Assembly (NCBI GenBank): GCA_947629985.1
Contig: CANRFV010000005.1
Span: forward strand, 62,001 to 126,000
Source of the DNA: an uncultured Clostridia bacterium
Lineage (GTDB): Bacteria > Bacillota > Clostridia > Christensenellales > CAG-314
Direction of reading: 5' to 3'
DNA: 64,000 bases
The translations under genes and the position numbers were made by a program. The notes under the pieces are model-generated. The model made no database searches and was not told where the DNA came from. It saw only the letters and a list, made by a program, of their open reading frames with translations. Shown piece by piece: positions 1-64,000 of the stretch (its first letter is position 1; the number at the start of each line of letters is the position of its first letter).

Positions 1-1
1 C

Positions 2-157
2 TTGCGCAAACGTGCAACTGCCAACAGCGCGGCACCGCCGCAAACGGAAGAACCCACCGCCACGCCCGACGATGAGCCGAAGCCCGACGACGAAAACACG
101 TCGGATCACAACACAAGCGCACCCGACAACAATGCGGAACAGCACAAAGAAAAATAA
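2..157 (+). CDS. C-terminal tail of a truncated protein (Pro/Asp/Glu/Asn-rich), 5' end outside the window
   Basis: Open frame from base 2 to TAA at 155-157: LRKRATANSAAPPQTEEPTATPDDEPKPDDENTSDHNTSAPDNNAEQHKEK*. Confidence 0.5.
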   Translation: MRKRATANSAAPPQTEEPTATPDDEPKPDDENTSDHNTSAPDNNAEQHKEK

Positions 158-187
158 CGAAAATACGCAGTTTTTATACTCCATATA

Positions 188-225
188 TGCAAAACGCCCC
201 TTGCGACAACTGTCGCTCGGAGCGT
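188..225 (+). terminator. Hairpin/terminator after the partial CDS
   Basis: AAAACGC...GCGTTTT inverted repeat with internal GCGACaactGTCGC, shortly after the stop codon. Confidence 0.5.
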
Positions 226-261
226 TTTCATTATTGCAAAAATACACGCAAAACATTGCCG

Positions 262-684
262 ACAGGCAAATAGTCGCCTATCGGCGAGTGAGATTTTGCA
301 GTAAAGCAAATAGTTGCCTTACTGCAAAGTGTTATTTCGCTACGCGAAGTGATAGTATTTGCTGACGCAAATAGTGCGACATTGCCCGTGGGCAAATATT
401 TTTCCGTCTACGACGGAAAAGTGAGATTTACGTGCAAGCGCGTAAGTGAGATTGTTTGCTGCGCAAACAGTTGCGGCTTTTTTTATTTGAAACATTTTTA
501 AGTAATAAAAAAATTACTGTCGAGAAGTACTTCCCGACAATAATAATTTTCAAATTATGTCAACCTTAACTTTGCCGTTAGGCAAAATAACACTTTTCCG
601 CTGAAAGCGGAAAAATAACACTCGCCGTAGGCGAATAACACTTACGCGCTTGCGCGTAAATAACACTGTTCGCCTAAGCGAACA
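262..684. repeat. Hairpin-cassette array, copy 1
   Basis: Serial 6-9 bp stem palindromes separated by GTGAGAT-type linkers (left arm) and ATAACAC linkers (right arm), around a central palindromic region; homologous to 58060-58502. Confidence 0.85.
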
Positions 685-1001
685 CCACGCAAGCGGAAAC
701 AACTCAAATTCCGTCAACAAGCGGCGACCCTAAACAAGCAACAAGCAGTACGACTAAACCCAACCTTGTAAAACCCGCCTTGGCGGGCAGTTTAACTAAA
801 CACCGCAAACTACGGACCTGTGCCGAAGTTTGCGACCTAACGGGGGATGCCGGGGATGTTCACCCCGGCGAAAGTCGGAATAATGAAGCAACGGGCAGTT
901 GCTTCCTTGTTAGTCCGACCGTGCGGACGCGTAAGCGCACGAAGTGCAAGGTTGCAAGGCGCAAGCCGCCGTCAACCAAGTCCGCACGCGCCTGGTCGGA
1001 A

Positions 1002-1838
1002 TCAGTTTTTGCGCACCAAATACAACACCGCCATTGCCACAGCCACGTAGCAACTTTGGCGCAGATTTTCCACGCTGTCGTTATAGGACGCGCGTACTCC
1101 GCCGTGCGCTACCGTTCGGCAACCCAACAACGGACAATTTACATGCGCCTTGTCCAACAATTCGTCGGGTATGCCCACTGCACTGCCGTAATACGACGCG
1201 CCGTCGCAACCGTTGTCAAGTCCCAAATCGATTACCGCGTCCGCGCCCGCAAATGCCGCAGTCGGATCGTCCAGCACAATGCCCGTGCGCGGCGTTTGAA
1301 TGTCGCACGACGGCAAGTACCACACAAGATCTGAACCGAACAAATGCAAACAGTAATTGAGTTCATCCATTACGTTGACGTCGCGATTGCCCACAACCGA
1401 CACGTTGAGATTTTGCAAACCGTCAAGTTTGATATTGAGCGTCATAATGTCGGCAAGAGCGGTAATCGGGTCGCTGTCGCTTGTGCCGCCGTTTACCGTT
1501 GCGCACCGCATAAGCGCGGCAACGCGTTTTATTTCGTTAAGATCCGACATTTGCGCCACAACGGTGTTTACGCCCATACTGTCCAGCGCAAGGCAACTGT
1601 CCGCCTTGTTTTCCGCGCCGTACACGGGGCAAAACGCGCCCGACATATACGAAGTTGCCAAACCGAACGCCGTGCTTGACAAACAGCAATTTGTCCACAC
1701 GCCGCCCACGACGCTGCCTATCAGTTGCGGTCCCTTTTTGCTTCCCGTTGTGTAAATGCGCCGCATTTGCGCGGCAATTTGCAATATATTTGTTATATCT
1801 TTTTTGTCAAGTTCATGTAACGATAACAAATTTTTCAT
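1002..1838 (-). CDS. Aspartate/ornithine carbamoyltransferase-fold protein lacking canonical catalytic motifs
   Basis: 278 aa; ATCase-like alignment (DPTAAFAGADAVIDLGL, GIPDELLDKAHVNCPL, SYNDSVENLRQSCYVAVAMAVLYLV), but STRTR, HPxQ and HPLPR are replaced. Confidence 0.65.
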   Translation of the reverse strand: MKNLLSLHELDKKDITNILQIAAQMRRIYTTGSKKGPQLIGSVVGGVWTNCCLSSTAFGLATSYMSGAFCPVYGAENKADSCLALDSMGVNTVVAQMSDLNEIKRVAALMRCATVNGGTSDSDPITALADIMTLNIKLDGLQNLNVSVVGNRDVNVMDELNYCLHLFGSDLVWYLPSCDIQTPRTGIVLDDPTAAFAGADAVIDLGLDNGCDGASYYGSAVGIPDELLDKAHVNCPLLGCRTVAHGGVRASYNDSVENLRQSCYVAVAMAVLYLVRKN

Positions 1839-1839
1839 T

Positions 1840-2751
1840 TTATTTTTGCCTGCTGCGTAACGATTGCAGCACCTTGTCGAAGTAATCGGGCAGGGGCGCG
1901 GTAAACGTCATTTCCTTGCCCGTTACGGGGTGTTTGAAAGTAAGTTGAGCGGCGTGCAACAACTGCCCGTCAAGTTGCCATTTGCACTTGGAGTAGCCGT
2001 AGGTTTTGTCTCCCACTACGGGGTGTCCCAAAAATTTGGCGTGTACGCGTATTTGATGCGTTCTGCCCGTTTTAAGTTCGAATTGCACCAAAGTGTAACG
2101 GTCGAAACGTTCCAAAACGGTATAATAGGTTACGGCGCTGCGCCCGTCGGGCACTACGTCCATTTTTTTGCGGTCGGATCTGCTGCGCCCTATCGGTTGG
2201 TCTATTACGCCGTCGTCCTGCTTGACAACGCCTTCCAACAGCGCAACGTATATGCGGCGGCACTGCTTGGACTGAATTTGCTTTTGCAAATTGACGTGAG
2301 CGCAGTCGTTTTTTGCAATGACAAGCAAACCGCTCGTGTCCTTGTCCAACCTGTGCACTATTCCCGGACGAAGCACGCCGTTGATTCCGGACAGATCCTT
2401 TATGTGGTACAACAGCGCGTTTACCAACGTGTCGCGATATACGTTATTTGCCGGGTGCACCGTCATACCCTGCGGCTTGTTTATTACCGCCAGATCGGCG
2501 TCCTGATACACGATATCCAACGCCAGATCCTGCGATTCGACGTTGAGAGCGACTTCGTCGGGCAATGTAAAACATACTTTTGCGCCCGCGGCAACAATTT
2601 GCGCGGGCTTGGTAACGGTTGCGCCGTTTACGGTAACCATACCGTCGGCGATAAGTTTGTGCGCATGACTGCGCGTGATTTCGCTGTTGTCGGCAATAAA
2701 CGCGTCCAGACGTTTGCCGCTTTCGGCGCATTGCAGATCAATCCGTTTCAT
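1840..2751 (-). CDS. rluD: RluD-family 23S rRNA pseudouridine synthase
   Basis: S4 domain then HRLDKDTSGLLVIAKN catalytic motif; start MKRIDLQCAESGKRLDAF inside ORF 1840..2835. Confidence 0.92.
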   Translation of the reverse strand: MKRIDLQCAESGKRLDAFIADNSEITRSHAHKLIADGMVTVNGATVTKPAQIVAAGAKVCFTLPDEVALNVESQDLALDIVYQDADLAVINKPQGMTVHPANNVYRDTLVNALLYHIKDLSGINGVLRPGIVHRLDKDTSGLLVIAKNDCAHVNLQKQIQSKQCRRIYVALLEGVVKQDDGVIDQPIGRSRSDRKKMDVVPDGRSAVTYYTVLERFDRYTLVQFELKTGRTHQIRVHAKFLGHPVVGDKTYGYSKCKWQLDGQLLHAAQLTFKHPVTGKEMTFTAPLPDYFDKVLQSLRSRQK

Positions 2752-3460
2752 CGTCCGACTCCGTTTTGTCCGCCCCGTTATGTTCGTTCGCCTGTTCGTC
2801 CGCAGTAAGCGCGTCGTCCGACTGCAAATCGGCATTTGTTTGAGACGTCGGTTCGGCGTCGGTATTGCCGTCGGTATTGCCGTTGCAAGCGTCGCCCGCC
2901 GCTTGGCGCTGTTTGCGATCGTTTAGCAAAGTTTTAAGCAACGAATCGTAATCGAAAAACAAAATGGACAATATGGCAAGGATCACTCCCACCACCAAAA
3001 AACTGTCCGCAATGTTAAAAATGCCGAAAAAGCCTTCCACCCTGACAAAATCGCGCACTCCGCCGCCGAAAAACTTGCCGTCCGGCGAAGGCATAAACAA
3101 TCTGTCTATGGCGTTGCCTATCGTGCCTCCCGTAACAAATGCAAACGCTATCTGCCCCCACACGCTGCGGGTACGACTGCGCCACAGCATAAAGCCGAAA
3201 GCGGGCAGACCCACCAGCGTCATTATGAAAAACAGCCAATTGCGCCCATCAAACGTCGAAAATAATCCGCCTGTTGCGCCCGTATTTACCGTCCAAACAA
3301 GCGTAAGCCACTCGCCGATAATGTTGATTTTACCGCCGTGATTGTTTACCGCAATTTCGATAAAATGCTTGGTAAGTTGGTCGAGCAATACGCACGCCGC
3401 AATAACGCATGCGTACACCGTAATAAATATGGGCACCGAAAGTGGTTTGCGCTGTTTCAT
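2738..3460 (-). CDS. lspA: Signal peptidase II with acidic C-terminal extension
   Basis: Four TM segments, DQLTK, NTGA, GNAIDR and FNIADS motifs. Confidence 0.92.
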   Translation of the reverse strand: MKQRKPLSVPIFITVYACVIAACVLLDQLTKHFIEIAVNNHGGKINIIGEWLTLVWTVNTGATGGLFSTFDGRNWLFFIMTLVGLPAFGFMLWRSRTRSVWGQIAFAFVTGGTIGNAIDRLFMPSPDGKFFGGGVRDFVRVEGFFGIFNIADSFLVVGVILAILSILFFDYDSLLKTLLNDRKQRQAAGDACNGNTDGNTDAEPTSQTNADLQSDDALTADEQANEHNGADKTESDDETD

Positions 3461-3496
3461 ATTTCTCCGTTTCTATGCGCGCGTTGCGCAAAGAAT

Positions 3497-4717
3497 TTAT
3501 TTTTTGAATGTAAAAATGTCGTCTATGCTGTCCGACGGTGCGTTGTCGCCGTTATTTGACGCGCCTTTTGCCGTGCCGTCGAAACTGAAAATATCGTTTG
3601 CGTCGGGCTTGTCGAAAACCGCCTGATTTTTTACTTCGGCAGTGCCCAACAACGCCTTCTTTTGCAATTTGCGATGATACATGTACGCCCCCACCGCGCA
3701 CGCCGCAAGTATTACTGCGGCGGCAACGGACGGCCACAAGATACCGTACCAGCCGTTGAGATTCAACAATTCGTTGCGGGCGTTATCGGCAACCGCAGCA
3801 AATTTGTCGCTTGTAAGTGTGGACACGATGGTTTGAGATATGCCCGCCACGCGCTCGCCGAACTGCGGACACTCCTTGACGAGAATGTCGAAGGTGTCTC
3901 GATCGGTGTTGAATACGTTGTATTCCGCAACGGAACTTTGCGCATATCCCCAACGCGCGGAATAGGTGCCCGCAAAGAAAAACGCAACGGGTATGCCCGC
4001 AAGCCTGAACGGCGTGTGATCGCTGCCTTGCACCGCTTCGTAATAGCCGTATCCGTAAGCGTCGTACTGCCAATAAGTGCCCTTGGCGTAAGGTTTTTCC
4101 TTTAACGGCAACGCGGCGTTGTCAAGTATAAGGTCGGCAAGTTGAGTGCGCTTGTTTTCGCACATAACAAATACGTCGTCGCCTATGCCTATGCAATCGA
4201 GATTTATCATAAGCGACACTTTGTCCGCCGATACGTTGTCTACGTAATACTGCGAACCGTACAGCCCCGCTTCTTCGGAGCCGAACGCCACAAAATCAAC
4301 GTCGTAAGGCAACATAGAACCGAGTTGCGCAACCTGTTTTAACGTAAGGTACAGCGCGGCAACGCCGCACGCGTTGTCGCTTGCGCCTTCGCCGCCGTTG
4401 AAATCGTAATGCGCGCCGACAACGATTTTTCGGGAAGAATCGGCGCCCTTTACGCTGACTATCAAATTTGTGCCTTTTGAATTTTCATTGTAGGGAAACG
4501 ACTGCTCATATACGGGCAGTATCGATTGCAACTTGGTTGTAAGCCACGCTTGTACGTCGCCGTCGTTACGGCGCAATTGGCACAACTCGTTTACAAACGA
4601 ATACGCTTCGTCGACAAGCGCGCTGTCTACGGATTGTTCGGAGGCAAAAGCGGGCACTGCGCACACTGCGGTACAACATATTGCCGCAAGCGCCAATATC
4701 ACAAAAAACTTTTTCAT
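3497..4717 (-). CDS. Secreted/membrane-anchored M28-family zinc aminopeptidase
   Basis: Signal peptide MKKFFVILALAAICCTAVCAVPAFA; VVGAHYDF..DNACG, GSEEAGLYGS, SDHTPF; C-terminal TM helix. Confidence 0.85.
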   Translation of the reverse strand: MKKFFVILALAAICCTAVCAVPAFASEQSVDSALVDEAYSFVNELCQLRRNDGDVQAWLTTKLQSILPVYEQSFPYNENSKGTNLIVSVKGADSSRKIVVGAHYDFNGGEGASDNACGVAALYLTLKQVAQLGSMLPYDVDFVAFGSEEAGLYGSQYYVDNVSADKVSLMINLDCIGIGDDVFVMCENKRTQLADLILDNAALPLKEKPYAKGTYWQYDAYGYGYYEAVQGSDHTPFRLAGIPVAFFFAGTYSARWGYAQSSVAEYNVFNTDRDTFDILVKECPQFGERVAGISQTIVSTLTSDKFAAVADNARNELLNLNGWYGILWPSVAAAVILAACAVGAYMYHRKLQKKALLGTAEVKNQAVFDKPDANDIFSFDGTAKGASNNGDNAPSDSIDDIFTFKK

Positions 4718-5253
4718 AATATCACCCCGAAAACAGCCGCGCATATCAAGTACACTATTGCAAGATTGCGGAAATAGAAGGGCGCGGTTACGTCGTTGAA
4801 ATACAACTTGGCGGTAACTCGGTAAAACCACACCGTACAGCCCAACGATACCAGCACGGGGAACAGTATTCCGCCCCACACAAGCAACAGCGGCGTAATT
4901 AAATTAAGCGATTTGAGCGCGCCGCATATCAAATAATAAATTGTAAAAAACAGTAACGCCAGCAAACCGTACTCTGCGCGCGGCACGTTGTAAAAGCGCG
5001 ACGCATTGAGAAACGTATTTGCCAAAAACGGCACAATAAGCATCAAAACTGCGCCTATCAACATCTGCGCGACAAGCGCAATGGGCACGCACCAGGCGGT
5101 AAGATTTATGCCTGACGTGTACAACAGCAAGTCGCAAGTTTGTGTGGCGGCAAGCAAGCCCGCCTGCCAATTGCAAAACATATACGCCAAAACAAACGCT
5201 ATGCGCACCAAAACCCGCGATAATTTGTAATTGGATCTGAGTTTGTTAAACAA
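4714..5253 (-). CDS. Multi-pass membrane protein (Yip1-like topology), probable TTG start
   Basis: LFNKLRSNYKLSRVLVRIAFVLAYMF... several TM helices; TTG preceded by AAAGAGGTG. Confidence 0.6.
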   Translation of the reverse strand: MFNKLRSNYKLSRVLVRIAFVLAYMFCNWQAGLLAATQTCDLLLYTSGINLTAWCVPIALVAQMLIGAVLMLIVPFLANTFLNASRFYNVPRAEYGLLALLFFTIYYLICGALKSLNLITPLLLVWGGILFPVLVSLGCTVWFYRVTAKLYFNDVTAPFYFRNLAIVYLICAAVFGVIL

Positions 5254-5264
5254 GTAGCACCTCT

Positions 5265-6230
5265 TTACAACGATATTAACTGCATAATGAGCAAAACAAA
5301 CGTTTCGTCTTCGTCGAAAAAGTTTTTCAAGCGGTCGTCCGCCTGCGCAAGGCAATCCAACGCGCGTTTTAACTGCATGGGCTTGTAACGTTCGGCGGCG
5401 GATCGCGCAAATCCCACCGCGCCGGGTTTTACTCCCAAATATGCGGCAATTTGCTCGGGCGGGTAGGCGGACGTCTTGACGTAATACATACGTCTGTAAA
5501 AATTGTACAGCAACGCAAACAGCGAACGCACTTCTTCGCCGCCGGCAATAAGTCCGCGGTATATCTCCATTGCGCGCATGGCGTTTTTGTCCGCGATTGC
5601 GCCGGACAGGTCGTACACGGCATATTCGGCGTCGCGATGCACCAACATATCTACGGATTGCGCGTCCACCGTGCCGTAATCGATGAGTTTTTGCGTTTCG
5701 ACGGACACGCGCGACATATCCGACAGACAGTATGTTGCAATTCGGTCGGCGCAGAGCGTATCTATCTGCACGCCCTGCCGTTTGGCGTATGCTACTATCC
5801 ACTTTACCACACCGGGCTTGTCCAACCTGTTGCAGTTTACTGTAAGCATACCGTTAATGTCGGCAAAATATTTGTCCGTATCCGAGCGGAACACAAGGCA
5901 AAAACTGCCGTCGCACGCGCTTATTATTTGCGAAAGTTGCTTTTTTACTTGGGCAAGACGGGCGTTTTCGGGAAAGACAAAGTCGCGGCAAACAACGAGT
6001 TTTTTGTCGCAAAACATAGGCAACGTCATACAGGCGTCGGTTATCTGCTCCAATGTGGGGTTTTCCAACGTGTCCGTTGCAAAACCGTCGTCCGCAATGG
6101 AATACGCCTGTCGCACGTTTTCGACGCAGCGCTGTTTAAGCCATTCGTCGTTGCCGAACAGGCACAGCGCGTTGACGGTACCCGATTTTAATTTATCTTT
6201 CAACTCGATAAATTTGATCAAACTTGCCAC
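5265..6230 (-). CDS. holA: DNA polymerase III delta subunit
   Basis: HolA-like architecture: ALCLFGNDEWLKQRCVENVRQA, NRLDKPGVVKWIVAYAKRQG, C-terminal LKRALDCLAQADDRLK. Confidence 0.85.
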   Translation of the reverse strand: MASLIKFIELKDKLKSGTVNALCLFGNDEWLKQRCVENVRQAYSIADDGFATDTLENPTLEQITDACMTLPMFCDKKLVVCRDFVFPENARLAQVKKQLSQIISACDGSFCLVFRSDTDKYFADINGMLTVNCNRLDKPGVVKWIVAYAKRQGVQIDTLCADRIATYCLSDMSRVSVETQKLIDYGTVDAQSVDMLVHRDAEYAVYDLSGAIADKNAMRAMEIYRGLIAGGEEVRSLFALLYNFYRRMYYVKTSAYPPEQIAAYLGVKPGAVGFARSAAERYKPMQLKRALDCLAQADDRLKNFFDEDETFVLLIMQLISL

Positions 6231-6231
6231 C

Positions 6232-8379
6232 TCATTTACAACTTAAAATTATTTTACCACCTTTTTGTCTTATTGTAAAGTTTCCGTACTTATTTGCGCC
6301 GTAATTGAGCGGTTGTTCGCTTTGATATTGACTGAGCGTTACTTTGCCCGCGGCGGAATAGGCGGCGTTTGCACCGTCAAGCACGTAAACGTCGCAGTCG
6401 GGTTTGTATGAAAGCAGGTTGTTTTGCGCGGCGATATCGCCCAAAACGATACACACTTCGATATTCCGCACGCTTACGCACACAGCCGATTGCGCGCCGT
6501 CGTACAGCGAACGCACCGCTATATCGTTGCCTACGACGGAATTTTTTATCTGATACACCGTCGGTATGTCTGCCGAAAGCAACGCTTGGTCAACTTCGTC
6601 GTTGCCTTGCAAATTTAACTTGTACGCCTTGGTTACGGGCAAACGATCGAGCGCTTGCGCTATCAAATCGGGATCGGCTGCGCCGTAATGCGGAATGTAA
6701 AGCGTGCAATCGGTAATGCGGTAACGTTCGGCATAATTTATTGCGTCGTCTACCGCGGCTGCGGAATCGAAATCCGCTATAAGCGCCGCTTCGCCGCCGT
6801 CGGATACGGCAACGACAGCCGTTTTGCCGTAAGACATCGCAACATACACGCTGTTATCTGCGCTTACGGGCAATGCGGACAGCAACACGCACAGTCCCAC
6901 TATCACGGCGCACGCCGCGCACACCGCACAGCGCAGGCGATTGCCTATGTTGACGTATCCGCCCAAAACAAACGCGGCAATAACCGTAAATACAACCGAC
7001 AGCCCGAACACGGAAAACGTAACCGTGGCAAAATCCAACGACGACACCGCAAACGCCGATTTTATCAGCGCATACAGCAAGTAATCCGAAGCGACGAGCA
7101 AATAGCGAAATATCCAAGGAATAAGTCCCAACGCGCCCAGCACAAACGCGACGGACACAATGGGAATGGCAATTACGTTTACCAAAGCGGACAGCGTAGG
7201 CACCACGCCGAAATTGGCTGCGACGGTAAACAGGGTGGATAACCAACAGCACAGCGAAAGCAACAACGAATTGAGCAAAATGCGCACCGCTTTGTTGCAC
7301 TTTGTGCGCGCAAGACGTCTGTTTAGCGGAGCGTACAGCGTGGCTATGCCGAACACGGACAAAAACGACAGTTGAAAACCGGCGTCGAATATGTAAAAGG
7401 GCTGTACAAGCAGCAAAATAGTCGCCGCAACCGACATCGAAGAGAGCATATCCGCCTTGCCCAGCAATATCCGCGCTGCGTAAGCGCACAACAGCATTAC
7501 AAACGCGCGCATTACGGACGGCGAAAAGTTGCAAATATACGCGTACAGCATCAACGGAACGGCGACAATTATGCACTCCAACGCGGGGTGCAGGCGCAGT
7601 CTGCGCAACAAAAAGCATATTACGCCCACGATAAACCCTACGTGCAAACCGCTTACCGCAAAAATGTGTATTATACCGGCGTCGGTAAACGCCCGAGCGT
7701 TGATATCGCTCATTGCATTGCGGTCGCCCGTAAGCAATGTGTACAGCACGCCGTCGCTATGCGGCATATATTCGCACGCAACGTCGTATATGTAGCCGCG
7801 TATGCGTTCGCCCAAATCGGGATCGCCATGGGCAATTTCCAATACGGTTACGTCGTGCAATTCGTACCTTACGCTATTGCGCAAATAATACGTGCCGACG
7901 TCGCTTTTTACTGGGTAAACCGACGACATAGTGCCGCCCATCATTACGCGATCGCCCACGCTCAGTTCGTCCTCGCCGTAATACAGCAATTTTATTCTGC
8001 CCGCAAGTTTGTCGCCGCTTACGGCGTCGTAGCAGTCCTGCAGATAATACACGTTGCTTTCTTGGTTGCCGTTGCGGCCGATGTCGCTTACATAACCGCC
8101 CACCGTTACGTGCTGTTCGCAATAGGTGCGGGCGCTGAGAACGCTCAGTTGCAATTGCGTTCGTCCAAAACCGACAACCGCGCAAACAAGCAAGATTACA
8201 AACGCCTTGTAAGCGGAATTTTTGAATATCAACGCCAACGCAATGCCCACGGCAAGCAACAGCCCCATTACAAGCGCAACGTACCAACTGCCGAAAATAG
8301 CGCAATAACACGCATATATTCCCAATATCAGCCCCACCGCCGCAAACAGCGGTATGCGCAGGTTAACCAACTTTTTCAT
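6232..8379 (-). CDS. comEC: ComEC/Rec2-family DNA uptake channel with degenerate C-terminal metallo-beta-lactamase-like domain
   Basis: Competence domain: TGDRNAMSDINARAFTDAGIIHIFAVSGLHVGFIVGVI; many TM helices; no HxHxDH in the C-terminal domain. Confidence 0.88.
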   Translation of the reverse strand: MKKLVNLRIPLFAAVGLILGIYACYCAIFGSWYVALVMGLLLAVGIALALIFKNSAYKAFVILLVCAVVGFGRTQLQLSVLSARTYCEQHVTVGGYVSDIGRNGNQESNVYYLQDCYDAVSGDKLAGRIKLLYYGEDELSVGDRVMMGGTMSSVYPVKSDVGTYYLRNSVRYELHDVTVLEIAHGDPDLGERIRGYIYDVACEYMPHSDGVLYTLLTGDRNAMSDINARAFTDAGIIHIFAVSGLHVGFIVGVICFLLRRLRLHPALECIIVAVPLMLYAYICNFSPSVMRAFVMLLCAYAARILLGKADMLSSMSVAATILLLVQPFYIFDAGFQLSFLSVFGIATLYAPLNRRLARTKCNKAVRILLNSLLLSLCCWLSTLFTVAANFGVVPTLSALVNVIAIPIVSVAFVLGALGLIPWIFRYLLVASDYLLYALIKSAFAVSSLDFATVTFSVFGLSVVFTVIAAFVLGGYVNIGNRLRCAVCAACAVIVGLCVLLSALPVSADNSVYVAMSYGKTAVVAVSDGGEAALIADFDSAAAVDDAINYAERYRITDCTLYIPHYGAADPDLIAQALDRLPVTKAYKLNLQGNDEVDQALLSADIPTVYQIKNSVVGNDIAVRSLYDGAQSAVCVSVRNIEVCIVLGDIAAQNNLLSYKPDCDVYVLDGANAAYSAAGKVTLSQYQSEQPLNYGANKYGNFTIRQKGGKIILSCK

Positions 8380-8881
8380 AGTCCTCCCGCGCAACGAAAA
8401 AACGGTAAAAATTGTCCGCGTAATCGGCGCCCAATATGTCGGCAAGCAGCGTTTTGTCGGTTATCTTGCCAAATTCGTCAATGTAGTCGGCAATTTTGTC
8501 GATTACTGTCGGATCTATTCCGTCCACGGGCAAACGGTTTTGCACAAGCGCGCCGTTTACGTTGACGCAGTCGCGCCGCACGCCGTCGCAATAGTACCCG
8601 ACGACGATTTCCGTAACCGTGCCGTCGACAAGTTTGTCGGCATACGCAGGCAAAACCGACGCGTCGGTAAGCCCCGCAAAATTTATCGCGGCAAAACAGT
8701 CCGAACCGCTCGGCACCGCAAAGTAGCCTTCGTTTTGCACCGCTCCGCACACGTAAACGGTAAATTCGAGCGGCTTGACGTCATTTAATTCGTTGTCCTT
8801 TAACGGAAAAAGTTTGTCTGTGCAGCCGCACAGCGCCATACATACGAATATTAAAATAAAAACGAGCGACAATTTTTTCAT
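8363..8881 (-). CDS. comEA: ComEA-like lipoprotein (SLBB plus divergent helix-hairpin-helix)
   Basis: Lipobox CMALCGC; VYVCGAVQNEGYFAVPSGSDCFAAINFAGG-type SLBB; VNVNGALVQNRLPVDGIDPTVIDKIADYIDEFG HhH-like; overlaps comEC. Confidence 0.75.
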   Translation of the reverse strand: MKKLSLVFILIFVCMALCGCTDKLFPLKDNELNDVKPLEFTVYVCGAVQNEGYFAVPSGSDCFAAINFAGLTDASVLPAYADKLVDGTVTEIVVGYYCDGVRRDCVNVNGALVQNRLPVDGIDPTVIDKIADYIDEFGKITDKTLLADILGADYADNFYRFFVAREDYEKVG

Positions 8882-8893
8882 CGGTACGAAAAT

Positions 8894-9104
8894 GCCCCGC
8901 CATAGCCGGTGTTTTACGATGGTTCAACCTATAAAATAGGTGGGTAATCTGCCGAAAACCGCCAACCTTTTACCGAAGCGACTCAAAGCGCTTTTTGACT
9001 TCACGCGGAAGCCTTAGTAACCTGATATCTTCGAATCCGGACGCAATCCCCTTTTACGAACTGTAGTTGACGCATTTTGTAAAACTTGTCGTACAAGGCA
9101 GGGC
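8894..9104 (-). ncRNA. Structured ncRNA in the comEA 5' region, candidate raiA motif
   Basis: Terminal 8-bp stem GCCCUGCC/GGCGGGGC (fully paired only on the minus strand), long-range GUUUUAC/GUAAAAC, hairpins CCUAUUUUAUAGG, AAGCG..CGCUU, CUUC..GAAG; ~211 nt; next to comEA. Confidence 0.55.
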
Positions 9105-9321
9105 AACAATATTTATTTTCTTTTATATTATCACACGTTCGGGCAAAAAGCAAACGTAATTTTGCTTAAAACCGTCAAATAACGAAGTTCGCGCGCAAAT
9201 ATAAACGAACGCAACCGCATACGCGCGATTACGCTCGACACACATAATACATATCTATAACAAAAATATAAACACAACGGACGAATTAGTACTTATATGC
9301 GTAAACGCGTAAAAAGACGGT

Positions 9322-10746
9322 TCAGTCCGATACTTTTTTATTTGCCTTACAATTGCCCTGCGGCAAGCGCGACGTGCCGAGTTTGCGGCGAACGACTCCG
9401 ACCAAAATTACAACGGACACTGCCGCGGTAAGCGCTTCCGCAATGGGAAACGCCCACCAAACGGCGGTTGCGGCGTCGGGCAGCAACGACAACAGCCCCA
9501 CCGCGGGAAAAACAAACACCGCAAGCCGCAAACAGGAAATAAACAGCGGATACAACGCGTAGCCCAGTGCCTGCAACACGCCCTGAGTTGCTATGCTTAC
9601 TCCCATAAAGACATAACCGATACTCGCTATTCGTATTGCCGCGGCAACGGTTTGGGTTATTTCAACTCCGTTTACGCCGCTTGCCATACCGAACAGACTT
9701 GCAAGCGGACGCGCAAAAACTTCAAACAGCACGGTTATCGCCGCCGAAACCACAATAGTGTTGATCTCACCCCATTTTACGCACTGCCGCGCCCTTGGCA
9801 AATTGCCCGTACCGTAATTAAACGACGCGACGGAAATGATCGTGTTGGACAATCCGAAACACGCAAACAGCGCAAACTGCATTATTTTGTAATACACGCC
9901 GAAACTGCCCCGGACCAACTCCGCATGCTGTTTTACCGTTGCCAAAATAAGGTTTACGCCCAGCATCATAACCGACAACATGCCTTGCATAAGCGCCGCC
10001 GACAAGCCTATACGGTATATTTCCTTTATTATTCCGAAATTCGGCGCAATATTCTTGAACGAATTGCCGAGTTCGCGATTGGCGCAATAATGGAACAGCA
10101 TAGCGACTACCAGCGAAATTACCTGCCCTATTACCGTTGCCCAAGCCGCGCCGGCAATACCCATACCCAGCGGAAAAATGAATACATAGTCCAACACGAT
10201 GTTTGCTGCCGCGCCGGATATTTGCGCAATTGTGGAATAAAGCGTTTTGCCCGTACTTTGCAAAAACCTTTCGTACACGGTAAAACCTATTGCCCCAAAC
10301 GAACAGCAACAACATATAGTAAGATATTGCGTGCCCATTTGCACCACAAGTATATCGTCGCCTGCCTGCATTGCAATAAACGCGTGCGCGCCGAACAGTC
10401 CGAACAGCAAAAACACTGCGTAAATGCACAATGCCAAAAAAATCCCGTTGCCCACGGCTTTGTTTGCCTTGGTACGGTTGCCTTCGCCGAGAGACTTGGA
10501 CAGCAATGCGTTAAGCCCTACGCCCGTACCCACGCCTATTGCAATAATAAGCAACTGCACGGGAAAGGCATACGTCAGCGCCAGATTGCCCGCTATGCCG
10601 TTTGCGCCCATATTTATTACAAACGCCGTATCCACTATGTTGTATACCGCTTGCAAAATCATCGACACGATCATAGGCAGACCCATCTGCCAAATCAGTT
10701 TGCAAGGCGACGCCGTAGCCATTTTGTTTTGACTTGTTTGTTGCAT
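9322..10746 (-). CDS. MATE-family efflux transporter
   Basis: 12 TM helices; MQQTSQNKMATASPCKLIWQMGLPMIVSMILQAVYNIVDTAFV. Confidence 0.92.
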   Translation of the reverse strand: MQQTSQNKMATASPCKLIWQMGLPMIVSMILQAVYNIVDTAFVINMGANGIAGNLALTYAFPVQLLIIAIGVGTGVGLNALLSKSLGEGNRTKANKAVGNGIFLALCIYAVFLLFGLFGAHAFIAMQAGDDILVVQMGTQYLTICCCCSFGAIGFTVYERFLQSTGKTLYSTIAQISGAAANIVLDYVFIFPLGMGIAGAAWATVIGQVISLVVAMLFHYCANRELGNSFKNIAPNFGIIKEIYRIGLSAALMQGMLSVMMLGVNLILATVKQHAELVRGSFGVYYKIMQFALFACFGLSNTIISVASFNYGTGNLPRARQCVKWGEINTIVVSAAITVLFEVFARPLASLFGMASGVNGVEITQTVAAAIRIASIGYVFMGVSIATQGVLQALGYALYPLFISCLRLAVFVFPAVGLLSLLPDAATAVWWAFPIAEALTAAVSVVILVGVVRRKLGTSRLPQGNCKANKKVSD

Positions 10747-10767
10747 ATAACACCCCTTATAACACGC

Positions 10768-10812
10768 AAAACAGGCGCAAATCCGCAATTGGATTTACGC
10801 CTGTTTTTGCTA
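10768..10812. promoter_or_regulatory. Perfect-stem hairpin in the MATE gene leader (terminator/attenuator-like)
   Basis: AAACAGGCGcAAATCC gcaatt GGATTTaCGCCTGTTTTT between divergent genes. Confidence 0.6.
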
Positions 10813-11020
10813 CACATTGTAGCAATATTATATGCCCAAACTGCCGAAAAGTCAAATAAAATTGCCGTTTGAACCGAATTTTCGCCCGCCGCAACAACCC
10901 AAAAACGCGCGTTGCCTTTCGACAAATTGCGCCAAAACAACGACGACGCAAGTTTTGATTATACGCTGCGCCTTTTTGCGGAAATTAAGGCATACGTACG
11001 CGCATATTTGCGCCAAGGCG

Positions 11021-11049
11021 TTGACGACGCTGTATGTATATGATATAAT
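11021..11049 (+). promoter_or_regulatory. SigA-type promoter for the hybrid histidine kinase
   Basis: TTGACG-17 bp-TATAAT upstream of 11133. Confidence 0.65.
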
Positions 11050-11132
11050 ATTGCCATATATATTCCGACAAAAAGCAACATTTATGCGTTGTATTACGCA
11101 ACGTCGGAAAATTTTACGAGAAGACGAAAGCC

Positions 11133-14100
11133 ATGAAAACAAAACATTTATTTGCAACATTGTTGATATTGCTTACGTTCCTGCCGTTGGTTTTTGCGGG
11201 GACGGTTACCGCGCAGGCAAGTTCCGCGCCCATACGGGTGGGCTATTTCCATTTTACCGGATACCACAACTACGACGAAACAACGGGCAAACGCGACGGC
11301 TACGGCTACGACTTTTTGCAATTGATTGCAAGGTTTAACGATTGGCAATACGAATACACGGGTTACGATCTGGAATACGCCAACAGCCTTGAACTGTTGA
11401 AAAACGGCGAAGTGGATATCGTAACGTCCGTATCCAAAACGCCCGAGCGCGAAAAGGACTTTTTGTTTTCCGACAAAGATCTCGGTACAAACGCCACTAT
11501 TTTTACCGTAAAAGCGGGTAACACAAAGGTAAAAAAGGGCGACTACTCCACTTACAACGGCTTGAAAATAGGTATGATGACGGGCAATTCGAAAAACGCT
11601 GTTTTCGAAAACTTTGCCGCGGAAAATAATTTTACGTTTACGCCCATTTACCGCGAGTCGGAATTGGAACTGACGGAATTGCTTGCAAACGGCGACGTTG
11701 ACGGACTGATCACGGGCAGTTTGCGCGCGCTTGACGGCGAATGGATAATCGAATCGCTGTCGCCGCAACCCTTTTACGCCTGCGTAAACAAAAACAATCC
11801 CGAACTGATGGAGCAAATAAACGCCGCCATCGACGAACTCGACTTGTCTCAACCCGATTGGCGCAATACGCTGCACGACAAATACTATTCCACCGACGCA
11901 AGCGGCAACATCGTGTTGACGCCCGAAGAACGCGACTATCTGGACAGTCTGCGGCAGCAATCGGTTACGCTTACGTTGATAATCAACCCCGACAGAGCGC
12001 CGTACTCCTATTACGAAAACGGCAAAGCCTGCGGAATATTGCCCGCGCTGTTCGCAAAGATGACGGAAAACGTAGATATTTCGTACGAGTACGTTGTGGT
12101 AAACAGCCGCGAAGAATATTATCAACGGCGCAATGCGCAGGATATAGACATTGTGTTGGACTTCAACGACGATATGTCCTTGGCGGAACAATGCGGTTAC
12201 AAAATTACCGACGCATACTACACCACAACGCACACAATGCTTAAACGGCGCAATTTGAAGGGCGACCCCGTAAAATTTGCCACGCAAAAATATGCGGACA
12301 ACCCTTTTGCGGATTACTTGGCAAAATATGTGGGTGAAAACGCCCAATCCGTGCAGTACAATTCGTGGGAAGAAATCGTTGCCGCCGTAAAACGCGGCGA
12401 ATGCGACGCCACGATAACCCTTTCGTACATTGCGGAAAGATATATGTGGGCGGACGAGCGCGGCGAACTGACTTCCGAACTTATCGGCGAAGCGTCGTCG
12501 GCTTACACAATAGGCGTAAACAACAAACGCGGACACCTGTTGCTGTCCGTACTAAACAAGTGTGTTACGGGATTGAGCCGTAACGCGGTATCCGCAGTAG
12601 TTACGCAAGAAGTTACCAAGTTCCGCCCCTCAACCGACGTGGGGTTGATTACCTTTTTGCGCCGCAACCCCATTTACATCGTAATAATTGTAACCGCCGT
12701 GCTGCTGTTGCTGTTTGTTATTGCAATGTTGGTGGTAAGGACGTTTAACCAACGCAAATTGCAACGCAAGGTAACCGAAGCGACAAGCAAACTGCAAGCG
12801 CAAACGGAAGAACTGTCGGCGGCATTGCACGCGGCGGACGCGGCAAACCGCTCCAAAACCACGTTTCTCAACAATATGTCGCACGACATTCGCACGCCGA
12901 TGAACGCAATTATCGGATTTACGGCGCTTGCCAACGCGCACATCGACAACAAAGAACGCGCGCTGGACTACCTTGCCAAAATCTCGCAGGCGTCCAACCA
13001 CTTGCTGTCGCTGATAAACGACGTGCTGGATATGAGCCGGATCGAAGCGGGCAAGGTCCACATCGACAACCGCCCCGAAAATCTTGCCGACATTTTGCAA
13101 GGATTGCGTAACATCATTCAGTCTGATATACACTCCAAACATCTGGATCTGTTTATCGACACGGTAGACATAACGCACGAAGAAGTATTTTGCGACAAAT
13201 TGCGCCTTAACCAAATATTGCTCAACCTTACGTCCAACTCGATAAAATTTACCAAGAGCGGCGGCGCGGTATACATCAAAATTACGCAAAAACCTTGCCC
13301 CAAAGAAGGTTTCGGCACGTACGAGTTCAGCGTTAAAGATACAGGCATAGGTATGAGTTCCGAATTTGTCGAAACGGTATTCGATCCGTTTACGCGCGAA
13401 CGCAATTCGACTGTAAGCGGTATTCAGGGTACGGGCTTGGGAATGGCAATTACCAAAAACATCGTCGATATAATGGGCGGCACCATCACCGTGGAAAGTC
13501 AACAGGGCAAGGGTACCGAATTTGTAGTTACGTTGGAGTTGAAATTTGCCGACGACGAACCCGAAGATTTGGTACTTTCCGAACTGCGCGGTATGTACTC
13601 GCTTGTTGTGGACGACGACCTTGTTTCCTGCCAGAGCGTATCCAAAATGCTTCGTCAAATAGGTATGCACGCCGAATGGACCGTAACGGGCAAAGAGGCG
13701 ATCGTACGCACCACCGAAGCGATAGAACTCGGACACCCATTTGAAGTGTACATAATAGATTGGTCTATGCCGGATATGGACGGCATTGCCACGGTAAAAC
13801 AAATACGAGCAATTATCGGGGACGACTCCCCCATCATATTGATGTCGGCATACGATTGGGCGGACATCGAACAGGAAGCGCGCAATGCCGGCGTTACGGG
13901 CTTTGTAAGCAAGCCGCTGTTTGCGTCCGACCTGCACCGCGCCTTGGAAAAGAGTTTGGGCAAAACAACCGAAGAACCCGCTCCCGCGCCCAAAGAAAAC
14001 AAGTTTGCCGGCAAGAGAATTTTGTTGGCGGAAGATAACGAACTCAACAGAGAAATTGCCGAAGATATTTTGAGCGAATCGGGTTTTGAAGTGGAAAGCG

Positions 14101-14477
14101 CCGAAAACGGCAAGGTTGCCTGCGAAATGGTAGAAAAATCGCAAGCGGGCTACTACGACATTGTGCTGATGGACGTTCAAATGCCCATTATGGACGGCTA
14201 CGAAGCGACCAGACACATACGCGCCCTTGAAAACAAAAAAATTGCAAATATACCGATAATAGCAATGACCGCAAACGCCTTTGAAGAAGACAAAGCAAAC
14301 GCTTTTGCCGCGGGTATGAACGGACACCTTGCCAAACCTTTGGATATCGACGCGATGTTTGCACTGCTTGAACGATTGCTTGACGGCGACGCGACGGACA
14401 ATGCTTTGGCAAACGACGGCGCAGCGGATAGCGACGCGGCTGACGACAACGCCCCCACCGATAACGACAAAAAGTAA
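11133..14477 (+). CDS. BvgS/EvgS-like hybrid sensor kinase: two SBP_bac_3 domains, TM, HisKA, HATPase, two REC domains
   Basis: Signal peptide; NNMSHDIRTPMNAIIGF H-box; GTGLGMAITKNIVDIMGG; two receiver domains (VVDDD..IDWSMPDMDG and LLAEDNE..LMDVQMPIMDG). Confidence 0.93.
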   Translation: MKTKHLFATLLILLTFLPLVFAGTVTAQASSAPIRVGYFHFTGYHNYDETTGKRDGYGYDFLQLIARFNDWQYEYTGYDLEYANSLELLKNGEVDIVTSVSKTPEREKDFLFSDKDLGTNATIFTVKAGNTKVKKGDYSTYNGLKIGMMTGNSKNAVFENFAAENNFTFTPIYRESELELTELLANGDVDGLITGSLRALDGEWIIESLSPQPFYACVNKNNPELMEQINAAIDELDLSQPDWRNTLHDKYYSTDASGNIVLTPEERDYLDSLRQQSVTLTLIINPDRAPYSYYENGKACGILPALFAKMTENVDISYEYVVVNSREEYYQRRNAQDIDIVLDFNDDMSLAEQCGYKITDAYYTTTHTMLKRRNLKGDPVKFATQKYADNPFADYLAKYVGENAQSVQYNSWEEIVAAVKRGECDATITLSYIAERYMWADERGELTSELIGEASSAYTIGVNNKRGHLLLSVLNKCVTGLSRNAVSAVVTQEVTKFRPSTDVGLITFLRRNPIYIVIIVTAVLLLLFVIAMLVVRTFNQRKLQRKVTEATSKLQAQTEELSAALHAADAANRSKTTFLNNMSHDIRTPMNAIIGFTALANAHIDNKERALDYLAKISQASNHLLSLINDVLDMSRIEAGKVHIDNRPENLADILQGLRNIIQSDIHSKHLDLFIDTVDITHEEVFCDKLRLNQILLNLTSNSIKFTKSGGAVYIKITQKPCPKEGFGTYEFSVKDTGIGMSSEFVETVFDPFTRERNSTVSGIQGTGLGMAITKNIVDIMGGTITVESQQGKGTEFVVTLELKFADDEPEDLVLSELRGMYSLVVDDDLVSCQSVSKMLRQIGMHAEWTVTGKEAIVRTTEAIELGHPFEVYIIDWSMPDMDGIATVKQIRAIIGDDSPIILMSAYDWADIEQEARNAGVTGFVSKPLFASDLHRALEKSLGKTTEEPAPAPKENKFAGKRILLAEDNELNREIAEDILSESGFEVESAENGKVACEMVEKSQAGYYDIVLMDVQMPIMDGYEATRHIRALENKKIANIPIIAMTANAFEEDKANAFAAGMNGHLAKPLDIDAMFALLERLLDGDATDNALANDGAADSDAADDNAPTDNDKK

Positions 14478-14770
14478 CGCAACTGCGGCTGCATTTTGCC
14501 GATTTTGAGCGCACCGCTACTCGGCACCAAATAGTCGAACAACGGCTAAACGGCACGCCACTTTATGCAAATACCCGACGGTAAACGGCGGTATTGTCGA
14601 CGTGCCGAGACTGTACGGAATACCGTTTTGGTACAAATATCAAACAATAAGTGGCGGCGCTGACAGATAACAAAATCAATTACATTCGAGCCAAGATAAG
14701 ATTCCGGAATTTGAGAATTTAGCAAAGTAAAAGATAAACCCGAACAATTATGTTCGGGTTTATCTGCATT

Positions 14771-14846
14771 TGGTGACCCTAATGGGAATCGAACCCATGT
14801 TATCGGCGTGAGAGGCCAACGTCCTAGGCCGCTAGACTATAGGGCC
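14771..14846 (-). tRNA. tRNA-Glu (anticodon CTC), CCA encoded
   Basis: GGCCCTATAGTCTAGCGGCCTAGGACGTTGGCCTCTCACGCCGATAACATGGGTTCGATTCCCATTAGGGTCACCA; cloverleaf fits. Confidence 0.93.
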
Positions 14847-14939
14847 GCAACCAATGTACGGTTAGTATACCACAATTTGCAAGGTTTGACAAGTGTTTGC
14901 GGAGTGTTTTGCAAATATGCGCGGCGTTAAAACAGTAAA

Positions 14940-15300
14940 CTTTTTATTTGCATAAACGTATAAAATCTACCGCAATAATTTACATATTGCGCGAAAATAA
15001 ACAAAACTACATAATACCCCCACCATTATTTTTTATGGGATAATACAGTAAAAAACAATAAGCGCACATAAGAAAAACCGAAACGCCGCATTTTCAGCGC
15101 CCATTATGATATTTTCCTTTGAAAGAAACTGTTAAATAGCAATTATTTTATTTGCAGAAACGTATTTGATCCGCCGTAATTAACTTCGTAATAAAATTTA
15201 CGCAAAAATAAATAACACTACCCTGCCATTGTTTTTTCCGAGGATATAATGCAGTAAAAAAATAAGTTAAGCGCACATAGAAAATCGAAACGCGAACCGC
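14940..15300. repeat. Degenerate direct repeat (two ~150-bp units, ~205-bp spacing) upstream of PFOR
   Basis: ATTTGCAtAAACGTA...GCGCACATAagAAAAaCCGAAACGC (from 14946) matches ATTTGCAgAAACGTA...GCGCACATAGAAAAtCGAAACGC (from 15150). Confidence 0.65.
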
Positions 15301-15333
15301 AACGCCACCAATAATTTATTAAAATTATAATAA

Positions 15334-19014
<3,681 letters not shown>

Positions 19015-19030
19015 TGCGCAAATAAATACA

Positions 19031-19066
19031 AGCGCTCCCGCCGAATACGGCGGGAGCGCTTTGTTT
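19031..19066 (+). terminator. Rho-independent terminator of PFOR
   Basis: AGCGCTCCCGCCG aata CGGCGGGAGCGCT TTGTTTT. Confidence 0.9.
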
Positions 19067-19107
19067 TGCGCGTAAATATTAAGTTTTGCAATTTACCTTG
19101 CGGTCGA

Positions 19108-19671
19108 TTACGCCTGCCCGCTCTGCGCTTGGTTGGACGATTCCGCAGTTTTGTGCCGTTCGGACAACGGCAAAAATTTTACGGGCATTTCGCCAAACGC
19201 CTGCAAACGTTTAAGTCCTGACAAAATTTTGCGGCGCTCGATAAAAAATTGGTCTACCGCTTCCCAAATAAATACCCAGGCAAATATATCCAGCACTTCT
19301 ATCCATATTGACGACCACTTTAACAACTGCTCGCAAATTATCATAAATGCCAAGCCCACAATGCCGATAAGCGCAAAAATCAAAGACACTACGCCGTTGC
19401 GCTGTAAATTGCGGCGTTCGGCGGCAAGTTTGAGCGTAAAATAATTTTTAATTGCGCTGGTATAGCACTTTTTTTCTTCGTCGTCAATGCAATTGCTGTG
19501 GACGTTCAATTCCAATCTGTCTTTCGGATGGGCGGCGTTGGCGCCATTTTCCAAAAAATCCGCCACGTCTTGCGAAATTACGGGGGTGTCGGTTTCGGAA
19601 TAGGGCGACAAAAAATCGCTGTCGTCCAACACGGTCATATTAAGTACGTGCGTTATCTGTTGTTTAGCCAT
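19108..19671 (-). CDS. Hypothetical protein with two TM helices
   Basis: Start MAKQQITHVLNMTVLDD; IFALIGIVGLAFMIICEQLL TM; no family recognised. Confidence 0.6.
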   Translation of the reverse strand: MAKQQITHVLNMTVLDDSDFLSPYSETDTPVISQDVADFLENGANAAHPKDRLELNVHSNCIDDEEKKCYTSAIKNYFTLKLAAERRNLQRNGVVSLIFALIGIVGLAFMIICEQLLKWSSIWIEVLDIFAWVFIWEAVDQFFIERRKILSGLKRLQAFGEMPVKFLPLSERHKTAESSNQAQSGQA

Positions 19672-20069
19672 AATAAACCTCTTTGGATATCGACGCCAAT
19701 ACAGCCGTACAAGCGCCTGCGTGCGCAGTGCGACGGTACGCGCCGTGATGTAACAAACAGTATAGCATATTGCGCGCAAATAGTCCACGGTTATTTTGCA
19801 AAACGCCATATTTACAAGTATGTTATAATTATGTTGCCCGCTATGCGCGCTGTCGTTTAAGTTGCGTTACGATTTGTTTATCTGTTTGCCCTGACTTTGC
19901 GCGAACTGCCAAAAAACGCATTTATCCAAGCGCAACCTTTTGTTGTAGGCACATTTTTAGTTTACAGCCGTTTGAGCGTATTGCAAAGGGCAACGCGACA
20001 AATCGTTTGCGCTGCCCTTTGAAAAAATATTGATAATTTTGCCGCGGCGAAACATAGCCGCACAGCGGG

Positions 20070-20513
20070 TTACAGGCGCACTATCACTTGGTCGCCGTCG
20101 TCCGAACGCACTTCCACCAAGTTGAAATGCCCGTACGTTTTGATTATACGCTTTAACGTTCGGTATACGGCAACCATTGTGGAACGCGTAATAACGTTTG
20201 CGGCTTGTTGCCGCGCGTGCGCGTTGTTACTTGCAGACGACAGCGCAACTTCGACTTCGGCAGCACATTCGGCGGCTGTATTGTCGGCGTCAAACGTACT
20301 TTCGTCCGAACCGTCGACGTCGCAGTCGCAACTTACAACTGCCAAGGCGTCGTCGCTTGCGTTTGCGGTTTCCGTTCTGTCCGTTGCGGCGTTGGGCGTA
20401 CCGTTTGCAACCGCTTTGCCTATTGCGTATTTGTAAAACAGTCGGGATTTAAGCACAATATTGGGAACGTACAGCCGCAAGCGAAACTTGCCCGACCTTA
20501 CGACAATTTTCAT
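20070..20513 (-). CDS. Hypothetical protein, partner of the upstream XRE regulator
   Basis: Start MKIVVRSGKFRLRLYVPN overlaps the previous stop; ends NLVEVRSDDGDQVIVRL, like the C-terminus of its neighbour. Confidence 0.55.
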   Translation of the reverse strand: MKIVVRSGKFRLRLYVPNIVLKSRLFYKYAIGKAVANGTPNAATDRTETANASDDALAVVSCDCDVDGSDESTFDADNTAAECAAEVEVALSSASNNAHARQQAANVITRSTMVAVYRTLKRIIKTYGHFNLVEVRSDDGDQVIVRL

Positions 20514-21001
20514 CACTCCACCCAAATTTCGATTTTGTCGCCGTCGCCGGAATTGACGTCTACGATCTTGCCTACAAGACCGCTTTCGATAAGTTGGTAA
20601 ATCTTGTTGAAATCGATGTCCGCCAACGACACCTTGCCCGCGGATATGGGTATATTGCCGCCGCTATCCAAAATTACCTTTACCAATGCCAACGGCAAAT
20701 TTACGTTGACGTCGTCGTTATCCGAAGAATGGCACTTTACCCGCAAAAACATCGAGTCGATATTTTTACGCTGATCCTGCGGCAATACTTTGGTTGCGGG
20801 CTCTTCGCCCAGCAACTCGTTCAAACTTACGCCCAAAATGTGCGAAAGGGGTACAAGCGCCGAAATGTCGGGCGCGGAAATGTCGTTTTCCCACTTGGAA
20901 ACGGCTTGCGCCGTGATATTAAGTTGATTTGCAACGTCCTCCTGCGTAAGCGACGCTTGTTTGCGCAAACGTTGCAACCTTTGACCGAGAGTTTCCGTCA
21001 T
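20513..21001 (-). CDS. XRE-family HTH regulator with C-terminal SHOCT-like/sheet domain
   Basis: LGQRLQRLRKQASLTQEDVANQLNITAQAVSKWENDISAPDI HTH; C-terminal IVDVNSGDGDKIEIWVE. Confidence 0.85.
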   Translation of the reverse strand: MTETLGQRLQRLRKQASLTQEDVANQLNITAQAVSKWENDISAPDISALVPLSHILGVSLNELLGEEPATKVLPQDQRKNIDSMFLRVKCHSSDNDDVNVNLPLALVKVILDSGGNIPISAGKVSLADIDFNKIYQLIESGLVGKIVDVNSGDGDKIEIWVE

Positions 21002-21362
21002 ATTTAATAATCTCCTTTTTTAATTTGCGGCAAAGCCGTTGTCTGCCGAGCCAAACGCGCGCAGTTTGTCCGACGGCGTTTACAACTTGTGCCGTTTTAC
21101 AAACAAATTGTACCGCATTGCGCCGCAATTTGCCAGCGACTGTTTGTTTAGTTTGACCGTTTTAACTAAACCGTAGGTTGTTTTTTTACTCAACCGACGC
21201 AATTATTATACCGTAATTCGCTTTGTGCCGCAAGCGTACGCGCGCTTGTTCTGCGACAAAAGTATCAACGCAAAATACTTTACCGAAATTTGTCAAATTG
21301 CGCTTTACACAAACGAAATAAAAATATATAATTAAACTACACAAAAAGACGGGGAGAAAGAT

Positions 21363-23042
21363 ATGAAAACAAAATCTAAAACTTTGTGCATATTGCTGAT
21401 CGTTGTGTTGATGGCGGGCTTTGTTGTAACGGCAAGCGCGTGCGGTAGCACCTTCGGCATAAAATGGGACAGATATTTGCCAAGCGCTGAAGAATATTTT
21501 GCAAACGCTGACAAATTGGGCGAAATTACGCCCATTAACGTGGAACTCGGCGCTGACGTTTACGTGGGAAGATACGGTTTGATGACGATACAACTTTCCA
21601 AAGAAATGTACGGATATTTGCCCGCATACGACGCCACAATCGGCAAGGGCGACGGGCTTGTCAACCTTTCGGAAAGGCGCATAGACAGCAATATTTATGT
21701 GTTTATCGGAGTAAATGCCGATTCGGAAATGATATTGTACGATTCCGCAGGCACAACGTTAATGCGCGCAAAAACGTATTTTGACGTGGATTCCGAGTCG
21801 GTAATACTCTATCTGGACGGACAAGCGGGCAAATACGCCGTTGTAAATTATCTGTCGGGCTTGCAGGCTTTTAACGCTTACTTTTTGATCAACGCCGACG
21901 GAACGTTGGACGCCACCGCTTACAACGACTCGCAACTGTCCGCAACCGCAACAAAAGTTCCCATGCCGGGCGAACCCTTTACCACGCCCGTAACGCCGCT
22001 GGAAAGTATGCTGGGCAAAAACTTGCAAGAGGACGAATTTGTTGACGGAACAAGCGTAAAAACGTTCAACAATACGGTGGTATTTTACAACGCCAAGGGC
22101 AAAGAAATGTCGCGTTGGACAGTGCCGCAAAATATAGCCGGCGCGCCCATATACATAGACAAATATCTGATATACGGCACGCTTAGCCAAGTTGATATAG
22201 TAAACACCAAGGACTACAATTACGTATCTTCGTCCGGCGACAAATACAACTATCAACTTAACCGTTACAATATCAAGACGGGCAAAATTACCAAGATCAA
22301 TGCCGATTACGTCATTGCCGAAAGCAACTACGGCGAAATGTACAACACCCGCGACGGCAAATACGACCTTGCAAGAGTGGGCGTTTGGCGTATGGTGGAC
22401 GGCATTGCGTACGAAAACAATTACGCCGACATTTACATAATAAACAATATGGGCAAGGTAGGTTTCAGCCGCCACGACAGCGTGTTCGGAATGCCCGCGT
22501 ACAAATTGGAAAACGGCAACTATATTACCGACAGCGGCAATATAGTAAACGGCAAAAACAAATTGCAGATATCTTTCGGCAGTTTGTCCGCAATTCGCGG
22601 CATTACAGAGGACGCATTTGTTGTGGAAAGCAACGGATTGATCGGGTCTGTGCTATTTGACGGCAAGGTAAAAATACCCTTTGCATACACCGCAAAAAGC
22701 GCGCTGTACGGAAATTATATGTTTGTATGCGACATACTCGGTTCGAACTACGTTCTTAACGTTGCAAGCGGAGAAATAAAAGCGCTTGCGGACATTACGG
22801 GAGCGGAAGCCGCCGACATAACGATATCTACCGACGTTGTGCCCCTGATAGTTGCCAAAAATAAATCGGGCGACACTTACACGCTGTACACCATTGCCGG
22901 AGAAAAAATAGCCGACAACGCCGTATCCGACGAATTGACCTTTACGCGCTATTCGGTGGGCGACAAAAACTACGCAATAGCGCAAATCACGGTGCAAAAC
23001 GGCTCTGCCGAACTTACTTCCTATTACAAAATTACACTGTAA
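21363..23042 (+). CDS. Secreted lipoprotein-like hypothetical protein (beta-repeat rich)
   Basis: Signal sequence MKTKSKTLCILLIVVLMAGFVVTASACGS; RBS GGGGAGAAAG. Confidence 0.7.
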   Translation: MKTKSKTLCILLIVVLMAGFVVTASACGSTFGIKWDRYLPSAEEYFANADKLGEITPINVELGADVYVGRYGLMTIQLSKEMYGYLPAYDATIGKGDGLVNLSERRIDSNIYVFIGVNADSEMILYDSAGTTLMRAKTYFDVDSESVILYLDGQAGKYAVVNYLSGLQAFNAYFLINADGTLDATAYNDSQLSATATKVPMPGEPFTTPVTPLESMLGKNLQEDEFVDGTSVKTFNNTVVFYNAKGKEMSRWTVPQNIAGAPIYIDKYLIYGTLSQVDIVNTKDYNYVSSSGDKYNYQLNRYNIKTGKITKINADYVIAESNYGEMYNTRDGKYDLARVGVWRMVDGIAYENNYADIYIINNMGKVGFSRHDSVFGMPAYKLENGNYITDSGNIVNGKNKLQISFGSLSAIRGITEDAFVVESNGLIGSVLFDGKVKIPFAYTAKSALYGNYMFVCDILGSNYVLNVASGEIKALADITGAEAADITISTDVVPLIVAKNKSGDTYTLYTIAGEKIADNAVSDELTFTRYSVGDKNYAIAQITVQNGSAELTSYYKITL

Positions 23043-23155
23043 CGGATAGGTCGGGCGCAATCGCACCGTGCATTAGGTTAAAGTCGATTGCCGACTATCG
23101 GTTTTCAGACAATAAATAATAAGTAATTTAATATTTACAAACCGCGTATGCCGCA

Positions 23156-23178
23156 CCGAAAAATTCGGTGCGGCATAC
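23156..23178 (+). terminator. Hairpin after the lipoprotein gene
   Basis: GTATGCCGCACCGAAaaaTTCGGTGCGGCATAC-type stem; no T tract. Confidence 0.45.
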
Positions 23179-23468
23179 TTACAGCGGATCGGTTGCACAA
23201 AACACTATTGCCGCATTGCAACGGTAAAGGCGATTAAAACTACGCGCCAGATATCGGCGAAGTATTTATTTACGCACAATATTCGACGTCGGCGCAATAA
23301 GCCAAAGTGCGTCCGTATTATTTACGGACACACTTTTTGCAACGAAATTAAGCGTAACGGGGCAAAAAACGTCTATTTGTGCAAAGTTACGCGCAATTGC
23401 AGGCTGTTGCTACGGCGTTGTTGTCGCGCCTACGCAAGCCTACACGATACAAGGCTGTGGCAATCGTA

Positions 23469-24131
23469 TCAAAACAGAATGTCGCGCGCCTTTTCTTTTA
23501 TTTCCTGCGAAGCGGTAAAGGGTATACGCGTTGTATAACCTGCGCGCGCCGCCACTATCATCTTGGTGGGCCAACTTTGAATGTCCTGATTCCAACGGTA
23601 TACGGTATCGTTGTACGCTTCGCGAGCGGCGGTAATTTCTTTTTGCAAATACGAGTTTTGCTGCATCGCTTCGCTTATTTCTTTGTGCGCGTCAAGGTCG
23701 GGGTAACTTTCCACCGCTACGTTTATTTGAGCGTTTATCTTGTCTATTTCGTTTGCCACGGCGTTTCTGTCGCTGTCGGTAGACGTGCCGCTGCGCAATG
23801 CCGCTATCTGCGTATACGTGGATTTGTCGAGATCTATCGACTTTTCCAACAGTTTTGCGGTGTTTTGCAAAATTACCACGCGCTGTTCAAGATAGTTGTC
23901 TATCTGCGACGCGTCGTGTTGAATTTTTTGCTGCAATTTACGCAAATAAGCGCCCGCTTTTACCTTCATAATAAGAAATACCACCCCGGGAATGATACCC
24001 AGCACCCACAGCAGTATCTCGAATATTACCGAGCCTGCGCCCACTTTGACGGGCAGTTGTTTTTCGATGACGTTTACATCACGACCCTGTTCGTTTACCG
24101 GACCGGTCAATTCATCAAGTTCGTTTGCCAT
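23469..24131 (-). CDS. lemA: LemA-family protein
   Basis: N-terminal TM; RKLQQKIQHDASQIDNYLEQRVVILQNTAKLLEKSIDLDKSTYTQIAALRSG. Confidence 0.8.
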   Translation of the reverse strand: MANELDELTGPVNEQGRDVNVIEKQLPVKVGAGSVIFEILLWVLGIIPGVVFLIMKVKAGAYLRKLQQKIQHDASQIDNYLEQRVVILQNTAKLLEKSIDLDKSTYTQIAALRSGTSTDSDRNAVANEIDKINAQINVAVESYPDLDAHKEISEAMQQNSYLQKEITAAREAYNDTVYRWNQDIQSWPTKMIVAARAGYTTRIPFTASQEIKEKARDILF

Positions 24132-24149
24132 AATTATACTCTCCTTTAT

Positions 24150-25901
24150 TTAGTCGTTAAGCAGCCGCGCAATAATGCCGCTGACAAAAACCGATGTGTT
24201 GTACTTGGCGTCAGCCGTGGACAGATACTGTTCGCGAGTGATGTCCGTTGCCTGCAATTCTACCGTACTCGTACGGCTTACGGGTATGTAATCCGTCCAA
24301 TGCACAGGCACAAGATATGTATTGCCGTTACGGCAATGTACGGGTATTTCTTCTATTTGCGGCACCGCGCGGAAAGAATACGCCGTAACTTCCGCCAATG
24401 TGCGGTCGGCGGTTTTGTCCGTTATTTTTGCCTTGATAACGGCTTCGGTTGCCGAGGCGGAGTCGGTAAGCAACGATTGGTCGAATTTGTTTACTATCGC
24501 TTCCGCTTCCCAATCGCTTATATCGCCGTGTTGCAAACACTCGCCGTAGGGCGGATCGCACCGCTCCTGCGTGTATAGCGGAATACAGAATATTGGGGCA
24601 AAATCGAAATACAGCGAACGGAAATAGTTTACGTTAAAATCGACAAAACGCTTGCGTGCATTTTGCAGATCGTAATCGGTAAACATTACGGGATTGGCGT
24701 CGATGGGCAACGCCGCGCCGTGCCGTGAACATATTACGGACACGCGCCCCTGCTTGTCGAACACAAAATCGTCGCCGTAGGGCTGCCCGCTGCGCAACAA
24801 TTTGACGGTGTTTTGCTGTGCAAGCGGCGTAAACATAAGCCGAAATTGCACTTCGTTGTTGCGGTTTTCCGCGCCGAACAGCACTTCGAACTCGCTGTTG
24901 GCAAGTTGGTTGTATGTAGAGCCGTCGTTGATGGCTTGGCGCGCCTTTTTGTCAAGGCGTTTGGCACCGCTTTTTACAAGCGAATCGATTTTTTTGTCGT
25001 CGGCGTCCTGCGGCACTACCGGCGTGCGCGAAAAACACAAATCGGGCGCGGCGTCGCAGCCGTAATACAGATATGTGTTGCAACGGTAATCGGGTTTGGG
25101 CGCGGCATAATGCGCAACAAGCGTTTCGCTGTGGGTTACCGTGCGCATATGCCCGTCGGAGTCGGTTTCCGTTTCGGTCCAACTTACCAAGCGCGTACCC
25201 GTGTATATTTGTTTGATAAAGTCCTGATGCAGATAGCGCGCCAACAAAAACGGATTGCCGTCGGAATTGCCCGATTTTATGCTGAAAACCGACGTACGGT
25301 CGGCTCGGACGTTCAATTTGTAATATTTGCGGAAGTATTCCAATTTGTTTTCGTCGAAATACTTGTCCAACCGAATGTGCGGAACCGTTTGGTAAATAAG
25401 ATTATCGGGGACGTTCCAATCATACTTGTCGTTTAACGTGCGCATTTGTTTCCAAGCCTTGGATTCCCAATCTCGCACTTCTTTTTGATATTTGTCTACT
25501 ACGATATTGCTTTCGGAAAGTTTGTTTTTCATTACGGTTAAAATAATTGCCAGCAAACCGCCCGCCAGCGCCACCGCGACGCACGGAATGAGTATTGCCA
25601 AAAAGAACAATTCGGAATTGCCCGTTGCAAACGCAAAACCGCATATAAGCGCAACAAACAGCAACAGCACAACGCATACGATCAAAAACACGCGCAATCC
25701 CTTGTAATTGCCCAATGTGTCCTTGGCGGAGTTCAATCGGGCTTCCGCCGCGTTGCGCTTGTTTACGTAATCGGCATTTTGTTCGGCGGAAACGCCGGAT
25801 TGTTTTACCAAATCGTCAAAGTATTCTTCCGTCAGGCGACGGTGCTTTTGTTCGTAAACGTCTTTGTACGCGTCTATCGGTTGTAAAATTTCGTCATTCA
25901 T
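24150..25901 (-). CDS. Membrane protein paired with LemA
   Basis: 584 aa from MNDEILQPIDAYKDVYEQ; two adjacent TM helices then soluble domain; immediately upstream of lemA. Confidence 0.6.
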   Translation of the reverse strand: MNDEILQPIDAYKDVYEQKHRRLTEEYFDDLVKQSGVSAEQNADYVNKRNAAEARLNSAKDTLGNYKGLRVFLIVCVVLLLFVALICGFAFATGNSELFFLAILIPCVAVALAGGLLAIILTVMKNKLSESNIVVDKYQKEVRDWESKAWKQMRTLNDKYDWNVPDNLIYQTVPHIRLDKYFDENKLEYFRKYYKLNVRADRTSVFSIKSGNSDGNPFLLARYLHQDFIKQIYTGTRLVSWTETETDSDGHMRTVTHSETLVAHYAAPKPDYRCNTYLYYGCDAAPDLCFSRTPVVPQDADDKKIDSLVKSGAKRLDKKARQAINDGSTYNQLANSEFEVLFGAENRNNEVQFRLMFTPLAQQNTVKLLRSGQPYGDDFVFDKQGRVSVICSRHGAALPIDANPVMFTDYDLQNARKRFVDFNVNYFRSLYFDFAPIFCIPLYTQERCDPPYGECLQHGDISDWEAEAIVNKFDQSLLTDSASATEAVIKAKITDKTADRTLAEVTAYSFRAVPQIEEIPVHCRNGNTYLVPVHWTDYIPVSRTSTVELQATDITREQYLSTADAKYNTSVFVSGIIARLLND

Positions 25902-26057
25902 CAGGTGTTTTCCTTTGATATGCATTGCGCAAGCGCGCAATATGCGCGCATAACCGATCGGTATGCTTAGTGCAATTATAGCGCAATTGCACGTCGGTGT
26001 CAATACGCGTAGCACTTACGCAAAAAGCCGCAACGCGGCGGTTACGGCTGCAAAAAT

Positions 26058-26264
26058 TCAGTCTTTTTTTGGTAATTTGCGCTTGTTGCCCTGTTCGTCA
26101 ACGATGTAGGTGTTGTCCAACACTTGCGTAACGCCCAAACGCCACTCTTCAAGATATTCCTTGCGCAATTGCCGCTGTTCGTCGCGTTCCGCTTGGGTCA
26201 ATCCTTGCGGAGTTTTGGCTTTGCGCGCAAGATAATTTATGCGGTCGATTTTTTCCTGTATCAT
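26058..26264 (-). CDS. DUF896 (UPF0291/YnzC-like) small protein
   Basis: IDRINYLARKAKTPQGLTQAERDEQRQLRKEYLEEWR. Confidence 0.9.
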   Translation of the reverse strand: MIQEKIDRINYLARKAKTPQGLTQAERDEQRQLRKEYLEEWRLGVTQVLDNTYIVDEQGNKRKLPKKD

Positions 26265-26362
26265 AGTGTTTTTTCCGTAAATATTATCGGTCAAATTGTA
26301 CCACAAGCGCACAACCGTGTCAACCGCCGACATTTAAGTACATTTTCCGCCCCGCCAAACGC

Positions 26363-26391
26363 TTGTCAACGGGTAAAATATGTTGTATAAT
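26363..26391 (+). promoter_or_regulatory. SigA promoter of SRP RNA
   Basis: TTGTCA-17 bp-TATAAT. Confidence 0.8.
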
Positions 26392-26397
26392 AACATC

Positions 26398-26640
26398 ACT
26401 GCGCTAAGCGGGGAGCCGGCGGTGCCCTGTTACTCACAATCCGCCATAGTGGGGCTGAATGTTGCAGGCGGCTTTCGGCGTGGAAAGCAGGCGGCGGCAA
26501 GGAGTGTTGATATCAAGGTCTTGTGCAACGTAACTCTGTTAACCGTGTCAGGGTGGGAACACAGCAGCACTACGCAGCATGCGCGTGTGCCACAAGGGTG
26601 CTTTGAAGTAGCCACCTACCGCAATACCGTTTCGGCGTCG
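26398..26640 (+). ncRNA. ffs: Large (Bacillus-type) SRP RNA with Alu domain
   Basis: GGTGCCCTGTTACTCACAATCCGCCATAGTGGGGCTGAATG 5' domain; GTGTCAGGGTGGGAACACAGCAGCACTACGCAGCATGCGCGTGTGCCACAAGGGTG S-domain. Confidence 0.92.
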
Positions 26641-26680
26641 ACTGTCAACTGCAAATGCGCAGTTTTTTTGCAAAAAAACT

Positions 26681-26732
26681 CTTCTCGCAGGCTGCAATAT
26701 TACTATTGCATAGTTAGCGGAAGAGTTTTATT
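26681..26732 (+). terminator. Terminator after SRP RNA
   Basis: AAAACTCTTC...GAAGAGTTTT followed by ATTTTTTT. Confidence 0.75.
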
Positions 26733-26885
26733 TTTTTGCGCGCAAATTGCGCTGTGCTGCAAAAGCGTCGTATGCGCCGTATTCGGATCGACCAATGCCG
26801 AATAGTCAACAAAGATCGCCTGCGCTGAGCAAATTTACGCACAAACGGCGTTTTACTCGGCAAATTGCGGCGCGGCAAACGGCGG

Positions 26886-27590
26886 TTACACCAATTTGCC
26901 TATTTCCTTTTTCAATCGCGAAATTATTTTCTTTTCCAAACGGGATATGTACGATTGCGAAATACCCAGCATATCCGCCACTTCTTTTTGCGTGCGCTCG
27001 TCGGTGCCGTCCAACCCAAAGCGCATTTCTATAATTTGCTGTTCGCGCTTGGACAATCGCGACAGACCTTCTTCCAGCAGTTGCCGCTCTACCTGACTTT
27101 CCACATGCGTGTAGATGGCGTCGCTGTCGGTGCCCAGCACGTCGGCAAGCAACAACTCGTTGCCTTCGCCGTCCACGTTTAGCGGTTCGTCCAAACTCAC
27201 TTCCGCCTTGCGCTTGGAAAGTTTGCGCAAATACATCAAAATTTCGTTTTCGATACAGCGGCTGGCATAGGTTGCAAGTTTTATTTGCTTTTCCGGTTTG
27301 AAACTGTTTATCGCCTTGATAAGCCCTATTGTGCCCACCGACACCAGATCTTCCATATCCACGTTGTTGCTTTCGAACTTTTTGGCAAGAAACACCACCA
27401 ATCTCAGGTTGTGTTCGACAAGTTTGTCCTTGGCGGCTATATCTCCCTGCGCAGTAAGCGCAAGCAACTCGCTTTCTTCCTGCGCGGACAACGGGTGCGG
27501 CAACGCCTCCGATCCGCACAGGTAATGCACCGTCTTGTCAGAAAGAGACAGCGATTGCAGTAATTTGTGTAACAATTGCAGTAGTTTCAT
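26886..27590 (-). CDS. sigE: RNA polymerase sporulation sigma factor SigE
   Basis: SigE-like [70 protein letters not shown]; hydrophobic pro-sequence; adjacent spoIIGA. Confidence 0.95.
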
Positions 27591-28384
27591 AAAGCGCCTC
27601 CGTACACTTGATTTGAAAGAATTATTTGATAAAACGGGCAGGGCGGACTTGCCGACGTTGCAAGGTAAACGTCGTACTGCGTGCCGTTTACGGAAATCTT
27701 TGCCTTCGCCGCCACGCTTGTGCCCGTGCCCGTAACGGTATTTACCTGCAATTGCACGGTGCGCCCGTGCAACAGACTGTCCGCCAAAAATTCGTTGAAA
27801 GGCTTGTATTTTGCGCTTACAAAGCACACGGGACAGCCGTTATACGTAATTGTGTTGCCGCTGTCGCACAAGCCCGCAACGGTTACGTCTTTGCAAAGAT
27901 GCAACGTAACCTTACACAAATACGGCGCAACTTTTTTCATTTTGCGCACGTACGTTACTACGCAATAGCACAAAAACGCCGCGGCGGCAAACCCCATAAC
28001 ATACACAAATATCGGTACTTTTGTTTGATAAAACTGTCCGCCGTCGGTAAGATACCGCACGTTAAACAAGTGAAACAGCCCCATTATTGCGCCGCCCGAC
28101 ACAAAGGTATATGCCGCAGTAAGCAAAATATGCCAAAACAATTTAACTCCCAACCCGACGGTAACCGCGCACATAAGCACAACGCAAACGCCCTTGATAA
28201 CGTACAGCCACGCGCCCGTAACATACACGCTTACCGCCGCGCACGCCGTGCCTACCGCGCCGCCGAGAGCGATTCGATACCACTTGCAACGCAATCTGAG
28301 CGTTGCCGCCGCAAAATACAACAACAGCGAGTCTATCGTAAAGTTGTCCAGCACAACGTATTCTATGTACACCGTCATGCCCAC
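27587..28384 (-). CDS. spoIIGA: SpoIIGA sigma-E processing aspartic protease
   Basis: [23 protein letters not shown] domain; catalytic GLCDSGNTI motif; directly upstream of sigE. Confidence 0.92.
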
Positions 28385-28454
28385 ATTGTAAATTGCATTT
28401 ACGGTTGGTTATTGCAATGTTTTGTTGTAGACGGCAAATTTTTGTAAAAACGCA

Positions 28455-28483
28455 AAAAAACTCTCCGTCGGCAGACGGAGAGT
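28455..28483 (-). terminator. Terminator of the SpoIIQ-like gene
   Basis: Minus strand ACTCTCCGTCtgccGACGGAGAGTTTTTTTGCG. Confidence 0.85.
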
Positions 28484-28498
28484 GCGCGTTGATATTTG

Positions 28499-29188
28499 TC
28501 AGTCTTGCTCTACTTCGCGAAAAATTTCGCCCTTTACATAAGGCATCGGGTCGGTTATTTCGCCGTCTTTGGTAATTTCAAGATGCAGGTGCGCGCCGTC
28601 GAGAAATTCGTAGGAAGCCGACGTGCTGACAGAGCCGATTATCTCGCCCTTTGCCACTTGTTGCCCTTTTTGCACCTGAACGTCCGTAAGCGAAGCGTAC
28701 GTTGCTATAACGTTGTCGCCGTGGTCTATCTTGACTATGTGCCCCATACCGTAAGTTTCGGTTACGTCAATTACCGTGCCGTCGTACATTGAAGCCACCT
28801 GCGTGCCGTCGGCAGCCGCAAGATCCACGCCCCTGTGCGCCTGCCACACGTTAAGGGTGGAACTGAATACGAATTTGCTTTCTTCTCCGTCGGTGTATTC
28901 CATACTTACCGACGTGTAATTTACGGGCGAAACAAAGTAAACTTTTATTTTTTCCTTTTCGGTAGGCCGGGGATCTTTGTTTACGTCGGTGCTGTCGTCG
29001 GGCTTGTTTTTATCGGTGTCGTCGGGATTTGTGCCGACGGGTTCGTCGGGAATAACGGGATTGTTGCGCGTAAGCGTTACCACCAATACCACCGTAGTTA
29101 TTGCCACTATGCAAAATATCAGCAACAGCAATGCCGCGTGATTGCGTAAAAATTTTACAAATTTGTTTTGTTGTTTTGTAGTGTTCAT
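28499..29188 (-). CDS. SpoIIQ-like M23 peptidase
   Basis: N-terminal TM; HRGVDLAA and HLHLEITKDG zinc ligands. Confidence 0.85.
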   Translation of the reverse strand: MNTTKQQNKFVKFLRNHAALLLLIFCIVAITTVVLVVTLTRNNPVIPDEPVGTNPDDTDKNKPDDSTDVNKDPRPTEKEKIKVYFVSPVNYTSVSMEYTDGEESKFVFSSTLNVWQAHRGVDLAAADGTQVASMYDGTVIDVTETYGMGHIVKIDHGDNVIATYASLTDVQVQKGQQVAKGEIIGSVSTSASYEFLDGAHLHLEITKDGEITDPMPYVKGEIFREVEQD

Positions 29189-29433
29189 GTATGCCTCCGT
29201 AATTTGTTTGATGAGATTTTTACCTATTTGCAAACGATTTATACATTTTTGTTTTACGTAAGCCGTAATACCGTCCGACAGCGGCAAAATCGACCTGTTT
29301 GCCACACTGCGCAAGTCGGCACAACTATTGTCGAAACGCTACTTGCGCAAACGTTGTCGCAAATGGCAAGAGCGAACGTTTGACGAGTTGACATTAACTG
29401 CGCCGCCGCACCGCAACTCAACGGTTTACGCGG

Positions 29434-29898
29434 TCAATATCCGCCCAAAATAAGCGGACTGCCCACGCACACCTTGCCGTTGCCGTAAGCGATCTGCACG
29501 TTTACGCGCGCGCCGTCCATTACCACGCCGCCGCTTATTTTTGCGCTGTAACCGCATATTACCGTAATTCCGTCAAGTTGGCACCGCGTTGCGTTGCGTA
29601 TTTGAAAAAATTTGCACAAACGCTCGGCGCACTCGCCGTCGCCGTCAAAACATACGCTTACGCCGTCTACGTTGCGGCATTTGTTAAGCACGGCAAAATA
29701 ATCCGACAACTGCGCTAATACCGCATATCCCGTACCCAAATCTTCGGCGGGCAGGTCGGTTTGGCGGCAGTACACCGTAACGACGCTTTCCGCAGGGCAA
29801 ACGCGGCGCATATAAGCGGCAAAATTGCGCGGCATAAAATAGGTCAAAACTCCCGTTATTACCGCCGTAAGCGCAAAAATAAATGCAAACCTTTTCAT
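29434..29898 (-). CDS. Secreted hypothetical protein (weakly YwmB-like)
   Basis: Signal/TM MKRFAFIFALTAVITGVLTYF; adjacent to SpoIIQ-like gene. Confidence 0.45.
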   Translation of the reverse strand: MKRFAFIFALTAVITGVLTYFMPRNFAAYMRRVCPAESVVTVYCRQTDLPAEDLGTGYAVLAQLSDYFAVLNKCRNVDGVSVCFDGDGECAERLCKFFQIRNATRCQLDGITVICGYSAKISGGVVMDGARVNVQIAYGNGKVCVGSPLILGGY

Positions 29899-30087
29899 AT
29901 CGTCTCCGCAACGATTGTTGACGCAATATCGCAAAAACATACCGAATGGGGCAAAATTAAAAACGTTTTGATCGACTGCGCGCGTATGCGCAAATACTTT
30001 TAATTACTTTGCTAAAACAAAAAGTTATAAATATATATTTTTGGGGGCGCAACGTCGCCTGTTACTAAACAATTACACAAAAACGGC

Positions 30088-30126
30088 AAAAAAAACGCTC
30101 TTCCGATAACAGAATATCGGAAGAGC
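30088..30126 (-). terminator. Terminator of prs
   Basis: Minus strand GCTCTTCCGATA ttctgt TATCGGAAGAGC GTTTTTTTT. Confidence 0.9.
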
Positions 30127-30141
30127 GAGCAAATTGCAAAC

Positions 30142-31095
30142 TCAATCGTACAGTTTGGATACGGGCAAATCGGTGTATACGCGCTCTATCGCTTCGGCAA
30201 ACAGGTCGCTTATGCTTACCACTTCTATTTTGTCTATTTGCTTTTCGGACGGCAGTTCGATGGTATCCAAAACCACCACCTTGCTGAGACAACTTTCGTT
30301 AAGACGGTCGATAGCGGGACCGGACAGCACGGCATGCGTACAGCACGCTATTACTTCCTTTGCGCCGTGTTCTTTAAGCGCGGCTGCGCCCTGACAAATC
30401 GTCCCGCCCGTGTCGATCATATCGTCCAACATAAGGCACGTGCGATCCGCAACGTCGCCGACTACGTTCATAACTTCCATTACGTTTGCCTGCGGACGGC
30501 GTTTGTCGATGATGGCAAGCGGCGCGTCGAACTTGGCTGCCATTGCGCGCGAACGTACCACACTGCCCGTATCGGGGCTTACTATGGTAAGGTCGTCGGG
30601 CACGCCGCTCTTGCGGAAGTATTTTACCAATGCCGGCATACCCATAAGATTGTCTACCGGAATGTTGAAAAATCCCTGCAACTGACTGCTGTGCAGATCC
30701 ATTGTAAGCACGCGGCTTGCGCCTGCCGCCTGCAAAATATCCGCAACCAGTTTGGCGGAAATGGGATCGCGCGCACGCGCTTTGCGGTCCTGTCGGGCGT
30801 AGCCGAAATAGGGTATTACCGCAGTTATGCGTCCGGCAGAGGCACGCTTGCATGCGTCCAAGATCAGCAGCAATTCCATAAGATTGTCGTTTACGGGCAT
30901 GCTTGTGGACTGTATTACAAACACGTCGCAGCCGCGGACGGATTCCTTGATGTTTATGCTTGTTTCGCCGTCGGAAAACTTGCCCACTTCCAACTTGCCG
31001 AGTTCGAGATCCAACTTGTCGCAAATGGCTTGCGCCAATTTTTTGCTGGAATTGCCTGCAAAAATTTTTATCGCTCCGTGAATTTGATTTAACAT
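30142..31095 (-). CDS. prs: Ribose-phosphate pyrophosphokinase
   Basis: IKIFAGNSSKKLAQAICDKL, FGYARQDRKARARDPISAKL, LMLDDMIDTGGT. Confidence 0.96.
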   Translation of the reverse strand: MLNQIHGAIKIFAGNSSKKLAQAICDKLDLELGKLEVGKFSDGETSINIKESVRGCDVFVIQSTSMPVNDNLMELLLILDACKRASAGRITAVIPYFGYARQDRKARARDPISAKLVADILQAAGASRVLTMDLHSSQLQGFFNIPVDNLMGMPALVKYFRKSGVPDDLTIVSPDTGSVVRSRAMAAKFDAPLAIIDKRRPQANVMEVMNVVGDVADRTCLMLDDMIDTGGTICQGAAALKEHGAKEVIACCTHAVLSGPAIDRLNESCLSKVVVLDTIELPSEKQIDKIEVVSISDLFAEAIERVYTDLPVSKLYD

Positions 31096-31160
31096 TGTTA
31101 CTCCCAAGCGGCAACAGCGCCGCAATTGTTGTTTATTTTACCGATTTTTGCCCGACTAAG

Positions 31161-31895
31161 TCAATACTCTATTTGCTGTAACGTAAGCCCCTTGGACGGT
31201 AACGTGCGCACGCGCAAACGTTTGCCGTCAAGCATAGTGTCCACATCGTCCAAACCGTACTTGCCCCTGCCCACTTCGATAAGCAATCCGCACATTATGC
31301 GCACCTGATTGTACAAAAACGCATTGCCGCGCACGATAAAGCAAATTGTGCCGTCGCCGTTATCCGCCACGTCAAACGAATATACCGTGCGAATTGTACC
31401 TTTGAGATTGCTGCCCGTATTTTGAAACGCTTTGAAATCGTGCGTACCCACAAGCAGTCGGCTTGCCGAGCGCATTGCGTCTACGTTGAGCGGTTTGTAA
31501 ATTTGCGTGTGATTTACGTCCAAAAGCGGCTTGCGCGTTGGCGAAACGTATATGCGGTAACAATAAGTTTTGGCAACAGCCGAAAAGCGCGCGTCAAATA
31601 CGTCGTCTACCGTTTGCGCGTCGATTACGGCAACGCTGTCGGGCAGATACGTATTTACCCCCAAACACAGTTTGTAGGTATTTATCGGCTTGTCCGTAAC
31701 AAAATGCGCCACTTGCCCTGCGGCGTGTACGCCCACGTCGGTACGTCCCGCGCCGTATATGCGGACGAAATCGCAGCCGAAATACTTGCCCAATGCCCGT
31801 TCGACGGTATCCTGCACCGAAATTCCGTTGCGCTGGCTTTGCCAACCGCAAAAATCGGTGCCCACATATTGTATTGTAAGTTTTATTTTGGTCAT
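31161..31895 (-). CDS. truA: tRNA pseudouridine(38-40) synthase
   Basis: IQYVGTDFCGWQSQ, GAGRTDVGVHAAGQVAHF. Confidence 0.96.
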   Translation of the reverse strand: MTKIKLTIQYVGTDFCGWQSQRNGISVQDTVERALGKYFGCDFVRIYGAGRTDVGVHAAGQVAHFVTDKPINTYKLCLGVNTYLPDSVAVIDAQTVDDVFDARFSAVAKTYCYRIYVSPTRKPLLDVNHTQIYKPLNVDAMRSASRLLVGTHDFKAFQNTGSNLKGTIRTVYSFDVADNGDGTICFIVRGNAFLYNQVRIMCGLLIEVGRGKYGLDDVDTMLDGKRLRVRTLPSKGLTLQQIEY

Positions 31896-31922
31896 TTTAC
31901 TATGCGTGCGCTACTCCGCGTA

Positions 31923-32762
31923 TCAATAATAAAGCCATATAATGCCGCCCCAGGCGCTTTGCATACCGTATACGGTAAATATTGCGGCAAACAGTACCAC
32001 AACTATTACGCTTGCAACGGCGTCGCGCCACCCCAGACGCATTTTGCGCATACGCGTGCGCTTGGTTGCGCCTTCATAACAGCGGCTGTTCATTGCGTTG
32101 GCAAGTTCGTCCGCACGGCGGAAGCCGCCCACAAGTAAAGGAATAAGTATAGGCACAAACGCCTTGGCGCGCTTGACAAGTCCGCCCGTATCGAAATCGG
32201 CTCCGCGTGCCTTTTGCGCGCGTATGATGCGGTCGGTTTCTTCCATAAGGCTGGGAATAAACGACAGCGTAAGGCTCATAATAAGCGCAAATTCGTGTAC
32301 GGGAAATTTTATTACGCGCAAGGGTTTAAGCAAACTTTCCACCGCGTGAGTAAGGTCCACGGGCGTTGTGGTAAGCGTAAGTATGCTTGAACCGATTACC
32401 AGATAGGTAAGGCGCAACAGCATTTTGGACGCGAAAATAAGCCCTTCGGTGTAAATTTCTATCTTCCACCAACTAAGCAACGGCTCGCCTGCGCCCTTGG
32501 TAAAAAATACGTTTATTATTGCGGTAAGCAACAGCAAAAATATTATGCCCTTTACCGATTTGAGTACCGATTTGAGCGGAACGCGCGCAAGCGCAATTAC
32601 CACAAGCAAATACAGCGTTATTACGGCAAACCCGACGTAACTTACCACGAAAAATATGCCCACCATAAACAGCAACGACAGCACAAGTTTTATGCGGGCG
32701 TCCATTTTGTGTACAAACGAATCGGCGGGGTAATATTGCCCGAATGTTACGTCTCTAAACAT
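31923..32762 (-). CDS. ecfT: ECF transporter T component
   Basis: SFVHKMDARIKLVLSLLFMVGIF; ARGADFDTGGLVKRAKAFVPILIPL. Confidence 0.95.
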   Translation of the reverse strand: MFRDVTFGQYYPADSFVHKMDARIKLVLSLLFMVGIFFVVSYVGFAVITLYLLVVIALARVPLKSVLKSVKGIIFLLLLTAIINVFFTKGAGEPLLSWWKIEIYTEGLIFASKMLLRLTYLVIGSSILTLTTTPVDLTHAVESLLKPLRVIKFPVHEFALIMSLTLSFIPSLMEETDRIIRAQKARGADFDTGGLVKRAKAFVPILIPLLVGGFRRADELANAMNSRCYEGATKRTRMRKMRLGWRDAVASVIVVVLFAAIFTVYGMQSAWGGIIWLYY

Positions 32763-33672
32763 CGGCCTTCCCCCTTAATGCCGTTACAGCGTCGTACATC
32801 TGACGGACGGTTTTGCAATTGTCGGGCAAAGTAATGCCGTTTGCTTCCAACACGTTTGCAAATTGCGCCATGGCGGGCACTTCGAGATTCATTTCTTCTA
32901 TTTGCGTTTCAAAACGGAACAAGTTGCGCGGAGTGTCGTCGTAAGCTACGGCGCCGTCGGCAAAAACAATTACGCGGTCGGCGTTTTCGTACACTTCGTT
33001 CATATCGTGCGACACCATTACCACGGTTACGTTGCGCTCGCGATTAAGTTGCGCAACCAGCGACAGAATCTCGCTCTTGCCGCGCGGATCCAACCCCGCG
33101 GTAGGCTCGTCCATTACGAGAATACTCGGGTTCATTGCCAATACGCCCGCCAACGCAACGCGACGCTTTTCGCCGCCGGACATATCGAAGGGCGATTTGT
33201 CCTTTACCTTGTCGAAGTCCAAACCCACAAGTTGTATGGCGTCGCGGGCAAGTTGAACGCGCTTGTCCTTGTCCACGCCGAAATTTTTAAGTCCGAAACT
33301 TACGTCCTGCAATACCGTATCGGCAAACAGTTGGTACTCCGGGTACTGAAACACCATTCCCACTTCGCCGCGCAACGCTTTTAAGTCGAGTTTTTTGTCG
33401 CCGAGATCTCTGCCCAGCACGTACATCCGACCGCTTTGCAAGCGAATAAGGGCGTTGAGATGCTGTACGAACGTTGTTTTGCCGCTGCCCGTGTGCCCCA
33501 CAACGGCAACGAACTCGCCCTTGTTTACGGTAAGGCTGACGTTGTTAAGCGCTTGCTTTTGAAAGGGCGTTTTGGGATTGTACACAAAGTTGACGTCTTT
33601 GCAATATATTGCGCAGTTGTCGGGCACCGTAAAGGAAGGCGCGGTTACTTTATTTGATCGAGATTTAGACAT
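32755..33672 (-). CDS. ecfA: ECF transporter ATPase
   Basis: GHTGSGKTTFVQ Walker A; MSGGEKRRVALAGVLAMNPSILVMDEPTAGLDP. Confidence 0.95.
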   Translation of the reverse strand: MSKSRSNKVTAPSFTVPDNCAIYCKDVNFVYNPKTPFQKQALNNVSLTVNKGEFVAVVGHTGSGKTTFVQHLNALIRLQSGRMYVLGRDLGDKKLDLKALRGEVGMVFQYPEYQLFADTVLQDVSFGLKNFGVDKDKRVQLARDAIQLVGLDFDKVKDKSPFDMSGGEKRRVALAGVLAMNPSILVMDEPTAGLDPRGKSEILSLVAQLNRERNVTVVMVSHDMNEVYENADRVIVFADGAVAYDDTPRNLFRFETQIEEMNLEVPAMAQFANVLEANGITLPDNCKTVRQMYDAVTALRGKADV

Positions 33673-34502
33673 ACTTCGCCTCCCAATGTGCGGGCGTCTA
33701 CGCAATCGGGCGTAACGTTCCAACCCGCATTTTTTAACAAATGCGCCAATTCCACGGTGCGCGGAGCGCGCAAACCTACGCGGTTGAGCAATGTGCCGTT
33801 GTCGAATATCTGCATAGGCGTACCCGTTGCAACCACAGTGCCGCCGTCCATTACGGCAACGCTGTCGCAATCGAGCACTTCCTCCATAAAGTGCGTAATA
33901 AGTATTACCGTCATTCCGCCGCGATTGAGTTGATGCGCCACTTGCAACACTTCGCGCCTGCCCATCGGGTCGAGCATGGCGGTAGATTCGTCCAAAACCA
34001 GCACTTTTGGCTGTATTGCCAAAGCGCCCGCAATGGCAATGCGCTGTTTTTGTCCGCCGCTAAGTCGGTGCGGCGAGCGTTTGGCATATTCCGACATACC
34101 CACCTGCGCCAAAGCGTCGTTTACGCGCTGCACTATTTGCGGCTGGGGCACGCCGAGATTTTCGGGGCCGAACGCCACGTCTTCTTCCACAATGCTGGCT
34201 ACCATTTGATTGTCGGGATTTTGGAATACCATTCCGACGTTTTTGCGAATTTCGAAAATATTGTTTTTGTCGGAAGTATCCATACCGCACACGGTAACTT
34301 TGCCGCTTGCGGGCACAAGCAAACCGTTAAGCAACTTGGCAAGAGTGGATTTTCCGCAGCCGTTGTGCCCTACCAACGCGACAAAAGAACCCTCTTCAAT
34401 CGAGAGAGTAACGTTTTCCACGCCGACCGCACGACCGACCGTTCCGTCGTCGTTGTAAGCCTTGTAGTAGTAACTTGCGTTGTCGATGTTGATAATTTCC
34501 AT
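33645..34502 (-). CDS. ecfA: ECF transporter ATPase
   Basis: GHNGCGKSTLAKLLNGLL; LSGGQKQRIAIAGALAIQPKVLVLDESTAMLDP. Confidence 0.95.
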   Translation of the reverse strand: MEIINIDNASYYYKAYNDDGTVGRAVGVENVTLSIEEGSFVALVGHNGCGKSTLAKLLNGLLVPASGKVTVCGMDTSDKNNIFEIRKNVGMVFQNPDNQMVASIVEEDVAFGPENLGVPQPQIVQRVNDALAQVGMSEYAKRSPHRLSGGQKQRIAIAGALAIQPKVLVLDESTAMLDPMGRREVLQVAHQLNRGGMTVILITHFMEEVLDCDSVAVMDGGTVVATGTPMQIFDNGTLLNRVGLRAPRTVELAHLLKNAGWNVTPDCVDARTLGGEVCLNLDQIK

Positions 34503-34730
34503 TTGCCTGCCGAATTTACCCGTAAAATATACAAAATTTTGTAATGCTTGCGGCGTTTTGCACAATGGTAATTGTACCAAAAATAGTTGATTTTGGCAAC
34601 AAAATAGCGCTTGTGCGGCATTTATTGCAACAAATTTGCACAAAAGCCGCCGTTATCGGTGCAAAAATAAAAATTGCGCGCATACGTTTGCCGTATTGCA
34701 CGCAAATTTGAATAATCTTACGTAAAAAAG

Positions 34731-35351
34731 TTAATTACGCTGTTGAAACCAGGCTTCCGCAAACTGCGCCACTGCCGGAACAAGTTGCTTTATTTGCCAA
34801 TCGGTTGTGTTGACGATAAGGTTGTACTGACTGCGATCGCCCCACTTGCCGCCGGAAATTATTTCGCGGGTGCGGCTGCGCCCCTTGTCGATACGCTTGA
34901 TGTTGCGTTCTACCTGCGCGGGGGTAAGTTGTTCGCTTGCGTCCGCGCGTTCGATGCACCGCTTTACTTTGGATTGCATCGAAGCGCACACAAAAATGCT
35001 AAGCGGCAGGTAATCGGCAAGAATAATATCGGCGTTGCGCCCCACTATTACGCAATTGCGCCCCGCTTGGGCGATTTTTTCCAATATTTTTTTCTGTTCG
35101 AGCAACAAATCGGTTTGCAACGTTTGCACCGTGGGCAATGCAAAAGAGTGCCCGTACGTTAGCGATACGGTTTGCCATACGGGCGGAGCGTCCATTACGT
35201 TTTCCACAAAACGCGCGTCCAAATCTTTGTTTGCGGCAATACCCGCAATAATTTCGCGGTCGTAATAGTCGAAACCCAACATATCGGCAAGACGTTTGCC
35301 CAACTCTCTGCCGCCGCTGCCGAATTCGCGGCTGATTGTAATTATTTGCAT
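34731..35351 (-). CDS. Cytidylate kinase-like family protein
   Basis: MQIITISREFGSGGRELGKRLADMLGFDYYDREII; GRNADIIL; SMQSKVKRCIER. Confidence 0.88.
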   Translation of the reverse strand: MQIITISREFGSGGRELGKRLADMLGFDYYDREIIAGIAANKDLDARFVENVMDAPPVWQTVSLTYGHSFALPTVQTLQTDLLLEQKKILEKIAQAGRNCVIVGRNADIILADYLPLSIFVCASMQSKVKRCIERADASEQLTPAQVERNIKRIDKGRSRTREIISGGKWGDRSQYNLIVNTTDWQIKQLVPAVAQFAEAWFQQRN

Positions 35352-35508
35352 AAGCACCCCTTGCAATGTAGTTGCGCGCACGGTTAATATTGCCCTGCCG
35401 CAACCGCACAAATGTTTTATTTACATTTATTTTACCACTTTGCGCGGCTATTTTCAAGATGTAAAAACATTTTATCGCGTAGCACAGTCGATTAGAATAC
35501 CTTATATT

Positions 35509-35690
35509 CAGCCAAAAAACAACAAAAAATCCCGCCACCGACGTTAAAAGCGCATAACGTCGCTTAAACAGCACCTAAAAAAGGGTCTGTTCCGTTGCGG
35601 AACAAACCCTTTTGTTGTTGAAAATATTAAATTTTTGCTACCCTGTGCGGCAATTTTGCCTTGCTTGTGAGAGAATTTGATATTCGCCTG
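35509..35690. repeat. Left direct repeat: copy of the ppdK 3' end, terminator and downstream flank
   Basis: Near-identical to 41467-41540 plus 41741-41863; includes AAGGGTCTGTTCCGTTGCGGAACAAACCCTT. Confidence 0.88.
35640..35690 (-). pseudogene. ppdK C-terminal remnant
   Basis: Minus-strand translation ..VAQANIKFSHKQ versus PPDK end AAAQANIKFPRK*; stop codon lost. Confidence 0.75.
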
Positions 35691-35784
35691 TGCTACTGTA
35701 CTACTTACAAGGGGCGATGTAATCGTTACCTGTTATTTATAACTTTAATATTTAACTTCTCCCAATATGTTCGCCCTTGCTTTT

Positions 35785-36081
35785 TCAGATAATTCTTTTG
35801 CTGTTGCAATAAAGTTCTTTGGGTAAATTTTTGTAATTGATTTCAAAGAGTTCATGTGTTTCAAGATTTTCAAAGGCAATGGCATTATACACCTCGTATT
35901 CGGGAGAGTCCAATTTCTCACCGTTGTCCGTTTCAAACATTGTGTTGTACTTAGCTTCGATGACTTTGCTATCATAAATAAACTTGAATAAGTATTCTTC
36001 AACTGTACCATCACGCCACGCCTTGTTCAAAAAATGGACAAGAGTTATAAAGCCATTATTTTCCTTTTCAAATAGAATCAT
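35785..36081 (-). CDS. Small acidic protein, paralog of 38454-38750; candidate orphan immunity protein
   Basis: 98 aa MILFEKENNGFITL...NYKNLPKELYCNSKRII. Confidence 0.65.
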   Translation of the reverse strand: MILFEKENNGFITLVHFLNKAWRDGTVEEYLFKFIYDSKVIEAKYNTMFETDNGEKLDSPEYEVYNAIAFENLETHELFEINYKNLPKELYCNSKRII

Positions 36082-36136
36082 TTTTTCTCTCCTTTTGGTT
36101 TACTCGGTACTATGTGCGCAACGTTCCGTATAAACA

Positions 36137-37120
36137 TCAACCTAATAACCCGAATTTGTATCGAATGAAATATGATTTTATTTTATCCTTATTTAATAAC
36201 GGTTGTGGAAACGAAGGAGTATTTACGGCATCGGGAAAGAATTGCGGTTCGAGAGCAAAACCTTCGCGCGGAATGAGATCGTGCGTGCCGTTAAAACCAT
36301 GCAAAAAATTACCCGAATAGAATTGCAGACCGGGCATATCCGTAAATACTTCCATTTTTATGCCGCTTGATTCGTTGAAAGCCAATGCCGCACATTCGTT
36401 TGCGCTATGCCGCAACACAAAATTGTGGTCGTAACCGCTTGTGGGCTGCAACTGAACAGATTGTATATCTTTGCCTATTTTTTTAGCCTGCCGAAAGTCA
36501 AACGGCGTACCTTCTACCGCGGTAATCTCTCCCGTGGGAATTTGCCCCGCTCCCATCGGCGTGTAACTGTCGGCGTTTATTTGCAGATAGGTTTCGTCAA
36601 CTGTTTGTTCTGTGCCAAGGCGGAAATACGGATGGATTGTGGGCGCCCAAAACGTATCTTTGTCGCAGACGGCGGAAAAACGCACGGTAAGCGATGCTCC
36701 GTCCAAAACAAATTCCACGCGCAAAGTAAGATTTCCGGGGAATCCCTGATCGCCGTCGGGACTGTTCAAAGTCATTACAAGCGACGTTGTATCGAGCGTC
36801 TGCACCGAAAAAAGACGTTGATCGAAGCCGATTGCGCCGCCGTGCAGAGTGTTTTCGCCGTCATTTCGCGACAGCGAATAGGTAGTTCCGTTCAACGTAA
36901 ATTTGCCGTCCGCAATTCGGTTGGCAACACGCCCGATGACCGCTCCGCTGTAAGTATTGCTTTTGATACGGTTGCTTTGCGACGAAAATCCCAAGGTAAG
37001 TTCGCGCCCCGCAAACCGTATAGACCTTATACTTGCACCGCGATTGGATATTTCCACAGATAGATTATCGTTTTCTATAACGTAAATTTGTTGCGACTGA
37101 TTGGAATTTTTCGTTACCAT
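36137..37120 (-). CDS. galM: Aldose 1-epimerase (galactose mutarotase)
   Basis: NRIADGKFTLNGTTYSLSRNDGENTLHGG, HPYFRLG, SGYDHNFVL. Confidence 0.93.
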   Translation of the reverse strand: MVTKNSNQSQQIYVIENDNLSVEISNRGASIRSIRFAGRELTLGFSSQSNRIKSNTYSGAVIGRVANRIADGKFTLNGTTYSLSRNDGENTLHGGAIGFDQRLFSVQTLDTTSLVMTLNSPDGDQGFPGNLTLRVEFVLDGASLTVRFSAVCDKDTFWAPTIHPYFRLGTEQTVDETYLQINADSYTPMGAGQIPTGEITAVEGTPFDFRQAKKIGKDIQSVQLQPTSGYDHNFVLRHSANECAALAFNESSGIKMEVFTDMPGLQFYSGNFLHGFNGTHDLIPREGFALEPQFFPDAVNTPSFPQPLLNKDKIKSYFIRYKFGLLG

Positions 37121-37238
37121 ATTTCTTCACTTTTCTGCATAACATATCTGTCATTATAACAAAATTGAAATATAAGCACTAACTTGAAATTCGTTCCGAA
37201 CAATCCCGGAAAATTCGCGTACTAGCCGTTGTGCATCT

Positions 37239-37529
37239 TCAATCGTCCACCCACTCTATTTCTTGCTCCACTTCCCAAAAAGTTTTTCCGTCGAAAATTT
37301 TATCCGTCAGAAAGGCGTCAACGACTTCTTGACGTTGAACAACTGGTTTTGTTTGCGACCATGCGTAACCGATATAGCCTGGATCCGGTTCCATTTGATC
37401 GAGCATCAAACTGAATTGACCATTTTCTACCCAGCCTTGAATGAAGTATTTTACTCCATTGTACCTGAACCATCTCTCGTCGCCGTAGTATAATCCGTCT
37501 ACAAACTCATTAACATCACCATTTTTCAT
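37239..37529 (-). CDS. Candidate immunity protein, paralog of 38957-39232
   Basis: MKNGDVNEFVDGLYYGDERWFRYNGVKYFIQG...IFDGKTFWEVEQEIEWVDD. Confidence 0.65.
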   Translation of the reverse strand: MKNGDVNEFVDGLYYGDERWFRYNGVKYFIQGWVENGQFSLMLDQMEPDPGYIGYAWSQTKPVVQRQEVVDAFLTDKIFDGKTFWEVEQEIEWVDD

Positions 37530-37555
37530 CGTTTTGGCACTCCCTTGAAATATTT

Positions 37556-37888
37556 TTATCCAAACAGTACTTCGATGTCGTTTTCGATTTCATAAATCGT
37601 TTTGCCGTTGAAAATCTTTGCCTTCTCAAAAGCGGCAACGCATTCATTCCTATTTTTTGAAGTATGTACAAACAGCACTTTGGGCTCTTCAGAAATTATG
37701 GTAACCTGCAAAGTGTACAGTTCGTCTACTTCATCAACAAACCCCGATACGATATATTTTATACCATGATATGATATTTCTTTTTCGGGATTGTAATATA
37801 GATTGTCAATAAATTCACTTAGTGAATTCCCTATCATATCAATGCACTCTTTTGAAATAGTTTTATAATATTCGGACAGATCTGCCAA
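37556..37888 (-). CDS. Third, divergent member of the same candidate immunity family
   Basis: LSEFIDNLYYNPEKEISYHGIKYIVSGF...KIFNGKTIYEIENDIEVLFG. Confidence 0.6.
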   Translation of the reverse strand: MADLSEYYKTISKECIDMIGNSLSEFIDNLYYNPEKEISYHGIKYIVSGFVDEVDELYTLQVTIISEEPKVLFVHTSKNRNECVAAFEKAKIFNGKTIYEIENDIEVLFG

Positions 37889-38426
37889 TTGTTACATTCC
37901 ACTCCCCATCATTGTTCCAAAGACTCAAATCAGACAATACAGGGCAAATATTCTCCATGTCTTTGTCGATATTGACATATATCGCTTCATCAAACCACAC
38001 ATGACTTTTGGAAAAGGTATACGCATGCTTTTCCGTTCTTATCACTACCGCCATATCGATAATAATATCTATACCGTGTTCAACGCCTTTTATTGTATCG
38101 GAAATAATTTCAACGTCTGTTACAATTTCGTTGATCTCACGCTTTTTCACGGCAGCGTTGACAATCCCCGGTGAAAACGGCAATTCGGGATTACTTATGC
38201 TACATGTAAATTTTGACGCTTCTACGTACGGCACGTCGTCATTTTCAAACATGGCAATCTCTTCTTCTTCGTTTTTAAGCAATATAGCAGTGTTATCAAA
38301 AATTAAACGCGCTGTGCCATAAGACTGTCCTTCCACAGAAGAATCCATTTCAAAAGACAAAAACTGCTTGCCAACAATGCTTTGGAGCATTTGTATCATA
38401 TTTTCATCAAATTGCCATCTCGTCAT
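37863..38426 (-). CDS. Hypothetical protein
   Basis: 187 aa MTRWQFDENMIQMLQSIVGKQF; overlaps the downstream gene start. Confidence 0.55.
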   Translation of the reverse strand: MTRWQFDENMIQMLQSIVGKQFLSFEMDSSVEGQSYGTARLIFDNTAILLKNEEEEIAMFENDDVPYVEASKFTCSISNPELPFSPGIVNAAVKKREINEIVTDVEIISDTIKGVEHGIDIIIDMAVVIRTEKHAYTFSKSHVWFDEAIYVNIDKDMENICPVLSDLSLWNNDGEWNVTIGRSVRIL

Positions 38427-38453
38427 TTCTCCCCCTATATTATCCCTGCTTTT

Positions 38454-38750
38454 TCAGATAATTCTTTTTCCGTTGCAATACAGTTCTTTGGGTAAATTTT
38501 TGTAATTAATGTCTATATATTCGTGTGTTTCGATATTTTCAAACAATATAACATTGAATTCCTCATATTCGGGAGTATCCAATTCTTCACCATTATCTGA
38601 CTCAAACATTGTAACATATTTAGTTTCGAACACTTTGTCGTTATACACAAACCTGAATATCGCCGTTTTGTTTTGCTTTTTATCATAAAGCTCCTCGATA
38701 CAATCCAATATTGTTGTAAAACCATTGCGTTCTTTTTCAAAGATAATCAT
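38454..38750 (-). CDS. Small acidic protein, paralog of 35785-36081
   Basis: 98 aa MIIFEKERNGFTTI...NYKNLPKELYCNGKRII. Confidence 0.65.
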   Translation of the reverse strand: MIIFEKERNGFTTILDCIEELYDKKQNKTAIFRFVYNDKVFETKYVTMFESDNGEELDTPEYEEFNVILFENIETHEYIDINYKNLPKELYCNGKRII

Positions 38751-38760
38751 ATTCTACCTC

Positions 38761-38955
38761 CTAATCATTCGGTCGCGATGGAACAATATGCGCGCCAGAT
38801 TTTGAATAATGTATAATACCCCAAGTCGTAAGAATTTTCTCGCCTGTTTTGGGATTTACAAGATATCCAATAACTTTTCCGAAATTTACTCGCTCTCTAT
38901 TTTCACCGGCGGGCGTCCCTGTTCCTGAAAATTTACGCACAAGTTGCTGTGCATC
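38761..38955 (-). pseudogene. Orphan polymorphic-toxin C-terminal fragment (type-50-like)
   Basis: Minus-strand frame without ATG: WTIEDAQQLVRKFSGTGTPAGENRERVNFGKVIGYLVNPKTGEKILTTWGIIHYSKSGAHIVPSRPND*. Confidence 0.65.
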
Positions 38956-38956
38956 T

Positions 38957-39232
38957 TCAATCGTCCACCCACTCTATTTCTTGCTCCACTTCCCAAAAAG
39001 TTTTGCCGTCGAAGATGGGCGCTTGTAGGAATTTATCTACACAGAAACGACCGATTTCACTCACTCCATCCCAAACGCAATCGCTCTTCGGTTCCCATCT
39101 GTAAAGCAACAAATGATTTTTATTGTCATAGGATAAGCCTTCAATAAAAAATTTTTGACCACGGTAAAGAAAAATCCTTTCATCGCCGTGATAAAGTCCG
39201 TCTACAAACTCACTCACATCACCATTTTTCAT
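38957..39232 (-). CDS. Candidate immunity protein coupled to the upstream toxin-like gene
   Basis: Start overlaps stop of 39229-39606; MKNGDVSEFVDGLYHGDERIF...EQEIEWVDD. Confidence 0.65.
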   Translation of the reverse strand: MKNGDVSEFVDGLYHGDERIFLYRGQKFFIEGLSYDNKNHLLLYRWEPKSDCVWDGVSEIGRFCVDKFLQAPIFDGKTFWEVEQEIEWVDD

Positions 39233-39606
39233 TGTTTTGGTACTCCTTTGAAATATTTTTTATATTTTATATACTCTTCATCAGTTAGAAGTCGAGAAGG
39301 TCTTTCGGAAAAGTCGTCTCTCTGATATTCATGAATATGCAAAACCGGAGAAAAATTTCCCGTTAATTTCGGCTCAGGGTGATATGCAATCTCTGCAACA
39401 AGGTAGTGTTCCTTATCATAAATCCGCATTTCGTGGAAGGTTCCATCTGGCTTCAACTTAATATATGCGTTGCTCGAATGTGCCTCTTCCGGTAAAGAGT
39501 GTTTGCCATTTATGCCCCGCAGCACCTTGACCCCTTCGATTTTGCCAACTGTTTCGTATGTGTATGCCACATTCTTTCCGCTTGCAAATGTTCCGCGTCC
39601 GCCCAT
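39229..39606 (-). CDS. Phage/polymorphic-toxin-type protein (MGGRG...KIEGVKVL...SSNAYIKLKPDGTFHEMRIYD family)
   Basis: 125 aa; PEEAHSSNAYIKLKPDGTFHEMRIYDKEHYLVAEIAYHPEPKLT...VLHIHEY. Confidence 0.65.
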   Translation of the reverse strand: MGGRGTFASGKNVAYTYETVGKIEGVKVLRGINGKHSLPEEAHSSNAYIKLKPDGTFHEMRIYDKEHYLVAEIAYHPEPKLTGNFSPVLHIHEYQRDDFSERPSRLLTDEEYIKYKKYFKGVPKQ

Positions 39607-39607
39607 A

Positions 39608-40225
39608 TTATCTCACCACCTTTCTCGAAGCGAGATAATCTACGCTTATGATATTGCCGCGCATTTCCTTGAACGGTGTTCCAAAGCAGATGATGGCGGA
39701 AGGAGATAACTTTTCAAGCATGGCGTCATAACCACGCATAAAGTTAAGTCTATCCTTTTTGCAGCCTATCATGCCAACCGCAACAACCGAATTTTGCTCT
39801 ATTCCGTCAAAACAAAATTCATAGGAAATTGCAAGTCCCCAACTTACCGTTGGGTAAACTGTAAGTCCTTGTGCTTGCCAATAGGCGCCGCACCAACGGT
39901 TTTTGGCAACATTCTCTAACTGTCGCCAAAGCGGCATATCCGCATAGAGCGAATAATCGGGAGTCAAGAGAAACTTGTATAGAGAATATCTTGCAAGCGT
40001 TTTTTCCGGATGGTCATAGATATGTTCGAACCTATAATCGTCCACAAAGAAATGTACGCCACAATCTCGATACTTTGTCTCCTGTGATTTCGTGTCGGAA
40101 CAGGCGATCAATTTTACATCATTGCACAGCGGCTGAGATTTTACGATCGGAATGTTCCATTTCCCTGCGCATTGGTATTCGCTACGCAGAAAACTTTGCT
40201 TTAATCTTACAATTTTTGAGTGCAT
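39608..40225 (-). CDS. DUF4417 domain protein
   Basis: NRWCGAYWQAQGLTVYPTVSWGLAISYEFCFDGIEQNSVVAVGMIG. Confidence 0.8.
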   Translation of the reverse strand: MHSKIVRLKQSFLRSEYQCAGKWNIPIVKSQPLCNDVKLIACSDTKSQETKYRDCGVHFFVDDYRFEHIYDHPEKTLARYSLYKFLLTPDYSLYADMPLWRQLENVAKNRWCGAYWQAQGLTVYPTVSWGLAISYEFCFDGIEQNSVVAVGMIGCKKDRLNFMRGYDAMLEKLSPSAIICFGTPFKEMRGNIISVDYLASRKVVR

Positions 40226-40392
40226 TTTGCACCTCCTTAAAATAATGTCAACCTTTGGTTGCCGTCAAAATATTGACATAAAAGACGGGAGATGCTATAA
40301 TGCTATATAGAGTTGAGTGCAATAGCATTCATCCCGAATGGCGTGTAAAAGTTGCCGGTAACAACTTTTATGCGCTGTTCTTTTATGTAATT

Positions 40393-40917
40393 TCAGTATC
40401 TTTTTCTTTGTTGAGCAGAAAGCAATGAAACATTGTACCGCTTACATATTTCGTCTACGCTCATATTTTTTGTCTCTTCGTAGGGCATCATTATCTCGCC
40501 GCACAATGCTTTCGCCTGCCACTCGGCACTATACATCGCCTCGATTGTGTTATTGGAAAAACTACGTTCGAGCCTTGGAGTATAACCCAACTTGTACATA
40601 AAAACGTGGCACATTTCATGCATAATGTGATTGCGGTAACCGCCTGTTTGGTTATAATAGGCTCCGTTATAGACGCACGCCTTTATTTTTATAGTAAAAT
40701 TGCCGTCGTTGTCCAATTCCGTAACGGCGGGGACGTTGTGATCCAATTCGTTATCTTCGACAATATCGTAAGTAACATTTCCCATTTTCTTGCAAAACGG
40801 ATCCAACAAGTCAACAACAGGTATACTGTTCTGACGAGAAATGTCAAACAAATCGAAAAATGCATCCGCTATCTCTCTGATACCTATTCGAGAAATTGGT
40901 TTTGTAAAGTAATCCAT
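40393..40917 (-). CDS. ImmA/IrrE-family metallo-endopeptidase
   Basis: HIMHEMCHVFMYKLGY HExxH; downstream of XRE regulator. Confidence 0.88.
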   Translation of the reverse strand: MDYFTKPISRIGIREIADAFFDLFDISRQNSIPVVDLLDPFCKKMGNVTYDIVEDNELDHNVPAVTELDNDGNFTIKIKACVYNGAYYNQTGGYRNHIMHEMCHVFMYKLGYTPRLERSFSNNTIEAMYSAEWQAKALCGEIMMPYEETKNMSVDEICKRYNVSLLSAQQRKRY

Positions 40918-40919
40918 TA

Positions 40920-41285
40920 TTAACTGTCAACCTTCTTGTTAAATAATTCTATAAGGGCGTTTGCCGTTTCTTCGTCGAGATCGTTAAACGATCTTTGAAA
41001 TTGAATGGCGACGCGCCGCTGAAACTCTTTGGCATTACTCAAATTAAATTTTATTTGGGTTTTAGATTCTTCTATTGCCTGTGCCAACTCGTTCCGTTCC
41101 CCTTCGTTCAAATTGTAATGCTTTACCAAAATATCAAACCATTCATCCGGAACATTCTTTTTACCGTTTTCTACCGCAGATACAAAAGGAACCGATACAC
41201 TTAATAATTCCGCCGTATTAGCCATAACTTCATGATTCTTAATTCTTTCAATACGCATAAATTCACCAAACCTTGTGTATGACAT
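40920..41285 (-). CDS. XRE-family HTH regulator
   Basis: MSYTRFGEFMRIERIKNHEVMANTAELLSVSVPFVSAVENGKKNVPDEW. Confidence 0.85.
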   Translation of the reverse strand: MSYTRFGEFMRIERIKNHEVMANTAELLSVSVPFVSAVENGKKNVPDEWFDILVKHYNLNEGERNELAQAIEESKTQIKFNLSNAKEFQRRVAIQFQRSFNDLDEETANALIELFNKKVDS

Positions 41286-41466
41286 CTTCTTTTCTCCTTT
41301 ATTTTTACACATTGTATCGCAACTTAACAAATTTGTCAATAAAAAATTTAATCTTTTTTTGGTTAATTTAACATTATTTTTAATTTGACAATCAATTCGG
41401 GAAATTTGGGCAGGACAGTTACCCCGAAAGGTATCCGAGCATAACTAATAAACTTAAAAACAACAT

Positions 41467-41863
41467 TAGCCAAACAACAAAAAACCCCACCGCCGACGTT
41501 AAAAGCGTATATCGCCGCCTAAACAGCGCCTAAAAGTCGCTTAAATAATGCCGAAAAGGGTATAACGTCGCTTAAACAGCCCCCCCCCAAAAAAAACACG
41601 TGGCTCCACTGAAATAACGCAAAAAAACAATAATAATAAACGCTTAAAAAATACATATCGTCGTCTAAACAGTACCTATAAAACACCTAACGCGCTGTAA
41701 CAGTGCCCCCAAAAAACACGTGGCGCCGCTTAAATAACGCAAAAAGGGTCTGTTCCGTTGCGGAACAAACCCTTTTGTTGTTGCAAACTATTAAATTTTT
41801 GCTATCCTATGCGGCAATTTTGCCTTACTTGCGGGGGAATTTGATATTCGCTTGTGCCGCTGC
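41467..41863. repeat. Right direct repeat at the ppdK 3' end, with ~200 bp of internal short repeats
   Basis: Matches 35509-35690; interior has several RTCGCYTAAACAG and two CCCCCAAAAAA..ACACGTGGC..AAATAACGC units. Confidence 0.85.
41741..41776 (-). terminator. Terminator of ppdK
   Basis: AAAAGGGTTTGTTCCGcaaCGGAACAGACCCTTTTT on the minus strand. Confidence 0.88.
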
Positions 41864-44470
41864 CAAACGCGCGATGGGTACGCGGTAAGGCGAGCAGGAT
41901 ACGTAAGTAAGGTTGATCTTGTGAGCAAATTCGATACTGCTGGGGTCGCCGCCGTGTTCGCCGCAGATACCGCATTGCAGTTCGGGACGCGTTTCACGGC
42001 CGAGCGTTACAGCCATCTTCATAAGTTTGCCTACGCCTACCGTATCCAGACGTGCGAACGGGTCGCTTTCGTAAATCTTGCTGCTGTAATAACTGGGCAG
42101 GAATTTGCTTGCGTCGTCGCGGCTGAAACCGAACGTCATCTGAGTAAGGTCGTTGGTACCGAAACTGAAAAATTCCGCTTCTTTGGCGATTTCGTCCGCG
42201 GTAAGCGCCGCGCGCGGGATCTCGATCATTGTACCTACCTGATATTTAAGGTTGGTGCCGCTTTGCGCGATAACTTCGTCGGCGGTGGCTACAACCGTCT
42301 TTTTGACATACGCCAATTCCTTAACTTCGCCCACAAGCGGGATCATAATTTCGGGAACGACATGCCAATCGGGGTGGCGTTTTTGAACGTTCAACGCAGC
42401 CTTGATTACCGCACGAGTTTGCATTACGGCAATTTCGGGGTAGGTTACTGCCAGACGGCAACCGCGGTGTCCCATCATGGGGTTAAATTCGTGCAAAGAG
42501 TTGCAAATTTGCTTAATTTGAGCAACGGTTTTGCCTTGCGCCTTGGCAAGTTCTTCGATGTCGCGCTCTTCGGTGGGAACAAACTCGTGAAGCGGCGGAT
42601 CCAGGAAACGTATAATAACGGGTTGACCTTTAAGCGCTTCCATAAGTCCTTCGAAGTCGGCTTGTTGCAAAGGTTCTATCTTGGCAAGAGCCTTTTCACG
42701 TTCGGCAACGGTTTCGCTGCAAATCATTTCGCGGAATTTGTCGATACGACCTTCGCCGAAGAACATGTGTTCGGTACGGCACAAACCGATACCTTGCGCG
42801 CCAAGTTCCGCCGCGCGTTGTGCGTCTGCGGGGGTGTCCGCATTGGTGCGAACTTCCAACGCCTTGTATTTGTCGGCAAGTTTCATAATGCGTCCGAAAT
42901 AGCCGCTGTTGGGGTCGGCGGGAACGGTTTTTATCGCTATGTCGTAAATTTTACCCGTGGAACCGTCCAACGAAATGGGGTCGCCTTCGCGGAAGAGTTT
43001 GCCGCCAAGTTCGAACTGTTTGCTTGCTTCGTCCATCTTGATGTCGCCGCAGCCGGATACGCAGCAAGTGCCCATACCGCGCGCAACAACCGCCGCGTGA
43101 GAAGTTTGTCCGCCGCGAACGGTAAGGATACCTTGCGCGTACTTCATACCTTCGATGTCTTCGGGAGAAGTTTCCAAACGTACAAGAATGACCTTTTTCT
43201 TTTGTTTACCCTGTACAACAGCGTCTTCGGGAGTAAATACGACAGTACCTGCCGCCGCTCCCGGGCTGGCGGCTATACCTTTGCCCACAACGTTGGATTT
43301 GTCGGCTTCGGCAAGCGCTTTTGCGTCGAACGTGGGGTGCAAAAGCATATCCAACGATTTGGCGTCTATTTGCATAAGGGCTTCCTGTTCGGTGATCATG
43401 CCTTCGTCGATCAAATCGCAGGCGATTTTGATAGCGGCGGCTGCCGTACGTTTGCCGTTACGCGTTTGCAACATAAACAGTTTGCCTCTTTCGATGGTAA
43501 ACTCCATATCCTGCATATCTTTGTAGTGATGTTCGAGAGTGTCGCATACTTGCAAAAATTGCTTGTATACGTCGGGCAAAATTTCCGCCATTTGGCTGAT
43601 GGGCATAGGTGTGCGAACGCCCGCAACAACGTCTTCGCCCTGAGCGTTCATCAAAAATTCGCCCATAAGTCCCTTTTCGCCGGTGGCGGGATTACGCGTA
43701 AACGCAACGCCCGTGCCGCAATCGTTACCCATATTGCCGAACGCCATCATCTGTACGTTTACGGCTGTACCCCAACTGTAAGGAATGTCGTGGTCCATAC
43801 GGTAAACGTTGGCGCGGGGGTTATCCCACGAACGGAACACCGCTTCCACCGCCGCAAACAGTTGTTCTTTTGCGTCCTGCGGGAAGGGCTTGCCGATTTT
43901 TGCCTGATATTCCGCCTTAAATTGGTTGGCAAGCGTTTTGAGATCGTCCGCGGTAAGTTCCACGTCGGAAGTGATGCCGCGTTTTGCCTTCATTTCGTCA
44001 ATAAGCACTTCGAAATACTTTTTGCCTACTTCCATTACCACGTCCGAGAACATCTGAATAAATCTTCTGTAACAGTCCCAAGCCCAACGGGGATTGCCGG
44101 ACCTTGCCGCAAGCACTTCTACAACTTCGTCGTTGAGACCAAGGTTGAGAATCGTGTCCATCATGCCGGGCATGGAAGCGCGGGCACCCGAACGTACCGA
44201 AACAAGCAGGGGATTTTCCTTATCGCCGAATTTTTTGCCTACGATCGCCTCCAACTTGGTAATATACTCCAAAATTTGAGCGCGTATTTCTTCGTTGATA
44301 CGTCTGCCGTCCGCATAATACTGCGTGCAAGCCTCGGTAGTAACCGTAAAGCCTTGCGGTACGGGCAAACCGATGTTGGTCATTTCCGCCAGGTTTGCGC
44401 CCTTGCCGCCAAGGAGTTCGCGCATTTGTGCGTTGCCTTCGCTAAACAAATAAGTATACTTTTTTGCCAC
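41825..44470 (-). CDS. ppdK: Pyruvate, phosphate dikinase
   Basis: KYTYLFSEGNAQMRELLGGKGANLAEMT; GGQTSHAAVVARGMG; CGICGEHGGDPSSIEF. Confidence 0.97.
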   Translation of the reverse strand: MAKKYTYLFSEGNAQMRELLGGKGANLAEMTNIGLPVPQGFTVTTEACTQYYADGRRINEEIRAQILEYITKLEAIVGKKFGDKENPLLVSVRSGARASMPGMMDTILNLGLNDEVVEVLAARSGNPRWAWDCYRRFIQMFSDVVMEVGKKYFEVLIDEMKAKRGITSDVELTADDLKTLANQFKAEYQAKIGKPFPQDAKEQLFAAVEAVFRSWDNPRANVYRMDHDIPYSWGTAVNVQMMAFGNMGNDCGTGVAFTRNPATGEKGLMGEFLMNAQGEDVVAGVRTPMPISQMAEILPDVYKQFLQVCDTLEHHYKDMQDMEFTIERGKLFMLQTRNGKRTAAAAIKIACDLIDEGMITEQEALMQIDAKSLDMLLHPTFDAKALAEADKSNVVGKGIAASPGAAAGTVVFTPEDAVVQGKQKKKVILVRLETSPEDIEGMKYAQGILTVRGGQTSHAAVVARGMGTCCVSGCGDIKMDEASKQFELGGKLFREGDPISLDGSTGKIYDIAIKTVPADPNSGYFGRIMKLADKYKALEVRTNADTPADAQRAAELGAQGIGLCRTEHMFFGEGRIDKFREMICSETVAEREKALAKIEPLQQADFEGLMEALKGQPVIIRFLDPPLHEFVPTEERDIEELAKAQGKTVAQIKQICNSLHEFNPMMGHRGCRLAVTYPEIAVMQTRAVIKAALNVQKRHPDWHVVPEIMIPLVGEVKELAYVKKTVVATADEVIAQSGTNLKYQVGTMIEIPRAALTADEIAKEAEFFSFGTNDLTQMTFGFSRDDASKFLPSYYSSKIYESDPFARLDTVGVGKLMKMAVTLGRETRPELQCGICGEHGGDPSSIEFAHKINLTYVSCSPYRVPIARLAAAQANIKFPRK

Positions 44471-44649
44471 TTTTATTTTCCTCCAAAATTAAATTGCAAG
44501 TTAAGCAGTTTTTCTGCCCATACGTATTTATTTTACAATATTTTGCGCGTTTAGACAAGTGTTTTTGTAATTAAAATATTTTAATATATAATTTTACGGG
44601 CAAAGCGCAAACAAGTTTGCCCAAGACGCTTAGGCAATGTACTAAACTG

Positions 44650-44678
44650 TTTACATTTTGTCTAAAATATTGTATAAT
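44650..44678 (+). promoter_or_regulatory. SigA promoter of ssrA
   Basis: TTTACA-17 bp-TATAAT. Confidence 0.75.
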
Positions 44679-44701
44679 CTGTATGCTCGATAGCGTTTTA
44701 C

Positions 44702-45077
44702 GGGGGTGTTTGTAAGATTCGCCCGGCGTCGAAGCAGGCTTGATAAGCGCGTCGCAGCGTCTACTGCGTAAAAAAGACAAACTTAAATTAAATGCTAACA
44801 ATAGCACAACCCGTCAATCCAACAGATTGGCATTTGCCGCTTAATTAAACCGGCACGTGGAATTCGGCAGTGTTGCGATACCGAATGACTGCGACAGAAC
44901 TCGCAACAGGGAATACGTCGGCTGTATCGGGTCGGCGTGATCCGAGATTTACCCGATATATGACGTTGTAAGTTGGTTTGCTACCTTAAAACGTCGAGAC
45001 AAAAAAGCAAACTGCACGCGAAGAAAGTCAGGTGGGCTTACGTCGGTACACGGGTGCAAGTCCCGCCACCTCCACCA
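44702..45077 (+). ncRNA. ssrA: tmRNA
   Basis: GGGGGUG 5' acceptor pairs CACCUCC-ACCA 3' end; T-arm GGTGCAAGTCCCGCCACC; tag ORF ends ..DKLKLNANNSTTRQSNRLAFAA-TAA. Confidence 0.93.
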
Positions 45078-45086
45078 TAACAAGCA

Positions 45087-45115
45087 AATACGCACCCCAA
45101 GCGGGGTGCGTATTT
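45087..45115 (+). terminator. Hairpin following tmRNA
   Basis: AAATACGCACCCCaagcGGGGTGCGTATTT. Confidence 0.7.
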
Positions 45116-45811
45116 GACAAAAACAAGTACACAAAAAAGTTCTGCCGCATACGTGCGGCGCAATACGGCGTCCAACTCCACCCGTCTCGGAACATTTACG
45201 CGCAACAAACTCCCCAACCCGTTGGCAATGCTCGTTTTTCTTAACTTAATTTGCTTGTATCTCTGCGGCAGAAAGCGGGAGATTTGACGCCGATAACTCC
45301 ACCGCTAAAAACAACCTTTTGTGTTTTATACACATAATTTGACACAATATGTTGTGTTTACATAAATTTACCCCAATTTTACCCCAAATCGGATTTTTGT
45401 TGAGTGTAATACAAATGGCTGTTGAAAGCGAACGAAATTCGCCTGCAACAGCCCTTTTATTGCAATTCCGTGTTATGATAGCGACCTGTGGCGCACACAA
45501 AGCAACTGCGCCGTTAATGCACAATCGCCAAATAGTACAAAAATTTTTAATTAAAGTTCAACCTTGAAAACTACAAAAACAAGAGTATCTCCTTGCAAAA
45601 TAAACGGAAACAAGCGAATACAAGGAGCAAGCAGTCCCAATTAAACCCAACCTTGTATTCCCGCTGAGCGAGTGTATCCACTGCAAAATAATCTGCAACA
45701 AGTATGCCGCATATAATCTTATTATTTGGACGCGAGTGCTGTTGCTATTCATAATATCAACAAACAAGTTTTTAATTAAGATACAACCTTATAAACCCTG
45801 AGAACAAGCGT

Positions 45812-45983
45812 ATCCCCTGCAAAATAATCTGCAACGAGCGCACACAGTGCGCGAAGCGAAGCCTTTTTGCAGGGGATATGCGCGTGTTTTCCGTTTTGAA
45901 TGCAATTGCACGAGCGCCACCACCATTTTTATTGCGGCATACGAAGCGAAGCCTTTTTGCAGGGGATATGCGAGCGGTATTGT
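45812..45983 (-). repeat. Terminal-inverted-repeat element (family B) 3' of uvrA
   Basis: GTATCCCCTGCAAAA...TTTTTGCAGGGGATATGC; homologous to the clpX-flanking copy. Confidence 0.78.
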
Positions 45984-45993
45984 GGTCGGTCTC

Positions 45994-48807
45994 CTACCTG
46001 CCGCGGGCAAGAATGTGCGCTAAAAATTCGCCCGTGTAACTGCCCTGCGTTGCGGCGATCTGTTCGGGAGTGCCCGTTGCCACCACCGTGCCGCCTTCGT
46101 CGCCGCCTTCGGGGCCCAAATCTACTATGTTGTCCGCAACTTTTATTACGTCCAGATTGTGTTCTATTACAATAACGGTATTGCCGCCCGCAACAAGACG
46201 TTGCAATATGGCAATAAGTTTTGCCACGTCGTGGCTGTGCAAGCCCGTTGTGGGTTCGTCCAGCACGTATAGAGTTTTGCCTGTGGAACGCTTGGACAGT
46301 TCGGTAGCCAACTTTACGCGTTGCGCTTCGCCGCCCGACAGCGTTGTTGCGGGTTGTCCCAACTTGATGTAGCCCAACCCAACGTCGTACAATGTTTGAA
46401 TTTTGTTGTTTATCGACGTGATATTCTTAAAGAATTCCGTCGCTTCTTCCACGGTCATATCCAGCACGTCGGCAATAGACTTGCCCTTGTACTTTACAGC
46501 CAAAGTTTCGCGGTTGTAGCGCGCGCCGTGGCATACGGGACATGGCACGTACACGTCGGGCAAAAAGTTCATTGCAATGCGCAATATGCCGTCGCCTTCG
46601 CAATGGTCGCACCTGCCGCCCTTTACGTTGAAACTGAATCTGCCCGAACCGTACCCGCGTTCCTTGGCGTCGGGAGTTGCCGCAAACAAGTCGCGTATCA
46701 TTGTAAACACGCCCGTATACGTTGCGGGATTGCTGCGCGGAGTGCGCCCGATGGCGCTTTGGTCTATCGAAATTACCTTGTCGAGATATTCTTCGCCCGT
46801 AACAGACTCGCATGCGACGTCATTGCGATGAGCGCGATTGAGTTTTTGTTCGAGATAGGGCAGCAAAACTTCGTTTACAAGACTGCTCTTGCCGCTACCC
46901 GATACGCCCGTTACCACATTGAGACAGCCCAGCGGAAAATCGACGTCGATATGTTTAAGGTTGTTTTTGTAAGCGCCTTTTACCGAAAGAAAATGTCCGT
47001 TGCCCTGTCGGCGCGTTGCGGGAACGGGTATCGACAGTTCGCCCGACAAATATTTGCCCGTAATGGACTGCTTGCACTCGATCAAATCGGGCACGGTGCC
47101 CGCAAATACTATTTCGCCGCCGTGAACGCCCGCGCCGGGTCCCACGTCCACAACAAAATCCGCCGCGCGAATTGTCTCTTCGTCGTGTTCCACAACTATC
47201 AACGTGTTGCCTATATCGCGCAGATGTTCCAATGTGGCAATAAGTTTGCCGTTGTCGCGTTGGTGCAAACCTATGCTGGGCTCGTCCAGAATGTACAGCA
47301 CGCCCGTAAGTCCGCTGCCTATTTGCGTGGCAAGACGTATGCGCTGCGCTTCGCCGCCCGACAAAGTGCCCGCACTGCGGTTGAGAGTAAGATACCCCAA
47401 GCCGACGTCCACCAAAAATTTGAGACGCGCCTTTATTTCTTTGAGTACCATATAGGCTATTTGCGACCGCGTTTCGTCCAATTGCAGATTTTCGAAAAAT
47501 TTTAGGGCGTTTACAACCGACAATTCGCCGAGTTCCCATATATTAAGTCCGCCCACTTTTACGGACAAAATTTCGCTTTTGAGCCGTTTGCCGTGGCAAT
47601 GCGAACAGGGTTTGTCCACCATAAACTTTTCGTATTCCTGCCGCGTCCAATCGCTCTTGCACTCGTTGTGGCGGCGAGTCATCATAGGAATAATGCCTTC
47701 CCAAGTGGCGTTGAACGTTCTGCCGTCGCGCAGGCGGCACACCAACTGCTCTTCGCCGTTGCCGTACATAATTACGTCGTAGGCTTGCTTGGGCAGATCG
47801 CGCACGGGCACGTCGCAGGAAAAGCGATATTTTTCCGCCAAAGCGTCAAACAGCGTTCGCATCCAACTTGCCGCGCCCAAATTGAAGCCCAACAACTTTA
47901 CCGCGCCGTCGTGCAGCGATTTGGAGTCGTCGGGAATGATGAGATTTTCGTCGAATTCCTGCTTGAAACCCAACCCCAAACACTCGGGACAGGCGCCGAA
48001 CGGGCTGTTGAAAGAAAATGCGCGCGGCTCCAACTCTTCGATGGTAAACCCACATTCGGGGCAGGCAAATTTGTCCGAATAGGTGGTTTCGGAGCCGTTT
48101 GCGGACACCACCACCAAGCCGTCGGCAAGTTTAAGCGCGGTTTCGATACTGTCGGACAGGCGCGTGTGCATTTCCGCCTTGACGACAAGACGGTCTACCA
48201 CAACGCTGATGTTGTGTTTGATGTTTTTTTGCAATTTTATTTCTTCGTCCAGCGTATACGTGTTGCCGTCCACCGATACGCGCGCATAGCCTTGCCGCTT
48301 TAATTGGTCGAACAGTTTGGCGTATTCGCCCTTGCGTCCGCGCACGACGGGGGCAAGAATTTGCAATTTTGTGCCTTCGCCGAGAGCGGTTACTCTGTCG
48401 CAAATTTGATCGACCGTGGTTTTGGCAATGGGGATGCCGCAATTGGGACAATACGGAATACCCACGCGCGCATACAGCAGGCGCAAGTAGTCGTAAATTT
48501 CGGTAACGGTGCCCACTGTGGAACGCGGATTGGACGAAGTCGTCTTTTGGTCTATCGAAATTGCCGGCGACAGCCCGTCGATGCTTTCCACGTCCGGCTT
48601 GTCCATCTGCCCCAAAAATTGGCGCGCGTACGACGACAAACTTTCCACATAGCGGCGTTGACCTTCGGCAAATATCGTGTCGAATGCAAGCGACGACTTG
48701 CCGCTGCCCGACAAACCCGTAAATACCACCAATTTGTCGCGCGGAATGGTAAGGCTGACGCTTTTCAAATTATTTTCTTTGGCGTTTTTTATTACAATGT
48801 CTTTCAT
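45994..48807 (-). CDS. uvrA: Excinuclease ABC subunit A
   Basis: [43 protein letters not shown]; CxxC zinc modules; duplicated ABC signatures. Confidence 0.97.
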
Positions 48808-48949
48808 ATCGAAAATTCCGTTTTGTAATTTACTCTGTTTATTTGCGCGGCGCGTTTGCGCAAAAAAGCGTTGCGTAACGGCAATACCCGCGTAAACGGG
48901 CGCAAACCGACGTTAGTTGCGCTAACCGCGCATAAAGCGGTCAAATAGA

Positions 48950-50920
48950 TCAACCGCGCTGTTTTTTCTTTAACATTTTGTCGCGTTTTTTGGTAAGTTG
49001 CACTACCTGTTCGCGCAATTGAATGGCGCGCTCGAAATCCAACTGATTGGCAGCGGTCTTCATACGGGCGGTAAGGTTGTCGATCTCGCGCTCGATATCT
49101 TTAAGCGACATCGTTCCTTCGTCTTTCTGAGTGATTTCCAGCGTGTTTTCCACTTCGTGTTCGATGGTTTTGGGCGTAATGCCGTTAAGTACGTTGTACT
49201 CGTGCTGAACGGCGCGGCGGCGATTTGTTTCGTCGATGGCACGGCGCATACTGTCGGTTATTACGTCCGCATACATTATTACCCTGCCTTCCGCATTACG
49301 CGCGGCGCGCCCTATCGTCTGAATGAGCGCGGTGTCGCTGCGCAAAAAACCTTCCTTGTCGGCGTCCAAAATGGCAACCAATTTTACTTGCGGCATATCC
49401 AGACCTTCGCGCAGCAAATTTATACCCACAAGTACGTCGAACTCGCCCTTTTTTAACCCCGTTACGATGTCTACGCGCTCCAACGTGTCTATATCCGAGT
49501 GCATATATTTTACGCGCACGTCCTGCTTGGACAAAAAGTCGGTCAAACTTTCCGCCATGCGCTTGGTAAGCGTTGTTACCAGCACGCGACCGCCGCCGTC
49601 CACAACCGAGTGGATCTCGCCGAGCAGATCGTCGATCTGCCCTTCCACGGGGCGCACTTCCACTTGCGGATCGAGCAAGCCCGTGGGACGAATAAGTTGC
49701 TCCACAACGTTGTCGGCGCGTTTAAGTTCGTACTCGGCGGGAGTTGCCGACACGCAAATAAGTTGCCCCAAACGGCTGTCGAACTCGTCAAACGTAAGCG
49801 GACGGTTGTCGAACGCGCTTTGCAGACGGAAACCGTACCCCACCAAATTTATTTTGCGGGCGCGGTCGCCGTTGTACATACCGCGTATCTGCGGAATGGT
49901 CATATGGCTTTCGTCGATGAAAGTGATAAAGTCGTCGGGGAAATAATCCAACAGCGTGTAGGGCGGCTGTCCCGGCTGTCTGCCGTCAAAGTAACGCGAA
50001 TAATTTTCTATTCCGCTGCAATAGCCCATTTCGCGCATCATCTCTATGTCGTACGAAACGCGCTGTTTAAGCCGTTGCCCTTCCACTATCTTGTTTGCGT
50101 CCGTAAAAGTTTGCGATTCGCACTCCATATCGCGCTGAATTTGTTGCAACGCCTTTTCCATTGTTACGCCTTCCACAACATATTGGCTTGCGGGGAAAAT
50201 AATGGTATGCAACAAATTTGCCACCACGTTGCCGGTCAATGCGTCGATTTCCTGTATTTTTTCTATTTCGTCCCCCCAAAAGTGTACCCGTATGGCATGT
50301 TCGGAGTACGACGCCGGGTATATTTCCAACACATCGCCGCGCACGCGAAATGTGCCGCGATGGAAGTCCATATCGTTGCGCACGTACTGTATGGAGATCA
50401 ATTTTTTTATTACGCTTTCGCGGCTGACGTTATCGGCGGGGCGCAACGACAGACTCATTTTGTAATACTCGCCCGGAGCACCCAAACCGTATATGCACGA
50501 AACGCTGGCTACCACTATCGTGTCGCGACGTTCGAACAAACTGCACGTTGCCGAGTGCCGCAAACGGTCGATCTCGTCGTTGATGTCGATCTCCTTTTCG
50601 ATATACAAGTCGCGCGACGGAATGTAACTTTCCGGCATATAGTAGTCGTAATACGACACAAAAAATTCCACGCGATTTTCGGGGAAAAATTCGCGAAATT
50701 CGTTGCACAACTGCGCGGCAAGCGTCTTGTTGTGGCATATTACCAGCGTGGGACGGTTTACGTTGGCAATAACGTTTGCCATAGTAAATGTTTTGCCGCT
50801 GCCGGTAACTCCGCGCAACACTTGCGTGGCAAGGCCGTCGTTAATGCCCTGCGTAAGTTGCTCTATTGCCTGCGGCTGATCTCCGCAAGGTTGGAATTTT
50901 GAGTGAAGTTTGAAATCCAT
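48950..50920 (-). CDS. uvrB: Excinuclease ABC subunit B
   Basis: [38 protein letters not shown]-terminal UvrC-binding motif. Confidence 0.97.
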
Positions 50921-51139
50921 AGTTGTATTTTAGAACATTTGTTTGCCTATATTTTACTGCAAGCGCGCGCTTTTGTCAACGATCGAAAGGAGCGTTATGT
51001 AACAATTTTACCCAAACGCCGCAACTTTGCCGATATTAAGCGTACCGCGCCCCGCGACAAAACCGAAAAGAAGCGCAGCAACCCAAATCGCCGCAAAAGC
51101 GCATATCGACAGATATGCCGTACAACGGGCTGTCGCCTA

Positions 51140-51910
51140 TCAAGCGTTTAGCATGTAAATTTCGTACAGTCCGCGCAACGACAGTTCGCGGTCGATACGG
51201 TCGAACAGCGGTTCTACGTTGTTTACCAACCGAGCCAAACCGCCCGTTGCGATGATTTTGGCGTTGGACAGACCCGTTTCGGCACGCAAACGCTCGGTCA
51301 TATACTTTACTTCGCCCACCGTGCCGTAAATTACGCCGCTTTGTATTGCCTTGCGGGTGTTTTGCGCGGTTGTTTTGGACGGAATTTCCAAATCTACGTT
51401 GGGCAACTTGGCGGTACACCGCGCCAGACTTTCTATTGTGGACTTGATGCCCAACGTAATTGCGCCGCCGACAAATTCCTTGCGCTCGTTTACCACGTTA
51501 TACGTTGTTGCCGTGCCGAAATCCACCAAAATAAAGGGCGCGCCGTACAGTTTTTCGGCGGCAACGCAGGTAATTATGCGGTCGCTGCCCAACTCGCGCG
51601 GAGAATCGTATCGAATAGCAAGCCCCGTTTTTATTCCCACGCCCACCACAAGCGGCTTTACGCCGAACACGTAATTTATTACGTTGGTAAACGTGTAATC
51701 CAATTGGGGAATGACCGACGACACTATCGCGCCGTTGACGGATTTTACGTCTATGCCCGCGTGCCAAAGCAATTGCAAAAGCAACGCGACGTATTCGTCC
51801 GACGTGCGTTTGACGTCGGTGGACATTTTGAACGAGTGCGCCATTTTGCCGTCCTGCTCGAACAGCCCTATTTTGATGTTGGTGTTGCCTATATCTACCG
51901 TAAAAATCAT
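51140..51910 (-). CDS. coaX: Type III pantothenate kinase
   Basis: MIFTVDIGNTNIKIGLFE; GSDRIITCVAA; DFGTATTYNVV. Confidence 0.95.
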   Translation of the reverse strand: MIFTVDIGNTNIKIGLFEQDGKMAHSFKMSTDVKRTSDEYVALLLQLLWHAGIDVKSVNGAIVSSVIPQLDYTFTNVINYVFGVKPLVVGVGIKTGLAIRYDSPRELGSDRIITCVAAEKLYGAPFILVDFGTATTYNVVNERKEFVGGAITLGIKSTIESLARCTAKLPNVDLEIPSKTTAQNTRKAIQSGVIYGTVGEVKYMTERLRAETGLSNAKIIATGGLARLVNNVEPLFDRIDRELSLRGLYEIYMLNA

Positions 51911-51988
51911 AAAAATTTCTCCGTTTGTGGTTGCCGCGTACGACGTTTGAACGTGAGCCAAACGGCGTAACGGCAAGCGTATATTTGA

Positions 51989-52813
51989 TTATTTGTTGCG
52001 ACGCGCCGTTGCAACGTGCCGTTTGTGCTCCGAATTGCGCTCGACGGTGCGAAAATCGTCGGCGTCATTGCCGCTTGGAGAGTGTTCGACGTCGGGCGCA
52101 AAGGCATTGTCCGCAAGCGCGGCTACGTCGGGCTCGGCGCCGTCCGTTGCGATGTAGTTGCCGTTTGACAAGTCGGGTTGCAAGTCGGTAGCCGCAACTT
52201 CGTCGGTTACGGCAACTTTCCAATTGTTGCCGTCGATACCCAACTTCAAACCGCGGCGCACACCCAATACAACCCAGGGCGCTATCAGCAGCGACGTAAG
52301 ATATTCGGGCAAAATGTTAATAAACACAAGACTGCGTATTGCCGCCACAAAGCCTTCGCCGCCTTCGGACAGATAACTGAACGGCAACAAAAAGAACACC
52401 GTGTTAGAAACCAACCCGACCGCAATTGCCGTAGTCATAGCCACCGCTTGCGCAACGCGGCGATTGTTCAATTTTGCCATGGCAAGCAACGCAAGTCGGT
52501 ACGTGCCGAAACATGCCGCTCCCGCCAAAACGCGCGGAATAACGTACACCAAGGGTTTGAAATACCACTCTATCGCGTCGGGAAAGATAAACGCCTTGAT
52601 AAACGACGCTACTCCAAAGCACAAAAATGCCGCAATGCCGTCCGCCCAACTGTTTTGAATAAAACAAAACGAAAAGGTAACCAGCAAAACGCAAATTGCC
52701 ATAGAAATAGGCAAAGCCGCGCTGATACCTCTGTCGATCATCATTGCAACAAATATTGTTGCAAACATAATTGCGTACTTTGCCAAATTGAAAGCCTTGC
52801 TATTGTTTACCAT
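51989..52813 (-). CDS. ECF transporter S component, substrate possibly pantothenate
   Basis: Six-TM S-component topology; adjacent to coaX. Confidence 0.7.
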   Translation of the reverse strand: MVNNSKAFNLAKYAIMFATIFVAMMIDRGISAALPISMAICVLLVTFSFCFIQNSWADGIAAFLCFGVASFIKAFIFPDAIEWYFKPLVYVIPRVLAGAACFGTYRLALLAMAKLNNRRVAQAVAMTTAIAVGLVSNTVFFLLPFSYLSEGGEGFVAAIRSLVFINILPEYLTSLLIAPWVVLGVRRGLKLGIDGNNWKVAVTDEVAATDLQPDLSNGNYIATDGAEPDVAALADNAFAPDVEHSPSGNDADDFRTVERNSEHKRHVATARRNK

Positions 52814-53340
52814 AAAAACTCCTATATCGTCCCAAATAGGGTACGACTATCTTTTTGCGGTAAAAGATATAAAAAACAAAGTATCGCTCACAAGGATGCG
52901 ACCCGACTGTATTGTAGCACAATAAGCGCAAAAATACAAATATATTGTATTATTTTTGACAATTAAATGCCAATTAAAAACAAAAAACAGCGTAGTCCGT
53001 TGGCGCGGCATTACTTTGGACGGTTATGCCCGAATACGTTTGTTGCAAGCGCGCGGCGCAAACGACTGTACACCCGTTCGATAGTCAGCCGACAATTCGT
53101 CTCCATTTGTTCCGCATTGCGCGGCGCAAACGGCACGCCGATCGTAAACGCTTTACGCCCGCCGAAACGACATAATGTTTACAATTTGCCATGCAACAGC
53201 ATCTTGTTGACGACGACTAAAACCAATTGCGTTTAATTCAAAAAAATCGCCGCAACACGCGGTTACGGCGATTCGGTAAAAATACGATCGATACGGCAAA
53301 CATAAGCCGAGTTAATCAAATACGCCGCAGGTTACGACCG

Positions 53341-53976
53341 TTACAAAGCGGCGCTTGCGTTTAATTGTCGATCATCTTCGTGCAACAGACTTTGGTAAAA
53401 CGCCGCAACTGCCGTTTGTTGATACGGTTGTACCCACAGCGACAGTATTCCGAGCGTTAACGCGCACAATATCCACCAGCCGATAAAACTTAATTGTAAA
53501 CAGAACAAACGCCACTTGTTGCCTTTCATCATTTCGATGGAGCGTTTGCGCGCTTCGCTTTGCGTAAGTTGGGGGTTGTCGGCAAGAATGTAATAGGACA
53601 TTGCGTAAGAGTACGCTTTGATAATGCCCGGCACAATAAGCAGCAACGACCACAAAAATACAAAAATGCTGTTTACAAGCGTCAGCGCCAACGCCGAGCC
53701 GTATTGCTTAAAACCGTCAAACAACGTATTGACGCCCAATTGTTTATCGCGCAAAACAGCAAGCGTTACGTATGCCCAACCGAGTTCCAACGGACCAATC
53801 AACAAAATCGTAGCAATGCTGCCGATGTATATGACGCTAAGCGCACCGCACGCCGCATTTATCAACGTATAGACAAGCGTTATCAAAGCCAAAGTGCCCC
53901 ACTTGCCGTTTTTCTTTTGCCAAGCGATCTGCCTGAAATATTTTGCGTTTTTGTTTTGAGTTTCATCAATTGACAT
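53341..53976 (-). CDS. DUF975-family membrane protein
   Basis: Multi-TM; ADNPQLTQSEARKRSIEMMKGNKWRLFCLQLSFIGWWIL. Confidence 0.85.
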   Translation of the reverse strand: MSIDETQNKNAKYFRQIAWQKKNGKWGTLALITLVYTLINAACGALSVIYIGSIATILLIGPLELGWAYVTLAVLRDKQLGVNTLFDGFKQYGSALALTLVNSIFVFLWSLLLIVPGIIKAYSYAMSYYILADNPQLTQSEARKRSIEMMKGNKWRLFCLQLSFIGWWILCALTLGILSLWVQPYQQTAVAAFYQSLLHEDDRQLNASAAL

Positions 53977-54006
53977 AATTTTTCTCCTCCCTGTTATGTT
54001 ACATTC

Positions 54007-54036
54007 ATTATACTTCTTACAGTTGTAAGATGTCAA
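54007..54036 (-). promoter_or_regulatory. Consensus promoter of the DUF975 gene with palindromic operator in the spacer
   Basis: Minus strand TTGACA-TCTTACAACTGTAAGAAG-TATAAT (18-bp spacer). Confidence 0.8.
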
Positions 54037-54070
54037 TATATTTTCTTACAAATGTGAGAAAATAATTTTG

Positions 54071-54289
54071 ATGGCAAATGTAAATTACGGAGAAAAATTC
54101 AGGCAAAACCTGATATATTTACGTACATCGCGCGGTTTGGGTCAGGTAAAACTTGCCGAAGAAATAGGCGTAAGCAAGGGGTGCATAAGTTTGTGGGAAA
54201 ACGGACTGCGCGAGCCGAGCATGTCTTGTCTTATTGCGTTGGCAACGTATTTCGACGTGTCGATAGACGAACTTGTGGGAATAGTTTAA
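54071..54289 (+). CDS. XRE-family HTH regulator
   Basis: MANVNYGEKFRQNLIYLRTSRGLGQVKLAEEIGVSKGCISLWENGLREPS. Confidence 0.88.
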   Translation: MANVNYGEKFRQNLIYLRTSRGLGQVKLAEEIGVSKGCISLWENGLREPSMSCLIALATYFDVSIDELVGIV

Positions 54290-54564
54290 CGACGGACGCG
54301 TTGTGCCGTTTATTAAATGTTACTTGGCGCGCAATGATATAAAGCGCTGCCGCTTGCGACAATTTTATTTCCGCAAAAGTTAATACCGTTGCCAATCGAC
54401 GCGCGGCGTGTTACGCGGCGCGTATACAAACGAAAAACAAGCGGTTGCCGCGTTAAAACGGCAATTTTTTTACGAAATTTTATCGGTTATTTATATTAAA
54501 CAGCCAAGTTGCAAAATAATGTTCGAATATTGATATTTAACTATTGACGACAATTGATATAACA

Positions 54565-54690
54565 CAATCGACAGTCGGGCGAACCCGACTTGTTTGTATT
54601 TACTTATTTACGAATTACTTATTCGCGACATTTGGTATCCGAATCGCCATTCGGGCGAACCCGACTTAACGATATTTACTTATTGCAACA
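54565..54690. repeat. Two-copy direct repeat (~77-bp period) with GTCGGGCGAACCCGAC hairpin
   Basis: AATCGACAGTCGGGCGAACCCGACTTG...TATTTACTTATT and AATCGCCATTCGGGCGAACCCGACTTA...TATTTACTTATT. Confidence 0.7.
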
Positions 54691-54723
54691 TTTACGCAAT
54701 AACACAGCGGGCGCATAACGAAA

Positions 54724-54768
54724 AAAACAGCGCCCGACGGCATATCGGAGTACCGAACGGGCGCGCAA
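54724..54768 (-). terminator. Terminator of engB
   Basis: Minus strand GCGCCCG..CGGGCGC followed by TGTTTTTTT. Confidence 0.75.
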
Positions 54769-54844
54769 AAAACTTGATTTTGCCTATATGGGGTGTAAAA
54801 ATGCGTAACGCGCGGTAAAATTTGCGCAAAAACGCAAGCGGCGG

Positions 54845-55468
54845 TCAATCGTCTACGCCTGCGGCGTTACAGGCGGCAAGCACTTGCTCTATTTTGTTCA
54901 ATACCGCGTCTTTGCCCGTTTTGGCAAGGGCGGATACTGGCAAAACGTCGTCCTGACCGAGTTTGAAAAAGTTGGCTATTGCGCGGCACCTGTTTTTTAC
55001 CTGACTTTTGGGCAATTTGTCCGCTTTGGTGGCTATTACCGTAAACGGCACATTGTTTGCAAACAGGTAATTGTACATCGTGGCGTCGTCGCGAGTGGGT
55101 TCGTGCCTGATATCCACCAAAAAAAACACTTGTTTAAGCATTTGTTCGTTGGCAAGATATTTTTCCAACAGATCCGCCCATTTGAGTTTTTCTGCGTCGG
55201 ACACCTTGGCAAAACCGTACCCCGGCAGATCCGCAAGCAAAAATTCCTGCCCGGGCTTGCCGTCGTTGATCAAAAAGTAGTTGATAAGACGCGTTCTGCC
55301 CGGCAATTTGGACGTGCGCGCAAGTTTGCCGTCGTTTACCAAAAAGTTTATAAAACTGCTTTTGCCCACATTGGACTTGCCGGCAACCGCTATCTGCGGC
55401 AGATCGGACACAATGCACTGCGAGTACGTCGCCGCGCCTTTTACGTAGGACGAGTTGAGTATTATCAT
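54845..55468 (-). CDS. engB: Ribosome biogenesis GTP-binding protein YsxC/EngB
   Basis: AGKSNVGKSSFINFLVNDGKLARTSKLPGRTRLINYF; DLPGYGFAKV; ATKADK. Confidence 0.96.
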   Translation of the reverse strand: MIILNSSYVKGAATYSQCIVSDLPQIAVAGKSNVGKSSFINFLVNDGKLARTSKLPGRTRLINYFLINDGKPGQEFLLADLPGYGFAKVSDAEKLKWADLLEKYLANEQMLKQVFFLVDIRHEPTRDDATMYNYLFANNVPFTVIATKADKLPKSQVKNRCRAIANFFKLGQDDVLPVSALAKTGKDAVLNKIEQVLAACNAAGVDD

Positions 55469-55507
55469 AATTGTCTTGCGTTGTGCGGCAATTACGCCAC
55501 ACAGTTG

Positions 55508-57895
55508 TTAAATAAGCGAGTTTATTTCGCTGCCGCTATGCACCGAAGCGTAAGCGTTGGCGCTGAAATTGCGGTTGTCGCCGTCGGGAAAGACCAGCGC
55601 GTTGTCGTACACGGTTGCAATGTCGTCGGCAAGCACAAAAGTAATTTTGTCGCGCACTTCCTTGGGAATCTCTTCCAGATCCTTGGCGTTGCCCTTGGGA
55701 ATGATAACTTTGGTTATGCCCAGACGGTATGCCGCAAGCGCTTTTTCGCGCAGTCCGCCGATAGGCAAAACCTTGCCACGCAACGTAATTTCGCCCGTCA
55801 TTGCCACTTTGCCGCTTACCGGTATGCCCGAAAACGCCGACATTACCACAGTAGCCATCGTTACGCCGGCAGACGGACCGTCCTTGGGAATGGCGCCTTC
55901 CGGTACGTGAATGTGTATGTCGGTTTTTTCGAAGGCGGACTTGTCTATGCCGTACTTGTCGGCAAGACTTTTTACCAGCGAAATTGCCGTGCGGGCGGAT
56001 TCCTTCATAACGTCGCCCAAATTGCCCGTCAACTGCACTTCGCCCTTGCCGGGAAACAGCGTTGCGTCCACGTTGAGCGTTACTCCGCCCACGCGCGTCC
56101 AAGCCAGCCCGCGGGCGCTGCCTACCGCGTCGCCTGCAAGTTGCATTTCGTCGCGATATTTTTCCGCGCCCAAAAATTCGTGCAAATTGTCGGGGGTTAC
56201 CGTTACCTTGGCGTCGGGATCTTCCACCAAACGCAGCGCCACCTTGCGGCAAATTGCGGCAATTTCGCGTTCGAGACTGCGCACGCCCGATTCGCTTGTG
56301 TAGCGTTCGATAATCTTGGCGTAAGTTTCGTCGGAAATTTGCACCGCGCCTTCGGGAATACCGTGCAAAACAAGGTTCTTTTTGAGCAAAAACTTGTTGG
56401 CTATGGCAATTTTTTCCAATTCCGTATAGCCGCTGAGTTCTATTATCTCCATACGGTCCAACAACGGTTCGGGAATGTCGTCTGTGGCGTTTGCCGTGCA
56501 TACGAACAGCACTTTGCTAAGATCGTACGGCACTTCGAGATAGTGGTCGGTAAAACTGAAATTTTGTTCGGGATCCAAAACTTCCAACATGGCGCTTGCG
56601 GGGTCGCCGCGGTTGTCCATGCCCATTTTGTCTATTTCGTCAAAAAGCAATACGGGGTTGATACACTCGGCTTGTTTCATCATATAGATGATCTTGCCGG
56701 GGATAGCGCCTACGTATGTGCGCCTGTGTCCGCGTATTTCCGCTTCGTCCCGCACGCCGCCCAAACTTACGCGCACATATTTGCGCCCCAATGCGCGCGC
56801 TATACTGCGCACAATGGACGTTTTACCTACGCCCGGAGGTCCCACAAAACACAGTATGGGCCCGTTAAGTTTGCCCGTAAGTTGCATTACCGCAAGATAT
56901 TCCACAATGCGGTCCTTTATTTTTTCCAAACCGTAATGATCTTCGTCCAATATGCGGCGGGCAAGCGCAAGATCCTTGTTGTCTTGGGTCTCCTTGCTCC
57001 ACGGCACGTCGCACAGCCAATCCAGATAGTTGCGTATAACTGCCGCGTCCGGCGAAGTGGACGACATTTTGGACATACGGTTAAGTTCTTTGGTGGCTTT
57101 TTGCGCCACTTCTTCGGGCATTCCGCTGTTTTTTATTTTGTCGAGATATTCCTGCTTTTCGTTGGCGTCCTCGCCCAGTTCGGCGGAAATAGCCTTCATC
57201 TGTTCGCGCAGATAATATTCCTTCTGTCCGTCGGCAACCTGCTTTTTTACGCGGTTGGCAATGCGCTTTTCCGCGGAAGCCAGATCCAACTCTCCAACGA
57301 TGTAAGCGCAAATTTTTTCGAGACGCGTTTCGATGTCCGTCTCTTCCAACACATTTTGCCGCTCGGGCAAACGCGTTACGATTTCGTTGGCGATGACGTT
57401 GGTAAACGACAGGTAATCGATTTGCTGTTCGCCATAAAAATCTTTTAGTTCCAACTTGGAAATGTCCTTCTTGATGTCGGCAAGTTTGCCAATGTACAGC
57501 AACGTCTGCTCGAACAGGGCGCGCGTTTCGCTGTCGTTTTTGCAAGTAAATTCCAGCGATTCCGCATTGGCGAAAATGATGCTGTCGCTAATCGTCCAAT
57601 GTGTTATATGCGCCGCTTCCAACGTGTTTACCAATACCGCCATCGATTCCACCGTGGCGCTTTCCACCGAAGCGATTTCGGCAATTACGCCCGTGGAATA
57701 GAAATCCGACGTCGACTTGGGGTCGGATTTGTTCGGGTCCACCTGACTGACTATAATAAATTTACCGCCGTTTTCCAAGGCGAATTTAAGCGCATTGCGC
57801 GAAATATCCCGCGCAATAGACAACTTTGCCTTGACATTGGGAAAGAAGAAATTTCCGCGCATTGCCAATACGGGAAGATTGTCGTAATTGTTCAC
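55508..57895 (-). CDS. lon: ATP-dependent protease Lon
   Basis: GPPGVGKTSIVRSIARALGRKYVRVSLGG; proteolytic DGPSAGVTMAT. Confidence 0.97.
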   Translation of the reverse strand: MNNYDNLPVLAMRGNFFFPNVKAKLSIARDISRNALKFALENGGKFIIVSQVDPNKSDPKSTSDFYSTGVIAEIASVESATVESMAVLVNTLEAAHITHWTISDSIIFANAESLEFTCKNDSETRALFEQTLLYIGKLADIKKDISKLELKDFYGEQQIDYLSFTNVIANEIVTRLPERQNVLEETDIETRLEKICAYIVGELDLASAEKRIANRVKKQVADGQKEYYLREQMKAISAELGEDANEKQEYLDKIKNSGMPEEVAQKATKELNRMSKMSSTSPDAAVIRNYLDWLCDVPWSKETQDNKDLALARRILDEDHYGLEKIKDRIVEYLAVMQLTGKLNGPILCFVGPPGVGKTSIVRSIARALGRKYVRVSLGGVRDEAEIRGHRRTYVGAIPGKIIYMMKQAECINPVLLFDEIDKMGMDNRGDPASAMLEVLDPEQNFSFTDHYLEVPYDLSKVLFVCTANATDDIPEPLLDRMEIIELSGYTELEKIAIANKFLLKKNLVLHGIPEGAVQISDETYAKIIERYTSESGVRSLEREIAAICRKVALRLVEDPDAKVTVTPDNLHEFLGAEKYRDEMQLAGDAVGSARGLAWTRVGGVTLNVDATLFPGKGEVQLTGNLGDVMKESARTAISLVKSLADKYGIDKSAFEKTDIHIHVPEGAIPKDGPSAGVTMATVVMSAFSGIPVSGKVAMTGEITLRGKVLPIGGLREKALAAYRLGITKVIIPKGNAKDLEEIPKEVRDKITFVLADDIATVYDNALVFPDGDNRNFSANAYASVHSGSEINSLI

Positions 57896-58059
57896 TTTAC
57901 ACCTCTGTTAGTTTACGTCGGCGCAGACTAAGCAAACGCCGCTGTGTTAGTGTGTGCCATTGCGGCGCAAATTATATGGCGCATACCGCACCGCCGCCGT
58001 TAGCACAATTGTAAGTAAAGAATATTATAAAATAAATTGTCGATAATGGCAACAAAACA

Positions 58060-58502
58060 AAGTGAGATTTTTCCGCCGTTGGCGGAAAAGTGAGATTTGT
58101 TCGCATTCGCGAACAGTAATATTATTCGCTGTCGCGAATAGTGCAACATTGCCCTTGGGCAAATATTGTTCGCTGACGCGAACAGTGAGATTTTTCCGCC
58201 GTTGGCGGAAAAGTGAGATTTACGCGCAAGCGCGTAAGTGAGATTGTTTGCTTGCGCAAACAGTTGCGGCGTTTTTTATTTGAAACTATTTTAAGCAATA
58301 AAAAAATAATTGCCGAAGAATAATCTCTTTCGGCAATAATATTTTTCAAATAAAGTCAACCTTAACTTTGCCGATAGGCAAAATAACACTTTTCCGTCGC
58401 AGACGGAAAAATATAACTGTTTGCGTAGCAAACAATACCACTCGCCGCAGGCGAATAACACTGTTTACGAAGTAAACACTATCACTGTTCGCGTAAGCGA
58501 AC
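58060..58502. repeat. Hairpin-cassette array, copy 2 (lon-clpX intergenic)
   Basis: Same linkers, same centre and same module vocabulary as 262-684, with cassettes gained or lost. Confidence 0.87.
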
Positions 58503-58722
58503 ACTCGGAGCGAGTGTATCCCCCGCAAAATAATCTGCAACGAGTATGCCGCGCAAAATATTATTTTTTATAGCGCGAGTGCTGTTGCAATTCAAAACAA
58601 TCTGCAACAAGTGTGCCGCACCTTGTTAGGTGCGGCACACGAAGTGAAGCCGTTTTGAATGCAATATCTACCATTCCCTGCGGTATACGCAGTGAAGCCT
58701 TTTTGCGGGGGATATGCGAGCG
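58503..58722 (-). repeat. Terminal-inverted-repeat element (family B) 3' of clpX
   Basis: GTATCCCCCGCAAAA...TTTTTGCGGGGGATATGC; ends about 2 bp from the clpX stop. Confidence 0.78.
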
Positions 58723-58723
58723 A

Positions 58724-59941
58724 TCAACTTGCGCGGCGCGTAACCAGCGGTTCTTTGTTGCCTTCTACGCTTTGGCGAGTAATGCGCACCGACGCCACAT
58801 CGCCGCGAGACGGCGCTTCGTACATACAGTTGAGCATAAGGTTTTCCAACACGGAACGCAAGCCGCGCGCGCCGGTTTTTAACCGAATGGACTTTTCCGC
58901 AATGGCGCGCAATGCGTCTTCGTCAAATTGCAACTCTATGCCGTCCATACGGAACAGTTTTTGATACTGTTTTACAAGGGCGTTTTTCGGTTGGGTAAGT
59001 ATTTGCACAAGAGCGTTTTCGTCCAGCGGCGACAGTCCCACCGTAATGGGCAACCTGCCCACAAATTCGGGAATAAGCCCGTATTTGATAAAATCCTGCG
59101 GTTGTAAATTTTTTACCAATTGCGCGTGGTCTATTTCTTCGGTACTCTTTATTTGATTGCCGAAGCCCAATCCAGCGCCCTGTTGACGCTTTTCGGCGAT
59201 TTTTTCCAACCCGACAAATGCGCCGCCGCAAATAAACAATATGTTGGTAGTATCTATTGCGATACTTTCCGCCTGCGGGTGTTTGCGGCCGCCCTGCGGG
59301 GGTACGTTGGCGATTGTGCTTTCGATTATTTTAAGCAACGCCTGTTGCACGCCTTCGCCCGAAACGTCGCGAGTAATGGATACGTTTTCGGTTTTTTTGG
59401 CAATTTTGTCTATTTCGTCGATATAAATTATACCGCGCTCCGCCTTGTCGATATCGTAATCGGCAGCCTGAATAAGTTTGAGCAATATATTTTCCACGTC
59501 TTCGCCAACGTAGCCCGCTTCGGTAAGCGTGGTTGCGTCCGCAACGGCAAATGGAACGTCCAACACGCGCGCGAGCGTTTTGGCAAGCAAAGTTTTGCCG
59601 CAACCCGTAGGTCCCAGCATAAGAATGTTGCTCTTTTCCAATTCGACATCGTCGCTGTCGCGTTCGCCGTACAGTACGCGCTTGTAATGATTGTACACGG
59701 CAACCGCAAGAGTGCGCTTGGCTTCGTCCTGACCTATTACGTACTTGTCCAATTCCGCCTTGATCTCTTCCGGCTTGGGAAGTTTGATCGAGTCGGAGTG
59801 AGACGACTGCGCGGCTTCGCTTTTAAGCACATTTACGCACGCTTCTATGCAGTTGTCGCAAATGCACACGCCCTGCGGACCGGCAAGCATTCTTTGCACT
59901 TCGTCTTCGCTTTTTCCGCAAAAATCACATTTATTATGCAT
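58724..59941 (-). CDS. clpX: ATP-dependent Clp protease ATP-binding subunit ClpX
   Basis: [11 protein letters not shown] zinc domain; [43 protein letters not shown]. Confidence 0.97.
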
Positions 59942-59968
59942 TGTTACTCCTGAATGACGGTAATTTTG

Positions 59969-60553
59969 TTATTTGCGAGTGTAAAACACCTTGTCTACTA
60001 TGCCGTACTCCTTGGCTTCTTCGGCTGTAAGATAGTTGTCGCGATCGGTATCGCGCTCCACCGTTTCCACGTCCTTGCCGACGTTTTCCGCAAGCAAAGC
60101 GTTAAGTTTGTTTTTGATTTTGAGCAGTTGTTTGGTCTGAATTTCCACGTCGGAAGCCTGCCCTTGCGAACCGCCCAATACCTGATGGATCATTATCTCA
60201 CTGTTGGGCAGTGCGTAACGTTTGCCCTTGGCGCCGCTTGAAAGCAAAAACGCGCCCATGCTTGCCGCCATACCTATACATATTGTAGATACGTCGCAAC
60301 GGATATAACGCATTGTGTCGTAAATTGCCAAACCTGCGGTAACTTCGCCGCCGGGGCTGTTGATGTACAGCGAAATATCCTTGGTGGGGTCCTTGGATTC
60401 CAGATAAATAAGTTGCGCAACAACAAGATTTGCCACTTCGTCGGTTATTTGCCCCGACAAAAACACAACGCGATCTTCCAGTAGACGGGAATATATGTCG
60501 TAACTTCTTTCGCCGCTGTCTACGCGGTCTACAACCATGGGAACAAGTGTCAT
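59969..60553 (-). CDS. clpP: ATP-dependent Clp protease proteolytic subunit
   Basis: [49 protein letters not shown]. Confidence 0.97.
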
Positions 60554-60612
60554 AATTATCTCCTTAAATTACGCGTCGGGCACTGATTTTACCCGACGCC
60601 CGCAAGCGTTTT

Positions 60613-61905
60613 TTACGCGATTGTGTTTACCTTTTTGAGCAGGTCGAACAGTTTGTCCGTAACCGATTGATTTTCGAAATACGCTCTGTCTTCCGCCGTG
60701 AACTGCTTGCTTACTTCTTCGAACGTGGAGCCTATGCGCTCGGCATATTCGCGTATTTTGGCGTCAACTTCGCTTTGGTCGGCAACGATTTTTTCCGCTT
60801 TGACTATTTCTTCCATTACCAACGTTGTGCGCACTGTCTTTTCGGCGGCGGGACGCTGCATATTGCGCAGATCTTCCATTTTGGTTTGAGTTTGCGCCAA
60901 ATAGTCGTCAAGGTCGATGTTTCTGTAACCCCAGCGATATTTCAGGTCCTCTATCATACGGTCGATCTGTTCTTCCACCATTTCGGCGGGAATATTTATC
61001 GTAGTGCCTTCCACTATCTTGTCGATAAGTTTGCGCTCGTCTTCGTTTTCCGCCTGTTTGGTAAATTCGTCCGTAAACTGTTGACGAATACTCTTTTTGT
61101 AATCGTCCAACGTGTCGAACTCGCTTACGTCCTTGGCAAACTCGTCGTCCACTTCGGGCAATTCCTTGCGATTTATGCTCTTGACGGTTACCGTAAACAC
61201 CGCCGCTTTGCCGGCAAGTTCAGCCGCGTGATACTCTTGGGGGAAGGTAACGTTGATGTCGCGCGTTTCGTTGATTTTTAAGCCCACAAGTTGCTCTTCG
61301 AAGCCTTCGATAAATGTATGCGAACCGATGTCCAACGTCTGGTCGGTTGCGGTGCCGCCTTCAAACGCCACGCCGTCAACCTTGCCGCAGTAATCGAGAG
61401 TGATCCTGTCTCCGTCGGCAACCGCGCGGTCCGTTACTTCGATAAAACGCGCGTGCTGATCGCGAACGCGTTGCAATTCCTTGTCCACGTCGGCGTCTTC
61501 CACCGCGCGAACGGGCGTTTTGTCGATCTTCAAGCCCTTGTATTGTCCCAATTCAAACTGCGGACGAACGGTAACTTTTACGGCAAAAGTTATGTTTTTG
61601 TCGTCGATTTTTACCGATTTTTCGTCGATGGCGGGGCGCGCTACGGGCTGTACCTCTTTATTTTTATCCAAAAACTCAACGTAATATTCTTGCGCGGCAA
61701 GATAAAGGGCGTCTTCGAAGAAAAGACCTTTGCCGTAGCGCTGTTCCAACACTACCTTGGGAACGTGTCCCTTGCGGAAGCCCGGTACGCTGTACTTGCC
61801 CTTATTTTGTTCGTAGGCGCGCATATCGTACTTTGCCCAATCGCCCACGGGCGTTTTGAATGTTACCGTCAATGTGTTTTCTTGTCTCGATTGCGTATAT
61901 TTCAT
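60613..61905 (-). CDS. tig: Trigger factor
   Basis: VPGFRKGHVPKVVLEQRYG signature; PPIase domain; RBS GGAGG before MKYTQSRQ. Confidence 0.95.
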   Translation of the reverse strand: MKYTQSRQENTLTVTFKTPVGDWAKYDMRAYEQNKGKYSVPGFRKGHVPKVVLEQRYGKGLFFEDALYLAAQEYYVEFLDKNKEVQPVARPAIDEKSVKIDDKNITFAVKVTVRPQFELGQYKGLKIDKTPVRAVEDADVDKELQRVRDQHARFIEVTDRAVADGDRITLDYCGKVDGVAFEGGTATDQTLDIGSHTFIEGFEEQLVGLKINETRDINVTFPQEYHAAELAGKAAVFTVTVKSINRKELPEVDDEFAKDVSEFDTLDDYKKSIRQQFTDEFTKQAENEDERKLIDKIVEGTTINIPAEMVEEQIDRMIEDLKYRWGYRNIDLDDYLAQTQTKMEDLRNMQRPAAEKTVRTTLVMEEIVKAEKIVADQSEVDAKIREYAERIGSTFEEVSKQFTAEDRAYFENQSVTDKLFDLLKKVNTIA

Positions 61906-62097
61906 GTTGTCCTCCAACTGTTATTTACACGATGGGGCAAATGTGCCCATACGTTATTATTGTAACACAACCACGCCCTTTTTGCAATCAAATTACGCTC
62001 TAAATAATGCCGTCGCCGACGCAACTCGCCATTTTTTGTTGACAAGTTTGTAAAAATAAGTAACATATAATTACAAATATTATCGGGAGCAAAAAGT

Positions 62098-63801
62098 ATG
62101 GCTTACGACGCGCTGAATCTGTCAGTACTGTGCGGAGAACTAAAACAGACGCTTGTCGGCGGTAAAATTACGAAAATTTATCAACCGGAAAGGGACGAAA
62201 TTATTTTGTTTGTGTTCAACAAACAAACTTACCGCTTGCTTATTTCCGCAAACGCGGGCGTAAACCGCATACATCTTACCGAAATGCCGACGGACAACCC
62301 CAAGACGGCGCCGTCGTTTTGCATGCTGCTGCGCAAACACATTACCAACGCCACCGTTACCGACGTTACGCAAATGCCTTACGAACGCGTTGTGCAACTT
62401 GATTTATACGTAACCGACGAACTTGGGTACAAAAAACAAATGTACCTTATCTTCGAACTGACGGGCAAAACATCCAACATAATACTTGCCGACGGCGACT
62501 ACACCGTGCTGGACAGCATAAAACATCTGCCGCAGGATATTAACAGCAAACGCATAATTATGACGGGTACAAAATATACGTTCTTTTTGCCGCAGGACAA
62601 GATAGTGCCCTTCGATTACCCGCGCGTGCAACTGTTTTTGTCGCAATGTTGCGCGCCGTTGCGCACCGTTTTGCCCGAAACGCTGTTGGGCGTATCGCAA
62701 GATACGGTAAACGAAATAACTTGCGGGTTGGACGAAAACGACCACTCCGAAGCAAACAATGCGCGCGTAATGGCGCGGTTGAAAGAATTTGAACAAAACC
62801 TTTCCGCGCCGCGCCCCAACGTTGTGCTTGCCGACGGCACGCCTACCGACGTGTGCCCGTTTGATTACCGCAGCAAAAAGGGCGAAAAAATTTACTATGC
62901 CACCCTTAACAAAGCGCACGACAACTACTACTACCTGCTGGACAAGGCAAAAAGATTTGCCGACAAAGCCAAGTCTGTATCTACTTTGGTAAAAAACGCC
63001 GTTTCGCGCACGGAAAAGAAACTTGCTTTGCAGCGGCAATGCGTGTTGGAAGCGGAGGACAGAGAACGGTTTAAGCAATACGGAGACCTGATACTATCCA
63101 ACTTGTGGGCAATACGGCAGGACAGCGACTCGTTGACCTGCGCCGATTACTACAACGGCGGCGAAGTAACCATTCCGCTGAATAAGGCGCTGTCGCCGCA
63201 ACAAAACGCGCAGGCGTATTACAAAAAATACCGCAAATTGAAGTCGTCGGCAATGCACAACGCGCAACTTGCCGAACAAAACGCCAAGTTGTTGGATTAC
63301 CTTATTACCGTAAAGCAAAGTTTGCGCTACTGCACCGATTACGACGATCTGCTGCAAATACGCCAAGAACTTGCGGATATAGGTCTGATAAACGACAAAC
63401 GATCGGGCAAAAAAGCCGCCGAACCGCCCGTAAGACCGCTGCGTTACGAAATTGACGGCTATACCGTATGGGTGGGAAAAAACAACGTTCAAAACAATTT
63501 TGTTACCTTTAAGTTGGCAAAAAGTACCGATATATGGCTGCACACGCACTCGGTACATTCGTCGCACGTAATTGTCGTAAACGACAAAACGGGCGATGTG
63601 CCCGACAACGTTATTACCGCGGCGGCGGAAATTTGCGCATACTACTCGCAGGCAAACGGCGGCGGCAAAACCGACGTGGACTACACCGCCAAAGCCAACG
63701 TAAAAAAGCCGCCAAAAGCGGCATTGGGGTACGTAATTTACAATACGTATCGCACCGTTACGGTAAATCCCGACCGCCACATAGCGCAACTTGTTTTGTA
63801 A
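62098..63801 (+). CDS. rqcH: RqcH / NFACT-family protein
   Basis: KITKIYQPERDEIILFV N-terminus; HTHSVHSSHVIV (DxR/H NFACT-R-type) C-terminal domain; YTAKANVKKPPKAALGYV. Confidence 0.93.
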   Translation: MAYDALNLSVLCGELKQTLVGGKITKIYQPERDEIILFVFNKQTYRLLISANAGVNRIHLTEMPTDNPKTAPSFCMLLRKHITNATVTDVTQMPYERVVQLDLYVTDELGYKKQMYLIFELTGKTSNIILADGDYTVLDSIKHLPQDINSKRIIMTGTKYTFFLPQDKIVPFDYPRVQLFLSQCCAPLRTVLPETLLGVSQDTVNEITCGLDENDHSEANNARVMARLKEFEQNLSAPRPNVVLADGTPTDVCPFDYRSKKGEKIYYATLNKAHDNYYYLLDKAKRFADKAKSVSTLVKNAVSRTEKKLALQRQCVLEAEDRERFKQYGDLILSNLWAIRQDSDSLTCADYYNGGEVTIPLNKALSPQQNAQAYYKKYRKLKSSAMHNAQLAEQNAKLLDYLITVKQSLRYCTDYDDLLQIRQELADIGLINDKRSGKKAAEPPVRPLRYEIDGYTVWVGKNNVQNNFVTFKLAKSTDIWLHTHSVHSSHVIVVNDKTGDVPDNVITAAAEICAYYSQANGGGKTDVDYTAKANVKKPPKAALGYVIYNTYRTVTVNPDRHIAQLVL

Positions 63802-63863
63802 ATTTCAACGCTCTTGCCGCTACGTTGCCGCAGCCGCAAGAGCGCTACTTATATTACCCGATT

Positions 63864-64000
63864 TTATTGTTGCTGCGTTTGCTGCTTTTGTGCGTTCTTT
63901 TCCTTATCCGCCTTGATCACTTTCAATAAATTTTTATTATTACTCAAATCAAGTTGACCCGGCTCCCGCAACGCCCACAAGCGCACCCAAAATCGCCCCC
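63864..64000 (-). CDS. C-terminus of a truncated protein, 5' end outside the window
   Basis: Minus frame ..RFWVRLWALREPGQLDLSNNKNLLKVIKADKEKNAQKQQTQQQ*. Confidence 0.4.
   Translation of the reverse strand, partial: GRFWVRLWALREPGQLDLSNNKNLLKVIKADKEKNAQKQQTQQQ

Follow-up and report, generated by a model that had tools for sequence, protein, structure and literature searches.

The window analysed here, a stretch of 64,000 nucleotides, contains near its left end a mosaic of short hairpins joined by 7-nt linkers, and a second copy of the same mosaic lies far to the right. The locus raises the question of what such an array is, which part of it spreads as a unit, and whether it acts as DNA or as RNA.

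Layout of the hairpin arrays in the window

By direct sequence reading, copy 1 is composed of two inverted arms around a core and extends from 256 to 684. The initial annotation had placed it at 262–684; its end is retained, and its start is moved to about 256. The hairpins are mostly perfect and separated by 7-nt linkers, with exceptions at 295–328 and 428–445. The CAC strand is the minus strand in the left arm and the plus strand in the right arm.

194–228, plus strand: terminator-like but imperfect hairpin beyond the array, following the upstream gene; read by eye and not listed by the terminator scan
256–469, plus strand: left arm of copy 1, nine hairpins with linkers GTGAGAT, GTGTTAT and GTGATAG
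256–269: hairpin TTGCCgacaGGCAA, then atag
274–287: hairpin TCGCCtatcGGCGA, then gtgagat
295–328: 34-nt hairpin with one mismatched pair, then gtgttat
336–348: hairpin TTCGCtacGCGAA, then gtgatag
356–373: hairpin TATTTGCtgacGCAAATA, then gtgcgaca
382–395: hairpin TTGCCCgtGGGCAA, inside a linker (GTGCGACA..ATAT), then atat
400–420: hairpin TTTTCCGTCtacGACGGAAAA, then gtgagat
428–445: hairpin TTACGTGCaaGCGCGTAA with one mismatched pair (G.T), then gtgagat
453–469: hairpin TGTTTGCtgcGCAAACA, adjoining the core
458–477, plus strand: terminator-like site at the core edge (terminator scan), then TTTTTTTATT
470–570: core between the arms, about 100 nt, with GTTGCGGC..TTTGAAAC, a terminator hairpin and GTCAACCTTAAC
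544–513, minus strand: terminator-like site in the core (terminator scan), 14 pairs, then TTTTTTATTA
571–684, minus strand: right arm of copy 1, five hairpins with linkers ATAACAC
571–586: hairpin TTTGCCgttaGGCAAA, then ataacac
594–614: hairpin TTTTCCGCTgaaAGCGGAAAA, right-arm slot 2 with three discrete alleles genome-wide, then ataacac
622–634: hairpin TCGCCgtaGGCGA, then ataacac
642–659: hairpin TTACGCGCttGCGCGTAA, without counterpart in the right arm of copy 2, then ataacac
667–684: hairpin TGTTCGCctaaGCGAACA, end of the right arm
58069–58503, plus strand: copy 2, both arms and core, on the same plan as copy 1

The core recurs in copy 2 as a direct repeat. Copy 2 contains, between its TTGCCC and TTTTCCG hairpins, the hairpin TGTTCGCtgacGCGAACA, which copy 1 lacks. 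The right arm of copy 1 carries the hairpin TTACGCGC..GCGCGTAA, which is missing from copy 2, and that of copy 2 has two extra hairpins, TGTTTGCgtaGCAAACA and TGTTTACgaaGTAAACA. The cassette gains and losses claimed in the initial annotation are all confirmed when the two copies are compared, and the left-arm linker GTGTTAT is, as it had stated, the reverse complement of ATAACAC. The TTGCCCgtGGGCAA unit splits the linkers GTG^ATAT and GTT^ATAT elsewhere in the genome, and a unit CAACATTGCC..GGCAA interrupts linkers GTG^ATAT in the parsed genome copies.

Other repeats are also found in the window. A mosaic of dispersed repeats (CCCGCCTTGGCGGG, CCGCAAACTACGGACCTGTGCCGAAGTTTGCG and GCAACGGGCAGTTGC), common to many other arrays of the genome, is located to the right of copy 1 at 685–1000. 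Other dispersed modules, which often abut arrays here, occupy 45648–45972 and 58490–58718 (GAGCGAGTGTATCC..CTGCAAAATAATCTGCAAC and CGAAGCGAAGCCTTTTTGCAGGGGATATGCG). An imperfect direct-repeat cluster at 35546–41862 (216, 125, 95 and 93 nt; families D1, D2, D6, D7 and D10) possibly represents duplicated genes or elements.

Dispersal of arrays and exchange of hairpins

A search of the window genome (G000, 2.37 Mb) against itself yields 96 matched pieces, grouped by hand into about 34 array copies of about 400 bp; 32 further places besides the window copies were extracted and parsed. A three-linker pattern with hairpin-sized gaps gives 63 matches in G000, and the reversed control pattern gives none across all 61 genomes searched. 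Outward parsing of all arms produces ordered slots occupied by discrete hairpin alleles. The slot TTTTCCG-N7-CGGAAAA is filled by CTGAAAG (TTTTCCGCTgaaAGCGGAAAA, 13 cases), CCAACGG (TTTTCCGCCaacGGCGGAAAA, 11) or TCGCAGA (TTTTCCGTCgcaGACGGAAAA, 9), besides three singletons, and no stem/loop mixtures between these alleles occur across the roughly 34 copies. Exactly one hairpin with its linker is lost from the right arm of array L025, and one is gained in copy 2. The hairpin type and its adjacent linker share mutual information of 1.07 and 0.98 bits, with maxima of 0.73 and 0.74 in 2000 shuffles. Furthermore, in arrays of different species with common right flanks, the slots differ by complete hairpin replacement or by compensated pairs. 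Compared cassette by cassette, the roughly 34 genomic copies thus differ by whole hairpins and not by point drift.

The initial annotation had taken whole hairpins as the exchangeable unit. The discrete alleles and whole-hairpin differences bear this out, but the hairpins do not behave as free cassettes: solitary TTTTYCG hairpins are absent, all 50 among the matches listed (52 occur in the genome) lying inside arrays, and the slots keep a strong order across arrays. It follows that the array or its host element spreads, and that hairpins are exchanged between arrays. As judged from sequence, a hairpin with its linker is the apparent unit of difference and the array the apparent unit of dispersal. 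G000 is larger than its 24 congeners (1.2–1.7 Mb) and has the most linker-pattern matches among them; repeat expansion may explain part of its larger genome.

All 24 arrays of G000 whose setting could be judged are intergenic, and none is located inside an open reading frame. Of the array contexts in this genome, 14 are tandem, seven convergent, two divergent and one at an edge, compared with 33 tandem, two convergent and three divergent spacers in the window; the arrays are biased to gene 3′ ends relative to the window spacers. At C6:32058–32456, the spacer that separates an M3-type peptidase gene from a small gene convergent with it is occupied by an array. This convergent pair is conserved in 23 congeneric genomes, among which G000 alone has a spacer of 403 nt with nine linker-like motifs; the spacers of the other 22 measure 9–908 nt, contain at most three chance linker-like motifs, and in many cases consist of little beyond one terminator, e.g., AAAAAACGCACCGCAGCGGTGCGTTTTTTG. 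The array in this spacer is thus a gain specific to the window species.

Gut-1 matches, loop chemistry and terminator-loop elements

Both arms of copy 1 match the Rfam family Gut-1 (RF01706) in an E-value scan, on opposite strands. The left arm matches on the plus strand at 263–360 (34.0 bits) and the right arm on the minus strand at 582–668 (38.4 bits, E 6e-6), both under the gathering score, membership of RF01706 being set at a CM score of at least 50 bits. This threshold is passed at two places in G000, C6:27262–27346 (52.4 bits) and C5:43768–43857 (50.9 bits), and the gathering score is reached on both strands at locus L099. Weinberg et al. (2010) listed Gut-1 as an RNA with full confidence, found only in human gut sequence and of unknown function (PMC2864571); no earlier description of it as DNA was found in the literature searched.

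Gut-1-like arrays exist in 67 of 394 genomes of the class and in 47 of 224 genera, and RF01706 exceeds its gathering score in 39 of the 394 genomes. The presence is patchy, also within one genus: among the congeners, G002, G009, G012 and G022 are carriers, and many others are not. Among the 61 relatives, the generic linker/gap pattern is found in G000, G045, G048, G052, G022 and G024, and in GTDB representatives it marks 118 stretches, nearly all from gut Clostridia or Oscillospiraceae MAGs. Matches outside the gut (Methylomonas, Shewanella, Kangiellaceae, Hodarchaeota and Oceanobacillus) are ascribed to chance, because no hairpins lie between their linkers. Carriage by phages is unsupported, as only L213 and L230 of 33 viral-contig pattern matches have hairpins. 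Where both arms are present, the GTG-arm precedes the CAC-arm, with one tandem exception; there (L201:4719–5212) the whole >>..<< array unit is tandemly repeated, an orientation of the arms seen in no other case. Among arrays selected independently, by Gut-1 score, several come after a terminator that lies immediately behind a tRNA gene. The Gut-1 arrays at L323–L329 and L335 are mostly situated directly behind tRNA genes and start with the terminator GAAAAAAGCAC..GTGCTTTTTTC and the linker AACGAAAT.

Loops were counted on the CAC strand, in 285 distinct hairpins with flanking linkers. Triloops are GNA in 97 of 160 cases and TNC in one, tetraloops are GNNA in 94 of 125 cases and TNNC in none, and 265 of the 285 hairpins close the loop with 5′-C..G-3′. 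The loops d(cGNNAg), d(gCNNGc) and d(cCNNGg) were reportedly described by Nakano in 2002 as hyperstable DNA minihairpin loops. The third base of the GNNA loops is a purine in 45 and a pyrimidine in 49 cases, without a GNRA preference; hence, the loops do not reflect selection for RNA GNRA loops. GNA loops make extraordinarily stable DNA minihairpins, according to the part of PMC6479982 that cites Yoshizawa 1997. On the strand modelled for Gut-1, the loops are mainly UNC/UNNC. The CAC strand is also favoured by RNA energy parameters. The stems are almost all Watson–Crick without a clear G.U excess, and their mismatches (15 G.T versus 8 A.C) do not discriminate DNA from RNA. Together, the loop and strand data argue for DNA rather than expressed RNA, and the loops and perfect stems suggest that the arms would fold as single-stranded DNA.

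An alignment of 17 arrays from ruminant-gut Clostridia places the array as the left part of an element, which measures 350–395 bp in the copies with both ends located. The element ends near GGCGTGATACTC and TCTCCGATAAGGACATCACCC, and the sequences outside these sharp ends are unrelated between copies. Within a single copy, the left and right flanks pair to form an intrinsic terminator, each supplying one half: the flank stem energy averages −20.7 kcal/mol in 15 true pairs and −7.7 kcal/mol in 210 mismatched pairs, none of which reaches the true median. Read by eye, the ends of the relatives' elements are GGCGTGAT..ATCACCC, with 3–4-nt repeats in several, and a second subfamily with different end hairpins has long perfect host stems at L129 and L136 and weaker ones elsewhere. 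At the rpsR terminator, an element is located in the loop in G061, and the hairpin is intact in seven other genomes. On the evidence of these alignments, the filled rpsR site against its seven empty orthologous sites, with sharp-ended copies in unrelated terminator loops, shows insertion. No earlier description of terminator-loop insertion was found in the literature searched.

In a flank pairing test across the copies of G000 itself, no host-terminator stem was found. The outer ends of these copies vary, the terminator at their centre is their own, and a target-site duplication is not readable for them; duplex energies of wide flanks do not discriminate, because such flanks contain array sequence in common. 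With a terminator of their own and without a flanking host stem, the G000 copies may be inserted by a chemistry different from that of the relatives' elements. The common architecture, linkers, loops and Gut-1 match nevertheless suggest that they are the same mobile element.

The right end of the relatives' elements is seen 33 times across nine ruminant-gut genomes with elements, followed by a GC-rich stretch and a T-run where the flank can be judged. Longer elements between host terminator halves contain promoter-like sequence, a conserved leader GGGGTATGGGCTTTGCCC..ACAAAGGCGAAACTGGCGATAAA, a gene and a terminator. The cargo includes a GNAT acetyltransferase, DUF3885, AAA_18 with DUF559 and an HExxH-motif protein; no Pfam family matches two of the cargo proteins. 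At L298, the hairpin array forms the left end with the gene inside. Cassettes that share their promoter, leader and terminator and have TCTCCGMTAAGRACAWCRC as their end are present at L285, L288, L289, L298, L303 and L307 (genomes G061–G067), and most are flanked by both halves of the host terminator; to judge by their sequences, they look like a mobile gene-cassette system. The leader GGGGTATGGGCTTTGCCCGAAGCCTTTGTAATACAAAGGCGAAACTGGCGATAAA (L285, about 880–935, and many GTDB loci) is located before cargo genes and, reversed, beside gene-less arrays; scans of the loci with it reported no Rfam family there.

Proposed explanation and known systems

We consider it reasonably probable that a dispersed, non-autonomous DNA element has the array as its structured portion, that it belongs with the "Gut-1 RNA" elements, and that it is recognised as a folded single strand and directed to a hairpin or terminator target. 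The elements most likely rank among the short, mobile interspersed elements; their known face is the Gut-1 family. When single-stranded, on the lagging strand or in an extruded cruciform, the arms would fold into rows of very stable hairpins. A putative trans-acting recombinase would bind these rows and join the element to a folded target hairpin, either a terminator or an array already containing one. Template switching, or recombination at the 7-nt linkers, would exchange hairpins between arrays, and the stems would stay perfect through intrastrand template switching. Insertion at gene 3′ ends would do little harm, because the terminator survives or the element supplies one.

A recombinase or transposase was not found in or linked to the elements, and the longer elements found carry other genes; the initial annotation had proposed looking for a linked recombinase. 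Of 15 array-carrying genomes, 9 lack Y1_Tnp, the array-rich G045, G048 and G052 among them, and many non-carriers have it, so a Y1/RAYT transposase is excluded as the general driver. Group IIC introns, which also target terminators, were considered, and no intron was seen.

That the arms are transcribed and act as a structured noncoding RNA, with hairpins of RNA, has a small chance of being correct. The RNA listing of Gut-1 by Rfam and Weinberg et al., the covariation of the stems and the greater stability of the CAC strand under RNA parameters agree with it. However, the Gut-1 matches are opposite-stranded in the two arms of one element, so that any transcript holds one arm in each sense, and dozens of copies per genome with a patchy presence do not suit an RNA gene. 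The unbiased GNNA loops, the UNC/UNNC loops on the modelled strand and the Watson–Crick stems likewise speak against it. It is unlikely that the arrays are domesticated transcription punctuation, i.e., gene insulators of a bidirectional terminator and hairpins, kept for this insulation and diversified by ordinary recombination without mobility. Such a role would fit the consistently intergenic position, the convergent bias, the terminator in or beside the array and the G000 array in a spacer where congeners have a terminator; yet neither strand of the T..A hairpins has a U-tract, so that these are not terminators themselves, and the sharp-ended copies in unrelated terminator loops and the filled and empty orthologous sites show insertion. 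The presence within a genus is also patchy.

Spread as REP/BIME-like elements by an IS200/IS605-type (RAYT, Y1) transposase seems quite improbable. Small hairpins, mosaic arrays, inverted orientations and an intergenic 3′ location are common to both, and G000 itself has four Y1 transposase matches, but the distribution of Y1_Tnp does not follow the arrays. Moreover, REPs bear a GTAG (or CGTC) tag (PMC3733652), which is absent from the hairpin foot here; the constant part is instead the linker, GTGNNAT or ATNNCAC in nearly all copies read, and no conserved hairpin sequence is repeated genome-wide. Integron-like cassettes, in which the hairpins would be attC-like sites for an integron-type tyrosine recombinase, are very improbable. 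Folded single-stranded DNA and same-ended cassettes with small unrelated genes recall integrons, but the cassettes here are dispersed in terminators and not lined up in one array behind an integrase. In addition, attC sites have bulged extrahelical bases and R/L boxes, which the present hairpins, short and perfect, would lack.

Beyond the folded-DNA element itself, it is conceivable, though we hold this only tentatively, that the elements constitute a new class of mobile DNA in gut Clostridia, in which folded single strands present interchangeable hyperstable hairpins as putative binding sites, insertion occurs in terminator loops and small gene cassettes are moved. "Gut-1 RNA" would then be one arm, and the window genome a divergent branch with its own terminator. 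The arrays give a candidate RNA family without function since 2010 a testable identity, and they point to the terminator loop as a little-noticed insertion niche, in which gene cassettes that move could build up while doing little harm. Should the folded single strand be read by a trans-acting enzyme, uncultured gut bacteria would have a new system of hairpin-guided recombination.

Compared with known systems, the nearest entry is Gut-1, catalogued as a 77-nt candidate RNA from human-gut metagenomes only, with three hairpins and GUGAAAU linkers. The array here has GTGAGAT, GTGTTAT or GTGATAT linkers, and the Gut-1 match corresponds to one of the two arms in a larger inverted array of DNA that is multi-copy, occurs on both strands and is part of insertion elements. 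REP, BIME and REPIN sequences likewise consist of short hairpins between genes, clustered as mosaics at gene 3′ ends, and recognition of single-stranded DNA hairpins has been proposed for them. In contrast, the arrays lack the GTAG tag, most carriers lack Y1, and constant linkers with swapped hairpins are the reverse of the REP arrangement. Integron cassettes and attC sites also combine mobile small genes with folded-DNA sites, an analogy of logic; the present cassettes are dispersed in terminators, have their own promoters and a different site architecture, and no integrase was located.

Pneumococcal BOX (boxA-boxB(n)-boxC) is a modular interspersed repeat of Firmicutes in which internal modules are gained and lost from copy to copy (PMC3049150), as they are in the arrays. 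By described architecture, the only basis of this comparison, BOX has one boxB type and TIR similarity to an IS, whereas the arrays combine at least ten types of hairpin with constant linkers and show insertion in terminator loops. MITEs, SPRITE among them, are likewise short, gene-less and intergenic with a terminator-like hairpin, and the ends of the relatives' elements are defined, with short duplications likely; as in MITEs, short gene-less elements (350–395 bp in the relatives, about 400 bp in G000) are found in many copies at unrelated sites. Unlike SPRITE and MITEs, the relatives' elements target specifically the loops of intrinsic terminators, contain an internal array of DNA hairpins with hyperstable loops and exist in gene-carrying versions with the same ends.

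Follow-up and report, generated by a model that had tools for sequence, protein, structure and literature searches.

The window analyzed here (the whole 64,000-nt stretch) carries on its minus strand the genes clpX (58724-59941, named from sequence) and lon (57895-55508), and the spacer between them contains, at 58060-58503, 14 consecutive hairpins that are all perfect, measure 13-21 nt and are mostly separated by 7-nt linkers. We found that this element consists of two arms of polar units, each unit being a GTGNNAT linker plus a perfect hairpin, which are aimed inward at a core of about 105 nt. The left arm (58062-58262, plus strand) comprises eight units with GTGNNAT-like linkers and hairpins at 58069-58089, 58098-58115, 58123-58140, 58149-58162, 58167-58184, 58192-58212, 58220-58237 and 58245-58262. 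The core (58263-58366, minus strand; 20 full cores were aligned) reads GTTGCGGC...GTCAACCTTAAC, and its hairpin (arms 58300-58317 and 58329-58346) precedes a T-rich run (TTATTTTTTTATT) when read on the minus strand, an arrangement that resembles an intrinsic terminator. The right arm (58367-58503, minus strand) has six units with GTGTTAT, GTTATAT or GTGATAG linkers on the minus strand and hairpins at 58367-58382, 58390-58410, 58418-58434, 58442-58454, 58462-58478 and 58486-58503. All hairpins listed in a preliminary description were present. Two details needed minor correction, namely the end of the element, which is 58503, and the third hairpin of the left arm, which is TATTCGCtgtcGCGAATA (18 nt). 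The quasi-palindromic layout proposed there was also borne out. The left-arm linkers are GTGAGAT-like and those of the right arm ATAACAC-like, the latter being GTGTTAT when read on the other strand, so that the two arms agree in polarity and point inward. The loops are non-palindromic and share this polarity, reading TTTTCCGCTttcAGCGGAAAA in the GTG sense in left and right arm alike. The core is bordered by GTTGYGG at the left and by GTTAAGG (minus strand) at the right, through which the right arm passes into the core on the minus strand. Folded as RNA, the element lies 14-16 standard deviations below shuffled sequences on either strand.

Between the clpX stop codon and the right arm lies a second repeat module (58505-58723, minus strand; GAGCGAGTGTATCC...AATAATCTGCAAC... 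with a GTGTGCCGCACCT hairpin), whose motifs were counted 22-29 times in an 814-kb sample of the genome. This modular palindromic repeat (GAGCGAGTGTATCC / AAAATAATCTGCAAC) often adjoins the element's right arm, and it was also observed at about 45666-45821 in the window, near tmRNA; a piece resembling it is present in the lon-clpX spacer of a same-genus genome (G010, L132). On the other side, a promoter-like site on the minus strand (TTGCCA-17-TATAAT, 58024-58052) is located between the left arm and lon and agrees with 11 of 12 consensus positions, being recognized by consensus match only. Inspection of the syntenic lon-clpX spacers of 23 same-genus genomes (two of them cut by contig ends), a comparison that the preliminary description had suggested, revealed no such array.

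Further copies, anticipated in that description, were abundant. The genome has about 33 cores of the two-armed element; contigs C2-C6 were covered in stretches, and in those that were checked every core lay between called genes. The other copy in the window (285-684, plus strand, core at about 470-570) lies between convergent genes ending at 157 (plus strand, upstream) and 1002 (minus strand, right); it retains the core hairpin with a different sequence, which scores as a 14-bp stem plus T-run on the minus strand. The hairpin array is far beyond chance: in the 814 kb, consecutive stems of at least 6 bp were spaced by exactly 7 nt 133 times, and by each other distance up to 21 nt only 1-21 times. 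Each genome uses a limited set of interchangeable hairpins with constant linkers. Among the 15 hairpin types counted in the 814 kb, 11 were confined to arrays or their borders and two had one stray copy, and the two shortest (TCGCC and TGCC) were more widespread. Whole hairpins, loop included, are swapped in the right-arm slots; in a homologous slot of 18 right arms, both sides had changed in 2 of 15 pairs and 99% of cells paired. These swaps support maintained pairing but may have arisen by exchange among copies rather than by stepwise compensation.

Some further features were observed. The assembly of this genome (G000) is 2.37 Mb in 157 contigs, same-genus relatives are much smaller (1.2-1.7 Mb), and one contig of 330 kb (C1) has no copy of the element; it is possible that the genome is a mixed bin. 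A TPP riboswitch (55.1 bits; L028:1212-1305, minus strand) directly adjoins one array copy, and a CRISPR-like array with 27 repeats that contain ATTTCAATCCACGCCCC is located outside the window (G000:C2:63906-65627).

The preliminary description knew of no named family with this architecture. The unit architecture is, in fact, that of Gut-1 RNA (Rfam RF01706), which scores below threshold here and above it in sister copies and relatives. When a short stretch was examined by Rfam cmscan at the E-value level, both arms matched Gut-1: the left arm at 58114-58224 (plus strand, 30.6 bits) and the right arm at 58430-58510 or 58512 (minus strand, 31-32 bits, E = 2.8e-4); at the gathering threshold the Rfam scan gave no match at the window locus. 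The two arms, at 30.6-32.1 bits (E values of about 3e-4 to 7e-4), are thus under the curated cut-off of 50 bits; the model's pattern of three consecutive hairpins, connected by GUGAAAU-type linkers in a single strand sense, is present in each arm. Both align to model positions 1-77 in the GTG sense only, one of them with a skipped hairpin as an insert. Since the matches are restricted to the GTG sense although the hairpins are palindromic, the linkers must contribute to them. Two sister arrays in the same genome exceeded the cut-off (52.4 and 50.9 bits). The element between lon and clpX counts as a relative of Gut-1 below threshold and not as a curated member, and the three-hairpin model is a slice of a variable-length polar array.

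Analysis of 397 genomes of the order revealed Gut-1 matches in 99 at E ≤ 0.001 and in 60 over the curated cut-off, compared with none over the cut-off in 14 control genomes; as only 11 candidates were scored per genome, the copy numbers are minimum values. Among 40 genomes of the family the core proper was absent, one marginal match without an array aside, and a covariance model of the core had only one outside match among the 397 order genomes (G353), a real relative with different hairpins. On the other hand, the linker-only pattern far outnumbered its reversed control in many genomes of the order (58 vs 1, 56 vs 1 and 24 vs 0, for example), and loci fetched from several families of the order had the same design with other hairpins. 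Of the distinct linker-bounded segments across relatives, 108 of 129 were perfect palindromes, compared with 0.3% of shuffled segments, in agreement with the earlier claim that linkers are constant and hairpins vary yet stay palindromic. Exact hairpins were hardly common to different genomes, and linkers were common across the families. The arrays of relatives close with GTTAAGG, GTTGCGG, GTTGAGG, GAAATGG or similar tags; some have a mirror arm, and many have a further hairpin or T-run past the tag. In one genome (G139, L209-L230), mirror arms are about 370-550 bp apart instead of about 105 and enclose further GTGAAAT-linked hairpins, and several contigs begin or finish inside such arrays. Another genome of the same phylum and a different class (G759) had seven triple-linker matches, several with palindromic segments, and the arrays may therefore extend beyond the order.

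Exact core or unit patterns had no match in metagenome, species-genome and viral collections, and blastn found none in phage records. Triple-linker matches in the viral collection numbered 120 and were mostly coding repeats or chance; visual checking of 12 flagged matches left about seven genuine arrays, on IMG/VR contigs L285, L293, L322, L361, L364, L381 and L391, four of which had Gut-1 over the cut-off. The array contigs may be either provirus or misbinned host DNA.

The placement of arrays relative to genes was analyzed with our own gene calls, based on per-genome codon models and made mostly on draft genomes; an earlier result of no bias, obtained with a crude ORF finder, was set aside because shadow ORFs dominated it. 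In six genomes, the gene on the side from which the array is entered in its sense pointed into the array in 61 cases and away in 14. In a second set of twelve other genomes, picked by Gut-1 score, the numbers were 38 and 11 (p = 1.4e-4); the orientation test was settled on after several views of the data, so that this second set is the fairer one, and the genomes of both sets had been chosen for high scores or richness in the pattern. In the second set, 26 of these 38 arrays began no more than 40 nt past the stop codon (median 21); in many cases a hairpin or linker followed directly after it, stop positions being accurate to within one or two bases. Array neighbourhoods were tandem in 49 cases, convergent in 36 and divergent in one, and among the tandem cases of the second set sense exceeded antisense by 17 to 7 (p = 0.06). 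Because of gene orientation, distance to the stop codon and the types of neighbourhood, the arrays are probably sense 3'-end structures. The window genome had 15 tandem, 8 convergent and 3 divergent neighbourhoods, a distribution that was not clearly distinct from background. Of 15 tandem gaps, 13 had the upstream gene faced by the arm that runs into the T-run terminator; at the lon-clpX locus this gene is clpX. Many left arms in this genome face gene starts, and at least one arm is therefore often not in a sense 3' UTR. We also considered that arrays insert behind intrinsic terminators, for which there were striking cases by eye; the idea was weak in count, and a strict terminator scan of other genomes showed little enrichment beside arrays.

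With moderate confidence, we interpret the element as a two-armed, divergent relative of Gut-1 that serves as an mRNA 3'-end hairpin module with a tag and, in many cases, an intrinsic terminator. Such a module, entered from its GTG-sense side, would run from the stop codon into a hairpin array on GUGNNAU linkers, then to a tag of the GUUAAGG type and often to the terminator. In the window form, two arms would be fused around a shared terminator in the clpX 3' region: transcription of clpX would continue through the six hairpins of the right arm up to the terminator in the core, with the left arm as a mirror image that faces lon, whose likely promoter is just outside that arm. The hairpins would probably shield the transcript 3' end from 3'-5' exonucleases and assist termination, and the conserved linker may be a protein-binding site. 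Copies could spread and homogenize within each genome by recombination or gene conversion, and template switching, a published way of maintaining perfect stems during replication (PMC8794818), would keep the stems perfect. The earlier suggestion that the clpX 3' region contains a multi-hairpin RNA is supported. Against a 3'-end module speak the score of the window copy, which is under the Gut-1 cut-off, the other repeat module that separates clpX from the right arm, the left arms facing gene starts, the background-like neighbourhoods of this genome, the small terminator enrichment in other genomes and the 17-to-7 split among tandem cases. More tentatively, Gut-1 may be a single manifestation of a wide class of modular mRNA 3'-end structures that start at the stop codon, in which hairpins are genome-specific, the conserved GUGNNAU linker is read by a putative RNA-binding factor and unit number tunes how stable the transcript is; the element in the window would then represent this class in a two-armed, bidirectional form.

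The main rival, which is compatible with a 3'-end module and which we consider possible but rather unlikely, is that the arrays are selfish REP/BIME-like or MITE-like non-autonomous DNA, moved by a putative enzyme recognizing hairpin and linker, and landing or surviving mainly 3' of genes without a host function. The 33 dispersed, strictly intergenic copies in one genome, with none by core in 40 family members, the many copies in genomes scattered over the order and the arrays on IMG/VR contigs would be in line with such DNA, as would the parallel with REPs, tagged palindromes that also lie mostly 3' of genes (PMC3733652). However, neither an empty site nor a target duplication was found, and sense placement right at stop codons is tighter than neutral survival predicts. 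The Y1 transposase domain of RAYTs (PF01797) was absent from 10 of 14 array-rich genomes, and the intact copies in the window genome are, by inspection, ordinary IS200-type TnpA. Judging from this gene content, RAYT is not the mover in most carriers, which argues against the hairpin-processing mobile element of the RAYT/REP kind suggested at first. A DNA-level array, in which extruded hairpins or linkers are bound by a DNA-binding protein for supercoiling, nucleoid organization or insulation, would account for perfect palindromes, inverted arms and intergenic location; it appears very improbable, as the units are strictly polar, sense orientation tracks the upstream gene and Gut-1 matches are strand-specific. 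A DNA array bound by protein, as in the preliminary description, is conceivable but agrees less well with the 3'-sense placement. Least probable of all, and hardly to be expected, is a cassette or integron-like system whose recombinase inserts new hairpins at the linker: constant linkers, a limited interchangeable hairpin set per genome and whole-hairpin swaps would suit it, but most hairpin types never occur outside arrays, no recombinase was identified, and exchange between sister copies accounts for the swaps equally well.

Finally, the element can be set beside known systems. It shares with intrinsic terminators the core hairpin and T-run on the minus strand, whereas the preceding string of hairpins has no counterpart in a simple terminator. 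Streptococcal BOX elements, composed of boxA, boxB and boxC sequences, likewise lie between genes and are modular, with internal units that vary in number; their sequence and unit design appear to differ from those of the arrays described here. Like REP/BIME elements tagged with GTAG or CGTC, the arrays are short, clustered, high-copy extragenic palindromes with an unpaired tag, found mainly 3' of genes and with species-specific stems (PMC3733652). In contrast, the repeated tag here is a 7-nt GTGNNAT (GTGAGAT, GTGTTAT or GTGATAT) and neither tetranucleotide, different hairpins are arranged head to tail with a terminal tag, and most carrier genomes lack RAYT. With Gut-1, the element shares consecutive short hairpins and GUGAAAU-type single-stranded linkers in the same strand sense; the Rfam model, however, has exactly three hairpins, whereas the window element has arms of eight and six units inverted around a terminator core. 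Gut-1 was listed in 2010 as found in the human gut only, was assigned neither a host nor a function, and was grouped with motifs that are most likely ncRNAs not associated with mRNAs (Weinberg et al., 2010; PMC2864571); the RF01706 accession appeared in the searched open literature in this paper only. The arrays examined here, on the other hand, are mostly directly 3' of genes and in sense, and Gut-1 now has carrier genomes, amounting to a quarter of the sampled order. With Gut-1 tied to gene 3' ends and stems turning over while linkers persist, its role becomes testable by ordinary reporters and RNA-seq. The unit architecture was already known from Gut-1; what is new is the two-armed form of this known, barely studied RNA family.
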